Below are positions 1 through 64,000 of a DNA stretch of 64,000 nucleotides, piece by piece; position 1 is the first letter of the stretch; every line of letters starts with the position of its first letter. A program made the translations under genes and the position numbers. The notes below the pieces were generated by a model. That model was not told the DNA's origin. It saw nothing but the letters and a program-made list of their open reading frames with translations, and searched no databases. Source of the DNA: Corallococcus coralloides DSM 2259 (lineage in GTDB: Bacteria > Myxococcota > Myxococcia > Myxococcales > Myxococcaceae); the NCBI RefSeq assembly GCF_000255295.1, contig NC_017030.1, positions 620,001 through 684,000 of the forward strand. The letters are read 5' to 3'.

Positions 1-306
1 CGCGCGCTGATGCTGGACCCGGACGTGCTGCTGCTGGATGAACCCCTGGGCGCGTTGGATCCGCTGGTGCGCCATGACCTCCAGACGGACCTGCGCGGCA
101 TCTTCGAGCGGCTGGGCAAGACGGTGGTGCTCGTCACGCACGACCTGGCGGAAGCCGCCTTCCTGGGCGACGGCATCGTGTTGATGCGCGAGGGCCAGGT
201 GGTGCAGCAGGGCACGCTGGACGACCTGGAGGCACGTCCCAAGGATCCGTTCGTCACGCGGTTCATCCAGGCGCAGCGCCCGTTGCCCCTGCGGAGGCCG
301 GGATGA
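1..306 (+). CDS. Osmoprotectant ABC transporter ATP-binding protein (partial, 5' end outside window)
   Basis: C-terminal ~101 residues of an ABC ATPase; the reading frame is already open at base 1, so the start and the Walker A motif lie outside the window. Visible are the Walker B region (VLLLDEPLGALDPL), the D-loop and the H-switch (VLVTHDLAEAAFLGD), followed by a short tail without any obvious CBS domains. The stop overlaps the start of the next gene (ATGA), which encodes a substrate-binding/permease fusion of the OpuC/ProX type, so this is inferred to energise glycine betaine/choline-type import. A DEPLGALDP motif is typical of OpuCA/ProV-like ATPases. Substrate is inferred from the neighbour only. 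Confidence 0.85.
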   Translation, partial: RALMLDPDVLLLDEPLGALDPLVRHDLQTDLRGIFERLGKTVVLVTHDLAEAAFLGDGIVLMREGQVVQQGTLDDLEARPKDPFVTRFIQAQRPLPLRRPG

Positions 307-1796
307 TGCGCGCGCTGTCGCTGGCGTGGCTGCTGCTGCTCACCGTCGCGTGCACGAGCACCGAAGGAGGCGGCGGGCCCCAGGTGCGCGTGGGGTCCAA
401 GAAGTTCACCGAGTCCGTCATCCTCGGGGAGATGGTGACGCAGGTGGCGGAGCAAGCGGGCGCGCGGGCCTCGCACCGGCGCGAGCTGGGCGGCACCACG
501 GTGTTGTGGGAGGCGCTGCGCCGGGGCGAGCTGGACGTCTATCCCGAGTACACCGGCACGCTGCGGCAGGAGCTGCTCGTGGGCCGCGCGCTACCGGACG
601 ACGACGCACTGAGGAAGGCGCTCGCGGACGAAGGCCTGCGGATGAGCGCGTCGCTGGGCTTCAACAACACGTACGCGCTGGGCATGAAGGAAGCGGAGGC
701 CGAGCGGCTGGGCATCCGCCGCATCTCCGACCTGAAGGCGCACCCGGAGCTGCGCGTGGGCTTCAGCAACGAGTTCATGCAGCGGGGCGACGGCTGGCCC
801 GCGCTGCGCGACGCGTACGGCCTGCCCCAGCGCGACGTGCGCGGCCTGGACCACGACCTGGCGTACCGGGGCATGGAGAGCGGTGCCATCCAGCTCACGG
901 ACCTGTACTCCACGGACGCGGAGATCGCCGCCTACGGGCTGCGCGTGCTGGAGGACGACCGGCACCACTTCCCCGCGTACGACGCCGTGCTCCTCTACCG
1001 CGCGGACCTGGAGACGCGAGCGCCCCGGGTGGTCCAGGCGCTGCGCCGGCTGGAGGGCTCGCTGACGGAGGCGGAGATGGTCCAGCTCAACGCCCGCGCG
1101 CGGCTGGAGCACGTGCCGGAGGCTCGGGTGGCGGCGGACTTCCTCCAGGCTTCATTCGGCCTGACCACGGAGGTGCGCACGGACGGGCGGGGTGCGCGCA
1201 TCTGGCAGCGCACGCGCGAGCACCTGTTCCTCGTGGGGCTGTCGCTGGTGGCGGCCATCGCGCTGGCCATCCCGCTGGGCGTGGTGGCCGCGCGCCGTCC
1301 GCGCCTGGGGCAGGGCGTGCTGGGCCTCTCCAGCGTCATCCAGACGGTGCCGTCGCTGGCGCTGCTGGTGTTCATGATTCCGCTCCTGGGCATCGGCTCG
1401 AAGCCGGCCATCGCGGCGCTGTTCCTCTACAGCCTGCTGCCCATCGTGCGGAACACGGCGGCGGGGCTCCAGGGCATCCCGTGGGAGGTGCGCGAATCCG
1501 CGGAGGCGCTGGGCCTGCCGTCCGGCGCGAGGCTGTGGCGCATCGAGCTGCCCATGGCGGCGGCGTCCATCCTCGCGGGCATCCAGACGGCGGCGGTCAT
1601 CAACGTGGGCACCGCCACGCTGGGCGCGCTGGTGGGCGCGGGCGGCTACGGCCAGCCCATCCTCACCGGCATCCGCCTGGACGACGTGGGGCTCATCCTG
1701 GAAGGCGCGGTGCCCGCGGCGGTGCTCGCGCTCGCGGTCAGCGGCCTCTTCGAAGCGGTGGCGCGCGTGCTGGTGCCTCGGGGGCTGCGCGGCTGA
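303..1796 (+). CDS. Substrate-binding lipoprotein fused to permease, OpuC-type osmoprotectant importer
   Basis: A 497-aa protein joining two functions that are usually separate. Residues 1-17 form a lipoprotein signal ending in LTVAC, so the N-terminus is probably lipid-anchored. Residues ~28-280 are an OpuAC-like binding domain (VGSKKFTESVILGE, ELGGTTVLWEAL, DVYPEYTGT). Residues ~305-495 are a permease with several hydrophobic helices and an EAA loop (RESAEALGLPSGARLWRIELP region). It overlaps the upstream ATPase gene by 4 bp, indicating translational coupling; together they would make a complete importer in two genes. Order here is binding domain first, permease second. Likely ligands are glycine betaine, choline or similar quaternary amines, from family knowledge. 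Confidence 0.88.
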   Translation: MMRALSLAWLLLLTVACTSTEGGGGPQVRVGSKKFTESVILGEMVTQVAEQAGARASHRRELGGTTVLWEALRRGELDVYPEYTGTLRQELLVGRALPDDDALRKALADEGLRMSASLGFNNTYALGMKEAEAERLGIRRISDLKAHPELRVGFSNEFMQRGDGWPALRDAYGLPQRDVRGLDHDLAYRGMESGAIQLTDLYSTDAEIAAYGLRVLEDDRHHFPAYDAVLLYRADLETRAPRVVQALRRLEGSLTEAEMVQLNARARLEHVPEARVAADFLQASFGLTTEVRTDGRGARIWQRTREHLFLVGLSLVAAIALAIPLGVVAARRPRLGQGVLGLSSVIQTVPSLALLVFMIPLLGIGSKPAIAALFLYSLLPIVRNTAAGLQGIPWEVRESAEALGLPSGARLWRIELPMAAASILAGIQTAAVINVGTATLGALVGAGGYGQPILTGIRLDDVGLILEGAVPAAVLALAVSGLFEAVARVLVPRGLRG

Positions 1797-1799
1797 GCG

Positions 1800-2774
1800 C
1801 TACACCGGCTCCACGCGGGAGGCGGGCTCGGTCGCGGGCTCCAGGCGCGGCGCGTCCTCCGCGAGCCCCGCCGCGCACAGCCGCACCACGCACATCCACA
1901 CGCAGTCCGCGAGCAGCAGGTGCACCAGCTGCATCGCCACCGGCGCCAGCAGCACCAGGTTGATGATGCCCGCGCACAGCTGCGCGACGTACATGCCGGT
2001 GAGCCACGCGGACGCGCGCCGCACATCCGGCGAGGGACGCAGCCGCGCCACCTGACGGCCGCCGAACACCAGCAGCGCGCCCATGGCCACCGCGATGGCC
2101 GGGTGGAACATGCGCAGGCGCAAGAGCACGTGCGCCGTCTCCGACAGGTCCTGCTCGAAGCCATGCGCGAGGCTGGTGGCGGGGAAGAGCGTGTCGCCCA
2201 GCGCGGCCACCGCGCCGCTGACGCCCAGCACCAGCATGCCGGCGATGCTCCCGCCCAAGAGCGCGCCCACGACGCCCTGGCCCTGGAACGCCATGCGCGC
2301 GCGGCCCTTGGAGGACCACACCACCAGCGTCTGCGCGCCCACCAGGAGGAAGGTGTTGGTCAGGTGCACGCCCATCCACACCGCGCGTCCCAGGCGCGCG
2401 TCCTGTGCCACGTACTTGAGCAGCACGATGCCCGCGCCCACCAGGCCTTCGGTGAGCATGAACACCAGCGCCCAGAACGCCGCGCTGCGGCCCGGGTGGC
2501 CCTTCGGGAACTCGCGGCGGCCCCAGACGTAGAGCGCGACGGCGAGCACCGTGGCCAGTCCGCTGGTGACGCGGTGGGTGTACTCGATGAGGGTCTGGAT
2601 GGAGGGCGCGCGGGGCAGCACCTCGCCGTTGCAGACGGGCCAGTGGTCACCGCAGCCCGCGCCGGAGCCGGTGGCTCGCACGAACGCGCCCCAGAGGATG
2701 ACACCCAAGGTGTAGAGGAGCACGCCCTGGCTGAACCACTGGAAGCGGCGGGTGGCGGCGGTGGGAAGGGTCAT
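1800..2774 (-). CDS. ctaA: Heme A synthase (COX15/CtaA family)
   Basis: A 324-aa membrane protein with about eight hydrophobic helices. It should oxidise the heme O methyl group to give heme A for aa3-type cytochrome oxidase. Four His residues expected as heme ligands are visible in IEYTHRVTSG, GVHLTNTFLL, FHPAIAVAMG and QLVHLLLADC, and the extracytoplasmic Cys pair is in GAGCGDHWPVCNG. The start at 2774 (MTLPTAATRR) is chosen because GGGAGGG lies 4-5 bases upstream; an in-frame ATG 39 bases earlier lacks this. The gene stands alone: no ctaB or cox genes are adjacent. It converges on the osmoprotectant importer with a 3-bp gap. The last ~30 residues form a polar tail. Confidence 0.9.
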   Translation of the reverse strand: MTLPTAATRRFQWFSQGVLLYTLGVILWGAFVRATGSGAGCGDHWPVCNGEVLPRAPSIQTLIEYTHRVTSGLATVLAVALYVWGRREFPKGHPGRSAAFWALVFMLTEGLVGAGIVLLKYVAQDARLGRAVWMGVHLTNTFLLVGAQTLVVWSSKGRARMAFQGQGVVGALLGGSIAGMLVLGVSGAVAALGDTLFPATSLAHGFEQDLSETAHVLLRLRMFHPAIAVAMGALLVFGGRQVARLRPSPDVRRASAWLTGMYVAQLCAGIINLVLLAPVAMQLVHLLLADCVWMCVVRLCAAGLAEDAPRLEPATEPASRVEPV

Positions 2775-2921
2775 CGTGCCCTCCCAGTACCGCATCCGTT
2801 CACAGGGGACCACCGCGCGTCCGTGTCCGCCTGGCCGCCGCGCGCCAATGGCTCAACACCTGCGCTTATGGGGCCACCCACGACAGTCCCCAACCCCTGG
2901 GGAAGTTGTTAGCGTCACCTC

Positions 2922-4046
2922 GTGCCCCGAGACCGCGAAGCGCCCCCTGCCTCCTCGCCCCCTCACGATGCGGCTGAACGCCTGCGTCGGCTGGAGGCGG
3001 CCATCGAGGAGGGACGCGCGCGCAAGGACGCGGCCCTGGAGGCGTGGGTGCGCCGGATGGGCCGCCTGCCCACCGAGAAGGAGCGCGACCGCTGGGAACG
3101 GGAGTGGGAGCGCGGCGCGGAGCGGGAGCGCCAGCGGTGGGAGAAGCAGTGGGAGCGCGAGTCGAAGGACGCCCTGCGCCGCGCGGAGCGGCAGGCCAAA
3201 CGGGACGCGTACATCGCGCAGCAGCAGGCGCACCGGGAGGCGAAGCGCGCGGAGAAGGCGGCGCGGGAGGAGGCCTCGCGCAACCCGGTGGTAGGCGTGG
3301 GGCAGCTCGTCGTCGCGCTGGCGTGCGTGGCCACGGTGGTGCGTTTTCCGCATCAGTACTGGTGGCTGCTGTTCGTGGCGTTCGGCTTCTTCTCGGGGGC
3401 CGCGAAGCACCTGCGCCCGCGCAACAATCCCCTGCTGACGCGCGTGGAGGAGCCGCCCGCGCCGGTGCTGCCCCAGGCGAAGGTGCCGGAGGCGCCGGTG
3501 GATCCGCGCCTGACGCGCGTGGATGCGGTCTGCGAGAAGCTGCTCGCGGAGCTGCGAGCGGGGAGGGGCGTGTTGCAGGAGATGGTGCGCTCGCCGGAGC
3601 GCACCGTGCAGGACCTGCGCAAGAGCTGCCACGAGCTCATCCGCCGTGAGCGTGAGCTGCGCACGGTGGCGCCGCCGGAGGACGTGCAGCGGCTGGCGGA
3701 CGAGCGCAAGAAGCTGGAGACGCGCTGGGCCGCGGAGGAGGACGTGGTGGTGCGCGACCGGCTGCGCGCGGCGTTGCAGGTGCTGGATGAGCAGGTGCGC
3801 CAGCGCGCGGAGCTGACCCGGGCGGCGGACCGGCTGGAGGCCGAGTTCACGCGGCTCGCGTACACGCTGGAGAACCTCTACGCCCAGGTGCTGCGGGTGC
3901 GCTCGGCGGACGCGGCGGACGCGGACGTGGCCGGCGCGGGCCTGCGCCACAGCGTGGAGCAGCTGGGCGCGGAGGTGGACGCGGTGACGTCCGCCCTGGA
4001 AGAGGTGCACGGCGCGCCAGTGGATGGCCGGGTGCGCACGCGCTGA
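2922..4046 (+). CDS. Coiled-coil protein with two membrane helices, function unknown
   Basis: Family not recognised. 374 aa with a GTG start, in the region divergent from ctaA. Residues ~18-118 are extremely rich in R/E/K/W and read as a long charged helix with repeated REWERE/RWEKQWERE-like blocks. Residues ~124-162 hold two closely spaced hydrophobic helices (GQLVVALACVATVV and YWWLLFVAFGFFSGA). Residues ~190-365 return to charged helices that look like coiled coil. The topology implies both arms are on the same side of the membrane, probably cytoplasmic. Its stop codon directly abuts the stop of the convergent dehydrogenase gene. No clear Shine-Dalgarno sequence precedes the GTG, so the start is uncertain by some residues. 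Confidence 0.7.
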   Translation: MPRDREAPPASSPPHDAAERLRRLEAAIEEGRARKDAALEAWVRRMGRLPTEKERDRWEREWERGAERERQRWEKQWERESKDALRRAERQAKRDAYIAQQQAHREAKRAEKAAREEASRNPVVGVGQLVVALACVATVVRFPHQYWWLLFVAFGFFSGAAKHLRPRNNPLLTRVEEPPAPVLPQAKVPEAPVDPRLTRVDAVCEKLLAELRAGRGVLQEMVRSPERTVQDLRKSCHELIRRERELRTVAPPEDVQRLADERKKLETRWAAEEDVVVRDRLRAALQVLDEQVRQRAELTRAADRLEAEFTRLAYTLENLYAQVLRVRSADAADADVAGAGLRHSVEQLGAEVDAVTSALEEVHGAPVDGRVRTR

Positions 4047-5453
4047 TTATTCGCCCGCGTGCTTCGACGGTGGCGGTGCGCCGGACGCGCTGGTGATGCG
4101 GACGGTCTTCGCGTTGACGAACTCGCGGATGCCCAGGTCGGCCAGCTCGCGGCCGTGGCCGGAGTGCTTCACGCCGCCGAAGGGCAGGCGCGCGTCGGAG
4201 GCGACGAGCGCGTTGACGAACACCATGCCGGCCTCGATGCCGTCGATGAGGCGGCGCTGCTCGTTCGCGTCCTGGGTCCACACGCTGGCGCCCAGGCCGA
4301 AGGGCGTCGCGTTGGCCAGCTCGATGGCGTGCTCCAGGTCGCGGGCGCGCAGCAGCGTGGCCACGGGGCCGAAGAGCTCGTCATGGAACGCAGGGGCCTT
4401 GGGCGGCGGATCCGCCAGGACGGTGGGCGGGTAGAAGTTGCCGGGGCCGCCCTGGGGCTTGCCACCCAGCAGCAGGCGGGTGCCGGCCTTCACGCTCTCC
4501 TGCACCTGGGCGTGCAGCCCTTCGAGGATGCCAGGCGTGGCGAGCGGACCGACGTCGGTCTTCGGATCCATGGGGTCGCCGACCACCATGGTCTTCATGC
4601 GTTCGACGAAGCGGCGTTCGAACTCCTGGGCGATGGGCTCGGCGACGATGAAGCGCTTGGCGGCGATGCAGGACTGGCCGTTGTTGATGAGGCGCGCGGA
4701 CACGGCGGTGTGCACGGCCTTGTCCAGGTCCGCGCTGGGCATGACGATGAACGGGTCACTGCCGCCCAGCTCCAGCACGACCTTCTTGATGGCACGGCCC
4801 GCGGCGGCGCCGACAGCGCGTCCGGCGCCCTCGCTGCCGGTGAGGGTGACGGCCTTCACGCGAGGGTCTTCGATGACGCGGTTCACTTCCGACGTTTCGA
4901 TGAACAGGGATTGGAAGGCGCCTTCAGGGAAGCCGGCGGTGCGGAAGATCTCTTCGAGTGCGATGGCGCACTGGGGCACGTTGCTGGCGTGCTTGAGGAG
5001 GCCCACGTTGCCGGCCATGAGGGCGGGGGCGGCGAAGCGCACGACCTGCCAGAAGGGGAAGTTCCACGGCATGATGGCGAGGACGGGGCCCAGGGGCTGG
5101 TAGCGCACGAAGGCGGTGTCGCCATCCACGTCGATGGGCGTGTCGCGCAGGAGCTTCTCCGCGCGGGTGACGTAGTAGCGGCAGGCGGTGGCGCTCTTGA
5201 TGGACTCGGCCTTGGCGGCCTCCAGGGGCTTGCCCATCTCCTCCGTCATCATGCGGCCGAAGCGGGGGGCCTCGACTTCGAGGATCTCAGCAGCGCGGCG
5301 CATCCAGCGGGCGCGGTCGGCGAAGGACGTCTCGCGGTAGGAGCGGAACGTCTCCGCGGCCCGTTGCAGCTTGCGCTCCAGCTCCTCGGACGAGAGCACG
5401 TCGAACGTGCGCAGCGTCTTGCCGGTGGTGGGGCTGATGGTGGCGATGGCCAT
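4047..5453 (-). CDS. NAD(P)-dependent succinate-semialdehyde dehydrogenase-like aldehyde dehydrogenase
   Basis: 468-aa aldehyde dehydrogenase most like the Sad/YneI branch of succinate-semialdehyde dehydrogenases, which oxidise succinate semialdehyde to succinate. The general-base Glu228 lies in VVLELGGSDPF and the nucleophilic Cys262 in INNGQSCIAAKRF; IMPWNFPFWQ and the cofactor-binding GSEGAG are also present. The start at 5453 (MAIATISPTTG) is supported by GGGAGG nine bases upstream. An in-frame ATG 60 bases earlier gives a non-homologous N-terminus. There is no GABA aminotransferase nearby, so it probably handles semialdehydes from several sources. Substrate choice is inferred from family resemblance. 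Confidence 0.85.
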   Translation of the reverse strand: MAIATISPTTGKTLRTFDVLSSEELERKLQRAAETFRSYRETSFADRARWMRRAAEILEVEAPRFGRMMTEEMGKPLEAAKAESIKSATACRYYVTRAEKLLRDTPIDVDGDTAFVRYQPLGPVLAIMPWNFPFWQVVRFAAPALMAGNVGLLKHASNVPQCAIALEEIFRTAGFPEGAFQSLFIETSEVNRVIEDPRVKAVTLTGSEGAGRAVGAAAGRAIKKVVLELGGSDPFIVMPSADLDKAVHTAVSARLINNGQSCIAAKRFIVAEPIAQEFERRFVERMKTMVVGDPMDPKTDVGPLATPGILEGLHAQVQESVKAGTRLLLGGKPQGGPGNFYPPTVLADPPPKAPAFHDELFGPVATLLRARDLEHAIELANATPFGLGASVWTQDANEQRRLIDGIEAGMVFVNALVASDARLPFGGVKHSGHGRELADLGIREFVNAKTVRITSASGAPPPSKHAGE

Positions 5454-5644
5454 GTGCGGGTGCCTCCCGGTGAGAACGTCACCGGGTGATAACAGGCCAG
5501 ACCCCCGTGACAATGCCTCCGGAGTCCGAGCGTCCAGGTGCGTACGCCGCGAGACGGCGACTCAGGACTCCAGGACAGTGGGCAACAGCGCGTCCGACCG
5601 GAGCGCTCTCTCTTCTGCTCCAGGTATCCTGCCGAAGAGGATCC

Positions 5645-6157
5645 ATGACCTACCAGAACGAGTGGCGGCCCCGATTCTCCGGTCCACCCCACAGGTCGAG
5701 CTACATCGTGGAGGGCCGCCCGGTGGACGTGGACGCCTTGAGCGTGCGCACCATGAACTTCAGCCAGCACTGGCGGACACCGGGCATCGTTGAGGTTCGT
5801 TACGAAGTCACCTTGCCTGGTGCCTACGCCGTGGCGCTAATCGAACAGGACTGGGCCGATCTGGTGGAGGACTACCAGCGCTTCCCTTCGCCGGAGAATC
5901 CGTTGGATCAAGCGCTGCGTGCTCTGGACTGGCCCGAGCCGGCACGAGCGCTCGCGGACCCGGTGGCGGCCCCGCTGGTGCTCGACTCCTTCGCTCACGA
6001 GTTGCTGCTGCGCTGGTTCGACGACGGCGTCCCTTCAGGTCCCGGCTTCGTGCTCAACACCGTCGATGCGTTCCGCATGGCCGGTGCTGACGTGTACCTC
6101 GCAGGCCGAGCAAGGCCCCATGTTCCTGACGTGTCCTATGTCTATCAGGACGTCTGA
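5645..6157 (+). CDS. Hypothetical protein, 170 aa
   Basis: No family recognised. Start chosen at ATG 5645 (MTYQNEWRPRFSG) because AGAGGA lies six bases upstream; the open frame extends further upstream but with poor coding character. The protein is soluble, acidic and aromatic-rich, without signal peptide, membrane helix or repeats. A segment such as WADLVEDYQRFPSPENPLDQ and the closing DVSYVYQDV suggest a compact folded domain. Third-position GC is lower than in neighbours, which may mean more recent acquisition or weak expression. It is divergent from the dehydrogenase and followed by the exbD pair after ~136 bp, with no operon link apparent. Confidence 0.6.
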   Translation: MTYQNEWRPRFSGPPHRSSYIVEGRPVDVDALSVRTMNFSQHWRTPGIVEVRYEVTLPGAYAVALIEQDWADLVEDYQRFPSPENPLDQALRALDWPEPARALADPVAAPLVLDSFAHELLLRWFDDGVPSGPGFVLNTVDAFRMAGADVYLAGRARPHVPDVSYVYQDV

Positions 6158-6293
6158 GCAACGACGCATCGTCGTCTCTGCCCGGCACCCGTGACCGAAT
6201 CATGACCGAACCACCGGGTGCCCACGGCCAACGCCATCTTGGCCCCGTGGTCCCATGGCTTCTGACTCGCAGGTGCTCGCGCGGAGGCTGTGC

Positions 6294-6707
<414 letters not shown>

Positions 6708-6718
6708 GGAGGACCGCC

Positions 6719-7147
6719 ATGTACCCAAGGCGCCCTGTCGTGGTGAAGCCCCAGTCCGGTCTCCAGTCCGATATCAACGTCACGCCCCTGGTGGACGTGG
6801 TCCTTGTCCTGTTGATCATCTTCATGGTCGTGACCCCGCTCATGCGCGGCGAACTCCGGCTCCAGATCCCTCCATCCGGAGAGGTCGAATACCCACCGTC
6901 GAACGAGGGGGCTCCGGGCCTCGTGCGCCTCTCCGCGGACGGGAGGCTCTTCCTGGAGGGAGAACCCGTGAGTGAAGCCGATTACGTGCCCCGCCTGCGG
7001 GCCTTCCTCGCGGCCCGCCCCAGGGGCGAGCGTGAACTGTTCTTCCAGCCGGACGCGCAAGCCTCCTACGCACGACTCATCCAGGCCCTCGACGGGGCGA
7101 AGGCCGCCGGCGCGGAGGCGATGGGCATCGGCGTGGACCCGCCCTGA
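6719..7147 (+). CDS. ExbD/TolR family biopolymer transport protein (second copy)
   Basis: 142-aa paralogue of the preceding gene, starting 11 bp after it with GAGGAGG upstream of the ATG, so the two are co-transcribed. The membrane segment is almost identical (INVTPLVDVVLVLLIIFMVVTP), while the periplasmic domain has diverged. The proton-relay Asp is kept. Two different ExbD/TolR chains could form a heterodimer in one proton-driven motor, an arrangement used by several myxobacterial Agl/Gls-type motors, but the matching ExbB/TolQ subunit must be encoded elsewhere. Role (TonB-like energy transfer, outer-membrane maintenance or other) cannot be decided from the sequence. Confidence 0.88.
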   Translation: MYPRRPVVVKPQSGLQSDINVTPLVDVVLVLLIIFMVVTPLMRGELRLQIPPSGEVEYPPSNEGAPGLVRLSADGRLFLEGEPVSEADYVPRLRAFLAARPRGERELFFQPDAQASYARLIQALDGAKAAGAEAMGIGVDPP

Positions 7148-7221
7148 GCACCTGGAGCCTGTCCGACACTCGCCGCGAAAAGCCCGTGGCCAGCCCGCAC
7201 CCGCTGTCTTAAGTCACGGCC

Positions 7222-7950
7222 ATGTCACGAGGGCCATGGCGGTGGGTGTCGGGTTGGGACGTGATGGTGACGCGGCCCCTGGGGCTGCTCTTGCTCGTGG
7301 TCGCGTGCGTCCTGGGCTTCGTCGTCCTGTCCGACGAAGTCCATGAAGGCGACACGCAGGACATCGACGAGCGCATCGTCCGCTCCCTGCGCCGTGACGA
7401 AGACCCCGCGCTCCCCCGAGGCCCGTGGTGGCTCTCGGAGACCGCTCGCGACGTGACGTCCCTGGGCGGCTTCCCCGTCCTGGCGCTCCTCACCGCGGCC
7501 GTGTGCGGCTTCCTGCTGGTGGCCCGCCGCTACCGCACCAGCCTCTTCGTGCTGTCCTCCATCGTGGGCGGGTGGATCCTCAACGCGGCGCTCAAGAACC
7601 TGTTCCACCGCCCGCGCCCCTCGGTGGTGCCCCACCTCACCGAGACCATGTCCACCAGCTTCCCCAGCGGCCACGCCATGCTGTCCGCCATCACCTACCT
7701 CACGCTGGGCGCGCTCCTGGCCCAGTTCGCCGAGCACCGCCGCGTGAAGGTCTACCTCCTCGCCGTGGCCCTGGTGCTCTCCGTCCTCGTGGGCTGCACC
7801 CGCGTGTACCTGGGCGTGCACTACCCCACGGACGTGCTCGGCGGCTGGGTGGCCGGGCTCGCGTGGGCCCTGTTCGTCACCGTCGCCGCCCGCACCGTGC
7901 GCCGCCGCAGCCCCGCCCTGCGGGAAGAGGCCCAGCGCCCCGTGGAATGA
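7222..7950 (+). CDS. PAP2-family membrane phosphatase
   Basis: 242-aa integral membrane protein with about six hydrophobic helices and all three PAP2 signature motifs: KNLFHRPRP (residues ~125-133), PSGH (148-151) and RVYLGVHYPTDVLGG (194-208). His151 and His200 are the expected catalytic pair, with Arg194 helping bind phosphate. Family members dephosphorylate lipid phosphates such as phosphatidic acid, PGP or undecaprenyl pyrophosphate on the outer face of the membrane; the exact substrate is unknown. The hydrophilic segment 38-78 between helices 1 and 2 is longer than in minimal PAP2 proteins. It stands upstream of the deacetylase gene in the same direction, 115 bp away. Confidence 0.9.
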   Translation: MSRGPWRWVSGWDVMVTRPLGLLLLVVACVLGFVVLSDEVHEGDTQDIDERIVRSLRRDEDPALPRGPWWLSETARDVTSLGGFPVLALLTAAVCGFLLVARRYRTSLFVLSSIVGGWILNAALKNLFHRPRPSVVPHLTETMSTSFPSGHAMLSAITYLTLGALLAQFAEHRRVKVYLLAVALVLSVLVGCTRVYLGVHYPTDVLGGWVAGLAWALFVTVAARTVRRRSPALREEAQRPVE

Positions 7951-8065
7951 GCCTTGCGCCCACGGCCCCCTCGCGTGATGAAGGGGCCACCACCCATTTC
8001 GACCGGCTCCCCGTGACCCTCGTCCCCGTGAACATCCGCCACTCCCTGCCACCCGCGAGGCGCGG

Positions 8066-9844
<1,779 letters not shown>

Positions 9845-9870
9845 AGCCGGGCCCGTGGTAGTCAGGACCC

Positions 9871-10539
9871 GTGGACCTGGACGCGCAACGCCGTGAACAA
9901 CACAAGCTGCGGCTGTCGTGGATGCCGTGGCTCTACTTCAGCCTCAAGCCGCGCCACCGCGAGTGGGCGGAGGCCTGGCAGCGCGAGGTGCAGGACCGCC
10001 TGCGCGCGCTGGAGACAGTTGATATCGCCGAAGGATGTTTCATTGCTCCGGAGGCGCGCATCTTCGCGGAGCCCGGCCGCACCGTGCGCATCGGGCCGGG
10101 GTGCAGCATCGGCGCGGACGCCTTCGTGCACGGACCGGTCGTGCTGGGGCCGCGCGTCAGCCTCAACGCGCGCGTCAGCCTGGATGGCGGCGCGTGCGGC
10201 ATCCGCATCGGCGAGGGCAGCCGCATCGCCACCGGCGCCACGCTCTACGCCTTCGACCACGGGCTCGCGCCGGACCGCCCCGTTCGCGAGCAGCCCGTCA
10301 CTTCGAAGGGCATCGTGATTGGCCAGGACGTCTGGGTGGGCGCCAACGCGGGTATCACTGATGGTGTGACCGTGGGTGACCACGCGGTGATTGGCATGGG
10401 CGCCGTCGTCACCCGCGACGTGCCCCCGTGGGCCATCGTTGGGGGCGTGCCTGCACGCCTGCTCGGGGATCGCCGTCAACGTCCCCGATCCGGAATTCCC
10501 GGGGGGTGGGAGCCTCCGGACTCCGAGGGAAACCCTTGA
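9871..10539 (+). CDS. Left-handed beta-helix (hexapeptide) acyltransferase
   Basis: 222 aa from a GTG start. Residues ~48-195 contain hexapeptide repeats ([LIV]GxxxX pattern: [68 protein letters not shown]). This is the maltose/galactoside/chloramphenicol O-acetyltransferase superfamily, which transfers acetyl or acyl groups from CoA to sugars or other small acceptors. The likely catalytic His lies in LYAFDHGL. An N-terminal helix ([20 protein letters not shown]) precedes the fold, and the C-terminal ~25 residues are Gly/Pro-rich and probably disordered. It starts 26 bp after the deacetylase gene, so the two may share a transcript. Acceptor substrate unknown. Confidence 0.85.
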
Positions 10540-10555
10540 GTCCCGGGTGGGTCCA

Positions 10556-10586
10556 TTGACTTTGAAACATTCGAGCGCCCTATGCT
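10556..10586 (+). promoter_or_regulatory. Possible sigma-70-type promoter upstream of histidine kinase gene
   Basis: TTGACT at 10556-10561 and TATGCT at 10581-10586 with a 19-bp spacer, longer than the usual 17. It lies about 105 bp before the kinase start in an AT-richer patch. Sequence-only prediction. Confidence 0.35.
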
Positions 10587-10691
10587 TCGGGCCGCGGTGA
10601 GACGGGAAGAGGGGTCGGGCCCGGACGCACCGGGCGGGTTTCCCTCCCATCCAGATTTCATTCCGTTTCATCCGTGATGAAGGAGGCCGCG

Positions 10692-12788
10692 GTGGCGCAG
10701 GAGCAACGCGAAACGGGGAGCGCCGCTGCTCTGGGGCAGTCATCCGTGGCGAGCGACCTCGTGGACACGCGTCGCTTCCAGCGCGCCGGGTCGCTGCTGC
10801 GCGAGGCGCTCTTCGAACTGGACGCGGCGGGCCGCCTCGTCCTGGCGACCCCCGCCTGGGAGCGCCTGGTCGGAGCGCCCGTGCACGCGTGGCTGGGCCG
10901 CTCGCTGGTGGAGCTGTTCCACCCGGAGGACCGGGACCAGGCGCGCGTGCTGCTGCGCACGGCGCTGGCGCGCACGGACGTGCCCTCGCGACTGGAGCTG
11001 CGGCTGTCGGGCACCCCGCAACCGCGCTGGGTGGAGCTGTCCGCGACGGGGGATCCGGAGCACCTGGGCGGCGTGCTGGGCACGCTGGTGGACGTCACCC
11101 CGCGCCGTCTGGCGGAGGAGGCCGCCGCCACGCGCGAGCGCTACCTGGGCGCGATGGTGGAGGTGCAGCGGCAGCTGCTCGCGCCGGAGGCGTCCGGGGA
11201 TGTGTACAACTCCATCCTGGAGCCCCTGGGCCGCGTCGCGGGCGCCAGCCGCGCCTACGTCTTCGAGTTCCACCGCGACGCGTCCGGCCGCATGCTCCAG
11301 TCCCAGCGCGCGGAGTGGTGCGCGCCCGGCATCTCGCGCGAGCTGGACAACCCGGACACGCAGGCGTGGCCCATTGATCAGGCCTTCACGCTGTCCCAGC
11401 TGGAGCAGCTCCACCGGGGCGAGGCCGTGCAGGGCTCGCCGGAGGACTTCGGGGCGGACAACGCGCCGGTGCTCCTGGCGCAGGGCATCCGTTCGCTGCT
11501 GGTGCTGCCCCTGGTGGTGCACGGGGAGCCGTTCGGCTTCATCGGCTTCGACAACTGCGACGACTCGCGGCCCTGGTCGCACGTGGAGGTGAATCTGCTC
11601 TCCGGCGCGGCCGGCGCGCTGTCGCTGGCGCTGGAGCAGCACACCACGGACGCGCTGCGCATGCGCACGGAGACGGCGCTGCGCCGCACGGAGGCCGGCT
11701 TCCACCTGCTCATCGAAGGGTTCCCGGACCCCGTGGTGGTGCACACCACGGACGGCATGCTCCTGTCGGTGAACCCGGCCATGGCCAACTACCTGGGCTA
11801 CCAGGACCCCGCGCAGCTGCTGGGCCGGCACCTGCTGGGCCTGGTGCGGCGCGAGGACCAGGAGGTCGCGCGCCGCCACCTGGAGGAGGCGCAGGACGGG
11901 GCGCTGGCGGCCCGCTCGCATGAAGTGCCGCTGGTGCGCCGCGACGGGCAGGTGGTGAGCGCGGACCTGGTGACGCTGGGCGTGCTCTTCGACGGTGTGC
12001 CCGCCCGCGTGACGGTGGCGCGCGACTTCACCGAGCGCAAGCACATGCAGGCGCAGCTCATGCTGGGGGACCGGCTGGCCTCCATGGGCATGCTGGCCGC
12101 GGGCATCGCGCACGAATTGAACAACCCGCTGTCCTACGTGCTCTCCAACCTGGAGTTCCTGCACCGCGCGCTGGGCCCCATGCCCCGGCCCCTGGGCGCC
12201 GAGGAGCTGCTGGAGTACCAGCAGGTGCTGGACGACGCGCGCGAGGGCTCCGAGCGGATGCGCCAGATCGTCCGCCAGCTCAAGGTCTTCTCCCGCGTGG
12301 ACGACGCGCACGAGGAGGCGGTGGACCTGCACCGCGTGCTGGACTCCGTCGCGCAGATGGCGGCCAGTGAAATCCGGCCGCGCGCCCGGCTGGTGAAGCA
12401 GTACGGCGTCGTGCCGACGGTGCGTGCCAACGAGGGCAAGCTGTTCCAGGTGTTCCTCAACCTGGTCATCAACGCCGCGCACGCGATTCCAGAAGGCTTC
12501 ACGGACGCGCACGAGATCCGGCTCATCACCCGCGTGGACGACGACGACCGGGTGGTGGTGGAGGTGCGCGACACGGGCCGGGGCATCGCACCGGAGCTGC
12601 TGCGCCGCATCTTCGACCCCTTCTTCACCACCAAGGCGCCGGGCCAGGGCACCGGCCTGGGCCTGTCCATCTGCGACACCATCGTGCGCGCGCTGGGCGG
12701 CACCATCACCGCGGAGTCCACGCCGGGGAACGGCGCCACCTTCCGCGTCACCCTGCACGTCTCCGCGCGGCCCGCGCGCGTGGCCTGA
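10692..12788 (+). CDS. PAS-GAF-PAS sensor histidine kinase (orphan)
   Basis: 698-aa soluble kinase without membrane helices. Domains in order: PAS at ~35-125, a GAF domain ~160-310 (SRAYVFEFHRD, SLLVLPLVVHGEPFGFIGFDN), a second PAS ~325-445, HisKA with phospho-acceptor His474 in LAAGIAHELNNPLSYV, and HATPase with the N-box (NLVINAAHAI), G1 (DTGRGIAPE), F box (FDPFFTTKAPG) and G2 (GTGLGLSI). AAGGAGG at 10680-10686 lies five bases before GTG 10692 and decides the start; GTG 10674 and ATG 10677 upstream have no such site. It senses an unknown cytoplasmic signal. No response regulator is adjacent, as for many myxobacterial kinases. Confidence 0.92.
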   Translation: MAQEQRETGSAAALGQSSVASDLVDTRRFQRAGSLLREALFELDAAGRLVLATPAWERLVGAPVHAWLGRSLVELFHPEDRDQARVLLRTALARTDVPSRLELRLSGTPQPRWVELSATGDPEHLGGVLGTLVDVTPRRLAEEAAATRERYLGAMVEVQRQLLAPEASGDVYNSILEPLGRVAGASRAYVFEFHRDASGRMLQSQRAEWCAPGISRELDNPDTQAWPIDQAFTLSQLEQLHRGEAVQGSPEDFGADNAPVLLAQGIRSLLVLPLVVHGEPFGFIGFDNCDDSRPWSHVEVNLLSGAAGALSLALEQHTTDALRMRTETALRRTEAGFHLLIEGFPDPVVVHTTDGMLLSVNPAMANYLGYQDPAQLLGRHLLGLVRREDQEVARRHLEEAQDGALAARSHEVPLVRRDGQVVSADLVTLGVLFDGVPARVTVARDFTERKHMQAQLMLGDRLASMGMLAAGIAHELNNPLSYVLSNLEFLHRALGPMPRPLGAEELLEYQQVLDDAREGSERMRQIVRQLKVFSRVDDAHEEAVDLHRVLDSVAQMAASEIRPRARLVKQYGVVPTVRANEGKLFQVFLNLVINAAHAIPEGFTDAHEIRLITRVDDDDRVVVEVRDTGRGIAPELLRRIFDPFFTTKAPGQGTGLGLSICDTIVRALGGTITAESTPGNGATFRVTLHVSARPARVA

Positions 12789-12791
12789 GCG

Positions 12792-12826
12792 GGCCCGCCT
12801 TCCGCGTCCATGCGGCGGAGCGGGCC
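12792..12826 (+). terminator. GC-rich hairpin after histidine kinase gene
   Basis: Inverted repeat GGCCCGC / GCGGGCC at 12792-12798 and 12820-12826, with further internal pairing (TCCGC with GCGG), four bases after the kinase stop. There is no U-tract, so it may be a weak terminator or an RNA 3' stabiliser. Confidence 0.35.
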
Positions 12827-12993
12827 GCCCGTCCGCTGCCGCGAAATGGACTGAATCCGCCGCGCTCCCGTGTTCGAGTGTGGAGCGTCGGACGGCCGCC
12901 CTCGCGTGCGCTGCCCTCCCGGGGGTAACGGAGACACGCTGGGGCCCCGCCGCCGTCGGGGGCCTTCCCTTCCAGAAGGCCGTGGAGGATGCC

Positions 12994-15078
12994 ATGCGCA
13001 CGCTGAACGCCCGCCTCGCTCCCGTGCTCGGGTTGCTGCTGGGCTGCGTGCTGGCGCTGGGGCCGGGCGCTTCCAGCGCGCAGGAGGGAACGCCGCAGGT
13101 CCCGGCTCCCGTGGAGGCTCCGGCCAACGGGTGCGCGGGCTCGGCGAACTTCCTCATCGGCGCGGCGCGCTCGGACATCACCGGCCCCGCGGCGGAGGTG
13201 GGGATGATGGGCTACGGGCAGGTGGGCCAGAAGACGGAGGGCATCCACCTGCGGCTGTTCTCACGGGCGTTCGTCATCGCCTCGCCCTGCAACGGCCGCC
13301 GCGTGGCCTTCGTCAGCGCGGACCTGGGCATGGTGTTCCAGGCGGTGAAGCAGCAGGTGGTGGAGCGGCTGCGCTCGAAGCTGGGCGACACGTTCTCCGA
13401 CGAGAACGTGCTGCTCAGCGCCACGCACACGCACTCCGGGCCGGGCGGCTTCAGCCACTACACGTTCTACAACCTGACCACCTTCGGCTTCGTGCCCCAG
13501 AACTTCGAGGCCATCGTCTCCGGCATCACGGACTCCATCCTTCGCGCCAACGCGCGCCTGGCGGAAGGGTCGCTGCGGCTGTCCTCGGGCGACCTGCGCG
13601 GCGCCAGCATCAACCGCTCACCGGACGCCTACCTGCGCAACCCGGAGTCCGAGCGCGCCCGCTATCCCGACAACGTGGACACGCGCATGACGCTGCTCCG
13701 GATGACCGCCGCGGATGGGCGCGAGCTGGGGCTCGTCAACTGGTTCGCCGTGCACGCCACGTCCTTCGGCAACACGAACACGTACATCAGCGGCGACAAC
13801 AAGGGGCTCGCGGCGCACACGTTCGAGGTGGAGAAGGGAGGACGGACGCCCGGAGGCCCGGACACCTTCGTCGCGGCGTTCGCGAACTCGAATGAGGGTG
13901 ACGTCACGCCCAACATCCTGGGTGGCACGAACGGCGGCGGCGCGAACGACTTCGAGGACGCGGCCATCTCCGCGAAGAAGCAATACGACTTCGCCGCGCA
14001 CCTGTGGTCCACCGCGGGGATGCCGGTGATGGGCGGCGTGGACTACCGGCACGCCTACGTGAAGATGGACGCGGTGGACGTCTCGCCCGCGTTCGCGGAC
14101 GGCAGCGCGCACCGCACCTGTCCCGCGGCCATCGGCCTGTCCATGTTGGCGGGCGCGGAGGACGGGCCCGGCTTCGGTTCGGAAGGGGCCACGTGCGAGA
14201 ACGTGCACGACGTGTGGAGCCAGTTCACCTGCGCCGCCGTCACCACGCCCTGCCAGGGGGAGAAGCCCATCGTCCTGGAGATGGGCACCATGAAGCCCTA
14301 CCCGTGGTCCCCGGAGGTGCTGCCGCTTCAGGTGGTGACGGTGGGGCCGCTGGCGCTGGTGGCGGTGCCCTTCGAGGTGACCACCATGGCGGGCCGCCGG
14401 CTGCGCGACACGGTGCGCGCGCAGCTCCAGGGCGCGGGCGTGACGGACGTGGTCATCGCGGGACCGGCCAACGCCTACTCGGGCTACGTGGCCACGCGCG
14501 AGGAGTACGCGCGCCAGGACTATGAAGGCGCGTCCACGCACTTCGGCCCGTGGACGCTGGCGGCGTTGCAGCAGTCCTTCGCGGGGCTCGCGGGCAGCTT
14601 GCGCGAAGGGACGCCGGTGGCGCCCGGCCCCACGCCGCGCGACCTGCGCAAGGCGGTGGTGGGGCTGCAGCCCGGCGTGGTGTTCGACGACAAGCTGCTC
14701 TGGGTGGACTTCGGCGCCGTCGCGGAGGAGGCGAAGGCGTCCTACGCGCGGGGCGACACGGCGAGCGTCACCTTCTGGGGCGGCCACCCGCGCAATGACC
14801 TGAAGCTGGGCGGCACCTTCCTGCGCGTGCAGCGGCGGGAGGCGGATGGCACGTGGCGGGACGTGGCGAACGACGGGGACGGCGTCGCGCTGTACCACTG
14901 GCAGCGCGAGTACTGCGTGCCCACGCTCGCGTGCTCACAGGTGCGCATCACGTGGCCCATTCCCCGGGACACGCAGCCGGGCATGTACCGGCTGGTGCAC
15001 GAGGGGAACTGGAAGTCCGGCTGGGACGGGCGCATCCACCCGTACTCGGGAAGCTCGCGCCCGTTCACCGTGAAGTAG
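12994..15078 (+). CDS. Secreted neutral/alkaline ceramidase
   Basis: 694 aa with a signal peptide (1-~29, ending ASSAQ). It matches neutral ceramidases, which hydrolyse the N-acyl bond of ceramides. A start at 12994 is backed by GGAGG five bases upstream. Expected zinc ligands are visible: His145/His147 in ATHTHSGPGG, His254 in FAVHATSF, Glu in PFEVTTMAGRRLR and Tyr in ANAYSGYV. The C-terminal ~150 residues form the Ig-like domain of the family. In the characterised enzymes the loop GDVSPN or GDMSPN carries the catalytic Ser; here it reads GDVTPN, with Thr305 instead. A role in using host or prey sphingolipids, or in remodelling the ceramides myxobacteria themselves make, is inference. Confidence 0.9.
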   Translation: MRTLNARLAPVLGLLLGCVLALGPGASSAQEGTPQVPAPVEAPANGCAGSANFLIGAARSDITGPAAEVGMMGYGQVGQKTEGIHLRLFSRAFVIASPCNGRRVAFVSADLGMVFQAVKQQVVERLRSKLGDTFSDENVLLSATHTHSGPGGFSHYTFYNLTTFGFVPQNFEAIVSGITDSILRANARLAEGSLRLSSGDLRGASINRSPDAYLRNPESERARYPDNVDTRMTLLRMTAADGRELGLVNWFAVHATSFGNTNTYISGDNKGLAAHTFEVEKGGRTPGGPDTFVAAFANSNEGDVTPNILGGTNGGGANDFEDAAISAKKQYDFAAHLWSTAGMPVMGGVDYRHAYVKMDAVDVSPAFADGSAHRTCPAAIGLSMLAGAEDGPGFGSEGATCENVHDVWSQFTCAAVTTPCQGEKPIVLEMGTMKPYPWSPEVLPLQVVTVGPLALVAVPFEVTTMAGRRLRDTVRAQLQGAGVTDVVIAGPANAYSGYVATREEYARQDYEGASTHFGPWTLAALQQSFAGLAGSLREGTPVAPGPTPRDLRKAVVGLQPGVVFDDKLLWVDFGAVAEEAKASYARGDTASVTFWGGHPRNDLKLGGTFLRVQRREADGTWRDVANDGDGVALYHWQREYCVPTLACSQVRITWPIPRDTQPGMYRLVHEGNWKSGWDGRIHPYSGSSRPFTVK

Positions 15079-15085
15079 CGCGCCG

Positions 15086-15907
15086 TCAGTCGCAGGAGCC
15101 GTCCGGGTTGCAGCGCTTGTCGCACTTCTTGCAGGCCTCGCCGCCCCTGCCGCACTGGTTCTTGTTGGGTGCGGGGATGCAGCTGTTGCCATCACAGCAG
15201 CCGTTGCAGGTGGACGGGTCACAGCGGCAGAAGCCGTTGATGCACGCCAGGCCCGGGCCGCACGCGGTGCCACTGAGGCCGCAGACGCACTTGCCCCCGG
15301 CGCAGCGGTTGGCGTTGAGGTCGCAGGCCGGGCCGGTGCCGCAGCCGCAGGTGCCGCGGTGGGTGCAGGTGTCGGCGCGGTCCGAGTCGCAGATTTCGCA
15401 GGCGACGCCGCCCACGCCGCAGGTGCGGAAGGTGCGGGACGTGCACACGCCGTCGCGGCAGCAGCCGTCCGGGCAGTCCACGCAGAAGGTGCCGCCGTTC
15501 GAGGCGGTCAGCCGCACGGTGACCTCCACCTCGTAGCCGTCGCGCACGGTGGCGGTGGCCTCGCCGGTGGCGACCGTGGCGTCGTTGCGCAGGCCGTCCA
15601 CGCGCACGGTGGCCTGGGTGCCGTCGGCGGCGCCGTCCAGGAGGACGCGGAACGTCTCACCGTTCACGAGCGCGCGGCTGGAGTCCTCGGGCAGCAGCGA
15701 GGTGGGCACGGTGGCGCCGTCCGCGGTGGCGGCGATGCGCAGCCGGGTGAGGTTGAGGGTGGGCTCGAACTCGGCGGTGACGAAGAGCGCGGTGCCGGCC
15801 GCGGCGGCGGGGTCGCGGCAGGCGGCCAGGGACACCAGCGCGAGCAGGCCGCTGCACAGAAGGAGCCGGGCGAGCGTCCGGCCGGGGGTTGCTCCCACGG
15901 AAGTCAT
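15086..15907 (-). CDS. Cys-rich lipoprotein, function unknown
   Basis: 273 aa. Residues 1-29 form a lipoprotein signal with lipobox LAAC. Residues ~35-155 look like a beta-rich domain (FEPTLNLTRLRIAATADG, TVRVDGLRND, YEVEVTVRLTASNGG). Residues ~160-273 contain over 25 Cys in irregular repeats (DCPDGCCRDGVC, CTHRGTCGCG, CVCGLSGTACGPG, CNGCCDGNSC), a pattern common in surface lipoproteins of myxobacteria and related predatory delta-proteobacteria. It is likely exposed outside the cytoplasm with many disulfides. The start is uncertain because no Shine-Dalgarno site is seen; ATG 15907 is selected because it puts the signal peptide at the N-terminus. It converges on the ceramidase gene with a 7-bp gap. 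Confidence 0.75.
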   Translation of the reverse strand: MTSVGATPGRTLARLLLCSGLLALVSLAACRDPAAAAGTALFVTAEFEPTLNLTRLRIAATADGATVPTSLLPEDSSRALVNGETFRVLLDGAADGTQATVRVDGLRNDATVATGEATATVRDGYEVEVTVRLTASNGGTFCVDCPDGCCRDGVCTSRTFRTCGVGGVACEICDSDRADTCTHRGTCGCGTGPACDLNANRCAGGKCVCGLSGTACGPGLACINGFCRCDPSTCNGCCDGNSCIPAPNKNQCGRGGEACKKCDKRCNPDGSCD

Positions 15908-16090
15908 GATGCGCGCGAGGGTAACGGTTCCCCGCCGCGACGTGGAAAGCATGGCGGGGATGGGCCTTGCGGCGTTGGACATCGGACGCTCACGCCCGAT
16001 GGGTTACCGGACATGTTTCTCGCATGGCACCTGGGGCGGGAAGGCCGCAGCATGAGGGAGCGCGCGAGACCCGAGGGAGGCGGCAACGGC

Positions 16091-16588
16091 ATGGTGGTCA
16101 TCGTCATGGGCGTTTCAGGCACCGGGAAGTCCACGGTGGGCCGGGCGCTCGCGGACCGGCTGGGGTGGACGTTCGTGGACGCGGACGACCTGCACTCGGT
16201 GGAGAACCGCCGGAAGATGGCCGCGGGCACGCCGCTGACGGACGTGGACCGGCAGCCCTGGCTGGAGCTCTTGCGCGCGAGGATGGAGAAGGCGCTGGAG
16301 ACGGACGAGGACCTGGTGCTGGCGTTCTCCGGCCTCAAGGCCTTCTACCGGGCGAGGCTCACCGTGGACCCCGCGCGCGAGCGCTGGGTGTACCTGCACG
16401 CGCCCGCGTCCGTCATCCTCGAGCGGATCCAGAAGCGCGTGGGGCACTTCATGCCGGCGTCGCTGCTCCAGAGCCAGCTGGAGACGCTGGAGGTCCCCGA
16501 CGGCGCGTTCACCATGGACGTGACGCCCCCGCCCGGAGAAGTCGTCGACCACATCGTGGCGGGGCTGGCGTTGAAGCCCCGGGTGTAG
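16091..16588 (+). CDS. Gluconokinase (GntK-type P-loop kinase)
   Basis: 165 aa, close to the ~175 aa of E. coli GntK. It should phosphorylate D-gluconate to 6-phosphogluconate using ATP. Walker A is GVSGTGKST at residues 7-15; FVDADDLHSVENRRKMAAG and PLTDVDRQPWL match the substrate-binding region; LKAFYRARL and VGHFMPASLLQSQLETLE match the conserved C-terminal half. The start at 16091 (MVVIVMGVSG) is preferred over ATG 16052 because it gives the family's usual N-terminus and has GGAGG ~10 bases upstream. It is not near gluconate transporters or Entner-Doudoroff genes, so the physiological substrate is not proven. Confidence 0.88.
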   Translation: MVVIVMGVSGTGKSTVGRALADRLGWTFVDADDLHSVENRRKMAAGTPLTDVDRQPWLELLRARMEKALETDEDLVLAFSGLKAFYRARLTVDPARERWVYLHAPASVILERIQKRVGHFMPASLLQSQLETLEVPDGAFTMDVTPPPGEVVDHIVAGLALKPRV

Positions 16589-16595
16589 GGCGCTT

Positions 16596-17222
16596 TCAGC
16601 GCACGGGCTCGACGGTGGCGCCCAGGCGCTCCAGCAGCTCGCGGTACCAGGTGAAGGCGCGCTCGGTGTGGCCCTTCAGCTCCTTCGTGCCCCACAGCAG
16701 CGTGAGCGTGCGGCGCGTGGTGGCGTCCGTCTTGGTGCGCTGGGCGTCCTTCACCGCGTTGGCGCACGGGCCCTGCGCGTCGAAGAGGCACAAGAGGCCC
16801 TCCAGGTCGATGGTCTGCCCGGACGCGTTGAAGACGTAGCGGTCGCCCTGGATGGCGGTGGAGACGCGGAACGGGGCCTGGGCCTTGTCCAGGTCCACCA
16901 CGCTGATGGGCAGGCCGCTGTGCAGCGACACGGCGTTGCAGGCGTCCACCGCGGCGTTGATGGTGCCCAGGGTGCCGTCGCCGGAGGCTCGCACCAGGTA
17001 CTCGGACGCGGGCTTGCCCCGGCCCGTGGGCTTGTAGCCGCCGTGGCGGAGCAGGTCGCGCACGGCGCCCCGGACGGCGTCGTCACTCTGGAGGGGCGCG
17101 GTGGCGCCAGGCTTCAGCAGGGCCTGCAGCCAGTCGGGCGCGGGCAGGTCCCCCAGGGGAGCGGGAAAGGAGGACGTGAAGGCGATGAGGTCGAGGAGGG
17201 GATGGGGGTCGACGGTCAGCAC
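16596..17222 (-). CDS. Freestanding B3/B4 domain protein
   Basis: 208 aa from a GTG start. Residues ~70-190 match the B3/B4 domain of phenylalanyl-tRNA synthetase beta chains: INAAVDACNAVSLHSGLPIS, VVDLDKAQAPFRVS, GDRYVFNASGQTIDLEG and TTRRTLTLLWGTKEL follow the conserved order. In the synthetase this domain edits mischarged Tyr-tRNA(Phe). Stand-alone copies are widespread but their roles are mostly untested; trans-editing of tRNA is one possibility. No signal peptide or membrane helix. It converges on gntK with a 7-bp gap and is divergent from the cupin gene, with 74 bp between them. The family call is firm; the function is not. Confidence 0.75.
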   Translation of the reverse strand: MLTVDPHPLLDLIAFTSSFPAPLGDLPAPDWLQALLKPGATAPLQSDDAVRGAVRDLLRHGGYKPTGRGKPASEYLVRASGDGTLGTINAAVDACNAVSLHSGLPISVVDLDKAQAPFRVSTAIQGDRYVFNASGQTIDLEGLLCLFDAQGPCANAVKDAQRTKTDATTRRTLTLLWGTKELKGHTERAFTWYRELLERLGATVEPVR

Positions 17223-17296
17223 GGCGGCACTCTACGCCACACGCTGGTAGGGTAGGGATGGCCGCTGTTCCCCTCGTCCCCTCCTGGAGCATCCGC

Positions 17297-17659
17297 ATGC
17301 CCACGCTCATCCCGAAGCCCATCCGCGTGACGGCGGTGGGCAACAAGCCGAAGCTCATTGACGAATACGTGGGCCGGGTGAACTCCAAGACGTCCAACAT
17401 CAGCGTGGCCCACATGCGCAGCCCGGGCGGGTGGGAGGAGCCGGGCCAGACGCCCGAGTTCCGTGAAATCACCCTGGTGCTCGCGGGCACGCTGCGGGTG
17501 GAGCACAAGGGCGGGGTGATGGACGTGCACGCCGGCCAGACGGTGGTGTGCGAGCCCGGCGAGTGGGTCCGCTACAGCACCCCCGACGAGGAGGGCGCGG
17601 AGTACGTGGCCATCTGCACCCCGGCGTTCTCCCCGGGCACCGTGCACCGGGACGACTGA
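17297..17659 (+). CDS. Cupin-domain protein
   Basis: 120 aa single-domain cupin. The two conserved cupin motifs are recognisable: motif 1 around TPEFREITLVLAGTLRVEHKGG and motif 2 around GQTVVCEPGEWVRYSTPDEEG. The metal-binding pattern is degenerate: the usual HxH of motif 1 is replaced by PEFRE, with a Glu retained, and motif 2 has Tyr/Arg in place of the His, so metal binding is uncertain. Start at ATG 17297 has GGAG nine bases upstream; an in-frame ATG 39 bases earlier is the alternative. Cupins of this size are sugar-binding, dioxygenase-like or isomerase-like, and nothing nearby points to a substrate. Confidence 0.75.
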   Translation: MPTLIPKPIRVTAVGNKPKLIDEYVGRVNSKTSNISVAHMRSPGGWEEPGQTPEFREITLVLAGTLRVEHKGGVMDVHAGQTVVCEPGEWVRYSTPDEEGAEYVAICTPAFSPGTVHRDD

Positions 17660-17818
17660 GGCCCGCGTTTCAAGCCGGGCGGAATCCCGGGCGGGGGCCT
17701 GCCTGCCCGGCCGCGTGGATGGACCTGGGGCGGTTGGGGGTTCGGAAGCATCCCTCCGGCGGGCGGCTCATGGCATAAGGGCGCGCCGCCTGATTCCCCG
17801 GGCCTTTTCGGTACGCAC

Positions 17819-19441
17819 ATGATCCGTCTCGACAACATCGGCAAGCAACACGGTCAGCAGATCCTCTTCATCGAGGCGTCGGCCGCGCTCCACAAGGGCG
17901 AAAAGGTGGGCCTCGTGGGCCCGAACGGCGCGGGCAAGACGACGCTGTTCCGGATGATGACCGGCCAGGAGTACCCGGACGAGGGACAGGTCTCCATCGA
18001 CCGCGGCGTCACCATTGGCTACTTCAGCCAGGACGTCGGTGAGATGGACGGCCGCAGCGCCGTGTCCGAGGTGATGGACGGCGCGGGCCCGGTGAGCACC
18101 GTCGCGGCGGAGATGAAGCATCTGGAAGCCGCCATGGGTGACCCGGACCAGGCGGACAACATGGAGAAGCTCGTCGAGCGCTACGGCGTCGTGCAGGGCC
18201 GGTTCGAGGAGCTGGGCGGGTACGCGCTGGAGGGCCGCGCGCGGGAAATCCTCGCGGGCCTGGGCTTCAGCGAAGAGATGATGGACGGCGACGTGGGCAA
18301 GCTGTCGGGCGGTTGGAAGATGCGCGTGGCCTTGGCGCGCATCCTCTTGATGCGGCCGGACGCGATGTTCCTGGACGAGCCTTCCAACCACCTGGACCTG
18401 GAGTCGCTCATCTGGCTGGAGGGCTTCCTCAAGGGGTACGAGGGCGCGCTCCTGATGACGTCGCACGATCGCGAGTTCATGAACCGCATCGTGACGAAGG
18501 TGGTGGAGATCGACGGCGGTTCGCTGACGACGTACTCGGGCAACTACGACTTCTACGAGGGCCAGCGCGCGCAGAACGAGGCGCAGCAGCAGGCGCAGTA
18601 CGAGCGTCAGCAGGCGATGCTCGCGAAGGAGATCAAGTTCATCGAGCGGTTCAAGGCCCGCGCGTCGCACGCGGCGCAGGTGCAGAGCCGGGTGAAGAAG
18701 CTGGAGAAGATCGAGAAGGTGGAGCCGCCGAAGCGCCGCTCCACGGTGCTCTTCGAGTTCCAGCCGCCGCCGCGTTCCGGTGACGACGTGGTGAACCTGA
18801 AGAACGTGAGCAAGGGTTACGGCAAGCGGACCATCTACGACGGCCTGGACTTCCTGGTGCGCCGCGCGGAGCGCTGGTGCGTGATGGGCGTGAACGGCGC
18901 GGGCAAGTCCACGTTGCTGAAGCTGGTGACGGGCACGACGCAGCCGGATGAAGGCACGGTGGCGCTGGGTGGCAGCGTGAAGATGGGTTACTTCGCGCAG
19001 CACGCGATGGACCTGCTGGACGGAGAGAAGACGGTCTTCGAGCAGCTGTCGGACGCGTTCCCGAGGGCGGGTCAGGGCTCGCTGAGGGCGCTGGCGGGCT
19101 GCTTCGGCTTCAGCGGCGACGAGGTGGAGAAGAAGTGCCGGGTGCTGTCGGGTGGAGAGAAGGCGCGTCTGGTGATGGCGCAGATGCTCTACGACCCGCC
19201 GAACTTCCTGGTGCTGGACGAGCCCACGAACCACCTGGACATGGGCACGAAGGAGATGCTGATCACGGCGCTGTCGCGCTACGAGGGCACGATGTTGTTC
19301 GTGTCCCACGACCGGCACTTCCTGGGAGCGCTGTCCAACCGCGTGCTGGAGCTGACGCCGGACGGCATCCACAAGTACGGCGGCGGCTACACGGAGTACG
19401 TCGCGCGCACCGGCCAGGAAGCCCCGGGCCTGCGGAGCTGA
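17819..19441 (+). CDS. ABC-F family ATPase (ribosome-associated type)
   Basis: 540 aa with two ATP-binding cassettes and no membrane helices. First cassette: Walker A GPNGAGKTT, signature LSGGWKMR, Walker B AMFLDEPSNHLDL. A linker (~240-320) of charged helices (EAQQQAQYERQQAMLAKEIK) separates it from the second cassette: GVNGAGKST, LSGGEKAR, FLVLDEPTNHLDM. The plan fits ABC-F proteins, which bind the ribosomal E site and modulate translation; length and the S-for-T change in the first DEPSNHLD suggest the YbiT-like group rather than EttA. Antibiotic protection cannot be excluded but nothing here indicates it. A DUF4265 gene follows one base after the stop and is probably coupled. Confidence 0.9.
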   Translation: MIRLDNIGKQHGQQILFIEASAALHKGEKVGLVGPNGAGKTTLFRMMTGQEYPDEGQVSIDRGVTIGYFSQDVGEMDGRSAVSEVMDGAGPVSTVAAEMKHLEAAMGDPDQADNMEKLVERYGVVQGRFEELGGYALEGRAREILAGLGFSEEMMDGDVGKLSGGWKMRVALARILLMRPDAMFLDEPSNHLDLESLIWLEGFLKGYEGALLMTSHDREFMNRIVTKVVEIDGGSLTTYSGNYDFYEGQRAQNEAQQQAQYERQQAMLAKEIKFIERFKARASHAAQVQSRVKKLEKIEKVEPPKRRSTVLFEFQPPPRSGDDVVNLKNVSKGYGKRTIYDGLDFLVRRAERWCVMGVNGAGKSTLLKLVTGTTQPDEGTVALGGSVKMGYFAQHAMDLLDGEKTVFEQLSDAFPRAGQGSLRALAGCFGFSGDEVEKKCRVLSGGEKARLVMAQMLYDPPNFLVLDEPTNHLDMGTKEMLITALSRYEGTMLFVSHDRHFLGALSNRVLELTPDGIHKYGGGYTEYVARTGQEAPGLRS

Positions 19442-19442
19442 C

Positions 19443-19889
19443 GTGGCGGACTCCACCGGCATGGTGAAGGTGGGGTTCTGGGACGAGGACACCCAGAGCG
19501 TGGAGACGCTCTGGGCGACCCCGCTGGGACAGGACCGGTACCGCCTGGAGAACAGCCCGTTCTTCGCGTACCGCGTGTCGTTTCAGGACGTGGTCGAGGC
19601 CCAGCCGGATCCAGGTGGCCGGCTGGAGTTCCAGCGCGTCGTGGAGAAGTCCGGCCACAGGACGGTGCGGGTCATCCTGGATGACGTCGAGTCTCCGGAC
19701 GCGAAGCCCTTCATGGATGGATTGAGGCAGCGCGGCTGCGGTTACGAAGGCTTCCAGCCCAAGCTGCTCTCCATCGACCTGCCTCCGGAAGTCCGGCTGG
19801 AAGACATCAAGCGCTACCTCATTGAGCAGGACGTCCAGTGGGAGCATGCGGATCCGACCTACGCCGACCTGCATCCGGACGAGAAGTAG
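19443..19889 (+). CDS. DUF4265 family protein
   Basis: 148 aa from a GTG start that follows the ABC-F stop after one base, so translation is probably coupled. It fits the DUF4265 pattern: an opening VKVGFWDEDTQSVETLWATPLG, then YRLENSPFFAYRVSFQDVVEAQ, and a C-terminal segment predicting an RNA-recognition-like alpha/beta fold (GHRTVRVILDD, GCGYEGFQPKLLSIDLPP). The function of this family is unknown. Small, acidic and soluble. Confidence 0.75.
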   Translation: MADSTGMVKVGFWDEDTQSVETLWATPLGQDRYRLENSPFFAYRVSFQDVVEAQPDPGGRLEFQRVVEKSGHRTVRVILDDVESPDAKPFMDGLRQRGCGYEGFQPKLLSIDLPPEVRLEDIKRYLIEQDVQWEHADPTYADLHPDEK

Positions 19890-19901
19890 GCGGCAGCGCA
19901 G

Positions 19902-21341
19902 TTACTCGAACAGCTTGCTCGCGAGCCGGGCCAGGCGCTGGGCCTTGCCCCGGTACGGCGGGAAGAAGAGGTTCGTGAAGGCCGTGCGGCCCTGACGTAC
20001 CACCGCGCGCTCGTGGCTGAAGGCCTTGAAGCCCGCTTCGCCGTGATACGCGCCCAGGCCGCTCTGTCCCACGCCTCCGAAGGGCAGGTGCGGGTTCACG
20101 TTGTGCAACACCACGTTGTTCACCACCGTGCCGCCCGCGCTCGTCTCCTTCAGCAGGCGCTCCACCGTGGCCTCTTCGTGGCTGAAGACATACATGGCCA
20201 GCGGCTTGCCTCCCGCGCGCACCTGCGTCACCACTTCATCCAGTGACTCGAAGCGCAGCACCGGCAACAACGGCCCGAAGATCTCCTCGTCCATCACCGC
20301 CGTCTCCGGCGTCACGTCCGCCAGCACCGTGGGCGCGATGTAGCGCGTCTCCGCGTGCACGCCGCCTCCCGCCACCACCCGCGCGCCTCCCGCCACGGAC
20401 TCATCCAGCAGCCGGCACACGCGCTTGTACGCGCCGTCATCCACCATCCGGCAGAAGTCCGGCGTCGCCCGCCGCGCCTCCTCCGTCTTCCCGTAGAAGC
20501 GCTCCAGCGCGGACTTCATCCCGGAGAGCAGCGCCTCTTCCTTCGACGCGTGCACCCAGACGTGGTCCGGCGCGATGCACGTCTGCCCCGCGTTCAGGAA
20601 CTTGCCCCAGACAATCCGCTCCGCCGCCGCGTCCACGTCCGCTGACGCATCCACGATGACCGGCGACTTGCCACCCAGCTCCAGCGTCACCCCCGCCAGG
20701 TGCCGCGCCGCCGCCTCCATCACCCGCCGCCCCACGCGCGGCCCGCCCGTGAAGAAGAAGTGGTCGAACGGCAGCCGGAGCAACGCCTCGCCCACCTCCG
20801 CGCCGCCCTCCACCAGCGCCACCTCGTCCTGCGGAAACACGTCCCTCAGCAGCTGCGCCAGGAAGCGCGCCGTGCCCGGCGTCTTCTCGCTCGGCTTGCA
20901 CAGGACGGCATTGCCCGCCGCCACCGCCGCCACCAGCGGTGACACCAGCAGGTGGAACGGGTAGTTCCACGGCGCCAGGATGAGCACCACGCCCTTGGGC
21001 TCCGGGTGCACCTCGCTCTTCGTGCCCGTGAGCAGCAACGGCGCACCCACCTTGCGCGGCTTCATCCACGCCTTCAGGTGCTTCTGCACGTGCGCCAGCT
21101 CCAGCAGCACGGGCAGGATCTCCGTCGCCTCCACCTCCGCGGGCGGCTTGCGGAAGTCCTCGTGCAGCGCGTCCGCCAGCTCCTCACGCCGCTCCAGGAG
21201 CAGCGCCTTGAGCTTCTCCAGCCGCGCGAGGCGCTCCTTCGGCCCTGTCTTCGCCAGCTCCCAGCGGCGCGCCTGGAGGCGGTCGAACACCGCCTGCAGG
21301 TCTCCCGGGACCAGGGCCTCCTCCACTGACACCACGCGCAT
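19902..21341 (-). CDS. Aldehyde dehydrogenase, class 3-like (second of tandem pair)
   Basis: 479 aa. It belongs with class 3/fatty or coniferyl aldehyde dehydrogenases, which oxidise medium- to long-chain or aromatic aldehydes and lack the long N-terminal segment. The general base is Glu221 (VTLELGGKSPVIV) and the nucleophile Cys255 (LNAGQTCIAPD); APWNYPFHLLVSP and FTGGPRVGRRV mark the cofactor site. It ends in a hydrophobic-basic tail (NLFFPPYRGKAQRLARLASKLFE), like those that place class 3 enzymes at membranes. GAGAGG lies eight bases before the start. It is 27 bp downstream of a close paralogue and part of the tetR-controlled operon. Confidence 0.88.
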   Translation of the reverse strand: MRVVSVEEALVPGDLQAVFDRLQARRWELAKTGPKERLARLEKLKALLLERREELADALHEDFRKPPAEVEATEILPVLLELAHVQKHLKAWMKPRKVGAPLLLTGTKSEVHPEPKGVVLILAPWNYPFHLLVSPLVAAVAAGNAVLCKPSEKTPGTARFLAQLLRDVFPQDEVALVEGGAEVGEALLRLPFDHFFFTGGPRVGRRVMEAAARHLAGVTLELGGKSPVIVDASADVDAAAERIVWGKFLNAGQTCIAPDHVWVHASKEEALLSGMKSALERFYGKTEEARRATPDFCRMVDDGAYKRVCRLLDESVAGGARVVAGGGVHAETRYIAPTVLADVTPETAVMDEEIFGPLLPVLRFESLDEVVTQVRAGGKPLAMYVFSHEEATVERLLKETSAGGTVVNNVVLHNVNPHLPFGGVGQSGLGAYHGEAGFKAFSHERAVVRQGRTAFTNLFFPPYRGKAQRLARLASKLFE

Positions 21342-21368
21342 GCCGGTTCCTCTCTCCCGCCCCGGGAC

Positions 21369-22820
21369 CTACTCCAGCATCCGGGTCGCCTTGGAAGCCC
21401 ATTCCTGGGTCTTTCCCCGATACGGCGGGAAGAACACCGCGGCCAGCGACTTCATCCACTGGACCATCACGGCCCGCTCATGGCTGAACGTCTTGAAGCC
21501 GTAGTGCCCGTGGTAGTTCCCCAACCCGCTCATCCCCACCCCGCCGAACGGCAGGTTCGGGTTCGCCACGTGGATGAGCACGTTGTTCACCACCACCCCG
21601 CCGGACGTCGTGTGCTGGAGCACCTCCTCCACCATCTTCGAGTCCTGCGAGAACACGTACAGCGCCAGCGGCTTCCCGCCTTCGTTGATGTGCGCGTAGA
21701 CCTCCTCGCGCCGCTCGTACGTCAGCACCGGCAACACCGGCCCGAAGATCTCCGCCTCCATGATGGGCATCTTCGTCGTCACCCCGGACAACACCGTGGG
21801 TGCCACATACCGCGACGGCCCGTCCGCCGTGCCGCCCGCCTCCACCTTCGCCCCCGCGGCGAGCGTGCGGTCGAGCACCTCCTTGAGCCGCCTCCACGCC
21901 GCGGGGTCCACCACCCGGGCGAAGTCCGGGCTCGCCTGACGCTCGGCCTCGGTCTCACCGTAGAAGCGCGTCAGCACCGCCTTGAACGCCTCCAGGAACG
22001 CCTGCTGCTTCGACGCCGGCACGTAGATGTAGTCCGGCGCCACGCACGTCTGGCCCGCGTTGACGAACTTGCCCCACGCCAGGGCCTCCGCCGCCGCCTT
22101 CAGGTTCGCCGACTCGTCGATGATGACCGGCGACTTGCCGCCCAATTCCAGCGTCACGCTGGACAGGAACTTCGTCGCCGCCGCCATCACCTTGCGGCCG
22201 ATGTTCGGGTTGCCCGTGAAGAAGAAGTGGTCGAACGGATGCTGGAGCAGCGCCTCCGCCACCTCCGCGCCGCCCTCGAACACCGCCACCTCGTTCTCCG
22301 GGTACACGTCCCGCACCAGCTTCGCCAGGAAGCGCGACGTGTGCGGCGTCTTCTCACTGGGTTTGATCATCACCGCGTTGCCCGCGGCGATGGCCGCGAT
22401 GAGCGGCGCCGCCACCAGCTGGAACGGGTAGTTCCACGGCGACAGGATGAGCACCACGCCCTTCGCCTCGAAGCGCACGTGGCTGGACGCGCCCTTGAGC
22501 GTCAGCGGCGTCGCCACCCGCTTGGGCTTCATCCACGACTTCAGGTGCTTCACCGTGTGGTTCAGCTCCTCCAGCGTCGGGTGGATCTCCGTCAGCTCCA
22601 CCTCCATCGCCGGCTTGCGGAAGTCCTGGTGGATGGCCTCCGCCAGCTGCTCGCGCCGCGCGATGATGGCCTCACGCAGCTTGCGCAGTCGCGCGATGCG
22701 CTCCGCGGGAGTGCTGCGCGACAGGTTCCAGCGGTTCGCGCGCTGCGACTCGAACACCGCGCGGATGCGGTCCACTTCAACCGAGGCCTGGGGAAGGAGG
22801 GACGCGACGGCTTCCAGCAT
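21369..22820 (-). CDS. Aldehyde dehydrogenase, class 3-like (first of tandem pair)
   Basis: 483-aa paralogue of the next gene downstream, similar along its length, so the pair arose by tandem duplication. Glu225 (VTLELGGKSPVII) and Cys259 (VNAGQTCVAPD) are in place; SPWNYPFQLVAAP and FTGNPNIGRKV mark the cofactor site. It has a similar C-terminal tail (AVFFPPYRGKTQEWASKATRMLE). It starts 34 bp after the TetR-type regulator gene and with it and the second copy forms a three-gene operon. Likely role is detoxification or use of lipophilic aldehydes; whether the copies differ in chain-length preference is unknown. Confidence 0.9.
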   Translation of the reverse strand: MLEAVASLLPQASVEVDRIRAVFESQRANRWNLSRSTPAERIARLRKLREAIIARREQLAEAIHQDFRKPAMEVELTEIHPTLEELNHTVKHLKSWMKPKRVATPLTLKGASSHVRFEAKGVVLILSPWNYPFQLVAAPLIAAIAAGNAVMIKPSEKTPHTSRFLAKLVRDVYPENEVAVFEGGAEVAEALLQHPFDHFFFTGNPNIGRKVMAAATKFLSSVTLELGGKSPVIIDESANLKAAAEALAWGKFVNAGQTCVAPDYIYVPASKQQAFLEAFKAVLTRFYGETEAERQASPDFARVVDPAAWRRLKEVLDRTLAAGAKVEAGGTADGPSRYVAPTVLSGVTTKMPIMEAEIFGPVLPVLTYERREEVYAHINEGGKPLALYVFSQDSKMVEEVLQHTTSGGVVVNNVLIHVANPNLPFGGVGMSGLGNYHGHYGFKTFSHERAVMVQWMKSLAAVFFPPYRGKTQEWASKATRMLE

Positions 22821-22854
22821 GACAGAGCTCCGTTTCAGGAAAGACGCAAAAGGG

Positions 22855-23526
22855 TCAGCGGGGCTCGAGCCCGCGAAGAAGGGTGGTGATGGCCGCCGTC
22901 AGCTCGGCGGTGAAGTCCACGCGCAGGGGCGCCATGTGCGGCAGCGTCAGCACCTCGCGCGCCACGGGCGCGATGTCCGCCATCTGCCGCAGGCCCGTCA
23001 TCAGCGCGTGCACGTGGCGGATGAGCTGGACCGCGGACTCCGGCGTGAGGAAGGGCAGCCGCGCCTGGAGCAGCGCCGCCGTCGTCCCCATGGACACGAG
23101 CACGCGCTCCTTGAACGCCTGGGCCTGCGCCACCGTGACGTTCTGCTCCAGCACCGTCTGCGCCCGCGCCAGGAGCCGCGTGAAGGTCTCTTCACCCTCC
23201 AGCGACTCGGCCACCGTGCGCGCCAGCTGGTGGCCCGTCCACGTTCCGTCTTCGGCCAGGCGGCCGTTCAGCTTCGCGAACCACGCGATGAGCAGGTCGT
23301 CCAGGAGCGCCAGGAACAGCGCCTCCTTCGTCGGGAAGTAGAGGAACACCGTCCCCTTCGCCAGGCCCGTGCGCGCCGCGACGTCCGCCATCTTCACCTC
23401 GGCGAACGACGTGGCCTCGAACAGCGCCCGCGCCGCGTCCAGCAGCTCCCGCCGCCGCGCTTCCTTGTCCTCGTCCCGCCGCGCCCGCAGCGGCACGACC
23501 CGCTTCTCGGCCAGTGCTCCCGCCAT
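22855..23526 (-). CDS. TetR-family transcriptional regulator
   Basis: 223 aa. The N-terminal HTH is typical of TetR: ELLDAARALFEATSFAEVKMADVAARTGL then AKGTVFLYFPTKEALF (~25-72). The C-terminal ligand domain (75-223) is not assignable. It is the first gene of an operon with two aldehyde dehydrogenases, so it probably represses them together with itself and is released by an aldehyde, alcohol or fatty ligand. A perfect palindrome lies 14 bases upstream. ATG 23526 has no Shine-Dalgarno site and sits near the predicted transcription start, so either the mRNA is leaderless or the true start is a GTG ~30 bases inside. Confidence 0.9.
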   Translation of the reverse strand: MAGALAEKRVVPLRARRDEDKEARRRELLDAARALFEATSFAEVKMADVAARTGLAKGTVFLYFPTKEALFLALLDDLLIAWFAKLNGRLAEDGTWTGHQLARTVAESLEGEETFTRLLARAQTVLEQNVTVAQAQAFKERVLVSMGTTAALLQARLPFLTPESAVQLIRHVHALMTGLRQMADIAPVAREVLTLPHMAPLRVDFTAELTAAITTLLRGLEPR

Positions 23527-23539
23527 GACCCGGAGTTAA

Positions 23540-23554
23540 ATGACCGCCGGTCAT
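23540..23554. promoter_or_regulatory. TetR operator palindrome
   Basis: Perfect 15-bp palindrome ATGACCG-C-CGGTCAT. On the minus strand it fills the spacer of a promoter candidate: TTGACC at 23561-23556, then 16-17 bp, then a weak -10 (TTAACT or TAACTC) ending near 23533. Binding here would block transcription of tetR and both dehydrogenase genes. A further half-site GGTCA follows at 23556-23560. Confidence 0.7.
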
Positions 23555-23647
23555 CGGTCAAGCCGGCGCATGGGTCTTCTTCCACCGCAGGACGTTCGCG
23601 AGGGGAGGGGATGGTGTCGTGTAATCTCATGTGCGACGCTGGGTGAC

Positions 23648-24277
23648 ATGATGAGGCCCATCGACGCGGAGCTGCTGTCGGGGAGCGCGCTGTACCAGGA
23701 GGTGGTGCTGCGCAAGCTGGCCCACGCGCGCGAGTCGGTGTGGATGGCCACCGCCAACGTGAAGGCCATGTACGTGGAGCGCTCGAAGGGGGCGTTCGTG
23801 CCGCTCCTGGAGGTGCTGGATGGGCTGGCCGCCCGGGGCGTGGCGCTGCGGCTGTTGCACGCGGAGCTGCCCAGCCGGCCGTTCCGGGCTGCGTTCGACG
23901 CGCGCTCCCGGCTGGTGAAGGGCGGGCTGGAACTGAAGGTGTGCCCGCGCGTCCACTTCAAGGCGGTGGTGGTGGACGGCGCCTGGGTCTACCTGGGGAG
24001 TGCAAACCTCACCGGCGCGGGCCTGGGCGCCAAGGGCGATGATGTCCGCAACTTCGAGCTGGGTTTCGTGACGGAGGACTTCGACACCATCGACCGGACG
24101 ACGGCCCTCTTCGAGGCCGTGTGGAGCGGCGCCGAGTGCCGGGGATGTCGGCTGCGCGCGGTGTGTCCTGACCCCATCTTGCCCTCCGGCGGCGGACAGG
24201 CGAAGAAACGGGGACGGGACGCGGTGCGCTTGGGGAAGTCCCGCCGGCTGCGACGTCCACGGGAGGACTCGACATGA
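23648..24277 (+). CDS. Phospholipase D-like protein with one HKD motif
   Basis: 209 aa. It has a single PLD/HKD-type motif, CPRVHFKAVVVDGAWVYLGSANLTGAG (His-x-Lys, then the Ser/Asn tail), about residues 100-125. The N-terminal half (LLSGSALYQEVVLRKLAHARESVWMATANVKAMYV) matches the beta-strand that opens PLD domains. Single-HKD proteins act as dimers, for example Nuc-type nucleases. After the domain comes an unusual cluster, CRGCRLRAVCPDP, that could bind metal, and then a strongly basic tail (KKRGRDAVRLGKSRRLRRPRE) suggesting nucleic-acid contact. The start could be either of two adjacent ATGs (23648/23651). Substrate unknown: nucleic acid or phospholipid. Confidence 0.75.
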   Translation: MMRPIDAELLSGSALYQEVVLRKLAHARESVWMATANVKAMYVERSKGAFVPLLEVLDGLAARGVALRLLHAELPSRPFRAAFDARSRLVKGGLELKVCPRVHFKAVVVDGAWVYLGSANLTGAGLGAKGDDVRNFELGFVTEDFDTIDRTTALFEAVWSGAECRGCRLRAVCPDPILPSGGGQAKKRGRDAVRLGKSRRLRRPREDST

Positions 24278-24326
24278 CGCTGCACTTCGCGCCGCGCACC
24301 GCGCCCTGGGGGACCAGCGCGGGGTG

Positions 24327-25721
24327 ATGCCTCCAACCTCCAGTGCGTGGGACGACGCGAACGCGGATGTCCGGGCCCGCCGTCGGGTCCGGCGGCGCAC
24401 GTATTGGTGGTGCGCGCTGATCATCACGCTGGGCTCGCTGGCGCACCCGCTGGTTCTGGGCGGCTTCCGCGCGGACTTCCTCGCGGCGCACCTGGCCTGG
24501 GCCGTGGCGTTCCTCGCGCTGGGGACCGCGGTCGGCGCGGGGTGGCTGCGACCGCCCTTCAGCGGCATCGCGGCGGGCACCGTCAGCCTGACGGCGCTCA
24601 CCGTGAGCATCCAGCTCACCGGAGGCCTGGAGAGCCCGCTGTTCCCCGCCTTCTATACGGTGCCCCTCCTGGTCGCCGTCTTCGTCCCGGGCCAGCGCCT
24701 GCCGGTGTGGTCCGCCATCGGCGGCACGCTGGTGGCGGTGGGGCTGATGACGTGGCTGTCGCACGTGCCCTGGACGGTGTTCGTCAGCCACTGCTTCAGC
24801 CTCTTCTTCGTGTTCGCGGTGTCCGCCCACGGCGCGGAGACCTTCCGCAAGCTGCGCGCGGCCGAACGCAGCGCGCACCTGGAGCGCGTGGAGGCCCTGC
24901 GCCAGCTGGCGGAGAGCGAGTCGCGCCGCGCCCGCGTGGAGCGCCAGCGCGCGGAGGTGGAGCGGCTGGTGGTGGTGGGACAGCTGGCCGCGGGCGTGGC
25001 CCATGAGGTGAACAACCCGCTCGCGTACGTGAAGTCGAACCTGCACTACCTCCAGGAGGAATGGGCGCACGGCGCGCCCGATGACCTGGAGGACGTGCGG
25101 CGCGTGCTGGACGAGACGCAGCAGGGCGTGCTCCGCATCCAGCAGATCGTCACCGACCTGCGCCTGTTCTCCCGCGAGGCCCCCGACGAACTGGAGTCCT
25201 GCGACGTCGCGCAGGCGCTGGCCGAGGCACAGCGGCTGGCCTCGGTGCGCCTGCGCAGCCTGGGCGTGGTGGACCGCGACGTGGCGGAGGAGCTCTCCCC
25301 CGCGCGCGTCACGGCCCGCCACCTGGTGCAGGTGCTGGTGAACCTGCTGCTCAACGCCGCGGACGCGCTGGAGGCCGCCCGCTCCAGCAAGCCCGCGCAC
25401 GTGATGCTGCGCGCGCGCATGGAGGACGGCCGCGTGCGGGTGGAGGTGGAGGACAACGGGCCGGGCATCCCCGAAGCCGCGCTGCCGCGCCTCTTCGAGC
25501 CCTTCTTCACCACGAAGCCGCCCGGCAAGGGCACCGGCCTGGGCCTGGCGCTCTGCCGCGACTACGTGGCGCGCGCGGGCGGCACCCTGGACGCGGAGAA
25601 CCGCGCGGAAGGCGGTGCTCGCTTCATCCTCCGGTTGCCCGTCGCCGGTACCGCATCCCCCCCTGTCCGCCGCGAAGCGCCAGCGCCCGTGGACGCGAAC
25701 GCGGAGCCCGCGGCCGAGTAG
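24327..25721 (+). CDS. Membrane sensor histidine kinase with six TM helices (orphan)
   Basis: 464 aa. Six hydrophobic helices fill residues ~25-168 and there is no large periplasmic loop, so it senses a membrane or intramembrane signal. A charged helix (170-215) links to HisKA with phospho-acceptor His226 in LAAGVAHEVNNPLAYV. The HATPase domain has N-box (NLLLNAADAL), G1 (DNGPGIPEA), F box (FEPFFTTKPPG) and G2 (GTGLGLAL). The sequence around His226 resembles the kinase at 10.7 kb. It starts 49 bp after the PLD-like gene. No receiver-domain gene is nearby. Start may be GTG 24324 or ATG 24327. The last ~20 residues are Ala/Pro-rich. Confidence 0.9.
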   Translation: MPPTSSAWDDANADVRARRRVRRRTYWWCALIITLGSLAHPLVLGGFRADFLAAHLAWAVAFLALGTAVGAGWLRPPFSGIAAGTVSLTALTVSIQLTGGLESPLFPAFYTVPLLVAVFVPGQRLPVWSAIGGTLVAVGLMTWLSHVPWTVFVSHCFSLFFVFAVSAHGAETFRKLRAAERSAHLERVEALRQLAESESRRARVERQRAEVERLVVVGQLAAGVAHEVNNPLAYVKSNLHYLQEEWAHGAPDDLEDVRRVLDETQQGVLRIQQIVTDLRLFSREAPDELESCDVAQALAEAQRLASVRLRSLGVVDRDVAEELSPARVTARHLVQVLVNLLLNAADALEAARSSKPAHVMLRARMEDGRVRVEVEDNGPGIPEAALPRLFEPFFTTKPPGKGTGLGLALCRDYVARAGGTLDAENRAEGGARFILRLPVAGTASPPVRREAPAPVDANAEPAAE

Positions 25722-25735
25722 CCCCTTTCAGCCCT

Positions 25736-26110
25736 TCATCGCTCCAGCGCGTGCGCCACCTGCCCCAACAGGCGCAGGCGCGGGGAGTCCAGCTTGCGCA
25801 CGGTGCGCATCAGGCGCCGCACTTCGGGACGCTCACGGTACTCCGGCGGATCCTCCGCGAGCTGCGGCGCGCCGTCCTCCGTCACCGCCGCCGTCGCGCT
25901 CAACCCGAGCAGCACGTCCGACGAGCAGCTCAGCACGAGGCAGAGTTTCCGCAACGTCCGCACGCTGGGCAGCATGTGCCCGCGCTCCAAACGGCCGTAC
26001 ACCTCGGTGGCGATGCCGACGCGCTCGGCGACATCGGCCTGCGTCAGCTCCAGCCGCTGCCGGGCCACTCGCACCGCGTTTCCAATGAGGGTTGCCAGTC
26101 GCTGTTCCAT
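25736..26110 (-). CDS. XRE-family HTH transcriptional regulator
   Basis: 124 aa. Residues ~8-65 are a Cro/C1-type HTH: AVRVARQRLELTQADVAERVGIATEVYGRLERGHMLPSVRTLRKL, typical for phage-repressor-like regulators. The C-terminal ~55 residues (EYRERPEVRRLMRTVRKLDSPRLRLLGQVAHALE) form a helical region of unknown role. ATG 26110 is chosen because it starts just before the HTH; the frame stays open upstream but with poor codon use. It converges on the histidine kinase gene with a 14-bp gap. Upstream lies a 424-bp gene-free stretch that should hold its promoter. Target genes are unknown. Confidence 0.8.
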   Translation of the reverse strand: MEQRLATLIGNAVRVARQRLELTQADVAERVGIATEVYGRLERGHMLPSVRTLRKLCLVLSCSSDVLLGLSATAAVTEDGAPQLAEDPPEYRERPEVRRLMRTVRKLDSPRLRLLGQVAHALER

Positions 26111-26534
26111 GGCGTGCAAAACCTGTCGAAAGAGGAGCTTCTCCCCCCGCTTTTCAGACGGAGAGGTACCGGGGAGAAGTCGCTGCCTTGCGTGACCTCG
26201 TGAGACACAGATTACGAGTGGGGTCTGACATCTCCGGGCGTTCGGACAGGGCCCGCAAACCCTCGACAATCCGCCGTTTCCGCCGTTCTCGCGCACGCGT
26301 TTGGCAAGGCTTCCCGGGTGTTTTTCCTGGCGCGTCACGCGCGCCGAACCGGGGTGGTAGGCGGGCACGCTTCCGCCCCTCCCAAGACGTCACGGGAAGG
26401 CCTTGAGAGGTCGCCCGACGTGCCAGGTTGCTTCGTGCGATTCACAACGGCTTCGAGGGTCCGGGGAGACCGCGCGCTTCCGGCGGAACGGGGCCGGAAG
26501 CGGGGCTCGATACCCGGGGGGCTTCAGTGCTGCT
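26111..26534. other. Gene-free region between XRE regulator and nitronate monooxygenase
   Basis: 424 bp with no ORF of convincing codon use. It holds the upstream region of the XRE gene (minus strand), which is somewhat less GC-rich around 26200-26230 (a possible -10, TAATCT on the minus strand near 26210, is seen without a good -35), and a strong hairpin near its right end. No tRNA or sRNA signature was recognised. Confidence 0.6.
26475..26502 (-). terminator. Hairpin downstream of the nitronate monooxygenase gene
   Basis: Perfect 10-bp inverted repeat CGCTTCCGGC / GCCGGAAGCG with an 8-base loop, 33 bp past the minus-strand stop. No T-run follows, so it is a terminator-like or 3'-stabilising structure rather than a clear intrinsic terminator. 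Confidence 0.45.
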
Positions 26535-27416
26535 TCAGGATTCGGACGGCAGCGCGGCGCGGGCTTCGGAGTACTCGCGCACCATGCGTTCCACGACGGT
26601 GGCGGCGGGCAGCACGTCCTTCACGAAGGCCACGCCCTGGCCCGCGCTCCAGGTGTCCTTCCACGCCTTGCCCTGGCCCGCGCGGAAGCGCTCCAGCGCG
26701 CTCTTGATGAAGTTGCCGTGCACGCCCGTCACTTCCTTCGTGTACTCCAGATCCTCGGGCCCGGAGTCCACCAGCGCCTGCTTGTAGTCGGGCGCGGCGC
26801 CGGCCTCCTCCGTGGCCAGGAAGCGCGTGCCCACGTACGCGCCGTCCATGCCCAGCGCGAGCGTGGCGGCCAGGTGGCGCCCCGTGGACAGCGCGCCCGC
26901 GAGCACCACCGGCACGCCCAATTCCGCCTTGAGCCACGGCCCCAGCACCATGGGGCTCAGGTTGCCCGCGTGGCCGCCCGCGCCGCTGCCCACCGCGACG
27001 AGCGCGTCCACGCCGGCCTTCACGGCCTTCTCCGCGTGGCGCAGTGAAATCACGTCGCTCCACACCTTGCCGCCGTACGCGTGCACGCGCTCCACGATGG
27101 GCGTGGGGTCGCCCAGGCTGGTGATGACCAGCGGCACCTGGCGCTCCACCGTCGCGGCCACGTCCTCCTCCAGGCGCTCGGCCCACTTGAGGATGAGGTT
27201 CACGCCGAAGGGCACGTCCTTCGGGAACGTGTTCAGGAAGTCCCGGTACGCCTGCGCGGTGCGGTAGTTGAGCGACGGCACCGCCCCGATGGCGCCCGCG
27301 CGTCCGGCGGCCTCCAGGAGCGCCGCGTTGGACACCAGGAACATGGGGGCGGCGATGATGGGATAGCGGATGCCCAACATCCGGGTCACTGCGGTGTCGA
27401 TGCGCGAAGGGGCCAT
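26535..27416 (-). CDS. Nitronate monooxygenase / 2-nitropropane dioxygenase-like flavoprotein
   Basis: 293 aa TIM-barrel flavoprotein of the nitronate monooxygenase/FabK family, which binds FMN and oxidises alkyl nitronates or reduces enoyl-ACP. Conserved blocks: YPIIAAPMFLVSNAALLEA, FGVNLIL, PLVITSLGDP, GVDALVAVGSGAGGHAG with the catalytic-type His, GVPVVLAGALSTGRHL and GADGAYVGTRFLAT-like LGMDGAYVGTRFLAT. The GGHAG loop is shared by both activities; presence of the His favours nitronate monooxygenase. Start is either ATG 27416 (chosen) or ATG 27425. It is divergent from pomY, with a 239-bp region between them. Confidence 0.82.
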   Translation of the reverse strand: MAPSRIDTAVTRMLGIRYPIIAAPMFLVSNAALLEAAGRAGAIGAVPSLNYRTAQAYRDFLNTFPKDVPFGVNLILKWAERLEEDVAATVERQVPLVITSLGDPTPIVERVHAYGGKVWSDVISLRHAEKAVKAGVDALVAVGSGAGGHAGNLSPMVLGPWLKAELGVPVVLAGALSTGRHLAATLALGMDGAYVGTRFLATEEAGAAPDYKQALVDSGPEDLEYTKEVTGVHGNFIKSALERFRAGQGKAWKDTWSAGQGVAFVKDVLPAATVVERMVREYSEARAALPSES

Positions 27417-27527
27417 GCGCCGCATTGGAGCATGCGTGCACGCGAGCGCGAGGCCGAAAAATCGGCCTGGGCGGCGTTGTCAATCACAGCGTGTCCCGGC
27501 GGGGGAAAACCCCTGGTGTTTCCGTGG

Positions 27528-27555
27528 TTTACGTAGCACGTAGGGCTGACATAAG
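27528..27555 (+). promoter_or_regulatory. Candidate promoter of the pom operon
   Basis: TTTACG (27528-27533), 16 bp, CATAAG (27550-27555), each matching four of six consensus bases, in the least GC-rich part of the intergenic region, ~100 bp before the pomY start. It would give a structured 5' leader of ~95 nt. Confidence 0.4.
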
Positions 27556-27563
27556 GTGCCCGC

Positions 27564-27617
27564 CCCGGCGGCAAGCCGGGAAACCGGGGAGTCCCTTCGG
27601 TGAAGCGAACCGGGGAG
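27564..27617 (+). promoter_or_regulatory. Structured 5' leader of pomY with a direct repeat
   Basis: A short hairpin (CCCGGC 27564-27569, GCCGGG 27575-27580, loop GGCAA) is followed by two exact copies of AACCGGGGAG at 27582-27591 and 27608-27617, spaced 26 bp start-to-start. The repeats could be protein-binding half-sites in DNA or part of an RNA fold. No known riboswitch matches by eye. Confidence 0.35.
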
Positions 27618-27655
27618 CGCCGCCGAGCGCCTTCGCGGGGAGGCCAGAGCCAGTC

Positions 27656-29674
27656 GTGAGTGACGAGCGTCCGGACGCGCTGCTCAAGAGCGCACTCGAA
27701 AAGATCGTCTACTTCGAGGCCCGTGCGCAGCAGTTGCATGGCGAGCTGGCGTCCGCGCGCGACGAGCTTTCGCACCTGAAGGAGGACCTGGCGGCGGGGC
27801 ACCAGCGTGAGCTGGACCTGCGCCGGGAGGTGGCGTCGCTGGAGGTGAAGAGCGCCCGCGCGCAGGCCGAGCGCGAGGAGCTGTCCCGGCTCAACCACGC
27901 GCTGCGGCTGGAGCGCGACCAGCTGATGGCGAAGCTGCTGGACGCGAGCCGGATCCACTCGTCCGGACAGGCGCGCGCCATGGCGGAGGACGATGCCGAC
28001 GAGCTGGGGTTCGACCTGGCGTCGTTCATCTCCCAGCTGCGCAGCGAGGTGATCCTCCGCGGGGACGTGCCCGCGATGCGCGCGCCCTTCAACGGGCCGG
28101 CGGTGCCGCTGAAGGCCTCCGAGCCGAGCGTGCCGTGGACGGAGCGTCCCGCGCCGGCCATTCCGCCCCGGGCTTCGACGGTGGCGTCAGGCGCGATGGA
28201 TTCGGGGCTGTCGCCGGTGGCGCGCGAGGCGCAGCGGCTGCAGAGCGAAGGCCGGCTGCGGGTGAGCCCGGAGCAGATGGCGGAGCTGTCCGGCCACGCG
28301 GGCAGCACCACGGACGAGACGCTGTTCGGATTCTCCGTGCGGGAGCTGTCGGCGGCGGACGCGGCGGCGCGGGTGCGGGCGGCGGAGCGGCTGAAGGCGC
28401 TGGCGCATCCGGCGGCGGCGCCCGCGTTGGCGGCGGCGCTGCACGCGGAGACGGACGCGACGGCGCAGGTGGCGCTGGTGCAGGCGTTCGCGGGGCTGTG
28501 CCGGGAGGAGGGCGCGTCGGTGGTGTCGCCGCTCCTGTCGTCGCCGGTGCCGGAGGTGCGCATCGCGGCGTTGAAGGCGCTGCTGGTGCTGGCGCCGAAG
28601 GACGCGGCGCCGCACCTGGCGCAGGCGATGAAGGATTCGGACCGGTCGGTGCGCCGGCGCGCGTCGCTGTTGGCCCTGGGGTTGGAGGGGGAGACGGCGC
28701 GGCGGCTGGGCGAGGACGCGATCCACGACACGGATCCGGAGGTCCGCGCGCTGGCGGCGCTGGCGCTGGGCGCGGGCCGGGGAGAGAACGCCCGGACGCT
28801 GCTGTTGGGCGCGCTGGACGACGGCGAGGCGCGCGTGCGCAAGGCGGCGGCGCAGAGCCTGTCGCGCATCCTGGGGCACGACGTGTCCGCGGTGGTCGCG
28901 CTGGATGATGCGCACCGGCGCCGGGAGATCCGCCGGCTGGCGACGCTGCCCGTGAAGCCCGTGCGCGCGACGCTGGAAGTGAAGCCAGTGCCCGCGGCCC
29001 CCGTGGTCGCGGAGGTGGCGCAGCCCGTGGCGGTGCAGGGCACTCCTGTGCAGCCGGTGGCCGTGAGTGCCGCGCCGCAGGTGAGCGCCCCGGTCGCGGT
29101 GCCACAGGCCCTCCCTTCGATTCCCGAGCACACCGCCGTGCCGGTGTCGCTCGCGGACGTCGCCGCGAACACCTCGCAGTGGACCGCTACGCCCATGGCC
29201 GCCCCCGCGCTCGCGGTCGCCGCCGTGGGCGCGGCCCGCTCCGCACCCGTCGCGATGCACGGTGCGGCTCCCGCGCCTGCCCGGGTCGTGAACGGTGGGC
29301 CCGTGTCCTTCGCTTCGGGCCCCGCCGCGCCGCCGTCGCGCCCGGTGGCTCCTGTTCCTCCCGCCGCGCCCGCGCAGCCCGCCGTGCGGCGGACGCCCGT
29401 GCAGGCCGCGCTGGTCGCCATGGGCGCGCCTCCTCCCGCCCGGGCTCCGGCACCTTCCGCCGCGCCGCCGGTTCCTCCCAAGCGCGGGCCCTCTCCCGTG
29501 GAAGCGCTGTGTGGGGCGATGTTGCAGGAGGTGCGGGTCGCTGTCCGAGGACGCTCGCTCGCCGAGCTGACGTCCGGGCTGTCCGCTCCGGCGGAACTCG
29601 CCCAGGAGGCTGTTGCCCTGCTGGTGGCCCGAGGGGCCATCGTGCGAAGGGGGCACAAATACTTCGCTGCTTGA
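27656..29674 (+). CDS. pomY: PomY-like cell-division positioning protein (coiled coil + HEAT repeats)
   Basis: 672 aa from a GTG start (MSDERPDALLKSALEKIVYFE), close to the ~680 aa of M. xanthus PomY. Domains: coiled coil ~10-105; linker; HEAT-like helical repeats ~230-420 (AAPALAAALHAETDATAQVALVQA, PEVRIAALKALLVLAPKD, DSDRSVRRRASLLALGLEG, VRKAAAQSLSRILG); a Pro/Ala/Val-rich disordered part ~430-600; and a C-terminal ~65-aa folded piece (VEALCGAMLQEVRVAVRGRS). In M. xanthus PomY bridges PomX and PomZ, activates PomZ ATPase and condenses at the division site. Followed by pomZ and pomX. Called from domain order plus neighbours; direct identity with PomY was not computed. Confidence 0.88.
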   Translation: MSDERPDALLKSALEKIVYFEARAQQLHGELASARDELSHLKEDLAAGHQRELDLRREVASLEVKSARAQAEREELSRLNHALRLERDQLMAKLLDASRIHSSGQARAMAEDDADELGFDLASFISQLRSEVILRGDVPAMRAPFNGPAVPLKASEPSVPWTERPAPAIPPRASTVASGAMDSGLSPVAREAQRLQSEGRLRVSPEQMAELSGHAGSTTDETLFGFSVRELSAADAAARVRAAERLKALAHPAAAPALAAALHAETDATAQVALVQAFAGLCREEGASVVSPLLSSPVPEVRIAALKALLVLAPKDAAPHLAQAMKDSDRSVRRRASLLALGLEGETARRLGEDAIHDTDPEVRALAALALGAGRGENARTLLLGALDDGEARVRKAAAQSLSRILGHDVSAVVALDDAHRRREIRRLATLPVKPVRATLEVKPVPAAPVVAEVAQPVAVQGTPVQPVAVSAAPQVSAPVAVPQALPSIPEHTAVPVSLADVAANTSQWTATPMAAPALAVAAVGAARSAPVAMHGAAPAPARVVNGGPVSFASGPAAPPSRPVAPVPPAAPAQPAVRRTPVQAALVAMGAPPPARAPAPSAAPPVPPKRGPSPVEALCGAMLQEVRVAVRGRSLAELTSGLSAPAELAQEAVALLVARGAIVRRGHKYFAA

Positions 29675-29723
29675 GGCAAGGTGGGACTCGCCCAGGCCTC
29701 ACACGTCATCCGAAGGGTCGTTC

Positions 29724-30686
29724 ATGGAAGCGCCGACGTACAGCTCGAAGCAGGTAGCCGAGATGCTCGGCGTGACTCCGAAGTCCATCCCCGCGGAGCT
29801 GCGCAAGGACGCCTACGGCCCGGAAGACGTGTGGGAGCTGCGCACGACGCTCAACAAGTTCCCGCCCACCGCGGGCCTGCGCAAACAGCTCTTCCTCAAC
29901 TTCAAGGGCGGCACCGGCAAGACGTCCCTGTCCACGTCCTACGCGTGGCGCCTGGCGGAGCTGGGCTACGCCGTCCTCCTCATCGACCTGGACAGCCAGG
30001 GCCACGCCACCAAGTGCCTGGGCTACGAGGGCGAGGACTTCGAGAAGACGCTGCTGGACGTGCTCGTCCGCAAGACGCCGCTCGCGCAGGTGGTGCAGAA
30101 GTCCACCCTGCCCAACCTGGACTTCATCCCGTCCAACCTGAGCATGTCCACGGTGGACCTGGCGCTGATGCCCATGGCCGGCCGTGAGTTCAAGCTGCGC
30201 AACGCGCTCAAGGACGTGGAGGCGCAGTACGACTTCATCGTCTTCGACGCGCCTCCGTCCTTCGGCCTGCTCAACCTCAACGCGCTGATGGCCGCGAACG
30301 ACCTGTTCGTGCCGGTGCTCGCGGACTTCCTGTCCTTCCACGGCCTCAAGCTGCTGTTCGAAACGGTGCAGAGCCTGGAGGAGGACCTGAACCACGTGCT
30401 GGACCACGTGTTCATCGTGGTGAACTCCTTCAACGCCACCTTCAAGCTGGCGAAGGAGGCGCTGGAGGCGCTCCAGACGCACTACCCCGAGTACCTGCTG
30501 CCCACCATCATCCGGCAGTGCACCAAGTTCGCGCAGGCCTCCAGCGAGGGCCGCCCGGTGTTCGTGGCGGACCCCACGTCCAAGGGCGCCAACGACATCC
30601 AGGCCATGCTGGACAACGTGCTGCCGCGCCTGGTGGCCGCGCACGCCGCGGCGGTGAAGGCCGGCACCGCGACGAAAGCCGGCTGA
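29724..30686 (+). CDS. pomZ: PomZ, ParA/MinD-type ATPase for division-site positioning
   Basis: 320 aa. After a ~50-aa N-terminal extension that looks like a small HTH (SSKQVAEMLGVTPKSI), the ATPase has a deviant Walker A KGGTGKT (61-67), Walker A' LIDLDSQGHATK and FIVFDAPPSF. The residues I recall from M. xanthus PomZ work fall at the same numbers here: G62 and K66 (nucleotide binding), D90 (hydrolysis) and K268 (DNA binding, in RQCTKFA). PomZ dimerises on ATP, binds the nucleoid, and moves the PomX/PomY cluster to midcell, where the FtsZ ring forms. GAAGGG lies before the ATG; the gene starts 49 bp after pomY and ends 9 bp before pomX. Confidence 0.95.
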   Translation: MEAPTYSSKQVAEMLGVTPKSIPAELRKDAYGPEDVWELRTTLNKFPPTAGLRKQLFLNFKGGTGKTSLSTSYAWRLAELGYAVLLIDLDSQGHATKCLGYEGEDFEKTLLDVLVRKTPLAQVVQKSTLPNLDFIPSNLSMSTVDLALMPMAGREFKLRNALKDVEAQYDFIVFDAPPSFGLLNLNALMAANDLFVPVLADFLSFHGLKLLFETVQSLEEDLNHVLDHVFIVVNSFNATFKLAKEALEALQTHYPEYLLPTIIRQCTKFAQASSEGRPVFVADPTSKGANDIQAMLDNVLPRLVAAHAAAVKAGTATKAG

Positions 30687-30695
30687 GATTTCCCC

Positions 30696-32468
30696 ATGAA
30701 GAAAGCCTTCGAACAGAACGTGTCCCGCGCGAAGCCGCGCCTCCGCCTGGGGGCGCTGACGGGTGCCCTCGACCCGGCCGACCCCACGGGGACCGCCGCC
30801 GCCACGCCGGAGCCCGCCGCGCCGGAAGCGCCTGCGCCCGTCGCGGAGTCGCCGGACCTGTCCTCCGAGGTGCGCTCGCGCATCGAGCGCCGCGCCGGCC
30901 CGCGTCCCACCGCCGCCGAGGCGATGGAGGCCGCGCTGAACGCCCCGCCCAGGCACGCCGCGCCGCCCCCCGCCGCGCAGGGGCTGCCGGCGGTGACGGC
31001 GCCCTCGTTCTCGCCGGTGTCCCACGCGCTGTCCGCGCTGGTGTCCCCGGAGGCCGCGCGCGTGGAGGAGGAAGCGCCGCCCGCGCCGTGGCTGGATCCG
31101 GATTCGCAGGAGACCGCGCCCGGCTGGAACGTGGCGCAGGAGTCCGCGCCGGAAGAGTCCGTCTGGGACGCGGACGCGGTGCCGCCGGTGTCGCACCGCG
31201 AGGTGGCGGAAGCCGTCGCCGCGTCCGCGTGGAACGTGTCCGTCGCGCAGCAGCGGGAGTCCGTGGTCGAGGCCTTCGGACGGGAGCCCCTGGGCGCCGA
31301 GCCGACGCCCACGCACGTGGAGCCACCTCCGCCCACCGCCGCGCGCTGGGATGCGCTGACGGCGCGTCCGGAAGCCGCCACGCACGTGGACCCGACGCGC
31401 GTGGCACCCCTGGCCCACTCCGTGACGCACACCGAAGCGCTGCGCGCCGAAGTGGCCCGCGTGGAGCCCCCCGCCGCGACGCGCGCGGAGGCTGCTGCGC
31501 CGGTGCCTCCCCAGGCTGAAGCCCCTCGCGCCGACACGCGGGGCGCTCCGGTCACCTTCGCGTCGCCGCCCCCGGCGATGGCGCAGGCGGAAGCCCCCCG
31601 GGGCATGCCGGCCACCTTCGCGGGCCCGCCTCCCGGAGTACAGTTCGATGGACGGATGGGCGTTCAGGCCCTCCGCATGCCTTCCGAGGCCGAGCCCATG
31701 ACGACGTACGCTGCCGTCCAGGCCTCCACCGTCACCACCACCGAGACGGTGGCCCGACAGGAAGCCGCGCCCGCCCCCGTCGAGGTGCAGACGCCCGCGC
31801 CTCCCCGCGAGGACGACTCCGAATCCCGCCGTGAGAAGCTCAAGGCCCGCCTCAAGGCCGTGCGCGAGAACCCGCGCCCGGAGCCGCTGCCCGCCACCGT
31901 CGCGGAAGCCGGCCAGCGCGCCGTGGAGCGCATCACCCACCTCCAGGCGGAGCTCACCAAGGTCAAGGCGGCCAACCTCACGCTCACCCAGGACCTCGAA
32001 GTGGCCCGCCGCCAGGCGGAGAAGGCCACCGAGGAGGCCCGCCTGCGCATGGACGAGGCCCGCCGCCTGTCCGCGGAGATGGAGGGCCGCGTGAAGCTGC
32101 TCGCCGACCTGGAGCGCGAGCTGGCCTCCCTGGAAGGCGAGCGCGACGAAGCGCTCCTCTCCCTCCAGGAGTCCCGCCAGGCCCTCCAGGCCGCCGCGAA
32201 GGAGCACGAAGCGCTGGAGCAGGTCGTGACCAAGGGCAAGCTGGCCCTGGCCGACAGCCTGGCGGAAGAGGAGCGCCTCGCCGTGGAGCTGGAAGGCGCC
32301 AAGGACGAGTCCGCCTCCCTGCGCCGCGCCGTGGAGACGCTCCAGGGCGAGCGCGACGTGCTGGCCCAGCAGGTCGCGTCCCTCACCGCCGAGCGCGCCG
32401 AGCTGCTGGAGGCGCGCAAGGCCCTGGAGTCCGTGCACCGCGCCTTGAGCCAGGCCACGGTGCGCTGA
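30696..32468 (+). CDS. pomX: PomX, scaffold of the PomXYZ division-positioning complex
   Basis: 590 aa. The first 22 residues (MKKAFEQNVSRAKPRLRLG...) match the PomX N-terminal peptide that activates PomZ ATPase; Lys13 and Arg15, which I recall as the essential residues, are present. Residues ~25-370 are Pro/Ala/Glu-rich and probably disordered, with repeated PEAPAPVA/PPAMAQAEAPR-like pieces. Residues ~375-590 form a long coiled coil (KLKARLKAVREN, LQAELTKVKAANLTLTQDLE, ..ERELASLEGERDEALLSL). M. xanthus PomX is ~404 aa as I recall, so the linker here is ~190 aa longer while both ends are kept. It self-assembles into the scaffold that recruits PomY and binds PomZ. Confidence 0.92.
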   Translation: MKKAFEQNVSRAKPRLRLGALTGALDPADPTGTAAATPEPAAPEAPAPVAESPDLSSEVRSRIERRAGPRPTAAEAMEAALNAPPRHAAPPPAAQGLPAVTAPSFSPVSHALSALVSPEAARVEEEAPPAPWLDPDSQETAPGWNVAQESAPEESVWDADAVPPVSHREVAEAVAASAWNVSVAQQRESVVEAFGREPLGAEPTPTHVEPPPPTAARWDALTARPEAATHVDPTRVAPLAHSVTHTEALRAEVARVEPPAATRAEAAAPVPPQAEAPRADTRGAPVTFASPPPAMAQAEAPRGMPATFAGPPPGVQFDGRMGVQALRMPSEAEPMTTYAAVQASTVTTTETVARQEAAPAPVEVQTPAPPREDDSESRREKLKARLKAVRENPRPEPLPATVAEAGQRAVERITHLQAELTKVKAANLTLTQDLEVARRQAEKATEEARLRMDEARRLSAEMEGRVKLLADLERELASLEGERDEALLSLQESRQALQAAAKEHEALEQVVTKGKLALADSLAEEERLAVELEGAKDESASLRRAVETLQGERDVLAQQVASLTAERAELLEARKALESVHRALSQATVR

Positions 32469-32480
32469 AAGGCCCTTCGC

Positions 32481-33470
32481 CTACTTCGCGTCCTTCGCCA
32501 CGCCCGTGGGCTTCTTCCCGGGCCCCACGGTGGCGGTGAAGGACGCGGGCAGGGCCGGGCGCTGGAGCGACGCGACGTCCACCCGCGCGAGCGGATCCGC
32601 GTTCTCCCGCCGCGCCTGGAGCAGGTCGGCGATCCGCTCCTGGCGCTCCTCCTTCTTCGGGTGGTTCTCGAAGAAGCCGCCGCCCCCGGACGTCCGCTCG
32701 AGCAGGCGCGAGAACTCCCTCGGGTCGTAGCCCGCGGACAGCAGCAGCTCCACCGCGAGCGCGTCCGCCGCCAGCTCCTCGTCCTTGCGGTTGCCCTTGC
32801 CGAAGGCGTCCACGGTGCCTTCGACCATCTCCCCCATCAGCCCCGTGTCCGAGTCCAGGTCCAGCCGGCCGTCCACCAGGCTCGCGTTCTTCAGCTTCGA
32901 GGCCACCGTCGACACCACGGCGCCCGTCACCGCGGCGCCCTTGCACGTGCTCACCTTCACGGAGACGTACTGGTGCAGCGCGTGCTTGAGCACGACGTGG
33001 GCAATCTCATGCGCCAGCACGCCCGCGAGCTGCGCCTCGTTCTCCACGCCCTGGAGCAGCCCGTGCGTGACGAACACGTAGCCCGCGGGCGCGGACAGGG
33101 CGTTGAAGCGCTTCGCGTCCTTGAGCACGCCGAACGTCCAGCGCAGCTCCGGCCGGGGGGACTGCATCGCCAGGTTGCGGCCCACCGTGTTGACGTAGGT
33201 GTTCAGCTTCTCCTCCGCCGCGCCCGACAGCATCAGCCCGCCGCCCTGCTGCGCCCAGTGGATGGCCAGCGCGCTGCCCAGCGCGTACTCCTCCTGGATG
33301 GCCGGCTCCACCTTCAGCTTGTCGCAGGACTGCACCTTCTCCGCCGCGGCCGCCACCCGGTTCGCGTCCTCGCCCAGGTTCGCGGCCCTCAGGCCCTTCG
33401 CCACCTGGGTACAGGACGTGAGGCTCAGCCCCAGGCCCGCCGCCACCAGCATCCCCATGCGCGAGCGCAT
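32481..33470 (-). CDS. M48-family zinc metalloprotease lipoprotein
   Basis: 329 aa. Lipoprotein signal with Cys20 in LSLTSC. The zinc motif HEIAH is at 154-158 (LAGVLAHEIAHVVLKHAL), and EELAADALAVELL (~220-232) supplies the third ligand Glu. This is the BepA/LoiP-type periplasmic M48 architecture: such proteases degrade or repair misassembled outer-membrane proteins. Its start overlaps the stop of the SH3 gene by one base (TGATG), so translation is coupled. C-terminal ~40 residues are Lys/Pro-rich. It converges on pomX with a 12-bp gap. Substrate not known. Confidence 0.88.
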   Translation of the reverse strand: MRSRMGMLVAAGLGLSLTSCTQVAKGLRAANLGEDANRVAAAAEKVQSCDKLKVEPAIQEEYALGSALAIHWAQQGGGLMLSGAAEEKLNTYVNTVGRNLAMQSPRPELRWTFGVLKDAKRFNALSAPAGYVFVTHGLLQGVENEAQLAGVLAHEIAHVVLKHALHQYVSVKVSTCKGAAVTGAVVSTVASKLKNASLVDGRLDLDSDTGLMGEMVEGTVDAFGKGNRKDEELAADALAVELLLSAGYDPREFSRLLERTSGGGGFFENHPKKEERQERIADLLQARRENADPLARVDVASLQRPALPASFTATVGPGKKPTGVAKDAK

Positions 33471-34033
33471 CACTTCACCGCCTTCTTCGCCTGGGGGCCC
33501 ACCTTCGTGTCGGGCGCCACCACCGGGAACAGCCCGGCCTGCTTCACGTGCGCGTCGATTTCCACGGGCGTGACCTTGAGGGCCAGGCCCTCCAGCTTCT
33601 TGATTTGCGCCACCGCGTCCGCGTAGCCGCCGCCCTTCTCCTTGCCGTACTTCTCCGCGCCCGGGCTCAGCGCCTTCACCGCCGCGCCGCTGGACACGAA
33701 GGCGGCAGGGTCGATGGTGCGCGTCTTGCCGTCCTTGGACACCAGCTCCATGTCGGGCGGCTTCGTGGACAGGTTCGTCTGGAACACGAAGCCGGCCTTG
33801 CCTCCGGGTTCCGTCACCTGGTGCCACTGCGCGTTCTTCGGGTCCGCGCCCTTCCAGGTCACCTGCTGTCCGGGCTGGAGCACCGCCACCACGTCCGCCG
33901 TGGGCACCGAACTCTTGAGCACGCGCGTGTTGCGAGCCTTCACATAGAGCTTCTCGTCCTTCTTCACCGCCCATGCGGCCGTCGCCGGCACTCCCAGCGC
34001 CAGCAGCACGACGCCCCAGGTCCATCGTCTCAT
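33470..34033 (-). CDS. Exported SH3-like domain protein
   Basis: 187 aa. Signal peptide at 1-22 (TWGVVLLALGVPATAAWA). Residues ~25-90 fit a bacterial SH3 fold: KLYVKARNTRVLKSSVPTADVVAVLQPGQQVTWKGAD, then WHQVTEPGGKAGFVFQTNLST. SH3_3 domains typically bind cell-wall or metal ligands in exported proteins. The rest is an uncharacterised Lys-rich region. GGGGAGG lies six bases before ATG 34033, which decides this start over an adjacent ATG at 34039. It is translationally coupled to the M48 gene downstream and follows the cyclase gene by 28 bp, so the three form an operon. Confidence 0.8.
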   Translation of the reverse strand: MRRWTWGVVLLALGVPATAAWAVKKDEKLYVKARNTRVLKSSVPTADVVAVLQPGQQVTWKGADPKNAQWHQVTEPGGKAGFVFQTNLSTKPPDMELVSKDGKTRTIDPAAFVSSGAAVKALSPGAEKYGKEKGGGYADAVAQIKKLEGLALKVTPVEIDAHVKQAGLFPVVAPDTKVGPQAKKAVK

Positions 34034-34061
34034 CGTCATCCTCCCCAAACCTGATACGCCG

Positions 34062-36380
34062 TCACTTCTCCAGATTCGCGACGCCATCGAACTTCTCCGG
34101 AGGCGTCTCCAGATATTCGCGGCAGCGCTCCAGCAGCTTCGCGGTGGGCCCGTCCTCGGGTGACCGGGCGGCCTCCGCCTCCAGCACCGCCGCGGCCTCC
34201 GCGAAGCGGGCCTCGCGGTACAGCCCCAGGGCTGTGTGGTAGCGCGCCACCGTGTGCCGGGTGGACGCGTCCAGCTGACCCTTGAGCGCGAGCAGCTCGT
34301 ACACCGTGACGGCCTCCGTCTTGCCCGCCACCCGCACCCGGTCCAGCTCGCGCACCTCGATGTGCTCCTTCGCCAGCTCGTACGTGCGCGGGCCAATCAT
34401 GATGACCGACCCGTAGGCCTTGTTCGCGCCCTCCAGGCGCGCGGCCAGGTTCATGCCGTCGCCAATGGCCGTGTAGCTGAAGAGCTGGTCGCTGCCGAAG
34501 TTGCCCACGAAGTTCACCGCGCTGTTCACGCCGATGCGCGTGTACACGTCCGGGAACCCCTTCTCGCGGAAGTCCACGCGCAGCGCGTCCACCGCCGCCT
34601 TCGCCGCCAGGGCGCCCCGGCACGCGCGCACGGCGTGGTCCTCCTGGGCCATGGGCGCGCCGAAGAGGCACACCACCGCGTCGCCAATGTACTTGTCCAG
34701 GCACCCGCCCTCGCGCAGCAGCGCTCCGCTCACCGCCGTGAGGTACGTGTTGAGGATGCGCACCAGCTGGCGCGGGTCCTCCTTGAAGCGCTCGCTGAAG
34801 GTGGAGAAGCCGCGGATGTCGCTGAAGAACGCGGTGATCTCCTTGTTCTCCCCATCCAGGCGCGGCAGCTGCCGCGAGCGGATCATCTGCTCCACCAGCT
34901 TCGGCTCCATGAAGCGGTGGAACGCCTGCCGGATGAACTGCGTCTCGCGGTTGGCCACCAGGTGGTTGAACGCCAGCGCGGCCACACTCGCGCCCACGCC
35001 CGCCAGCGCGTGCATCGCCATCCGCACGTGCGTGTGGGATGTCTTGAGCAGCAGGCCCGTGAGCACGTGCAGCCCAAGCACCAGCGCCACCGGCCAGGCC
35101 ACCTCCAGCGGTGTCCAGCGCACCGTCATCAGCAGCACCGCGGACACCAGCGCCACGAAGAACGTCAGGCCCAGGTCCACGGCCAGGGGGGCGCGGGTGA
35201 TGAACGTTCCCGACAGCAGCGTGTCCACCACCGTGGCCTGCTTCACCATTCCAGGCTCCGTGGCGGAGAAGGGCGTGGCCTTGATGTCATTGAGGCCCAC
35301 CGCCGTGCCGCCGATGATGACGACCTTGTCCTGGAACGTGCCCGCGGCCACCTCCAGGTCTTCGCCCTGGGACCGGTGGATCCAGTCGTTCAGCACGGCG
35401 AAGAGGCGCACCGCCACGAAGCGTTCTTCCAGCGAACCGCCGTAGTCCAGCGCGGCGCTCCCGTCGTCGTCCACGTGCCACGTGCGCTCGCCCAGGCGGA
35501 GGGTGCGGCCGGAGAGCGTGACCTCCTTCGCTCCCAGCAGGTCCGCCATCATGCGCACTGGCAGCGTCACGTAGGTGTTGGTGCCGTCCGTGTACGCGAA
35601 GTGCGTGCGGCGCATGGAGCCATCCCCATCCGCCTCCATGTCCACCAGCCCGACCCCGTTCACCGCGCCCAACAGTGCGGGAGTCGGAGGCACCGGGTAG
35701 TGCTTTGGCGCAAGCGCTTCCAACGGACGCCCATCCGTCCGACTGGCGGGGAAGGCGAGCGCCCGCGCCAGGGCCTCGGGCGTCAGCACGGGCGTGGCCG
35801 GGGCTTTCGCGTCCTCGAACTCCTCGGGGAAGGAGTCGTCCTCCGGAGGGCTGGTGGCAGGAGCGGCCTCTGGAGCCGTCAGCGGTACGGGGGCCTGGAA
35901 GTCCGCGCGAGCCAGCTGGTCCGCCGTGCCGCTGGTCGACATGCCCACGTAGAAGGGGAGGCCTGTCTCACGCAACGCCTGCGCGAAGCCCAGGTCAGCG
36001 GACTCGTCGGCTGTCCGCTCGTCCATCACCGCGTCGAACAGCACGGCCCTGGCTCCCGCGGCCTTCAGCTCCTGCGCGATACGCGCCCACAGCGTGCGTG
36101 TGTACGGCCAGTTGCCGAAGTTGAGCTGAAGCTGCGGACTCTGGCTGATTTTGTCGATGGAGTACTGGTCGATGACCACCACGACCACCTCCGTGGACTT
36201 CCCCCGACCGCCAGTGAACCGGACCAGCGCATCGTCGTAGGCGATGTGCTCCGTGCTTTCGAGGCCCCCACCCAGCTCGCACGCCCACGCGACGAGTGTG
36301 GCCGCCAGCGCGATCCCCAGCATCACGCGTCCGTGATGGCGCCAGCGCTCCTGGATCATCTTCCACGTCTCACCCGCCAC
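34062..36380 (-). CDS. CHASE2-domain class III adenylate/guanylate cyclase
   Basis: 772 aa. N-terminal TM helix (GIALAATLVAWACELGG), then a periplasmic CHASE2 sensor ~45-400 (YDDALVRFTGG, VVVVVIDQYSIDKI, VLFDAVMDERTADES, FQDKVVIIGGTAVG), three TM helices ~410-495 and a class III cyclase domain ~525-700. Metal ligands are in FFSDIRGFST and DKYIGDAVVCLFGAP; the catalytic stretch is YTAIGDGMNLAARLEGANK. A purine-specifying residue comparison was not possible by eye, so cAMP and cGMP both remain possible. Residues ~700-772 look like a TPR-like helical tail. First gene of an operon with the SH3 protein and M48 protease, suggesting that envelope state feeds into cyclic-nucleotide signalling. Confidence 0.9.
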   Translation of the reverse strand: MAGETWKMIQERWRHHGRVMLGIALAATLVAWACELGGGLESTEHIAYDDALVRFTGGRGKSTEVVVVVIDQYSIDKISQSPQLQLNFGNWPYTRTLWARIAQELKAAGARAVLFDAVMDERTADESADLGFAQALRETGLPFYVGMSTSGTADQLARADFQAPVPLTAPEAAPATSPPEDDSFPEEFEDAKAPATPVLTPEALARALAFPASRTDGRPLEALAPKHYPVPPTPALLGAVNGVGLVDMEADGDGSMRRTHFAYTDGTNTYVTLPVRMMADLLGAKEVTLSGRTLRLGERTWHVDDDGSAALDYGGSLEERFVAVRLFAVLNDWIHRSQGEDLEVAAGTFQDKVVIIGGTAVGLNDIKATPFSATEPGMVKQATVVDTLLSGTFITRAPLAVDLGLTFFVALVSAVLLMTVRWTPLEVAWPVALVLGLHVLTGLLLKTSHTHVRMAMHALAGVGASVAALAFNHLVANRETQFIRQAFHRFMEPKLVEQMIRSRQLPRLDGENKEITAFFSDIRGFSTFSERFKEDPRQLVRILNTYLTAVSGALLREGGCLDKYIGDAVVCLFGAPMAQEDHAVRACRGALAAKAAVDALRVDFREKGFPDVYTRIGVNSAVNFVGNFGSDQLFSYTAIGDGMNLAARLEGANKAYGSVIMIGPRTYELAKEHIEVRELDRVRVAGKTEAVTVYELLALKGQLDASTRHTVARYHTALGLYREARFAEAAAVLEAEAARSPEDGPTAKLLERCREYLETPPEKFDGVANLEK

Positions 36381-36662
36381 GGCCCCTCCCCACGAGGTCG
36401 ACGGCGAGACGCTACTCCGGGAAACGCCCCCGCGGCACGCGCAAGGGGTGACGGAGTTGGACCCTCATCCAGGAGGATCCAGAGAGGCAGGTGAAGCAGG
36501 CGGCCCTGCGAGCCGTCGCAGCCCTTCGCGTCCGCCAACCGACGCCTGCACGTCTGTTGCCGTTGGGAGAAGCCCCCCAACCTTCATCTCCATGGGACCC
36601 GAGGCGATGCCCTTCATCGCCCGCGTTTCAATGCCCTGTCCCTGCCCAGAAGGAGTCACCCC

Positions 36663-37868
36663 GTGGCCCTGGACCTGTTCAAAGAAAAAGGCGTCCCCGT
36701 GGAGCGCCAGTCCTTCACCTGGAAGGACATGGTGCGGCGGCCCTACAGCAAGATGGACGACGACGCGTTCACCCGGACGCGCGTCATCCTGATGAACGGC
36801 ATCGAAGCGGATGCCCTGCGCATGAAGCACATCTTCGCGCGGCTCAACCTGGAGCTGCGTCCGCACCTGGCGCTGGTGCGCCGCGCGGAGCACCACCAGC
36901 AGACGCTGGTGAACTGGCTCACGCCGCCGGACCAGAAGGTCATCGAGACCACGCTCGGCTTCGAGCAGCTCGCCATCGAGGTCACCGCCAGCGTCGCCAT
37001 CCACGAGCCCGACCCCTATCTGGCCCAGACGTACCGGTTCGGGATGCTGGAGGACTTCGACCACCTGTACCGCTATTCCGCGCTCTATGACCGGCTGGAG
37101 GGCCAGGACCCCAACAACATCACCCAGTCCTATACGGACATCATTCCGGGCCGCCCCACGGCCGTGGAGCATCGCCATCCGCTGGATGACCTGCGCCGGC
37201 CCTACGACTGCAAGACCGCGGATCCGCTGTCCAAGCTGCACGCGATGACCATCACCGCGTCCGAGTTCATGACGCACGACTACTACATGACCGTGGGCCC
37301 CACGTTCACGGACCCCGTCGCGCGGCAGCTCTACGCGGAGATCGCCTCCATCGAGGAGCAGCACGTCACCCAGTACGGCTCGCTGATGGACCCCGGCGAG
37401 TCCCTGTTGGAGAAGTGGATGCTCCACGAGGCCATGGAGGTCTACAACTACTACTCGTGCCTCGCGTACGAGACGAACCCGCGCATCAAGGAGGTGTGGC
37501 AGCGGTTCGTGGACTACGAGCTGGGACACCTCCACTACGTGATGGAGCTGTTCAAGACGATGGAGCAGCGTGACCCCGCGGAGGTGCTGCCCCGCACGCT
37601 GCCGGAGCCCATCGCGTTCAAGGAGCACCGCGAGTTCGTGCGCAAGGTCCTCTCGCAGGAGGTGGACATGCGCTCTGACGGCACGGAGTACGTGGACAAG
37701 TCGCAGCTGCCGCCGGACCACCGCACGCTCGTGTACCAGTCCCAGCTGAACTCGGAAGGGTCGCCCTCGGAGACGGCGGCGGCTGGATACAAATGGAGGC
37801 CGGGCACGGAGCTCGCCGCGAAGGCGGAGCGCATGGGCTCGGTGCTCGAGGGGAGGAGGCTGCAATGA
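36663..37868 (+). CDS. Ferritin-like superfamily protein
   Basis: 401 aa from a GTG start with AAGGAG seven bases upstream. Four-helix-bundle pattern with Glu and His in diiron-like spacing: MNGIEADALRMKH, RRAEHHQQT, FEQLAIEVTA, ASEFMTHDYYM, IEEQHVTQYG, LHEAMEVYNYY, YELGHLHYVMEL. The number of Glu/ExxH pairs suggests two tandem ferritin-like units. Substrate unknown: ferroxidase, oxygenase or structural. The next gene overlaps it (ATGA) and encodes a second ferritin-like protein, so the two probably work as partners. Confidence 0.75.
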   Translation: MALDLFKEKGVPVERQSFTWKDMVRRPYSKMDDDAFTRTRVILMNGIEADALRMKHIFARLNLELRPHLALVRRAEHHQQTLVNWLTPPDQKVIETTLGFEQLAIEVTASVAIHEPDPYLAQTYRFGMLEDFDHLYRYSALYDRLEGQDPNNITQSYTDIIPGRPTAVEHRHPLDDLRRPYDCKTADPLSKLHAMTITASEFMTHDYYMTVGPTFTDPVARQLYAEIASIEEQHVTQYGSLMDPGESLLEKWMLHEAMEVYNYYSCLAYETNPRIKEVWQRFVDYELGHLHYVMELFKTMEQRDPAEVLPRTLPEPIAFKEHREFVRKVLSQEVDMRSDGTEYVDKSQLPPDHRTLVYQSQLNSEGSPSETAAAGYKWRPGTELAAKAERMGSVLEGRRLQ

Positions 37869-38635
37869 GCAAGGAAAACATCGCCGACGTCGGCGCGAAC
37901 CGCACCGGCATCAAGACGTCGCCCATCGACAGCAAGGACATCATCGCCCAGGCGCAGAAGGCGGAGCCCAGCAGCCCGGGTGACGCGCGGGCCATCGCGG
38001 AGGTGCGCAAGCAGTACACGCGAGAAGCCGCGGACGGCCTGGGCAGCGTGCCACCGCCCGCGAGCCTCAAGGGCATGGCGAAGACCGCGGTGGACATGCT
38101 CAAGGGCGGCAAGCCCACCGTGCTCATCGACAAGCTGGGGGAGCGGCTCGCCTTCGAGCGCAGCGGCGTCCGGCTCTACGAGGGAGCGCTCTCCAAGCTG
38201 GATGTCTTCGGCAGCTGGGAGGGAGGGCCTTCGCGGGAGCTGCTCACGAAGATCCTCGAGGACGAGCTTGGCCACTTCGCGCTCCTGATGGAGGCCATGG
38301 AGAAGCTGGGCGCGGACCCCACGGCGATGACGCCGTCGGCGGACCTCACCTCGGTCATCTCCATGGGCGTGCCCGCGGCCATCTCCGACGCGCGCACCAA
38401 CCTGCGGCAGGCCATGCAGGCGCTGCTGGTGGCGGAGCTGACGGACAACGCGAGCTGGGAGCTGCTCATCGACCTGGCGCGCGGCCTGGGCCATGACTCG
38501 CTGGCGGACCGCTTCCAGCTGGCGCTGGACGCGGAGGCCGAGCACCTGGCCCTCGTGAAGGGCTGGCTCGCGGCGGGCGTGGCCACGGAGGCGCGCGCGC
38601 CCATGGACGCCGCGGCCGTTCCCGCGCAGCCCTGA
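37865..38635 (+). CDS. Ferritin-like domain protein (partner of preceding gene)
   Basis: 256 aa, beginning inside the stop codon of the preceding gene (ATGA overlap). Residues ~95-240 form a four-helix bundle with Glu/His pairs: AFERSGVRLYEGAL, EDELGHFALLMEAM, VAELTDNASWELL and DAEAEHLALVKGW, where ExxH pairs recur as in diiron ferritin-like proteins. The N-terminal ~80 residues are polar with no fold evident. C-terminal tail is Ala/Pro-rich. Role unknown; a two-component diiron complex with the previous product is an inference from the overlap. A perfect 15-bp inverted repeat lies 32 bp beyond the stop. Confidence 0.72.
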   Translation: MSKENIADVGANRTGIKTSPIDSKDIIAQAQKAEPSSPGDARAIAEVRKQYTREAADGLGSVPPPASLKGMAKTAVDMLKGGKPTVLIDKLGERLAFERSGVRLYEGALSKLDVFGSWEGGPSRELLTKILEDELGHFALLMEAMEKLGADPTAMTPSADLTSVISMGVPAAISDARTNLRQAMQALLVAELTDNASWELLIDLARGLGHDSLADRFQLALDAEAEHLALVKGWLAAGVATEARAPMDAAAVPAQP

Positions 38636-38666
38636 GCAGACAGCCGGGCAGGCAGGCGGACATGGC

Positions 38667-38711
38667 AAGCCGTTGTGCGAGGACACAGCTTGTGGGCTCG
38701 CACAACGGCTT
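38667..38711. repeat. Perfect 15-bp inverted repeat upstream of tspO
   Basis: Arms AAGCCGTTGTGCGAG (38667-38681) and CTCGCACAACGGCTT (38697-38711) match exactly, with a 15-base loop. It lies between the ferritin-like gene stop and the tspO Shine-Dalgarno site (38721-38725). In RNA it would form a long stable stem; in DNA it could be an operator. No T-run follows on either strand. Confidence 0.85.
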
Positions 38712-38733
38712 CGTCACGTCTGGAGGCAACGAC

Positions 38734-39264
38734 ATGCAGCTCAGCGAGCTGGGAGGCTCCGAGGGCCTGGAACACAACGCCACGCTCAACCGTGAATCGC
38801 TGGTGGCGCTGGGGGCCTTCAGCGCGCTCACCGCGGGCGCGGTCTTCCTCAACGCGCACAGCACCCGCGAGGCCGTGAATGGCCGCTGGTACAAGCACCT
38901 GAAGAAGCCGCCCTACCAGCCGCCGCGGCAGGCCTTCGGGCCGGTGTGGACGGCGCTCTACGGGCTCATCGCCGTCTCGGGCTGGCGCATCTGGGGCTCA
39001 CCCGCGGGAGCGGAGCGCTCGCGCGCGCTGGGCCTGTGGTTCATGCAGCTGGGGCTCAACGCCGCGTGGTCCCACCTGTTCTTCCGCAAGCGCCAGCTCA
39101 AGGCCGCCGCGGTGGAGAACTGGGCGCTCCTGGGCAGCATCGCGGCGTATACCGCCGCCGCCAGCCGCGTGGACCGCAAGGCGCCGTGGTTCATGGCGCC
39201 GTACCTGGGCTGGGTGTCCTTCGCCAACGTGCTGTCGACCGACATCGCCCGGCGCAATGCCTGA
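38734..39264 (+). CDS. TspO/MBR family membrane protein
   Basis: 176 aa with five hydrophobic helices. Family motifs are clear: WYKHLKKPPYQPPRQAFGPVWTALYGLIAVSGWRIW, GLNAAWSHLFFRKRQL, and the closing APYLGWVSFANVLSTDIARRNA. TspO proteins bind porphyrins and cholesterol-like ligands and are linked to stress and tetrapyrrole handling. ATG 38734 is chosen because GGAGG lies eight bases upstream. There is an N-terminal extension of ~25 residues (MQLSELGGSEGLEHNATLNR) beyond the usual TspO start. Ligand unknown. Confidence 0.9.
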   Translation: MQLSELGGSEGLEHNATLNRESLVALGAFSALTAGAVFLNAHSTREAVNGRWYKHLKKPPYQPPRQAFGPVWTALYGLIAVSGWRIWGSPAGAERSRALGLWFMQLGLNAAWSHLFFRKRQLKAAAVENWALLGSIAAYTAAASRVDRKAPWFMAPYLGWVSFANVLSTDIARRNA

Positions 39265-39288
39265 CGCCGGGCGCTCTCTCCTCGCGCG

Positions 39289-39471
39289 CTAGTTGCGCAT
39301 GCGCGAGGGGGGAACCGCGTTGTTGAAGGACAGCACCGCGGCGAAGTAGCGCGCCTGGTTCTCCGAGGTGCAGCGCACCTCCTGGATGCGCCCGCCGACC
39401 TTCACCCGGACGATCCACCCTTCATTGTCCTGGCTGACAGGGGACTCACTCGTCATCGTCATGTTTTCCAT
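39289..39471 (-). CDS. Small protein of unknown function, 60 aa
   Basis: Not a recognised family. GGGAGGGAGAAG precedes ATG 39471 at good spacing, and codon use looks real, so it is probably translated. Sequence begins MENMTMTSESPVSQ, then GWIVRVKVGGRIQEVRCTSENQARYFAAVLSF, which suggests two or three beta-strands and a helix. It converges on tspO with a 24-bp gap. Confidence 0.6.
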   Translation of the reverse strand: MENMTMTSESPVSQDNEGWIVRVKVGGRIQEVRCTSENQARYFAAVLSFNNAVPPSRMRN

Positions 39472-39516
39472 GGGTCTTCTCCCTCCCGTGCACCCCCTAT
39501 GAGCAGGGGGCGTGCC

Positions 39517-39545
39517 AGGGCTGGGAAGCGTGGGATTCCAGCCCT
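39517..39545. terminator. Hairpin between the small protein gene and the histidine kinase gene
   Basis: Inverted repeat AGGGCTGG / CCAGCCCT (39517-39524, 39538-39545), extendable by AA/TT across a one-base bulge. It follows the stop of the minus-strand kinase gene by ~70 bp. No U-tract on that strand; low confidence as a terminator. Confidence 0.3.
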
Positions 39546-39615
39546 TTGCATGAAGCCTTCGTCCGGGGCGGAGAGGCGGGGCTGAAGTTCTTTCAGGTGG
39601 GGGGCGACCGCGGCT

Positions 39616-41559
39616 TCAGTGGAGGTGGCGATCAGGCCACACCTGCGGGAGGGCGGGCCGCACGGAGGCGAGTGTCGGCAGCGCGACGTAGAAGGTGGAC
39701 CCCCGGCCCGGCACGCTCTCCACCCAGATGCGGCCGCCGTGGCGCTCCACGATGTCGCGGCTGATGTAGAGGCCCAGGCCCAGCCCGCCGTAGGAGCGGG
39801 TGGAGGCGTTGCGCGCGCGGAAGTAGCGGTCGAAGAGCTGCTGCTGCTGATCCTCCGGGATGCCGATGCCCGGGTCCGCCACGGACAGCACCGCGACGTC
39901 GTCCGTCAGGGACAGCCGCACGCGGATGGTGCCGCCGTCGGGGCTGTACTTGAGCGCGTTCTCCAGCAGGTTGGAGATGACCTGCTCCAGCCGGAACGTG
40001 TCGCCGTGGACGGAGATGGGCTCCTGGGGAGGTTCGAAGTCGAAGGTGTGGTTGCCCTTCTGGCCTTCCATGCCGGCGAGCGTGTGCTCCACCAGCAGGT
40101 CGAAGCGGGTGGCCTCCGGGTGCAGGGCCAGCCGGCCTGCTTCGATGCGCGAGGCATCCAGCAGGTCGTTGATGAGGCCGGTGAGGCGCGTGAGCTGGTG
40201 GCGTGCGTGGCGCAGCACGCCGGGGTCCAGGTTCTCGCCACGCTCCAGGCGGCGCTCCAGCGTGGCCAGGCGCAGGCTCAGGGGCGTCAGCGGCGTCTTC
40301 AGTTCGTGGCTCGCGATGGAGAGGAAGTCGTCGCGCACGCGGACGGCCTCCTGGGCCTCGCGGTACAGGTGCGCGCGCTCCTCCTCCGCGCGCCTGCGCT
40401 CGGTGATGTCCTCGATGAGGACGCCCACGCCCAGGACGCGGCCGTCGGGGGTGCGCACGGGATAGAAGCTGCCCCGGAAGCAGCGCCGGGGGCCGGGGAC
40501 GCCCAGGTCGTCGTCGGAGACGGACTCCTGGTTCACCAGGGGCTCACCGGTGCGCAGCACGTGGCGGGGCCCCTGCTCCGCGATGGTGCCCGGCTCTCCG
40601 AGCAGCTCCGGCAGCGTGCGGCCCGGGTGGTCCTCCGCGGGGATGCCATTGATGCGCGCGAGCGTTTCGTTGACGCGCACGTAGCGCAGGTTCGTGTCCA
40701 GGAAGCCGATGCCCACCGGCGCGCTGCGCACGAGCAGGTCCAGCTGGGCCAGGTTCTCCTCGCGCTCGGCCTCCACGCGGCGGCGCTCGGTGATGTCCTC
40801 CACGATGCCGACGCCGCCCTCCACGGTGCCGTCCTCTGCGTAGCAGGGGGCGAAGCGGATGCGCACGGGGATGACCTTGCCGGTGGTGAGCGAGCGGTAG
40901 TCGCCTTCGTAGTCGCAGGGACGGCCGGCCAGTGACTCGCGCACGCAGGTCATGATGCCCTCGTCGCGCAGCGTGAGCAGGTGCAGGCCCACCAGGTTGC
41001 GCTTCGACGTGCCGATGAAGCTCGAGAAGAGGTTGTTGCACGCGGTGATGACGGGGTTGCGGTCGAAGTGGAAGATGCCCAGGGGCGCGTTCTCCACGAG
41101 CAGCCGGTAGAGCCGGTCCACCGTCTCCTGATGCGAGGCCGGGCGGGGGCCGCCGGGGATGTGCTCCACCGGCTCCTCCAGCGAGTCGATGATCTCGTGC
41201 ATCCGGCGCAGCGTGAAGACGATGCGCTCATGCCCGTCCAGGCCGGTGGCGCCCACGGTCATTTCCACCTGCAGCTCCACGCCGTCCCGCCGCCGGGCGA
41301 AGACGCGCGTGGGCCGCCCGCCGAGCGCCTTGCGGCGCGACAGCAGGTAGCGCGGCAGGCTGAGGCCGTGGAAGTGGTGCAGGCGGGGCGGGAAGAGGTC
41401 GGTGACGGGCCTGCCTACGAGCTGCTCGCGGTCCCAGCCCAGCAGCCGCTCCGTGGCCGCGTTGATGTGCAGGATGCGCTCATCCGGACCGCACGCGATG
41501 AAGGGGTCCACCGCGGCGTCCAAGATGGCTTCCAGCTCCCGTGCGGCTCCTGCGGCCAT
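39616..41559 (-). CDS. Three-PAS sensor histidine kinase (orphan)
   Basis: 647 aa, soluble. Three PAS domains at ~5-115, ~145-265 and ~275-395 (IACGPDERILHINAATERLLG; GIFHFDRNPVITACNNLF; GIGFLDTNLRYVRVNETLA), each of the last two followed by a PAC-like EDITERRR motif. HisKA phospho-acceptor His418 is in FLSIASHELKTPLTPL. HATPase: NLLENALKYSPDGG, VADPGIGIPEDQ, YGGLGLGLYIS. The SHELKTPL form of the His motif differs from the other two kinases in the window, so they are not recent duplicates. ATG 41559 has AGGAG seven bases upstream. No response regulator nearby. Confidence 0.92.
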   Translation of the reverse strand: MAAGAARELEAILDAAVDPFIACGPDERILHINAATERLLGWDREQLVGRPVTDLFPPRLHHFHGLSLPRYLLSRRKALGGRPTRVFARRRDGVELQVEMTVGATGLDGHERIVFTLRRMHEIIDSLEEPVEHIPGGPRPASHQETVDRLYRLLVENAPLGIFHFDRNPVITACNNLFSSFIGTSKRNLVGLHLLTLRDEGIMTCVRESLAGRPCDYEGDYRSLTTGKVIPVRIRFAPCYAEDGTVEGGVGIVEDITERRRVEAEREENLAQLDLLVRSAPVGIGFLDTNLRYVRVNETLARINGIPAEDHPGRTLPELLGEPGTIAEQGPRHVLRTGEPLVNQESVSDDDLGVPGPRRCFRGSFYPVRTPDGRVLGVGVLIEDITERRRAEEERAHLYREAQEAVRVRDDFLSIASHELKTPLTPLSLRLATLERRLERGENLDPGVLRHARHQLTRLTGLINDLLDASRIEAGRLALHPEATRFDLLVEHTLAGMEGQKGNHTFDFEPPQEPISVHGDTFRLEQVISNLLENALKYSPDGGTIRVRLSLTDDVAVLSVADPGIGIPEDQQQQLFDRYFRARNASTRSYGGLGLGLYISRDIVERHGGRIWVESVPGRGSTFYVALPTLASVRPALPQVWPDRHLH

Positions 41560-41784
41560 GCCTCGCTCCTGGTGGGAACCGGCACGCGTCTCTTCTCGCC
41601 GCGTGGCCGGCCCTGCCGGGCGGTGGGGGCTCCCCGGCGTTGGCGGGCGCGCGTCTTGGCGCCCGTGCGCGTTCCCTTTGCCTACAGGTACACACTGTGG
41701 GCCGGAGCGGCGCGGCGAGGTTGGACGGCTGGACGATGACGGCACCCCTGGAGGCCGGGCGGGCGGGCGGGTACAGGAGGGAGC

Positions 41785-42513
41785 ATGCGTGAACCCCGAA
41801 CCGCCGCCGTGCTGCTCGCCCTGTCCTTGCTGGGGATGGGCTGTGCTGGAGCCCGGAGCACGCCTCCGGCGGTGCCTGGCCCGCTCGTCTACAAGAGCGA
41901 GGCGGTGGGCGCTCCGAAGCCCGAGGCGCTGCTCGTGGCCCTGCACTTCTCCGGGTCCACGCCCGCGTTCTGGGACGCGCCCGTCCAGTCGCTGGGCATC
42001 CCGGTGCGCACGCTGCTGCCCCAGGGCCCCAGGCCCCGCCGCGACGGCTTCACGTGGTTCCAGGCCGACCACGAGGAGAAGACGTGGGAGGGGAAGACGG
42101 AGGACGTGGAGCGCATGGCGGAGCGGCTCGCGGAGTTGATTCGCGAGGTCCGGGCGGCGCATCCGGAGCTCCGCCGCGTCGTGGTGACGGGGTTCTCCTA
42201 CGGGGGAGACCTGGCGTGGATGCTGGCCATCCGGCACCCGGAGCTGGTGGACGCGGCGGTGCCCATGGGGACGCGGCTGCTGGGCGACCCGGGCCAGGAG
42301 CCGCCTGTGTCACGGAAGGTGCTGGTGCTCCAGGGGGAGCAGGACGCCATCATCCCCGTGCAGCACACGCGCGAGCGGGTCGCGGAGCTGCAAGGCCGGG
42401 GTGTCCCCATCGACGTGAGGACCTACCCGGACCTGGGCCACGACGTGTCGCCCGCGTTGCTCGAGGACTGGCGCGCGTTCCTGCGCCAGTCGTTGCAGGG
42501 GCAGATCGACTGA
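41785..42513 (+). CDS. Alpha/beta-hydrolase lipoprotein (phospholipase/carboxylesterase type)
   Basis: 242 aa. Lipoprotein signal with lipobox LLGMGC (Cys20). The rest is an alpha/beta hydrolase of the phospholipase/carboxylesterase or PHB-depolymerase-like group: oxyanion region ALHFSGSTPAFWD, nucleophile elbow VVVTGFSYGGDLAW, acid VLQGEQDAIIP, and His in YPDLGHDVSPALL. All three triad residues are present. AGGAGG precedes the ATG. It is divergent from the histidine kinase with 225 bp between them, in which I see no other feature. Substrate unknown; location is probably periplasmic or surface. Confidence 0.85.
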   Translation: MREPRTAAVLLALSLLGMGCAGARSTPPAVPGPLVYKSEAVGAPKPEALLVALHFSGSTPAFWDAPVQSLGIPVRTLLPQGPRPRRDGFTWFQADHEEKTWEGKTEDVERMAERLAELIREVRAAHPELRRVVVTGFSYGGDLAWMLAIRHPELVDAAVPMGTRLLGDPGQEPPVSRKVLVLQGEQDAIIPVQHTRERVAELQGRGVPIDVRTYPDLGHDVSPALLEDWRAFLRQSLQGQID

Positions 42514-42525
42514 AGCCACTGAGGC

Positions 42526-45132
42526 TCAGCGCCGACGCTTGGGCGTCGTGCGGCCGCGCTTCGCTGCTGGCTTGCGCACGGGCTTCCGCGCGGGGGCGGC
42601 TGGCTGCGCGTTCAGCGTGAGCGTCTCCAGCTTCTCGCGCAGGGTGCGCGTCTCCTGCTTGAGCGCGTCCAGCTCCTCTCGCAGCGAGGCGACTTCACGG
42701 GCCTGGGGCGCGCCTTCGCGCAGGGCGCGCACGGCCTCGCGGGCGTAGCGGCGGGTGCGCGGGTCGCTGAAGGTCGTGCCCTCCAGCGCGGGCAGCAGGC
42801 GGCGGTCGCCCAGCGTGGAGGCCGCGTCGCAGACCGCCAGCTGCACGCGGAACTGCGGGTCACGCAGGAGCTGCGCGAACAGGTCCACCGCTTCGCGCTT
42901 GCGGTTCGCCACCTCCGCCAGCTTCGCCACGGTGCTCACGGCCGCGCGGCGCAGGAACGCGGGCTGGCCATACGCGGTGCGTGCCACGGCCACCGGGAAC
43001 GCGGCGGGGTCCTGCGTCTCCGCGAGCCCGTCCATCGCGCCCGCGCCGATGACGTCCTGGAACGACGGCCTCGCGGTGGCGGCCTCCAGCAGGGGCAGCG
43101 CATCCGGCGCGCGCACGCGGCCCAGGGCCCGGGCGGCCTCCGCCTCCACGAAGTAGCTGGCGTCCCCGGCCTCCAGCAGCGCGCGCAGGCTCCCCGCCGC
43201 CTCCACGTCGTGGCGGAACTCGCCCAGCGCGGAGACGACGGCGCGGCGCACGCGCGGATGCTCGGTGGCGACCGCGTCCAGCAGGAGCGCGCGGGCCTCC
43301 GGCGTGCGGATGCGGCCCAGGGCCTTCGCGCACGCGGCGCGGGTGGCCCAGAACAGCTTCGCGTCCTTCAGCGCGCGGCCCAGCGCCTCCACCGAGCGCA
43401 GGCCTCCGTCCTTCCCCAGCGCGTGCGCGGCCTCCGTGCGCGCGCGGGCCTCCGGGGCATTCGCCAGCTCCTCGCGCCACAGCCCCACGGCCTTGTCCAC
43501 GTCCAGCATGCCCAGCACGTCACGGCGCGGATCCACGCGCACCTGCGTGGGCGCGGCGGGGCAGGGCAGGTGGAAGCGGTGCTCCGCGTCCGTGAGCTCC
43601 AACCGGTGGCGTGTGTCCTCGCCGTTCACCGTGACGGCCACCTCCAGCGGCAGGCGGAAGACGGGCGTGCCCGAATCCGTGCGCTGCGTCTGGCGCACGG
43701 TGATGCGCAGGCGCGCGTCGTCCGCCTCGTAGCGGACCTCCACCTTCAGCTCCGGGTGGCCGGGGGAGAAGACGTACTGGTCGAAGACCGGGTCCAGGTT
43801 GTGGCCGGTGGCTTCTTCAAAGGCGCGCGCCAGGTCCACCGTCTCCACCACGCCGTGGCGGTGGGACGCGACGTAGTGGCGCAGGGCGCGCACGAAGAGG
43901 TCATCCCCCACGCGGCGGCGCAGCTCGTGGAGCACCAGCCCGCCCTTCTCGTAGAGGTGGCGGTCGAACAGGTCCATGGGCGCCTGGAACTTCCGGGCGA
44001 CGATGGGGCGCGCGTAGCGCTCGCGCGTCTCGGAGAGGTAGGCCTCCAGGTCGAGCGCCCGGTGGTGGTCGGCCTCGTCCCGGTTGTCGCCGCGCTCCTT
44101 CCAGAGCACCTCGAAGTAGGTGGCGAAGCCCTCGTTGAGCCAGCCGTGGGGCCAGTCGCGGCAGGTGAGCAGGTCGCCGAACCACTGGTGCGCCAGCTCG
44201 TGGGAGATGAGCGGCTCGGCGTTGTAGTCCAGGTGCGCCCGCGCGTCGTGCAGCACGGTGTCCACCAGCGTGGTGGCGGTGGTGTGCTCCATGCCGCCCA
44301 GGATGAACTCCGTGACGAACACCTGCGCGTAGCCGCTCCACGGGTAGGGCTCACCGGTGATGGACTCGTACGCGGCAATCATTTGCGGCGTGCGCGCCAC
44401 GCACCGGAGCGCGTCCTCGCGGCGGCCCTTGGGGAACAGGTAGCGCAGCGGCGTGGTGCCGGCGGTGTCGGTGGCCTCGTCGAACTCGCCCACCACCAGC
44501 GTGACGAGGTAGGGCGCGTGCGGCTGCGCCATGCGGTGGTGCTGGGTGCGCCGCTCGCCGGTGGTGACGTCGCTGACGAGCACGCCGTTGGACAGCGACG
44601 TCATGGTCGCCGGGAAGGTGGCGATGACCTCCGACGTGGCCTTCTGCGCGGGCGTGTCCAGGCAGGGGAACCAGCAGCGCGCGTCGATGTCCTGGCCCTG
44701 CGTCCACGCCTGGAGCGGGCGGTCGGGGTAGCCCGCGTCGGGTCCCCAGAAGTAGAGGCCGCGGCGGGGGCGGGCGCGGTAGGTGAGCGCGATGTCGCAC
44801 GCCTGGCCCGCGTCGAGCGCGCGGGGCAGCTCCACGCGCACGTGCGCGCCGGAGTTGGAGAAGGGGACGGAGCGGCCGTCGACGCGGGCCTCGATGACGT
44901 CCAGGTCCACGGCGTCGAAGGTGACGGTGGACACGGTGCGGACGGCGGACACGCGGGTGGTGCAGGTGCCGGCCAGGGCGCGCTGGGTGAAGTCCAGGTC
45001 CAGCTCGATGCGCACGTGCTCGGCGCGCACGGGGCGGGGCGCGGCGTAGTGCTCGGTGGCGCCGGGGAGGCTGAACGGATGCGGGTCGGAGGACCCGGCG
45101 GCGGCAGGGGCGTGGCGGTGGCAGCAGCGCAT
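42526..45132 (-). CDS. M1-family metallo-aminopeptidase with HEAT repeats and basic tail
   Basis: 868 aa. M1 core ~35-480: exopeptidase motif GGMEH (279-283), zinc motif HELAHQWFGD (311-320) and third ligand Glu334 in WLNEGFATYF. Residues ~560-790 carry HEAT-like repeats (SVEALGRALKDAKLFWATRAACAKALGRI, HPRVRRAVVSALGEF). Then a short coiled coil (EVASLREELDALKQETRTLREKLETL) and a basic tail (ARKPVRKPAAKRGRTTPKRRR-like). No signal peptide is seen, so it is likely cytoplasmic. It cleaves N-terminal residues from peptides. The start at 45132 lacks a good Shine-Dalgarno site. It converges on the esterase gene (12 bp). Confidence 0.88.
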   Translation of the reverse strand: MRCCHRHAPAAAGSSDPHPFSLPGATEHYAAPRPVRAEHVRIELDLDFTQRALAGTCTTRVSAVRTVSTVTFDAVDLDVIEARVDGRSVPFSNSGAHVRVELPRALDAGQACDIALTYRARPRRGLYFWGPDAGYPDRPLQAWTQGQDIDARCWFPCLDTPAQKATSEVIATFPATMTSLSNGVLVSDVTTGERRTQHHRMAQPHAPYLVTLVVGEFDEATDTAGTTPLRYLFPKGRREDALRCVARTPQMIAAYESITGEPYPWSGYAQVFVTEFILGGMEHTTATTLVDTVLHDARAHLDYNAEPLISHELAHQWFGDLLTCRDWPHGWLNEGFATYFEVLWKERGDNRDEADHHRALDLEAYLSETRERYARPIVARKFQAPMDLFDRHLYEKGGLVLHELRRRVGDDLFVRALRHYVASHRHGVVETVDLARAFEEATGHNLDPVFDQYVFSPGHPELKVEVRYEADDARLRITVRQTQRTDSGTPVFRLPLEVAVTVNGEDTRHRLELTDAEHRFHLPCPAAPTQVRVDPRRDVLGMLDVDKAVGLWREELANAPEARARTEAAHALGKDGGLRSVEALGRALKDAKLFWATRAACAKALGRIRTPEARALLLDAVATEHPRVRRAVVSALGEFRHDVEAAGSLRALLEAGDASYFVEAEAARALGRVRAPDALPLLEAATARPSFQDVIGAGAMDGLAETQDPAAFPVAVARTAYGQPAFLRRAAVSTVAKLAEVANRKREAVDLFAQLLRDPQFRVQLAVCDAASTLGDRRLLPALEGTTFSDPRTRRYAREAVRALREGAPQAREVASLREELDALKQETRTLREKLETLTLNAQPAAPARKPVRKPAAKRGRTTPKRRR

Positions 45133-45276
45133 AGGGGAAGGTGACTCTTCCGCAAGCCCGCCCCGGGGTCGAGACGCTTCGAACCGCGTCTTGTCTGAAT
45201 TCCTGGGTCCGGACCCGCCAGGTTGGGAGGGGAACGGATGGGGGCCGGGGCGCGAAGGTCCTAAGATGGGAGGACC

Positions 45277-46140
45277 GTGCAGGCCGTTCTCTACTTCTCC
45301 GACAAGCAGGTCCGCGAGAAGCTCTTCTCGTTCGTGGACGCGGCGCAGGGGCTGCTGCTGGTGGCCGGCGTGCGCCACGGCGCGGCGATGACGCGTCCAC
45401 CGCAGGCGCGCGAGCCCTTCGCGGCGCTGGAGGACCTGTTCGGGCACGTCCTGTCGCAGGTCATCGTGGCGGACGAAGGCACCACGGAAGGCATGTGGAG
45501 GGATCCGCTGGGGGACCTGGGCGACCGGCTCTATCCGGAGGACAAGAAGCGCGCCTACGCGGCGGCCACGGGCTACGTGCTGCTGGAGGGCGGCAAGCCG
45601 CGCGCGGTGGTGCGCAAGCATGCGAGTCCCGCTGAGGATTTGTGGTTCCTCCAGGAGGCCCTGAGTCGCCTGTCTCACAGCATCCCCGCGCCCGACCCGG
45701 AGAAGCGCCCTGGCCACCGCCGCCCCGAGCCCGCGCCCAGGGCTCCGCCGCGCTACGGTCCCGCGAGTGACAGCGGAGCGCCGGAGGAACCCGCGGATCC
45801 CTGGCGCCGCTCCAGCGCTCGCGGCGATGCGTCCTCGCGAGGGAGCACTGGCGCCCGCCCGGGTTCTGGCAGGGCCCGCGTGTGGCAGGCCGACGAAGCC
45901 ACGCCCCCGCGCGGCAGCCGTGCCGTCGCGGCCGAGCCCGAGACGAAGGACCCCTGGACGGTGCTGGGCATCGAGCGGGGCACTCCCAAGGACGAGGCGC
46001 GCAAGGCGTTCCGCACGCTCATCGCGCAGTACCACCCGGACAAGGTGGCCCACCTGGCGCCGGAGTTCCACGCGCTCGCGGAACGCCGCACGCGCGAAAT
46101 CCTGGACGCGTGGGAGGCGCTGGAGCGCGACGCGGACTAG
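45277..46140 (+). CDS. J-domain (DnaJ-like) protein with unassigned N-terminal domain
   Basis: 287 aa from a GTG start. The J domain is at the C-terminus (~225-285): DPWTVLGIERGTPKDEARKAFRTLIAQYHPDKVAHL, with the HPD motif required to stimulate Hsp70. Residues ~1-130 form a separate folded region of unknown family (YFSDKQVREKLFSFVDAAQGLLLVAGVRHG, FGHVLSQVIVADEGTTEGMW). A Pro/Arg/Ser-rich linker (~135-220) joins them. The N-terminal part probably presents a client to DnaK. Its TAG stop overlaps the stop of the convergent DUF488 gene in the palindrome CTAG. Confidence 0.82.
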   Translation: MQAVLYFSDKQVREKLFSFVDAAQGLLLVAGVRHGAAMTRPPQAREPFAALEDLFGHVLSQVIVADEGTTEGMWRDPLGDLGDRLYPEDKKRAYAAATGYVLLEGGKPRAVVRKHASPAEDLWFLQEALSRLSHSIPAPDPEKRPGHRRPEPAPRAPPRYGPASDSGAPEEPADPWRRSSARGDASSRGSTGARPGSGRARVWQADEATPPRGSRAVAAEPETKDPWTVLGIERGTPKDEARKAFRTLIAQYHPDKVAHLAPEFHALAERRTREILDAWEALERDAD

Positions 46141-46529
46141 TGCACCGTGCGGCGCGGCTTCGTTCGCGCGGGGCGCTTCAGCCGGGCCTCCAGGTAGTCC
46201 TTCAACACCACGGCGTTGTTGTGCTCGGTGTCGCGGGCACCGAAGAGCAGGGTGACTCGGCCCTGTCGCGCGGCCTCGAGCAGCGGCTCCCACGCGTCGT
46301 GGTGCGCGTCCAGCTCGCGGGTGTACCGGCGCCGGAACTCGTCCCAGCGCTCCACGTCGTGGGCGAACCACCGCCGCAGCTCCGTGCTGGGCCCCACCTC
46401 GCGAGGCCAGCCGTCCAGATGGAGGTCCGCCTTCTTGAGCCCCCGAGGCCACAGCCGGTCCACCAGGAAGCGGGTCCCCGCCCGAGAGTCCGGGCCGTGC
46501 TCGTCATAAACGCGCTGGAGTCGAATCAT
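46137..46529 (-). CDS. DUF488 family protein
   Basis: 130 aa. Diagnostic DUF488 (YeaO-like) segments: IRLQRVYDEHG, GTRFLVDRLWPRGLKK, WFAHDVERWDEFRRRYTREL and VTLLFGARDTEHNNAVVLKDYL. Function is unknown in this family. ATG 46529 has GGGAG about nine bases upstream and gives the family's usual length; the longer frame to 46586 is not supported. It overlaps the J-domain gene by 4 bp at the shared CTAG stops. Soluble, no signal peptide. Confidence 0.85.
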   Translation of the reverse strand: MIRLQRVYDEHGPDSRAGTRFLVDRLWPRGLKKADLHLDGWPREVGPSTELRRWFAHDVERWDEFRRRYTRELDAHHDAWEPLLEAARQGRVTLLFGARDTEHNNAVVLKDYLEARLKRPARTKPRRTVH

Positions 46530-46608
46530 CGTCGCGCTCTCCCAAGGGCACGCTGACCACGCGAGGCGCGCGTGGGGAGCACCCACCGGGGACGCGGCGG
46601 CCCGCTTC

Positions 46609-47580
46609 TCAGGTCACCAGCGCGGGCGCCGGTGCAGCCAGCCGGAAGCGCGCGATGAGCGGCACGTGGTCGGACAGGCCGTGGAAGCGGCTGGTCAGGT
46701 CTCCGAAGGGACGCGTCTCCTCCGTGTCCAGCCAGCTCACGCCGCCACCGGAGAACAGGTGGTCCAGGTGCATGCGCATGTGCATGAATCCCGCAGTGGG
46801 GAAGGCGCGGGACAGGGTCGGGTTGATCTGCCCCACGGCCGCCTGGGCGCACGTCAGGTGCGCATCCCCCGTGAGGTAGCGGAACACCGGCGACGACGGC
46901 GGCGAGTTGAAGTCCCCGCACACCACGAACGGCTCCTCCTTCGCGTGCAGCCCGATGAAGCCCGTGAGCTTCTTCGCCTCGTGGAGCTGGTTGACGCCGC
47001 AGCCCATCTTGTCGCGCGTGGCCCAGAACTCGCGGGCGAACGGCGTGGGCAGGCTCAGGTGCGTGTTGAAGATGTGGAACGCGCGCTGGTCCGCGCGGCG
47101 GATGACGCGCATGTGCGCGCAGATGCGGCTCTGCTTGCGCTCCTTGAGCCCCTGCACGTGGTGGTGCGTGATGTGCTCCGGCGCCTCCACGTTGTGCCGG
47201 TCCACCTGGAGCGTGCGCGTGTTGACGAGCATCGCCAGCCCCGTCGTGTACAGCGACAGCTCCCCCACCTTGTAGTGGTGCGCGCGGAAGTAGAACGCCT
47301 CGTAGGGCATGTCCCTCCCCTGGAGGGCGAACGTCTCCTCCACGCGCGTCATGAAGGCTTCCAGCTGCGTCTCACCCGGGCGGGTGGGCCGGTGCACGAT
47401 GTTGCTGCGCAGCGAGGAGGTCTCCACCTCCTGGAGGCAGACGATGTCCGGCAGCGGGTCCAGGGTGGCCAGGGCGGCAGCCACCCGGCGCTTGGGGCCC
47501 AGGGTGCTCGCGAGCCCCCTCAGCATGTGGCCGAAGTAGCGGACGTTGTACGTGACGATGCGCAGCGCTGACGGCTCCAT
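46609..47580 (-). CDS. Endonuclease/exonuclease/phosphatase family protein
   Basis: 323 aa. The EEP fold's motifs are all present: IVTYNVRYFG, PDIVCLQEVETSS (metal-binding Glu), IFNTHLSL, VVCGDFNSPPSSPVF (Asp-x-Asn), HLDHLFSG and GLSDHVPLIARF (Asp-His pair). Enzymes of this fold hydrolyse phosphodiesters: DNA, RNA, sphingomyelin or inositol lipids. No signal peptide, so a cytoplasmic substrate is more likely. ATG 47580 is the first start. The 150 bp upstream toward the DUF3037 gene shows no ORF. Confidence 0.85.
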   Translation of the reverse strand: MEPSALRIVTYNVRYFGHMLRGLASTLGPKRRVAAALATLDPLPDIVCLQEVETSSLRSNIVHRPTRPGETQLEAFMTRVEETFALQGRDMPYEAFYFRAHHYKVGELSLYTTGLAMLVNTRTLQVDRHNVEAPEHITHHHVQGLKERKQSRICAHMRVIRRADQRAFHIFNTHLSLPTPFAREFWATRDKMGCGVNQLHEAKKLTGFIGLHAKEEPFVVCGDFNSPPSSPVFRYLTGDAHLTCAQAAVGQINPTLSRAFPTAGFMHMRMHLDHLFSGGGVSWLDTEETRPFGDLTSRFHGLSDHVPLIARFRLAAPAPALVT

Positions 47581-47730
47581 GGTCCGGTCGCTACCTCCCC
47601 GTGCGTCGCGGTGAAAAATGGGAAGCCCCAGGACGAACGTCCAGGCCTCCCTGCTCTCTTCACCATGGGATGCGTCGGCGCCATCCGCGATGTGCCAGCA
47701 GGCGGACGAGGCCCCCGTCCGCCCGCCTGC

Positions 47731-48129
47731 TCACGGAGCGGGCTTCACCCGCACCATCGTGTCCAGCAGGTGCTCCAGCGCGCGGTCCGGGTCGTCACAC
47801 AGGCCCGCGTGCACCGGGCCCGTCTGGAGCATGGTGCTCCGCGGCGCCACCAGCCAGTGCCAGCGCTCCTTCTGCGGCAGCCGCCCAATGGGCCCCGCGT
47901 CCTTCCCGCCCACGCACACGCGGCGGAAGCTCTCCAGGTGGCCCGCGAGCAGCTCCACGTCCGCGTCCGGTGACAGCGCCTTCAGCCGCGCCACGTCCAG
48001 CTCCACGCGCGCGCCCAGGAAGCGGTGCTGCACGCAGAAGAGGACGACGCCCACGTTGATGAACTCCTCGCGCTCCACGCGAGGCACCAGCCGGATGATG
48101 GCGTAATCAAACGAGCTGGGCGTGGGCAC
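47731..48129 (-). CDS. DUF3037 family protein, partner of the HipA-like kinase
   Basis: 132 aa. It fits DUF3037: FDYAIIRLVPRVEREEFINVGVVLFCVQHRFLGARVELD at the start, and a C-terminal segment with LDTMVRVKP. Its start lies inside the HipA-like gene (23-bp overlap), so the two are co-translated. Genes for DUF3037 and this HipA-like kinase domain are frequently adjacent in other bacteria, from my recollection of family contexts, but what the pair does is not established. Could be a regulatory or antitoxin-like partner; that is inference. Confidence 0.8.
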   Translation of the reverse strand: MPTPSSFDYAIIRLVPRVEREEFINVGVVLFCVQHRFLGARVELDVARLKALSPDADVELLAGHLESFRRVCVGGKDAGPIGRLPQKERWHWLVAPRSTMLQTGPVHAGLCDDPDRALEHLLDTMVRVKPAP

Positions 48130-48889
48130 GCGTCGCCTCCTCGATGAATGCCGGCGCCGCTTCCAGCCTGCGCATCAGCCACGTCACGTACGCCGCGCGG
48201 TGCTCCGCGGTGGACGCGAACGCGGGCTCCTGGCCCAGCCACGCCTCCGGAATGGACCCCACGATGCGCTCCACCACCTCCCGCGTCACCCGCGACTGGA
48301 GCAGGTCTCCGGCCTCCGCCAGCCCGTGCGCCCATGGCAAGAGCACGTGGTCCTTGATGGGCGCGAAGCGCGTCTGGCTGCGCTCCTCCCACCCGTCCCA
48401 CGAGTGGTGGAAGTACATCGCCGCCCCGTGGTCGATGAGCCAGAGGTTGCGGTGCCACACCAGGAGATTGGGGTTCTTCGGCGTGCGGTCCACGTTCGTC
48501 ACGAACGCGTCGAACGCCACGATGGCGGACGCCACCTGCGCCTCCGGCACCGGCACCGCCAGCGGGTCGAACGTCACCGAGCGCGGCAGGTAGTCCAGCG
48601 CCAGGTTCAACCCCGCGCTCGACTTGAGCAGCTCGCGGATTTCGCTGTCCGGCTCGTTGCGCCCCAGCGACACGTCCAGCTCCACGAACACCAGCTCCGG
48701 CACCCGCAGGCCCAGCACGCGAGCAATCTCTCCCGCCAGCAACTCCGCGATGAGCGCCTTGGCCCCCTGGCCCGCCCCACGGAACTTCACGACATAGAGC
48801 CCCGCGTCGTTCGCCTCCACGATGGCGGGCAATGAGCCCCCCTCGCGCAAGGGCGTCACGTAGCGCGTGGCGGTGACCGTCCTGAGCAT
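48107..48889 (-). CDS. HipA-like kinase-domain protein
   Basis: 260 aa. Matches the short HipA-like kinase family rather than full-length HipA (~440 aa). Lys35 in LYVVKFRGAG is the expected ATP-binding Lys; the catalytic loop is AFDAFVTNVDRTPKNPNLLV (Asp134, Asn139, Asn141) and the metal Asp153 is in LWLIDHGAA. All key kinase residues are therefore present. GAGGA lies ~7 bases before ATG 48889. It overlaps the DUF3037 gene by 23 bp. HipA itself phosphorylates glutamyl-tRNA synthetase; no such substrate is implied here. No HipB-type HTH gene is adjacent. Confidence 0.8.
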   Translation of the reverse strand: MLRTVTATRYVTPLREGGSLPAIVEANDAGLYVVKFRGAGQGAKALIAELLAGEIARVLGLRVPELVFVELDVSLGRNEPDSEIRELLKSSAGLNLALDYLPRSVTFDPLAVPVPEAQVASAIVAFDAFVTNVDRTPKNPNLLVWHRNLWLIDHGAAMYFHHSWDGWEERSQTRFAPIKDHVLLPWAHGLAEAGDLLQSRVTREVVERIVGSIPEAWLGQEPAFASTAEHRAAYVTWLMRRLEAAPAFIEEATRAHAQLV

Positions 48890-48998
48890 CACTCGTCCTC
48901 GACAGTTCCCGGGCACTCCGGGGGTGGCGGCTGTACCACGGCCCTGCCCGACGGGGGAAACACCCTACACCTGACGGTGCTTCCCCTCGCGCGCCGCC

Positions 48999-49022
48999 AA
49001 TTCAGTTGCGCGCAATTGAATT
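48999..49022. promoter_or_regulatory. Probable OhrR operator
   Basis: Near-perfect 24-bp palindrome: half-sites AATTCAGTTGCG and CGCAATTGAATT, one mismatch pair. It is AT-rich compared with the surroundings and ends 18 bp before the ohrR start, as expected for autoregulation. A weak promoter (TTGCGC 49007-49012, 18 bp, CATATT 49031-49036) overlaps it. Confidence 0.7.
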
Positions 49023-49040
49023 GGGCACTACATATTCTCC

Positions 49041-49481
49041 ATGTCGACGGATGACTTCCTCCGGCTGGACCTGCAGCTGTGCTTCCCGCTCTACGCGGCG
49101 TCGCGCGCGATGGTGCAGGCCTACACGCCGCTCCTGGCGAAGCTGGGGCTCACCTATCCGCAGTACCTGGTGATGCTGGTGCTCTGGGAGACGGACGGGG
49201 TGTCGGTGAAGGAGCTGGGGGAGAAGCTGTACCTGGACTCGGGGACGCTCACGCCGCTGCTCAAGCGGCTGGAGACGCTGGGCTTCGTGCGCCGCGAGCG
49301 TTCCAGGGAGGACGCGCGGTCGGTGACGGTGTCGCTCACCGCGCAGGGGAAGGCCCTGCGCCGCAAGGCCGCGTCCATCCCGGAGGCCATCGTCTGCCGC
49401 ACCGGCCTTTCACTGGAGGAGCTGGCGCGGCTGCGCCGGGACATCCAGCGGCTGTTCGAGAAGGTTTCACGCAGCGCTTGA
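49041..49481 (+). CDS. ohrR: OhrR, MarR-family organic-peroxide-sensing repressor
   Basis: 146 aa. MarR winged-helix fold (VSVKELGEKLYLDSGTLTPLLKRLETLGFVRRERSREDARSV). The peroxide-sensing Cys of OhrR is Cys14 (LDLQLCFPLYAASR), with the Tyr residues expected to contact it (YAASRAMVQAYTPLL). Oxidation of this Cys by organic hydroperoxides releases OhrR from DNA. An operator palindrome lies just upstream and ohr is 44 bp downstream, so it controls both genes. No second Cys in the C-terminal part is seen except Cys133 (AIVCRTG), so a one-Cys or a two-Cys mechanism is possible. No Shine-Dalgarno site before ATG 49041. Confidence 0.92.
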   Translation: MSTDDFLRLDLQLCFPLYAASRAMVQAYTPLLAKLGLTYPQYLVMLVLWETDGVSVKELGEKLYLDSGTLTPLLKRLETLGFVRRERSREDARSVTVSLTAQGKALRRKAASIPEAIVCRTGLSLEELARLRRDIQRLFEKVSRSA

Positions 49482-49525
49482 GACACACGCGGTTTCCACT
49501 CACGACGTCACGAAGGAGCAACACC

Positions 49526-49969
49526 ATGGCCCCGGTCCAGATCTCGCCGCTCTACTCCACCACCGCCATCACGCACGGCGGCCGCAACGGCAAGCTGCTC
49601 CTGGAGAACAGCCCGCTGAACGGCCTGGAGCTGGCCATGCCGAAGCAGCTGGGCGGCTCCGGCAAGGAGACGGCCACCAACCCCGAGCAGCTCTTCGCCG
49701 CGGGCTTCTCCTCCTGCTTCGAGAGCGCGCTGCGCCTGGTCGCGGGCAAGGCCGGCAAGAAGCTGGATGAGAAGGCCGGCGTGAAGGCCTCCGTCACCAT
49801 CGGCAAGACGCCCGACGGCGGCTTCGGCCTGGCGGTGGAGCTCACGGGCATCCTCCCGGGCATCCCCCGCGAGGAGGCGCAGAAGCTGATGGAGGCGGCC
49901 CACCAGGTGTGCCCGTACTCCAACGCCACGCGCGGCAACATCGAGGTGAAGGTCTCCGTCGCGGAGTAG
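49526..49969 (+). CDS. ohr: Ohr, organic hydroperoxide resistance protein
   Basis: 147 aa, the typical length of Ohr/OsmC proteins. It reduces organic hydroperoxides to alcohols with a Cys pair and lipoyl-type reductants. The peroxidatic Cys64 (FSSCFESALRLVA) and resolving Cys129 (AHQVCPYSNATRGN) are in place, with the active-site Arg/Glu region upstream (TNPEQLFAAG). AAGGAG lies eight bases before the ATG. Sits 44 bp downstream of ohrR. No oddities. Confidence 0.95.
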   Translation: MAPVQISPLYSTTAITHGGRNGKLLLENSPLNGLELAMPKQLGGSGKETATNPEQLFAAGFSSCFESALRLVAGKAGKKLDEKAGVKASVTIGKTPDGGFGLAVELTGILPGIPREEAQKLMEAAHQVCPYSNATRGNIEVKVSVAE

Positions 49970-50046
49970 TCCTTCACGAAGCGCGGGCCCGGGCTCCCTT
50001 CACGTGGGGAGCCCGGTGCCTCCGCGCGTGGACCGCTGCAGCGGGC

Positions 50047-50943
50047 TCAGATGGCGGAGTCGTCTTGCGTGCTCGCGGCGGAGGCCGGCAGGAGCGCCAG
50101 CAGGTTGTTCTGGATGTTCTGGCAGATGGTGTCGAGCGGCAGGTCGTTGTCGTCCGTGCCGAAGGGGTCTTCAATCTCGACGCCAATCTCCTCGATACCA
50201 AAGAAGACATACGCGACGACGAACGTGGCCACGACTGTCACCCAGCCAAAGGTGTCCACCAGGGCGAAGGGCAGGGTGAAGCAGTAGAGGATGAGCGCGC
50301 GGCGCAGGTGCACCATGTACGCGAAGGGCATGGGCGTGCGGTGGATGCGCTCACAACCTCCCAGGTAGTCGATGAGCAGGTGGACGTTCTGGTCCAGCTG
50401 CATCTGGACGTACTCGGGATAGAGCCCCTGGCGGCGGCCCTCGTCCAGCACGGCGGTCATCCGGCGGGCCACGTTGAGGGGCACGTGCTGGGCCTTGAGC
50501 ACGTCCGTCACCTCCCCGGAGGGCAGGGTGTCCGTGTGGGGGCCCAGGTGCCGCTGCTGGCCGCGCAGCCACGCGGCGGTGGCGAAGGGGAACGCGGCCG
50601 TCCAGCGCACCAGCGTGGCGAACAGCTCCGTGCGGCCCAGGAAGGGCTCCGACGCGCGGAGCAGGTTGCGCGTCTCGTTGACGATGCCGCCCCACAGCTT
50701 CCGGCCCTCCCAGAAGCGGTCATAGGAGGCGTTGGTGCGGAACACGAGCAGGAGGCTCAGCGAGATGCCCGCCAGCGTGTGCACCGTCGGGGGCACGCCC
50801 ACGTCGCGCACCTGCTGGTGGAAGCCCACCACGGCCGCGGCCCAGACAACGCACATCAACACTCGGCCGACGATCTCCTTCACCATCGAACCGCGCAGGT
50901 AGTGGAAGTAGCTCCACCAGCGATGCGGGTCATACTCAACCAT
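50047..50943 (-). CDS. Bestrophin-family membrane channel protein
   Basis: 298 aa. Matches bacterial bestrophins (YneE type), which form pentameric ion channels. Family blocks: DPHRWWSYFHYLRGSMVKEI at the start, LVFRTNASYDRFWEGRKLWGGIVNETRNLLR, and the end FFGIEEIGVEIEDPFGTDDNDLPLDTICQNIQ. Four hydrophobic segments (~25-45, ~55-70, ~215-240, ~245-265). Ion selectivity is unknown; bacterial members studied conduct cations. GGAGGG lies eleven bases before ATG 50943. It is divergent from the patatin gene with 172 bp between them. Confidence 0.9.
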   Translation of the reverse strand: MVEYDPHRWWSYFHYLRGSMVKEIVGRVLMCVVWAAAVVGFHQQVRDVGVPPTVHTLAGISLSLLLVFRTNASYDRFWEGRKLWGGIVNETRNLLRASEPFLGRTELFATLVRWTAAFPFATAAWLRGQQRHLGPHTDTLPSGEVTDVLKAQHVPLNVARRMTAVLDEGRRQGLYPEYVQMQLDQNVHLLIDYLGGCERIHRTPMPFAYMVHLRRALILYCFTLPFALVDTFGWVTVVATFVVAYVFFGIEEIGVEIEDPFGTDDNDLPLDTICQNIQNNLLALLPASAASTQDDSAI

Positions 50944-51100
50944 GTGGGGGATACCCTCCGGGACGGGAGGCGCATGCTAACCACACCGCGACGCGTCGCG
51001 AGCAGTGCTTTGCGCGATTGCGGATGCCGGACGTTTCGGGTGATGGCCGGGTGTCGGGGGCTTCAGCTAAGGAGGAAGACGGTCCGTCCACTCCCTCGTC

Positions 51101-51107
51101 AAGGAGG
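51101..51107 (+). promoter_or_regulatory. Strong ribosome-binding site of the patatin gene
   Basis: AAGGAGG eight bases before ATG 51116. It decides this start over the GTG at 51107, which overlaps the site. A second AAGGAGG at 51069-51075 has no start codon after it; GGAAGAC there can pair with GTCTTCC at 51109-51115. Confidence 0.6.
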
Positions 51108-51115
51108 TGTCTTCC

Positions 51116-52954
51116 ATGCGCCGTCACCTCACGCCCCTGCTGATGTTCCTCGCCGCCACGGCGAGCGGTTGCAGCTTCCTGCGCACGGACGTCCTCCTGG
51201 ACACGCTCAACGCTCCGGACTCGCCGGAGCCGAAGGACCAGCCGATCCGGGTGGCGGCGGTGGAGCGCGTGGCGGGGCTGACACGCGCGCAGCTGACGGA
51301 CTCCTATGTGGATCCCGCGCGCGTAGGCGCGTGGATGGAGGCGCTGGGCGCGGCTCCAGAGGCCGTGCTGGACATGTCGGCGTGCCTGGTCCAGCACGCG
51401 GGCAACGACACGGCGTCCTGCTATGAGAACGCCGAGCGCGCGGGCTACGTCGACCGGACGGTGAGGGCGGCGGCGTGGGGCGTGCCGCTGCCGGCGCAGT
51501 CCTTCTCCGCGGCGGCGGCCTCGCCCGCGGTGGAGGAGGTGGACGCGCAGCGCTTCCTCGCGAACGCGATGGGGATTGGTCCGTCGGTCGCGGCATTGCA
51601 GCAGTCGCTGGAGGTGCCGCTGACGCGCGAGGTGCTCGCGCAGGGCATCCAGCGGGGCGCGGCCTCCGCGGCGGCGTACGTGCGGGCGCGTTCGTGGCGC
51701 CGCGACCTGCAGCGGCCCAGCAACGCGGTGGTGCTGAGCGGCGGTGGGGCCAACGGAGCGTTCAGCGCGGGGGCCATGTGGCGGCTCTTGGGCATCCTGG
51801 AGCAGTGCCGGGGCAAGCCCGCGCCGGAGGGGTGTGGCGACGCGCGAATCGACCTGGCGGCGGGGACGAGCACGGGCGCGCTCATCAGCACGCTGGTGGA
51901 CCTGTTCCACACGCCGGGCCAGGAGGCGAACGCGCGGCGGCTCCTCTTGGGCAACTACACGTGCACGGTGGAGTCGGACCTGTACTGCGTGAACTCCACG
52001 TGGCTGTGGAACCTGGCGGAGGACACGCGGGGCCTGGTGAAGTTCGACGGCGTCTACGCGAAGCTGGAGCAGTTCATCCAGCCGGAGATGCTGCACAACG
52101 GCACGGAGCTGGTGTCGGTGTCGGTGGATTTCCAGACGGGCGACGTGTTCAGCGTGAGCGACCAGGACCCGGCGGACTTCAAGCCGGGCGCGTCGGACAA
52201 GCAGCGCAAGGGCGGCATGGTGCACGCCATCGTGGCGTCCATCGCGGAGCCGGTGCTGTCGAACCCGGCGGTCAAGCTGCCGTCGGCGACCGGTGACCGC
52301 ACGGGGACGTACTACGACGGCGGCGTGCGCTCCGGGCTCCCGCTGCTCCAGGCGGTGCAGCGTGGCGCGGAGCGCGTGCTGGTGATTTCGACGGGAGGGA
52401 TGAACCCGTCACCGGCGACGGATCCGAAGAACGCGATGAGCGTGCTGATGCGCACCATCGACTTGTTCGTGGCGCAGCCGCGCGTGGCGGAGGTGCAGCA
52501 GGCGGAGCTGCTCGCGGTGACGCGCCGGCTGGGCGAGTACAACGTCTGCACGCTGCGCGGCGCGACGGAGGACTTCTGCCGCCGCAAGGGCACGGGCTTC
52601 CAGCCGCAGATGGTGGGGCCGGGGGCGGGGCAGGCGGTGTGGATGGGCTCGGCGCGCTTCGACCAGGTGGCGAGCAGCTGGCGCAGCACGTGGATGTTCA
52701 AGCCGGAGACGGGGCTGGCGACGGCGAGCGGCTACTCGTTCACGCCGGAGGTGATGCAGCCGCTCTTCGTGGCGGGCGTGGAGTCCATGCAGAAGCGCTG
52801 CAAGGAGGTGCTGTCCCTCTTCGACATCCAGGGCACGCTGGCGGCGAAGGAGTGCGCTCGCCAGCTGGTGGAGGTGGCGGACGAGGCGCGCGAGGCGCTC
52901 CCGTCCGTGGCGCAGTGCCGCGCGGACAAGCCGGAGCGCCGCTCGTGTGACTGA
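51116..52954 (+). CDS. Patatin-like phospholipase lipoprotein
   Basis: 612 aa. Lipoprotein signal with lipobox ASGC (Cys19). Residues ~20-195 are an N-terminal region of unknown family with a Cys pair. The patatin domain (~200-420) has the oxyanion glycines VVLSGGGANGAFSAGAMWRLLG, nucleophile Ser252 in AAGTSTGALI, and Asp401 in YYDGGVRSGLPL, completing the Ser-Asp dyad. It should hydrolyse acyl ester bonds of phospholipids. C-terminal ~190 residues continue the fold and end Cys-containing. As a lipoprotein it could act on the cell's own outer membrane or on prey; that is inference. No chaperone or secretion gene is adjacent. Confidence 0.9.
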   Translation: MRRHLTPLLMFLAATASGCSFLRTDVLLDTLNAPDSPEPKDQPIRVAAVERVAGLTRAQLTDSYVDPARVGAWMEALGAAPEAVLDMSACLVQHAGNDTASCYENAERAGYVDRTVRAAAWGVPLPAQSFSAAAASPAVEEVDAQRFLANAMGIGPSVAALQQSLEVPLTREVLAQGIQRGAASAAAYVRARSWRRDLQRPSNAVVLSGGGANGAFSAGAMWRLLGILEQCRGKPAPEGCGDARIDLAAGTSTGALISTLVDLFHTPGQEANARRLLLGNYTCTVESDLYCVNSTWLWNLAEDTRGLVKFDGVYAKLEQFIQPEMLHNGTELVSVSVDFQTGDVFSVSDQDPADFKPGASDKQRKGGMVHAIVASIAEPVLSNPAVKLPSATGDRTGTYYDGGVRSGLPLLQAVQRGAERVLVISTGGMNPSPATDPKNAMSVLMRTIDLFVAQPRVAEVQQAELLAVTRRLGEYNVCTLRGATEDFCRRKGTGFQPQMVGPGAGQAVWMGSARFDQVASSWRSTWMFKPETGLATASGYSFTPEVMQPLFVAGVESMQKRCKEVLSLFDIQGTLAAKECARQLVEVADEAREALPSVAQCRADKPERRSCD

Positions 52955-52960
52955 CGCGCG

Positions 52961-54199
52961 CTACCTGCCGCCGTCGATGACCCACCTGCCCCAGCCTGCG
53001 AGCGCGGTGCCGTCCTCGGGCACGCGCTTGCCCTTCGGCGGGGCGCGGTAGACGGTGTCCGCGAGCGGGATGAAGCGGGCCTCGTCCGCGAGTCCGTTCA
53101 TCGCGGTGCCCCAGGGGTCGGCGGCGTAGGTGGTGACCTGCACGCGGCGCTCGGCGCCCTCGCCCGCGGGCGCTTCGAGGACCAAGGCGGGGATGGGGTG
53201 CTGGGCGACGGTGAACGTCTCGCGGCGTGGCGGCGCGGTGCCCGCGGCGACGGGAGGCCACTGCTGCGGCTGGCTGACGGCTTCGCTGACGGCGGCGAGC
53301 AGGGCCTCTTCCAGGGGCTGGGCTTCCGCGTCGCGGAGGTCGGCGCAGGGGGCGTCGCCGGTGGGGCCGGTCAGCTCCTTGCGAAGGACGAAGCCGCGCT
53401 CGGCGCCCAGGCAGACGCGGCGCACGGAGGCGGTGCCGGAGAGGTCCTGGCGCACGTCGTACCAGGTGCCCGGGCCCCAGGGCCGGTCGAGCACGGGCAC
53501 GTTTCCCGCGGCATCGGAGCCCTGGCGGAAGGACACGAGCGTGAGCTGCTGGCTGCCGCTGGCGCCGAAGCCTGAGAGCGTGGTGCTGGCGTCGAGCAGG
53601 CCATGGGTGAGGTACAGCGGGCCGGGCTCATTGGCGTAGAGGCGGTTCTGGAGGGGGCCGTCGCTGGGGCGGCGGTCGTCCAGGAAGCGGCGGGCATCCC
53701 AGGTGCGTCCGGCGGCGGTGGTCTGTTCGGCGGAGCGCTGGCCGCGGTGTTCCTCCTTCCAGGGCTGCGTCTCCTCCATGCGCATGGGCAGCAGGCGGGG
53801 CTGGGAGAGGCGAGGGTGGGCCAGGGGCCTGCCCTGATCATCCGTGAAGGTGACGGTGAGCCACGCCCAGGGCGCCTGGACGGCGATGACCTCCAGCACG
53901 ACATGGCCGGCCACGCCCACGCCGGTGTCCGCGCCGGGGCGGCCCCGGTGGGCGGAGAAGGCGTACTCCACGCGGTCGCCCACGCGGGCGCGCTGCCACG
54001 GCGAGGGCGTGGAGTCCGGGGTGGGAACCCCGGCGTCCAGCACGGAGGCCTCGGTCGGGGCGGAGGCGTCGGGTGGTTCGGTGGCAGTGGTGGTGCCGTC
54101 GGAGGGGGAGACGGCACGGGGCTTCATGCTCTCGCAGCCCGTGCCCAGGAGGAGCGCGGAGCACAGCAGGAGGGGAGCGCGGAAGAGAGGGCGTCGCAT
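52961..54199 (-). CDS. Lipoprotein of unknown function (paralogue A)
   Basis: 412 aa. Lipoprotein signal with lipobox LGTGC (Cys22), then a Thr/Pro/Asp-rich linker to ~75. The remaining ~340 residues are a beta-rich domain not assigned to a family: ARVGDRVEYAFSAHRG, VVLEVIAVQAPWAWLTVTF, GPLYLTHGLLDAST, RPWGPGTWYDVRQDLSG, VCLGAERGFVLRKEL. The same blocks recur in the gene at 55412-56629, so the two are paralogues of one family. ATG 54199 has no clear Shine-Dalgarno site. Converges on the patatin gene with a 6-bp gap. Confidence 0.75.
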   Translation of the reverse strand: MRRPLFRAPLLLCSALLLGTGCESMKPRAVSPSDGTTTATEPPDASAPTEASVLDAGVPTPDSTPSPWQRARVGDRVEYAFSAHRGRPGADTGVGVAGHVVLEVIAVQAPWAWLTVTFTDDQGRPLAHPRLSQPRLLPMRMEETQPWKEEHRGQRSAEQTTAAGRTWDARRFLDDRRPSDGPLQNRLYANEPGPLYLTHGLLDASTTLSGFGASGSQQLTLVSFRQGSDAAGNVPVLDRPWGPGTWYDVRQDLSGTASVRRVCLGAERGFVLRKELTGPTGDAPCADLRDAEAQPLEEALLAAVSEAVSQPQQWPPVAAGTAPPRRETFTVAQHPIPALVLEAPAGEGAERRVQVTTYAADPWGTAMNGLADEARFIPLADTVYRAPPKGKRVPEDGTALAGWGRWVIDGGR

Positions 54200-54362
54200 G
54201 CGGTCGCTAGATACACGGAGCCCCGCGCGGAGCCGCGTGGACGGTGTCCGCATGCGCGGGGTCAACGTGCGCTGGTCGACAGGATGCGTCGGGTCCTTGC
54301 CGGCAGGGCTCCGCCTGAACCGAACGCCCGGCGGTCTGGTCCCTTCGAACGGTCGGGCTCGA

Positions 54363-54391
54363 TTGACACTGTCAGACCTCGCGCCGATATT
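54363..54391 (+). promoter_or_regulatory. Promoter of the HTH-DUF433/DUF5615 pair with palindrome over the -35
   Basis: Perfect -35 TTGACA (54363-54368), 17-bp spacer, -10 GATATT (54386-54391). The 11-bp perfect palindrome TGACA-C-TGTCA (54364-54374) overlaps the -35 and could be the operator for the HTH-containing first gene. The best-looking promoter in the window. Confidence 0.6.
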
Positions 54392-54408
54392 GTCACCAGG
54401 AGATGGTG

Positions 54409-55047
54409 ATGATTTCTGGTGCGCATCTAGAACTGCGTCCCTGGCGCAGGCTGAGCGTCGAGGAGCTCGCGGCGCTCGCGGAGGTTCCGAGCCGGCGCAT
54501 CTGGCAGGAGCTGGAGGAGGGCATCCTGCCCGGCCGTGCGAAAGGCCGTTCCAGGCACTGCTTCGGGCCGCGGGACGTCTTCTACTTCCGCCTGGTACGA
54601 CACCTGGAGAAGGCACTGACGTTGAGCCCGAGTGTGCGCCGTGAGCTCCATGAGGCGATTGCCGGCGTGCATGACGACCGCGAGCCGCATGCGTCGCCGT
54701 GGCGCAAGACCGACACGGGCTGGGAGTTCACCTCCGTCCAGGCGAGCTTCGACGCCCGGCAGCCATTCGCTGAATCGGTGAAGCAGGTGCGCCTGTTCAT
54801 CCACGGCAAGCGGCGCATCGAGTCACGCCCGGACATCCTGGGCGGTGAGCCTGTCTTCAAGGGTACGCGCATCGCGGTCCGGCACGTGGGAGACCTGCTG
54901 CTGAAGGGCGTGCCGCGCGCCGAAGTCAGGGAGGACTTTCCCCGGCTGGATGACGAGGACCTCACCTTCGCGGCGCTCTTCGCGCAACTTCCCCGCCCGC
55001 AGGGGCGCCCGCGCAAAGCACTCGTGTCTCGTCGAGAGGGCGCCTAG
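54409..55047 (+). CDS. HTH-DUF433 protein, probable antitoxin
   Basis: 212 aa. The C-terminal ~75 residues are a DUF433 domain (RIESRPDILGGEPVFKGTRIAVRHVGDLLLKGVPRAEVREDFPRLDDEDLTFAALFAQ). The N-terminus has a MerR-like HTH (RLSVEELAALAEVPSRRIWQELEEGILPG). DUF433 proteins are commonly paired with DUF5615 PIN-like nucleases as antitoxins and repress their own operon. The middle part (~80-130) is unassigned. AGGAG lies six bases before ATG 54409; ATG 54403 is immediately next to it and less likely. A good promoter with an internal palindrome lies upstream. The partner gene starts 12 bp after. Confidence 0.82.
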   Translation: MISGAHLELRPWRRLSVEELAALAEVPSRRIWQELEEGILPGRAKGRSRHCFGPRDVFYFRLVRHLEKALTLSPSVRRELHEAIAGVHDDREPHASPWRKTDTGWEFTSVQASFDARQPFAESVKQVRLFIHGKRRIESRPDILGGEPVFKGTRIAVRHVGDLLLKGVPRAEVREDFPRLDDEDLTFAALFAQLPRPQGRPRKALVSRREGA

Positions 55048-55059
55048 TCTGCCTCTTCA

Positions 55060-55434
55060 ATGAAGTTGTTGGTCGATGAAAACCTCTCTCCCAGGCTCGC
55101 GGTGCGTCTCCATGCCAGGGGCTTGGAAGCCGCGCATATCGTCCACCTGGGGAAGGCTGGCCTGACGGACCCTGAGCTCTGGCGTCTGGCATTCGGGCGC
55201 AGCGAGGTCGTCGTCACCACGAACGTGGGAGATTTCATCGTGCTTGCTCGTGATTGCGAGCTCCACGCGGGCATCATCGCCTTCCGCGTGGCCGGGCTCA
55301 GTGCCGAGGAGCAGTGGATGCACCTGGAGCCAGTCGTGGACCACGTGCTCCAGCGGCAGCTGGATCTCACCAACAAGCTGGTAGAGGTGTGGGCGGTGGG
55401 TGAATTCTCCGTCAGCGACCTTCCGGCGCCTTGA
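55060..55434 (+). CDS. DUF5615 PIN-like protein, probable toxin nuclease
   Basis: 124 aa. The PIN-like core of DUF5615: MKLLVDENLSPRLAVRLHARGLEAAHIVHLG with the acidic Asp6/Glu7, ELWRLAFGRSEVVVTTNVGDFIVLA with the Thr-Asn and Asp, and AGIIAFRVAGLSAEEQW. PIN-type proteins of toxin-antitoxin pairs are RNases that cut tRNA or mRNA. The canonical third and fourth acids are less certain by eye. It follows its antitoxin by 12 bp. Its 3' end overlaps the end of the minus-strand lipoprotein gene by 23 bp. Confidence 0.82.
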   Translation: MKLLVDENLSPRLAVRLHARGLEAAHIVHLGKAGLTDPELWRLAFGRSEVVVTTNVGDFIVLARDCELHAGIIAFRVAGLSAEEQWMHLEPVVDHVLQRQLDLTNKLVEVWAVGEFSVSDLPAP

Positions 55435-56629
55435 GCTGTGACTCCTCCAGCCATGTGCCCCAGCGGAGGAGCCGGCTGTCCGAGCGGTATTCGCGCGCTC
55501 TTCCCTCGGACTGCCGGTACACCGATTCGGAGAGCCGGTCGAAACGCACCTCCATGGGGAGCCCCCGGAGCACGGGACTCCACATGTCAGTGGGATAGGT
55601 CCTGGACCGCATCAAGGATGAGCCGCCGTTTCGTTCATCAGGACCTTCTTCGAGGTATGCCACCACGGACTCCTGTCCCAGTTGGACCCGCACCTTCCTG
55701 GGGAGCGGGGCTCCGTAATCACGAGGTGGCCAGGTGGGAATGTAGACGGAGTCGTTGACGAGGTTGATCAACGCATCCTCCAAGGCAATGACCTCCGCGC
55801 CCTGGAAGTCATCGCACCGGGCCTCGCCCTGGGGTTTTTCCCAGACCTTGCGCAGCAGGTAGCCCTGTTCCGCGCCAAGACAGACACGCTTCCTGACGTC
55901 ACCCCAACTGGCGCGCTCCTGTGTCTCGTACCAGGTGCCCGGTCCCCACGGGTTGCCCATGACAGGAGGGGTTCCCTGGACCGTGCCCGTGCCTCGCTGG
56001 AACGACACGAGCGCGAGCTGATGGCCGGCGGACATGCTGTATCCGAAAGCGCCGAAGTGGACCTGGAGCAACCCGTTGGTGAGATAGAGCGAGCCGGGAG
56101 TCGTGGCGTAGAGCCGGTGCTGCGTGGGGCCGTCCCCCGGAGAGTCGTCGCGGGCCATCCGTAGGGCAATCCAGTGCTGACCGGCGGCGAAGGCCCACTG
56201 GCGGGTGGTGCGGGCGCTTCCACGCTCGATGGGGTCGGGGGGCTTCGCCGGAGCCTGTCCCATGCGCATGGGCAGCACGAAGCCATGGCTCAGGAACGGA
56301 TGCGGATGCGGTTGGCGGTCATTCCGGGTCACCCGGATGAAGAGCCAGACCCAGGGGCGCCGGACAGCGATGACCTCCACGACGAGCTGGCCCGCCGAAC
56401 CACTGCTCCCCCGGCGCGAACCGGACCGATACGCGTAGAAGGCGTACTCCACCCGGTCTCCCACGCGCGCGTCCTGCCAGGACGTGGGCGCCTGGGCCGA
56501 GCTGCTCCCCGGAGGAACCTCCGTCACGCTACTGAAGCCCCGGGGCCTGGACGTCCCGCAGCCCATGAGCAGGACCAGCGCCCCCATGGCCCACGCGATG
56601 ACTCCCTGGCGAAAAGACTGTCGTTGCAT
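55412..56629 (-). CDS. Lipoprotein of unknown function (paralogue B)
   Basis: 405 aa. Lipoprotein signal with lipobox LLMGC (Cys24). It shares the order of blocks with paralogue A: ARVGDRVEYAFYAYRSG, VVEVIAVRRPWVWLFIRV, GSLYLTNGLLQVHF, NPWGPGTWYETQERASW, VCLGAEQGYLLRKVWE. Similarity is recognisable but clearly diverged, and third-position GC looks lower than in A. Family unknown; beta-rich, presumably anchored in the envelope. Its end overlaps the toxin-like gene by 23 bp. A and B lie in the same direction with the toxin-antitoxin pair between them, as if a tandem pair had been split. Confidence 0.75.
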   Translation of the reverse strand: MQRQSFRQGVIAWAMGALVLLMGCGTSRPRGFSSVTEVPPGSSSAQAPTSWQDARVGDRVEYAFYAYRSGSRRGSSGSAGQLVVEVIAVRRPWVWLFIRVTRNDRQPHPHPFLSHGFVLPMRMGQAPAKPPDPIERGSARTTRQWAFAAGQHWIALRMARDDSPGDGPTQHRLYATTPGSLYLTNGLLQVHFGAFGYSMSAGHQLALVSFQRGTGTVQGTPPVMGNPWGPGTWYETQERASWGDVRKRVCLGAEQGYLLRKVWEKPQGEARCDDFQGAEVIALEDALINLVNDSVYIPTWPPRDYGAPLPRKVRVQLGQESVVAYLEEGPDERNGGSSLMRSRTYPTDMWSPVLRGLPMEVRFDRLSESVYRQSEGRAREYRSDSRLLRWGTWLEESQLKAPEGR

Positions 56630-56763
56630 CTGGCGGATGCCCCCTGTCTGCCATTGACGCACGGACCGGCTTCCGGCGCCAGCAACTCCACCCGGAGTGG
56701 AACCCCATCCCCTGGCGCTGCTAGACCATGGTCCGCAGCCACACCGCACCCGGAGCCCCGCGC

Positions 56764-58788
56764 ATGCCTTCGCCCCTGTCCATCCGCCGTGTCGTCCTCT
56801 ACAAGCACGGCGTCGGCTACTTCGAGCGCCGGGGGAAGGTGACCGGCAGCGAGACCGCGCACCTGGACTTCAAGGCGCGCGACATGAACGACGTGCTCAA
56901 GTCCATGACCGTGCTGGACCTGAACGGCGGCTCCGTGTCCGCCGTGAGCTACGACTCCACCAAGCCCCTGGAGCAGCTCCTCTCCGAAGCCACCATCCGC
57001 ATCCCCGAACACGGCAGCCTCACCGCGCTGCTCGGCCAGGTGAAGGGCGCCCGCGTCCGCGCCCGCGTCGGTGGTGCGCAGGTGGAGGGCGCCATCGTCG
57101 GTCTGGAATCCCTGCCCGTCGTGCAGGGGGAAGCCAGCGTCGTGCGCCCCTTCCTCACGCTGCTCGTCGGCGCGTCGCTGCGCACCTTCGACGTGCTGGA
57201 GTTGGGTGAGCTGGAGTTCCTCGACGAGGCCGTGCGCAAGGACCTGGAGTTCTACCTGGCCACCGTCATGTCCTCTTACAAGAAGGACTCCAAGCGGCTG
57301 TCCATCCTCACCGCCGGAGAGGGCTCGCGCGAGCTGTTCGTCAGCTACGTGCTGGAGTCCCCCGTGTGGAAGACCAGCTACCGCATCCTCCTGGACGAGG
57401 GCCAGCCGCCCCTCCTCCAGGGCTGGGCCATGGTGGACAACACCGGTGACGAGGATTGGGTGGACGTGGAGCTGTCCCTCATCGCGGGCCTGCCCGTGTC
57501 CTTCGTCCACGACCTCTACAACCCGCGCTACCTGCGCCGCCCCGTCGTGGAGGTCCGCTCGGAGACCGGCGTCGCGCCCGTCATTCCGCAAGAGGCCTAC
57601 GAGAGCGCCCCCGCCGAGCCCATGATGGAGTCCGCGGACGACGAGTCCTTCGGCTCCTCCGCGGACATGGCGTCCACCATCATGCCCGCCATGGCCGCGC
57701 CCGCGTCGGCCCCCCGCATGATGCGGAGCAAGGGCGGCCCCATGATTGGCGGTAGCGGACGCGGGATGCGCGAGACGCTGGAGCAGAGCACCGCCGTGAC
57801 GACGCTGACCAAGGAGGTGGGCGACCTCTTCGAGTACGGCGTGGACCGCCCCGTCACCGTGCACCGCAACCAGAGCGCGCTCGTCCCCATCCTGCACCGC
57901 CCCTTCGAGGGCCGCCGCGTGCTGCTCTACAACCGCGCCACGCGTGAGAAGAACCCGATGGCCTGCATCGAGTTCAAGAACACCACCGGCCTCACGCTGG
58001 AGGGCGGCCCCGTCACCATCACCGAGGACGAGACCTACGTGGGCGAGGCGATGCTCGACACGCTCAAGCCCGACGACACGCGCTTCGTCCCCTACGCCGT
58101 GGAGCTGTCCTGCACCGTGTCCGTGGAGGAGGGCCAGGAGGACGGCCCGGTGTTCCGCGCGCGGCTCAACCGGGGCACCCTGGTGGTGGAGTTCTTCCAC
58201 CAGCGCCGCACCCAGGTCACCGCGCGCAACAAGGCGAAGCGCCCCCAGGTGCTCTTCGTGGAGCACCCGCGCACCGGCTGGGAGCTGAAGGACACGGTCG
58301 CCCCCGCGGAGACCACGGACGGCTTCTGGCGCTTCAAGCGCGAGCTGGCTCCGGGCACCTCCGACACGCTCGTCATCACCGAGCGCACCCGGGGCCACCG
58401 CCAGTACTACCTCGGCAACCTGGGGCTGGAGGAGGTGACGTTCTTCCTCGACTCGCGCTTCATCGACCCGCGCGTCGCCCAGGCCCTGCGCGACGTGGTG
58501 GCCATGCGCGAGAAGCAGTCGAACATCGCCCGCGACCTCCAGCGCCTCAACGAGGAGCGCACCCAGCTCTTCAAGGACCAGGAGCGGATCCGCTCCAACA
58601 TCGACTCGCTCAAGAGCGGCGCATCCCAGCGCGAGCTGGTGGAGCGCTTCGTCACCAAGCTCAACGCGCAGGAGGACCGGCTGGAGAGCATCGGCCGGGA
58701 GCTGGAGCGACTCGAGCAGGAGCGCACCCGCCTGCAGGCGGAGACGAACCAGCGCATCGAGTCGCTCTCCTACGAAGCGGACCTGTAG
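56764..58788 (+). CDS. DUF4139 domain protein
   Basis: 674 aa. A DUF4139-type protein: LYKHGVGYFERRGKVTG at the start, LSILTAGEGSRELFVSYVLESPVWKTSYRILLDE, GWAMVDNTGDEDWVDVELSLIAGLPVSFVHDLYNPRYLRRP, and VTVHRNQSALVPILHRPFEGRRVLLYN, TGLTLEGGPVTITEDETYVGEAML. The C-terminal ~110 residues are coiled coil (QSNIARDLQRLNEERTQLFKDQERIR). A Met/Ala/Ser-rich insert lies at ~275-335. No signal peptide is seen, unlike many DUF4139 proteins, so it is probably cytoplasmic. ATG 56764 has GGAG eight bases upstream; ATG 56728 is an alternative. Function unknown. Its stop abuts that of the convergent amidohydrolase gene. Confidence 0.82.
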   Translation: MPSPLSIRRVVLYKHGVGYFERRGKVTGSETAHLDFKARDMNDVLKSMTVLDLNGGSVSAVSYDSTKPLEQLLSEATIRIPEHGSLTALLGQVKGARVRARVGGAQVEGAIVGLESLPVVQGEASVVRPFLTLLVGASLRTFDVLELGELEFLDEAVRKDLEFYLATVMSSYKKDSKRLSILTAGEGSRELFVSYVLESPVWKTSYRILLDEGQPPLLQGWAMVDNTGDEDWVDVELSLIAGLPVSFVHDLYNPRYLRRPVVEVRSETGVAPVIPQEAYESAPAEPMMESADDESFGSSADMASTIMPAMAAPASAPRMMRSKGGPMIGGSGRGMRETLEQSTAVTTLTKEVGDLFEYGVDRPVTVHRNQSALVPILHRPFEGRRVLLYNRATREKNPMACIEFKNTTGLTLEGGPVTITEDETYVGEAMLDTLKPDDTRFVPYAVELSCTVSVEEGQEDGPVFRARLNRGTLVVEFFHQRRTQVTARNKAKRPQVLFVEHPRTGWELKDTVAPAETTDGFWRFKRELAPGTSDTLVITERTRGHRQYYLGNLGLEEVTFFLDSRFIDPRVAQALRDVVAMREKQSNIARDLQRLNEERTQLFKDQERIRSNIDSLKSGASQRELVERFVTKLNAQEDRLESIGRELERLEQERTRLQAETNQRIESLSYEADL

Positions 58789-60507
58789 CTACTTCGCGTC
58801 CGCGCGGAACACCTCGCGGCCCGCGACCACCGTCAGCCGGACCTGCGCCGTGAGCAGGTCCGCTGGGGGCGCGTCCACCGGGTCCACCGACAGCGCCACG
58901 AAGTCCGCGTCCATGCCCGGCTTCAGCCGGCCGCGCTGGGCTTCCGCGAAGGACGCCCAGGCCGCGCCCACCGTGAAGCCCTCCAGCGCCTCCTCACCGC
59001 TCAGGCGCTGGTCCGGGTGCCACCCGCCCGGGGGCTGGCCGCTGGCATCCTGCCGCGTGCGCGCCGCGTACAGCCCCGCGAGCACGTCCGGCCGCTCCAC
59101 CGGGAAGTCGCTGCCCAGCGCCAGCACGGCGCCCGCGGCCTTCAGCTTCTGCCACGCGTAGGCGTTCTGGATGCGCTCCGCGCCCACGCGCTTCTCCGCC
59201 CAGGGCATGTCGCTGGTCGCGTGCGTGGGCTGCACGCTCGCCACGAAGCCGTTCGCGCCCAGGCGCTGGATGTCCTCGGCCGTCATGATCTGCGCGTGCT
59301 CCACGCGAGGGCGCGCGGCCTTCGTCCCCGTGGCCGAAAGCTCCCGCGACAGCGTGTCCAGCAGCAGCGTGTTGGCGCGGTCGCCAATCGCATGCGTCGC
59401 CACCTGGAAGCCGCGGCCCACGAAGGCGTGCACGCGCGAGGCGTACTCCTCCGGGGACAGCAGCAGCAGACCGCGGTGGCCGGGCTCGTCGCTGTAGGAC
59501 GCGCCCAGCGCCGCGCCCCGGCTGCCCAGCGCGCCGTCCAGGGTGAGCTTCACCGCGCGCATCGTCAGGAGCCTGCCCTGGAAGGGGCCGTCCTTCAGGT
59601 ACTGCACGCGGTCATCCGTCTGCCCATCCGCCATGGCGTAGACGCGCAGGGGCAGGGTGCCGGCCTTGTCCCAGTCCTGGAACAGGCGGAACGTGCGCAG
59701 GTCCATGCCCGCGTCGTGCACGCCGGTGAGGCCCACGCGCGCGCAGTGCTCCAGCGCGGCCCGCATGCGCGCCTCGTGCTGCTCCCGCGTGGGCGGGGGC
59801 AGCGCCTTCAGCGCCAGGTCCATGGCGTTGTCGATGAGCACGCCGCTGGGGTCGCCCTCCGGCAGCCGTTGGATGCTGCCACCCTCGGGGTCCTTCGTGT
59901 CGCGGGTGATGTTCGCGCGCTTCAGCGCCGCGCCGTTGAGCCACAGCGCGTGCCCGTCGATGCGCCACAGCGCCACGGGCGTGTCCTTCAGGTGCTCGCC
60001 CATGTCCGCGACGGTGGGGAAGCGCGGCGTGTCCCAGTCGTTCTGGTCCCACCCCTGACCCACCAGCCAGTCACCCTGGTACGCGGTGGCCGGGGCCTTC
60101 TCCAGCCGCTGGCGCACCTCCGCCAGCGACGTGGTGCCCTCCAGCCGCACGCCCGCGAGCGCCTGCCCCAGCCCCGCCAGGTGCCCATGCGAATCCGTGA
60201 GGCCGGGCACCACCGTCGCGTCACCCAGCTCCACCACGCGCGCGGTGGCACCCGCCGCGGCGAGCACCTCCTCGCGAGTGCCCACGGCCAGCACCTTGCC
60301 GTCCCGCACGGCGAGCGCCTGGGCCTCCGGCTTCGCGGCATCCAGCGTGCGGATGCGCTTGGCCACGTACACCGTGGGCGCGTCCGCGACCGCGTGCTCC
60401 GCGGGCGTTCCCTCCGGCACGCGCCGCGAGCAGCCCGCGCCCGCACACAGGACCAGCGCCCCCAGCATCCAACCGAGACGTCCTCGCATCATCCGCGCAC
60501 CCGCCAT
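58789..60507 (-). CDS. Amidohydrolase (YtcJ-like) lipoprotein
   Basis: 572 aa. Lipoprotein signal with lipobox AGAGC (Cys25). The rest is an amidohydrolase-3/YtcJ enzyme: metal-binding His pair in LTDSHGHLAGLG, LDGALGSRGAAL with the bridging region, VATHAIGDRANTLLLD, RVEHAQIM, and the Asp in LALGSDFPVERPDVLAG. The order and spacing match the family, which hydrolyses cyclic amides and related compounds. Start may be ATG 60507 or the ATG pair at 60492/60489. It abuts the DUF4139 gene with no gap. Substrate unknown. Confidence 0.88.
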   Translation of the reverse strand: MAGARMMRGRLGWMLGALVLCAGAGCSRRVPEGTPAEHAVADAPTVYVAKRIRTLDAAKPEAQALAVRDGKVLAVGTREEVLAAAGATARVVELGDATVVPGLTDSHGHLAGLGQALAGVRLEGTTSLAEVRQRLEKAPATAYQGDWLVGQGWDQNDWDTPRFPTVADMGEHLKDTPVALWRIDGHALWLNGAALKRANITRDTKDPEGGSIQRLPEGDPSGVLIDNAMDLALKALPPPTREQHEARMRAALEHCARVGLTGVHDAGMDLRTFRLFQDWDKAGTLPLRVYAMADGQTDDRVQYLKDGPFQGRLLTMRAVKLTLDGALGSRGAALGASYSDEPGHRGLLLLSPEEYASRVHAFVGRGFQVATHAIGDRANTLLLDTLSRELSATGTKAARPRVEHAQIMTAEDIQRLGANGFVASVQPTHATSDMPWAEKRVGAERIQNAYAWQKLKAAGAVLALGSDFPVERPDVLAGLYAARTRQDASGQPPGGWHPDQRLSGEEALEGFTVGAAWASFAEAQRGRLKPGMDADFVALSVDPVDAPPADLLTAQVRLTVVAGREVFRADAK

Positions 60508-60588
60508 GACCGTTCGCCCGGGCAGGAAGGTCCCGGGACATCGCGCGCGGCACTCTGACGCACGCCCCGCGCGACGGCCAGTCCCGCG

Positions 60589-61326
60589 TCAGCGCCCCAC
60601 GCGCAGCGTGTATGTGTAATCAATGGGCGCGCCGAAGGGCGCCAGGGCCTGCACGCGCACCACGTGTTCCCCCGGAGCGAGCTGGAGCATCAGCCACCAC
60701 CCGTCCGTCACGCCGCGCTGCTCGCCCCCCACGAGGCACGGGTCCGGAATCTTCCCCACGAGGCTGGGGTCCGCGTCGAAGGTGAACAGGCCGCTGGTGT
60801 GGCGGTGGCGGCGGGTGTCCACGCGCCGGCCATCCACGGTGACCACCAGGTCCTGCGTGCCATTGTTGAAGTCGATGGCGCCCTGGCGGAGGAAGTCCTC
60901 CAGCGTCTGGCCCGGCGCCGGTTCGAAGGACGGGTCGGGGCACGGGTAGTCATTGATGACGACCCACAGCGGCACCAGCACGGGCCGGTTCCGGGGGACG
61001 CGGCAGGTGCGCTGGTACGTGGTGTCCAGGTCGTACGTGGGCACGAAGAAGACCGGGCCGTCCTGGTCCTCGTCGCAGTCCTGCTCCAGCCGCAGCATGG
61101 GGCTGCGGTCCGCCGGCACGCGGAAGTGCCAGCGGTACCACTCCTTCGCCCACGCGGTGATGGGCCGGCCGTACACGCGGGCTCCCGGCGGCAGCACCAC
61201 CGCGCCCCAGCTCCGTGCCTCCAGTGCTTCATCGGAAGAGGCGGCGGGCTCCGGCGCCACCGCGTCTGGCATTGCATCCGGTGCGCAACCCATGAGCATC
61301 GACACCGCGAGGATGTGTTTCAGCAT
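60589..61326 (-). CDS. Lipoprotein of unknown function, 245 aa
   Basis: No family recognised. Lipoprotein signal with lipobox LMGC (Cys14), then an Ala/Glu-rich linker to ~40. The rest is a beta-rich domain: VYGRPITAWAKEWYRWHFRVPADRSP, GPVFFVPTYDLDTTYQRTCRVPRNRPVLVPLWVVINDYPCPDP, LVVTVDGRRVDTRRHRHTSGLF, PDPCLVGGEQRGVTDGWWLMLQLAPGEHVVRV. The last part resembles a small beta-sandwich. Lone gene, divergent from nothing recognisable; 33 bp separate it from the AraC gene's end. Sequestered envelope role inferred from the lipobox only. Confidence 0.65.
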   Translation of the reverse strand: MLKHILAVSMLMGCAPDAMPDAVAPEPAASSDEALEARSWGAVVLPPGARVYGRPITAWAKEWYRWHFRVPADRSPMLRLEQDCDEDQDGPVFFVPTYDLDTTYQRTCRVPRNRPVLVPLWVVINDYPCPDPSFEPAPGQTLEDFLRQGAIDFNNGTQDLVVTVDGRRVDTRRHRHTSGLFTFDADPSLVGKIPDPCLVGGEQRGVTDGWWLMLQLAPGEHVVRVQALAPFGAPIDYTYTLRVGR

Positions 61327-61359
61327 GTGTGGACCCCTCCTTGAGAAGAGGGCTCCAAC

Positions 61360-62241
61360 CTACGGACGCACGGGCGCGCGGGATTGTACGTGCTTGCGCG
61401 GTCCACGCCCCGCGTGCGCCGCGGCCCGGTACTCACCGGGCGTGACGCCAATCGTGCGGCCGAAGTGCTTGATGAGGTGGCTCTGGTCCGTGAACCCGGC
61501 CGCGAGCGCCACCTCCGCCATGGGCAGCGGCCCCGCCAGCAGCTCCTGCGCAAGCCGCAGCCGCAGGGCCCGCTGGAACACCTGCGGTGTCTGGCCGAAC
61601 TGACGGTGGAACGCGCGCACCAGGTGCCACGGGCTGAGCCCCGCGACGCGCGCGAGCATCTCCAGCGACAGGTTGCGCGTGGGATGTGCCTCCAGGAGCT
61701 CCCGCGCCCGCTTCACGCCCCGAGCGCACGCGGCCGCCCGCCGCCGGTGGGGCATTCCCGCATGCCGTCGCAGCAGCGCCACCAGCAGTCCCAGCAGTCG
61801 CTCCTCGCGCTCCAGGCGGGAGGCGCCGCCGCCCTTCAATGCATCGAAGGTGACGGTGAAGCGCTCCAGCAGGGCCGCATCCTGGAGCATGGGAGATGCG
61901 AAGCCGGGCAGGGTGCCCGCGGGCGCCCCGGTCTCCTCCGCCGCGCGGATGAGCAGCGAGGGCGGGATGTAGAGGATTCGGTACGCCCATCCGATACTCG
62001 AGTCCGCGGCGCGGCCCTCATGCATCTCCCCTGGAGACACCGCCAGGAGGCTGCCCACGGAGGCCACCACGCGCTGCCCCTGCAATCGCAGCGACTCCGC
62101 GCCCGCGTCATAGGCGCACAGCGAGAAGACGTCGTGCGAGTGCTTGGGAAAGGCCCACCGCGTGTACGCCGCTCGCTGGAGCTCCAGGCCCGGGACCTCG
62201 GGCGTCACCCAGAAGCCGTCCCCCTGCCTGGTGCGTTGCAT
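61360..62241 (-). CDS. AraC-family transcriptional regulator
   Basis: 293 aa. N-terminal ligand-binding cupin-like domain ~10-150 (YTRWAFPKHSHDVFSLCAYDAG, VASVGSLLAVSPGEMHEGRAAD), a linker, and the AraC DNA-binding domain with two HTH motifs ~190-290: NLSLEMLARVAGLSPWHLVRAFHRQFGQTPQVFQR and MAEVALAAGFTDQSHLIKHFGRTIGVTPGEYR. AraC-type proteins mostly activate metabolic genes. GGGGGG precedes ATG 62241. It is divergent from the HAD phosphatase gene with an 84-bp intergenic region, so it could control that gene. Effector unknown. Confidence 0.9.
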   Translation of the reverse strand: MQRTRQGDGFWVTPEVPGLELQRAAYTRWAFPKHSHDVFSLCAYDAGAESLRLQGQRVVASVGSLLAVSPGEMHEGRAADSSIGWAYRILYIPPSLLIRAAEETGAPAGTLPGFASPMLQDAALLERFTVTFDALKGGGASRLEREERLLGLLVALLRRHAGMPHRRRAAACARGVKRARELLEAHPTRNLSLEMLARVAGLSPWHLVRAFHRQFGQTPQVFQRALRLRLAQELLAGPLPMAEVALAAGFTDQSHLIKHFGRTIGVTPGEYRAAAHAGRGPRKHVQSRAPVRP

Positions 62242-62325
62242 CTGTCCCCCCGCTGGCGCGCACCCATCCAGGGGAGGGAGCGCACGACGGGTGGAAGCAT
62301 AGGGACACGCGGCCCTGGAGGGCGT

Positions 62326-62982
62326 ATGGAACAGCGCGTGAGCACTGTGACCCCTCGCGGCATCTGTTTCGACCTGGACGGCACGCTGGTGGATTCGCTG
62401 CCGGACATCATCGACAGCTTCCTCCACGGCTTCACGCACCACGGTCTGCCCGCGCCCTCCGTCGCGGAGGTTCGCGCGCTCATCGGCCAGCCGCTGGAGG
62501 CCATGTACACGCGCTTCGCTCCGGAGCACGCCACCACGCTCTGCGTGGCCTACCGCGAGCACTATCCGCTGAACTTCCACCGGCGCTCGCGGCCCTTCCC
62601 CGGCGTGGAGCGCGTCCTGCGCACGCTGCGCGAACGGGGCTACCTGCTCGCCGTCGCCACCACCAAGCGCGGCGACATGGCGCGGCGCTTCGTGGATGCG
62701 ATGGGGCTGGGCGGCCTGCTGCACCACGTGCAGGGCACGGACGGCTTCCCGCACAAGCCCGCGCCGGACGTCATCCACCATGCCCTGAAGGCGCTGGGCA
62801 CCGGCGGCCTGTGGATGGTGGGTGACACCACGCTGGACCTGCGCGCGGGCCAGGCCGCGGGCCTCAAGACGTACGCCGTCACCTGGGGCACGCACGCCCA
62901 CGAGGAGCTGGCCACCGCCACGCCGGACGAGCTCCAGCCGGACCTGGAGCGGCTGCTGCACCACCTGCCGCCGCTCGTCTGA
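62326..62982 (+). CDS. HAD-family phosphatase (phosphoglycolate phosphatase-like)
   Basis: 218 aa. All HAD motifs are present: I, CFDLDGTLVDSLPDI (nucleophile Asp and acid/base Asp); II, LLAVATTKRGDM (Thr); III, HKPAPDVIHHAL (Lys); IV, MVGDTTLDLRAGQAAG (Asp). The overall plan matches phosphoglycolate phosphatases, which salvage 2-phosphoglycolate, but the substrate range of these enzymes is broad. ATG 62326 has GGAGGG four bases upstream. Divergent from an AraC regulator; convergent with the NDH-2 gene, 12 bp apart. Confidence 0.88.
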   Translation: MEQRVSTVTPRGICFDLDGTLVDSLPDIIDSFLHGFTHHGLPAPSVAEVRALIGQPLEAMYTRFAPEHATTLCVAYREHYPLNFHRRSRPFPGVERVLRTLRERGYLLAVATTKRGDMARRFVDAMGLGGLLHHVQGTDGFPHKPAPDVIHHALKALGTGGLWMVGDTTLDLRAGQAAGLKTYAVTWGTHAHEELATATPDELQPDLERLLHHLPPLV

Positions 62983-62994
62983 ACCGGGCAGCAC

Positions 62995-64000
62995 TCAGTG
63001 CTGCGTGCGCGGGTGCAGCGCCTGCACCTGGCGCACCTGCTGGCGGCTGTTGAGCGGCAGCGCCGGCAGCGTGAGCTGATCCAACTCCCGCGGGCCAATG
63101 AGCTGCACCACGTCCTTGCGGAAGAACAGGTCCAGCGTCCAGCCCATGGCCACGCGCACCTTCGTCTCCAGCTTCGGCAGCTTGAACAGGTAGACGGTGC
63201 GCCAGAGCACCCACGCGAAGGTGCCGGAGAACTTCAGCCCCAGGATGCGCGCCACGCCCGAGCGCTGGCCAATCGTGGCCAGCTGCCCCAGCATCTTGTA
63301 GCGGAACGCCTTCCCCGGCTGACCCTTCAGCGCCGCGCTCACGTTGCCCGCCACCGTCACGCCCTGGCGAAGCGCGTGCTGTGCGGTGGGCGGGCAGGGC
63401 TTCCCTCCATTGGTCACGTCCGGCACCGACGCGCAGTCGCCCAGCGCCCACACGCCCGGGAAGCCGGGCACCTCCATGCGCGCGTTCACCTTGAGCCGCC
63501 CGCGCTCCATCTCGCATGGCAGCGTGCACAGCAGGGACGGCGGCGTGACGCCCGCGGTCCACACCACCGTCTTGGTGGGCACCACCGTGCCGTCCGGCAG
63601 CTCCACGCCCGCCTCCGTCACGTCCTTCACGTGGATGCCGGTGCGCACCTCCACGCCGTGCTCGATGAGCTTCTGGCGCGCGTACGCGCCCAGGTCTTCG
63701 CCCAGCTCCGGCAGCACCTCCTTGCCGCCGTGCACCAGCATTACGCGCACGTTGGCGTGCTGGATGTTGGGATAGAAGGGCAGGGCGCCGTGGATGAAGT
63801 CGTTGATGGCGCCCGCCGCCTCCACGCCCGCGAAGCCGCCGCCCACCACCACGAAGGTGACGATGGCGTTGCGCGTGCCCATGGTGATGCAGTCCGCGTC
63901 CGCCTCCTCCAGCCGGTCGACCAGGCAGTTGCGCAGGAGCATCGCGTCGCCCAGCGTCTTCATGGTCAGTGAGTAGTCGCGAGGGCCCGGCTTGCCGAAG
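62995..64000 (-). CDS. Type II NADH:quinone dehydrogenase (partial, N-terminus outside window)
   Basis: C-terminal ~334 residues; the frame is open to base 64000 (begins FGKPGPRDYSLTMKTLG), so the FAD-binding N-terminus is missing. The NADH-binding Rossmann motif is VVVGGGFAGVEAAGAINDF; later blocks include VVWTAGVTPPSLLCTLP, VNARMEVPGFPGVWALGDCASVPD and PPTAQHALRQGVTVAGNV. The C-terminal segment has a predicted amphipathic or membrane-contacting helix (WVLWRTVYLFKLPKLETKVRVAMGWTLDLFFRKDV), as in NDH-2. It passes electrons from NADH to quinone without pumping protons. Converges on the HAD phosphatase gene. Confidence 0.92.
   Translation of the reverse strand, partial: FGKPGPRDYSLTMKTLGDAMLLRNCLVDRLEEADADCITMGTRNAIVTFVVVGGGFAGVEAAGAINDFIHGALPFYPNIQHANVRVMLVHGGKEVLPELGEDLGAYARQKLIEHGVEVRTGIHVKDVTEAGVELPDGTVVPTKTVVWTAGVTPPSLLCTLPCEMERGRLKVNARMEVPGFPGVWALGDCASVPDVTNGGKPCPPTAQHALRQGVTVAGNVSAALKGQPGKAFRYKMLGQLATIGQRSGVARILGLKFSGTFAWVLWRTVYLFKLPKLETKVRVAMGWTLDLFFRKDVVQLIGPRELDQLTLPALPLNSRQQVRQVQALHPRTQH

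Follow-up and report, generated by a model that had tools for sequence, protein, structure and literature searches.

A single-copy pomY-pomZ-pomX locus with an expanded PomX linker in Corallococcus coralloides, and PomZ-class cassettes in other bacterial phyla

Here, we describe three genes in a 64,000-nucleotide stretch of the Corallococcus coralloides DSM 2259 genome (the window) that alignments and genome searches confirm as single-copy orthologues of Myxococcus xanthus PomXYZ, with the gene order kept (Table 1). The scaffold protein PomX is modular: its activating peptide is fixed, its coiled coil is constant in length and the tether between them varies in length, and in Corallococcus the tether is long throughout the genus and holds a constrained, genus-specific segment. 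ATPases of the PomZ class, typically followed by a gene encoding a PomX-type start peptide, were also found in a minority of sampled genomes of Thermodesulfobacteriota, Gemmatimonadota and Latescibacterota; it is possible, at slightly less than an even chance, that the ATPase-peptide core is older than the division system of myxobacteria and is found again, with different partners, in at least three other phyla.

Table 1. Genes and protein features of the locus (window positions)
Feature	Position	Strand	Basis and details
pomY	27656..29674	+	672 aa, GTG start; ORF call and alignment to M. xanthus AM003
PomY N-terminal coiled-coil helix (about residues 1-106)	27656..27973	+	PomY 1-130 matches AM003 ORF, 3.3e-50
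PomY HEAT-repeat region (about residues 196-415)	28241..28900	+	Pfam HEAT_2 57.1 bits, HEAT 54.5 bits, both above cut-off
PomY alpha5 peptide PVQAALVAM (residues 581-589), predicted PomZ-binding helix	29396..29422	+	same nine residues in AM003
PomY C-terminal gD (winged-helix-like) domain (residues 614-672)	29495..29671	+	M. xanthus alignment; phmmer 2.9e-25
pomZ, ParA-type ATPase	29724..30686	+	320 aa, ATG start; G62/K66 (Walker A), D90, DNA-contact K268
PomZ N-terminal extension (~50 residues)	29724..29873	+	helices 8-15, 33-43; block pLDDT 82-91
pomX, scaffold and ATPase-activating protein	30696..32468	+	590 aa, ATG start
PomX NPEP, ATPase-activating peptide (residues 1-22)	30696..30761	+	F5, V9, K13, P14, R15
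PomX second conserved motif in linker (residues 53-82), predicted helical hairpin	30852..30941	+	helices 55-67, 73-82; block pLDDT 69-74
PomX lineage-specific linker expansion (residues about 83-286)	30942..31553	+	M. xanthus pairwise alignment and genus survey
Conserved segment in expansion (residues 163-188), predicted helix	31182..31259	+	REVAEAVAASAW in 13/13 Corallococcus PomX
PomX constant C-terminal 208 residues, coiled-coil scaffold	31842..32465	+	single predicted helix 402-589

An earlier note on this DNA had claimed a full locus, and all three open reading frames lie where it had placed them, in the same order as in M. xanthus strain AM003 (locus L017), the reference for the M. xanthus alignments. 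PomZ is identical to its AM003 counterpart at 287/319 positions (90%), PomY at 458/652 aligned residues (70%) and each end of PomX at 90% or more. Searches of the whole 10.08-Mb genome returned one match for PomX and one for the PomZ profile at E<=1e-50, with no second pomXYZ locus. The PomZ profile gave no match in one of 16 Corallococcus genomes (G081, 1490 contigs), and one MAG locus (L016) showed no PomX start; assembly gaps may be the cause in both cases.

The four PomZ residues named in the note were found at positions 62, 66, 90 and 268 (G, K, D and K). G62V is reported to reduce dimerisation, K268E DNA binding and D90A hydrolysis (PMC13170346); K66 is the presumptive Walker-A lysine by position, and a K66Q variant was not found in a search of PMC13170346 and PMC7993993. 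The AlphaFold2 model of PomZ (mean pLDDT 84.4) has Soj/ParA proteins as its top solved-structure matches. The N-terminal extension is possibly a degenerate MerR-like helix-turn-helix, given that Pfam MerR_1 matches the same region in the relatives L088, L175 and L084 (the last at 21.7 bits, cut-off 21.6); PomZ itself had no MerR match in the Pfam search. In PomY, the coiled coil, HEAT repeats, alpha5 and gD were all detected, with the limits of the coiled-coil helix, the name of the gD fold and the PomZ-binding role of alpha5 taken from the M. xanthus model and data in PMC13170346.

The Corallococcus genes very probably form an operon working as in M. xanthus, from which the mechanism is extrapolated (PMC7993993, PMC13170346, PMC10307791 and PMC11725790). 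PomX coiled coils would build one scaffold per cell, on which PomY would condense, and ATP-bound PomZ dimers would tether the cluster to the nucleoid; hydrolysis by PomZ, stimulated by the N-terminal peptide of PomX and by the C-terminal region of PomY, would then move the cluster to midcell, where PomY would promote FtsZ polymerisation.

The note had also described a PomX start peptide with K13 and R15, preservation of both PomX ends and a linker longer by about 190 residues, and the alignments bear this out. Residues 1-23 are identical to those of AM003 (23/23), K13 and R15 included, both of which are required for activation and midcell positioning (PMC7993993); the alanine scan in print did not cover F5, V9 or P14. 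The C-terminal block is 90% identical (187/208) and is 208 aa long in all 35 PomX proteins compared. Measured between anchors, from residue 23 to this block, the linker comprises 360 aa in the window PomX versus 174 aa in AM003 and is therefore 186 residues longer. Variation in the length of the N-terminal region among PomX homologues is already in print (PMC7993993). Comparison across genera, with incomplete proteins (L009/L184, L016/L190, L019/L195) and duplicates removed, established that the long linker is genus-wide in Corallococcus (292-400 aa in 13 PomX, versus 162-210 aa in 13 from Myxococcus/Pyxidicoccus). Helices were predicted in the PomX model at residues 2-11, 55-67, 73-82, 108-115, 167-193, 247-253, 375-391 and 402-589. 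PMC7993993 poses the question whether PomX beyond residue 22 adds to PomZ activation, for which the motif at 53-82 is a specific candidate. The M. xanthus counterpart of this motif spans residues 49-76, and the 22-mer is a weaker activator than PomX-N.

The longer linker is thus real, but the idea of a mere spacer does not hold for all of it. By dN/dS across the 13 Corallococcus PomX, with values from short segments of related sequences, residues 163-188 (0.084, versus 0.501 and 0.816 on the flanks) fall near the NPEP (0.049) and the coiled coil (0.104); constraint is also seen in other parts of the linker that Myxococcus shares (0.099 at 287-322). The expansion could nevertheless have arisen as a disordered, Ala/Pro-rich tether drifted neutrally, with no role for how long it is or what it contains: tether length ranges broadly over all genera compared (119-400 residues) and within Corallococcus, the stretch 189-230 (the flank at 0.816) is weakly constrained, and the M. 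xanthus region has been called likely unstructured (PMC7993993). We regard this as unlikely, as the 163-188 segment is present in every Corallococcus PomX surveyed, has a low dN/dS and is covered by a predicted helix (167-193) of moderate confidence (block means 63-80 at residues 161-190, 28-row alignment). The expansion thus appears not to be wholly passive, 163-188 being apparently under strong purifying selection and Corallococcus-specific, and this helical element may, with the chances about evenly balanced, be an added binding site. Another thought, that the insert gained a copy of the PomZ-binding alpha5 helix of PomY, starts from the best match to alpha5 in the window linker, PVSHALSAL (PomX 107-115; 5/9 identical to PVQAALVAM), and from the presence of PV[SA]HALSALVSP in 10/13 Corallococcus PomX and the one complete PomX of the Citreicoccus group. 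An equal score, however, arose in 10-14% of same-composition shuffled linkers when the row was one of the 9 from Corallococcus that have PVSHALSAL, in 53-54% for the two others tested, and a PomX from outside the genus (L136, PVAAAMAPM) scores better (p 0.025, 1 of 18 tested). With a shuffle p of about 0.11 for the window PomX, the alpha5 mimic was rejected and is very improbable.

Outside Myxococcota, PomZ-class ATPases were detected in 24/395, 6/200 and 4/64 genomes of the Thermodesulfobacteriota, Gemmatimonadota and Latescibacterota samples, respectively (299-522 bits, seed genomes included), and are separated by a score gap from other proteins (PomZ-class outside the phylum at least 267 bits, next matches at most 210 bits). 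After one of the 166 collected loci (L033) was dropped for want of downstream DNA, 165 were counted; because many of the 166 come from the same or near-identical genomes, they were grouped into 55 clusters at 85% identity. In the tree, the 55 PomZ-class rows stand apart from 6 ParA rows with support 95/95, with a program warning of long ParA branches (L090, L001). On viral contigs, 19 matches, with best segments 27-43% identical, were taken as ordinary ParA-like proteins. With the Latescibacterota member as query, none exceeded 36% among the best 20 of at least 5000 plasmid records or among the best 20 of 162 phage records. In the Thermodesulfobacteriota sample, MinC was found in 0/24 PomZ-positive versus 2/20 PomZ-negative genomes, a contrast not taken as a sign of functional replacement.

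A neighbour gene with a PomX-type start peptide lies just downstream in 161/165 loci (54/55 clusters), including 21/21 clusters outside Myxococcota. There are four misses: in L016 a PomX start was not found, in L073 the gene with the peptide lies about 1.9 kb away, and in L084 and L142, from the same genome, the peptide is 12 residues further in. P14, which was not part of the search pattern, occurs in 55/55 clusters; F5 and V9, which were included (V9 loosely), occur in 55/55 and 53/55. The core motif with a basic residue and P14 was matched by 160/161 partners, versus 16/3413 control ORFs and 0/9 neighbours of other ParA-like genes, a control set that omits L003, which has 48 nt of downstream DNA, as well as L006 and L007, in which a P-loop ORF was not found; within this set L001 matched the loose motif and lacked P14. 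K13 and R15 are not universal among these partners: a basic residue is kept at position 13 in 42/55 clusters and at position 15 in 44/55. The two Thermodesulfobacteriota groups have F (4/4) or M (8/8) at position 13. At position 15, Latescibacterota have N, S or D and the Syntrophaceae group has N, and of the 5 Gemmatimonadota clusters 4 are basic at position 13 and 5 at position 15. A HEAT gene lies upstream in 47/52 clusters, L038, L050 and L163 being left out of this count for their truncated upstream gene; the five misses are L087, L088, L174, L175 and L177, and the searches did not detect a HEAT gene in any of the 4 clusters from Latescibacterota. Single-sequence searches gave no match to gD or the PomY coiled coil in any outside cluster, and the function of these cassettes may therefore not be division.

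The outside cassettes could be ordinary systems for partition or for positioning other cargo, with short basic N-terminal peptides that came to resemble the NPEP through convergence and not descent: basic N-terminal activating peptides are common to ParB, MinE and ParG (PMC7993993), and in Latescibacterota, where the HEAT gene was not found, the protein bearing the peptide resembles a replication initiator (DnaA_N and HTH_36/Phage_rep_O-like matches). Nor is the predicted NPEP pocket of PomZ significantly conserved in the outside cassettes; raw conservation means are 0.79 for pocket versus 0.69 for other core residues in 21 distant clusters (permutation p 0.09-0.19), and 0.42 versus 0.49 in 6 ParA, and Q271 and E275 are kept in only about one-fifth to one-quarter of distant relatives. 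We consider convergence improbable nonetheless, since both score and tree set the ATPases apart from ParA as a single group, P14, F5 and V9 recur across the clusters, and the upstream HEAT gene is widespread.

To a tentative wider reading we likewise give somewhat less than half the probability. PomZ would represent a ParA-type family that ancestrally carried a MerR-like N-terminal domain and whose hallmark is the partner peptide F-x-x-[N/S]-V-x-x-x-x-P, in which the residue directly before the P is basic. The peptide would be a portable handle on differing cargo: myxobacteria and relatives would carry it on a coiled-coil scaffold, Latescibacterota on a replication initiator and Syntrophaceae on two small proteins. 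F5, V9 and P14 would be the ancestral activating core and K13 and R15 a later refinement, and the myxobacterial system would be this cassette with the condensate parts of PomY added, namely the coiled coil, gD and, confined to the Myxococcus/Corallococcus group, alpha5. Pom proteins outside myxobacteria were not found in the titles and abstract openings of the open-access literature searched, nor PomX together with Syntrophaceae in its open-access text (figures and supplements aside), nor PomZ in a Gemmatimonad, Desulfobacter, Deltaproteobacteria or Latescibacter context among the open-access matches listed.

The Corallococcus locus faithfully reproduces, in a second genus, a system that is already known, and its value is comparative: the comparison separates the fixed parts of PomX (peptide and coiled coil) from one that varies about threefold (the tether) and from a new part kept in Corallococcus. 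The look-alike gene sets in other bacterial groups hint at a greater age for the system's core than previously assumed and, if they work alike, would offer an origin for the Pom system and natural experiments on new cargo for a ParA-type ATPase.

Among known systems, M. xanthus PomXYZ shares with this locus gene order, single copy, the PomZ residues, the NPEP and coiled coil of PomX, and the coiled coil, HEAT repeats, alpha5 and gD of PomY; the differences are the extra linker residues and the Corallococcus-specific constrained predicted helix. Chromosomal ParA/Soj-ParB has the same ATPase fold and activation through a short basic N-terminal peptide (PMC7993993), but PomZ is set apart by its class-specific score and N-terminal extension and has a coiled-coil scaffold, not ParB, as partner. 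Among plasmid ParA/RepA proteins, the best listed matches to the Latescibacterota member are ParA from a Manganitrophus plasmid and RepA from alphaproteobacteria (96-98% of its length), yet identity is 31-33%, and the Manganitrophus plasmid has an annotated ParB partner without the NPEP motif. MinCDE likewise controls the division site with a ParA/MinD ATPase and a peptide-type activator (PMC7993993); MinC_C has no match in the Corallococcus genome of the window and, unlike MinCDE, PomXYZ acts positively on FtsZ (PMC10307791).

The pomY-pomZ-pomX locus described in the earlier note is borne out, with the genes as described (see table) and the functional residues G62, K66, D90 and K268 in PomZ and K13 and R15 in PomX all present. 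Pfam and NCBIfam returned no Pom-specific model for PomX, PomY or PomZ, and the proteins were compared directly with those of Myxococcus xanthus AM003: PomX residues 1–23 are identical, as are 187 of the last 208 PomX residues, and across aligned residues PomZ and PomY are 90% and 70% identical, respectively, so that the resemblance to M. xanthus expected in that note is confirmed. PomY retains the coiled coil, the HEAT repeats, the predicted PomZ-binding helix alpha5 and the C-terminal gD domain. The closest PomZ matches are from Corallococcus strains (99–100% identical), and the gene was detected in 15 of 16 Corallococcus genomes, the one without a match (G081) being an assembly of 1490 contigs. 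A second pomXYZ locus, which the earlier note had considered as a counterargument, was not found elsewhere, as the genome-wide search (one contig of 10,080,619 bp) yielded a single PomX and a single PomZ-class ATPase; no MinC was found in a search of the whole genome. The window locus is the known system in a sister genus of Myxococcus, and the earlier finding is right. Downstream of pomX, on the minus strand (32481–36380), are ORFs resembling, by eye, M48-type metalloprotease (HEIAH), SH3-like and CHASE2/adenylate-cyclase-like proteins.

Features of the pom locus in the window
Feature	Position	Strand	Detail
pomY	27656-29674	+	
pomZ	29724-30686	+	
pomX	30696-32468	+	590 aa
PomY alpha5	residues 581-589		PVQAALVAM

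In M. xanthus, PomX filaments are described as building one scaffold on which PomY condenses and enriches FtsZ, with the PomX/PomY assembly tethered to the nucleoid by PomZ (PMC10307791, PMC11725790). PomZ is reported to be activated by PomX 1–22 and PomY 496–682 at distinct predicted sites (PMC7993993, PMC13170346), and the mutations G62V, D90A and K268E to impair dimerisation, hydrolysis and DNA binding, respectively (PMC13170346). Because the M. xanthus functional residues are present in the window proteins, the PomXYZ encoded here would work by the same mechanism.

Variation in the length of the N-terminal region of PomX homologues has been published (PMC7993993). Measured from residue 22 to a fixed anchor, the PomX linker spans 292–400 residues in 13 distinct Corallococcus proteins, compared with 162–210 at 13 Myxococcus/Pyxidicoccus loci (one under the record name Comamonas), 232 in one Citreicoccus-group protein and 119–166 in 8 Archangium-type proteins; the C-terminal block comprises 208 residues in all 35 PomX compared. 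The enlargement of PomX is therefore real and typical of the genus, not a strain peculiarity. The record titled “Comamonas sp. KCTC 72670”, which holds a Myxococcus-like pom locus, is probably a mislabelled or contaminated assembly. The longest PomX-like protein measured (835 aa; peptide FEGALPRRKPRTRL) is encoded by a genome of the window's phylum outside its class.

An AlphaFold2 model of PomX, based on an alignment of 28 PomX sequences, predicts helices at residues 2–11, 55–67, 73–82, 108–115, 167–193, 247–253, 375–391 and 402–589, with pLDDT < 50 at 286 of 590 residues, nearly all within the linker. The motif at residues 53–82 recurs in M. xanthus and other PomX (a simple pattern finds it in 26 of 27, missing L072, one of the loci compared), and its L55 and A80 are invariant in the 28 aligned rows. 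In the segment at residues 163–188, REVAEAVAASAW is present in 13/13 Corallococcus PomX and 0/5 others, and the segment is specific to Corallococcus among the PomX tested. Across the 13 Corallococcus proteins, its dN/dS is 0.084, compared to 0.049 for the N-terminal ATPase-activating peptide and 0.104 for the coiled coil, and to 0.501 (139–162) and 0.816 (189–230) on either side; the stretch 287–322 is likewise constrained (0.099), and the 53–82 motif less so (0.364). The longer PomX thus characterises the genus and carries a new element under constraint. A likeness of PomX 107–115 to PomY alpha5 was rejected, the similarity being no better than that of shuffled linkers.

A profile built from 14 PomZ sequences (A1) matched 133 of 195 genomes of the window's phylum at >= 267 bits (our own count), 3 of them outside the window's class; the next best match scored 209.7 bits, and by A1 score PomZ-class proteins are cleanly separated. 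The class was also detected in 24 of 395 genomes sampled from the phylum to which the Syntrophaceae locus L077 belongs (Thermodesulfobacteriota; 2 seed genomes included), 4 of 64 Latescibacterota (2 seeds included) and 6 of 200 Gemmatimonadota, titled Gemmatimonadetes in the seed record (1 seed included), with phylum names as in the record titles. Binning error could place such genes in the wrong phylum, but several independent genomes per phylum argue against it. In a tree of 55 cluster representatives (85% identity) and 6 ParA-type proteins, whose long branches drew a warning from the tree software, the 55 PomZ-class rows grouped together (support 95/95), with Thermodesulfobacteriota and Latescibacterota (97/89) separate from Myxococcota and Gemmatimonadota (91/88). 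The ATPase N-terminal extension scored Pfam MerR_1 in L088, L175 and, marginally, L084, and did not match it in L171. The extension of PomZ itself (29724–29873; predicted helices 8–15 and 33–43) may be a decayed or shrunken MerR-type DNA-binding domain; the single PomZ paper searched for the term makes no mention of MerR.

A PomX-type peptide adjoins nearly all of these ATPases. With a loose test (start codon −60 to +500 nt from the ATPase, F-x-x-[NSA]-[VILA] within 14 residues), 161 of the 165 loci having DNA downstream of the ATPase passed, as did 54 of 55 clusters and 203 of 3709 other ORFs; in the 55th cluster (L073), the peptide is on a gene ~1.9 kb downstream. When a basic residue at position 12 or 13 and P14 were also required, 160/161 partners passed versus 16/3413 control ORFs and 0/9 genes adjacent to other ParA-like genes; one of these nine carries the loose motif. 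F5 and P14 are conserved in 55/55 clusters, V9 in 53, N8 in 46, and a basic residue in 42 (position 13) and 44 (position 15); conservation of F5, N8 and V9 is partly by construction, since F5 and, loosely, N8 and V9 are in the search pattern, of which P14 is not part. The PomX alanine scan, as described, covered charged or hydrophilic residues (PMC7993993), and F5, V9 and P14 thus lie outside it; in a published AF3 model (PMC13170346), F5 and V9 are among the residues that face PomZ. The predicted peptide pocket of the ATPases from the three other phyla showed no significant excess conservation over other core residues, and most of these ATPases lack the Q271 and E275 of PomZ.

The surrounding genes vary. 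A HEAT-repeat protein is encoded upstream in 47 of the 52 clusters whose upstream gene is present (phmmer, Pfam), with none found in the Latescibacterota loci. At the sequence level, alpha5 was recognised in the Myxococcus/Corallococcus/Citreicoccus group and at 0 of 15 loci (some from the same genome) of other genera bearing the gD signature. PomY of Archangium/Hyalangium-type genera (L029, L031, L136, L140, L199 and others) has this signature without a PVQAALVAM-like alpha5 and may, on that account, activate PomZ differently. In one Archangiaceae MAG, a second, weaker ParA-like gene lies directly downstream of pomX (L041:8522–9466). Several Syntrophaceae-type loci have two peptide-bearing neighbours, of 110 and 271–276 residues; at L077:6944–8154, a pair of adjacent proteins of 110 and 271 aa follows the PomZ-like ATPase, both bearing a PomX-type peptide close to the N-terminus. 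At the Latescibacterota loci L087, L088 and L175, the peptide heads a protein with HTH_36/Phage_rep_O-like (below or just over the cut-off) and DnaA_N matches; at L175, related proteins (33–1478 and from 2678), both N-terminally MADNFDSNVA.RKP, flank the ATPase, the upstream one matching DnaA_N. By a rough home-made heptad measure, which has no control and does not amount to predicting coiled coils, 19 of the partners measured have charged Pro/Gly-free stretches and score 0.72–1.00, and the two Latescibacterota partners score 0.60–0.65.

In single-sequence searches, which distant forms can escape, only Myxococcota rows matched the PomY coiled coil and gD. MinC was detected in 0 of 24 PomZ-positive and 2 of 20 PomZ-negative genomes of the Thermodesulfobacteriota sample, figures that give no indication of what the cassettes position. 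Because most cassettes of the three other phyla lack the basic K13/R15 and none matched the PomY coiled coil or gD in these searches, they are not classed as PomXYZ. They may nevertheless work like PomXYZ, and synteny and motif statistics support the view that they represent a putative older module of ATPase and peptide whose partner proteins differ.
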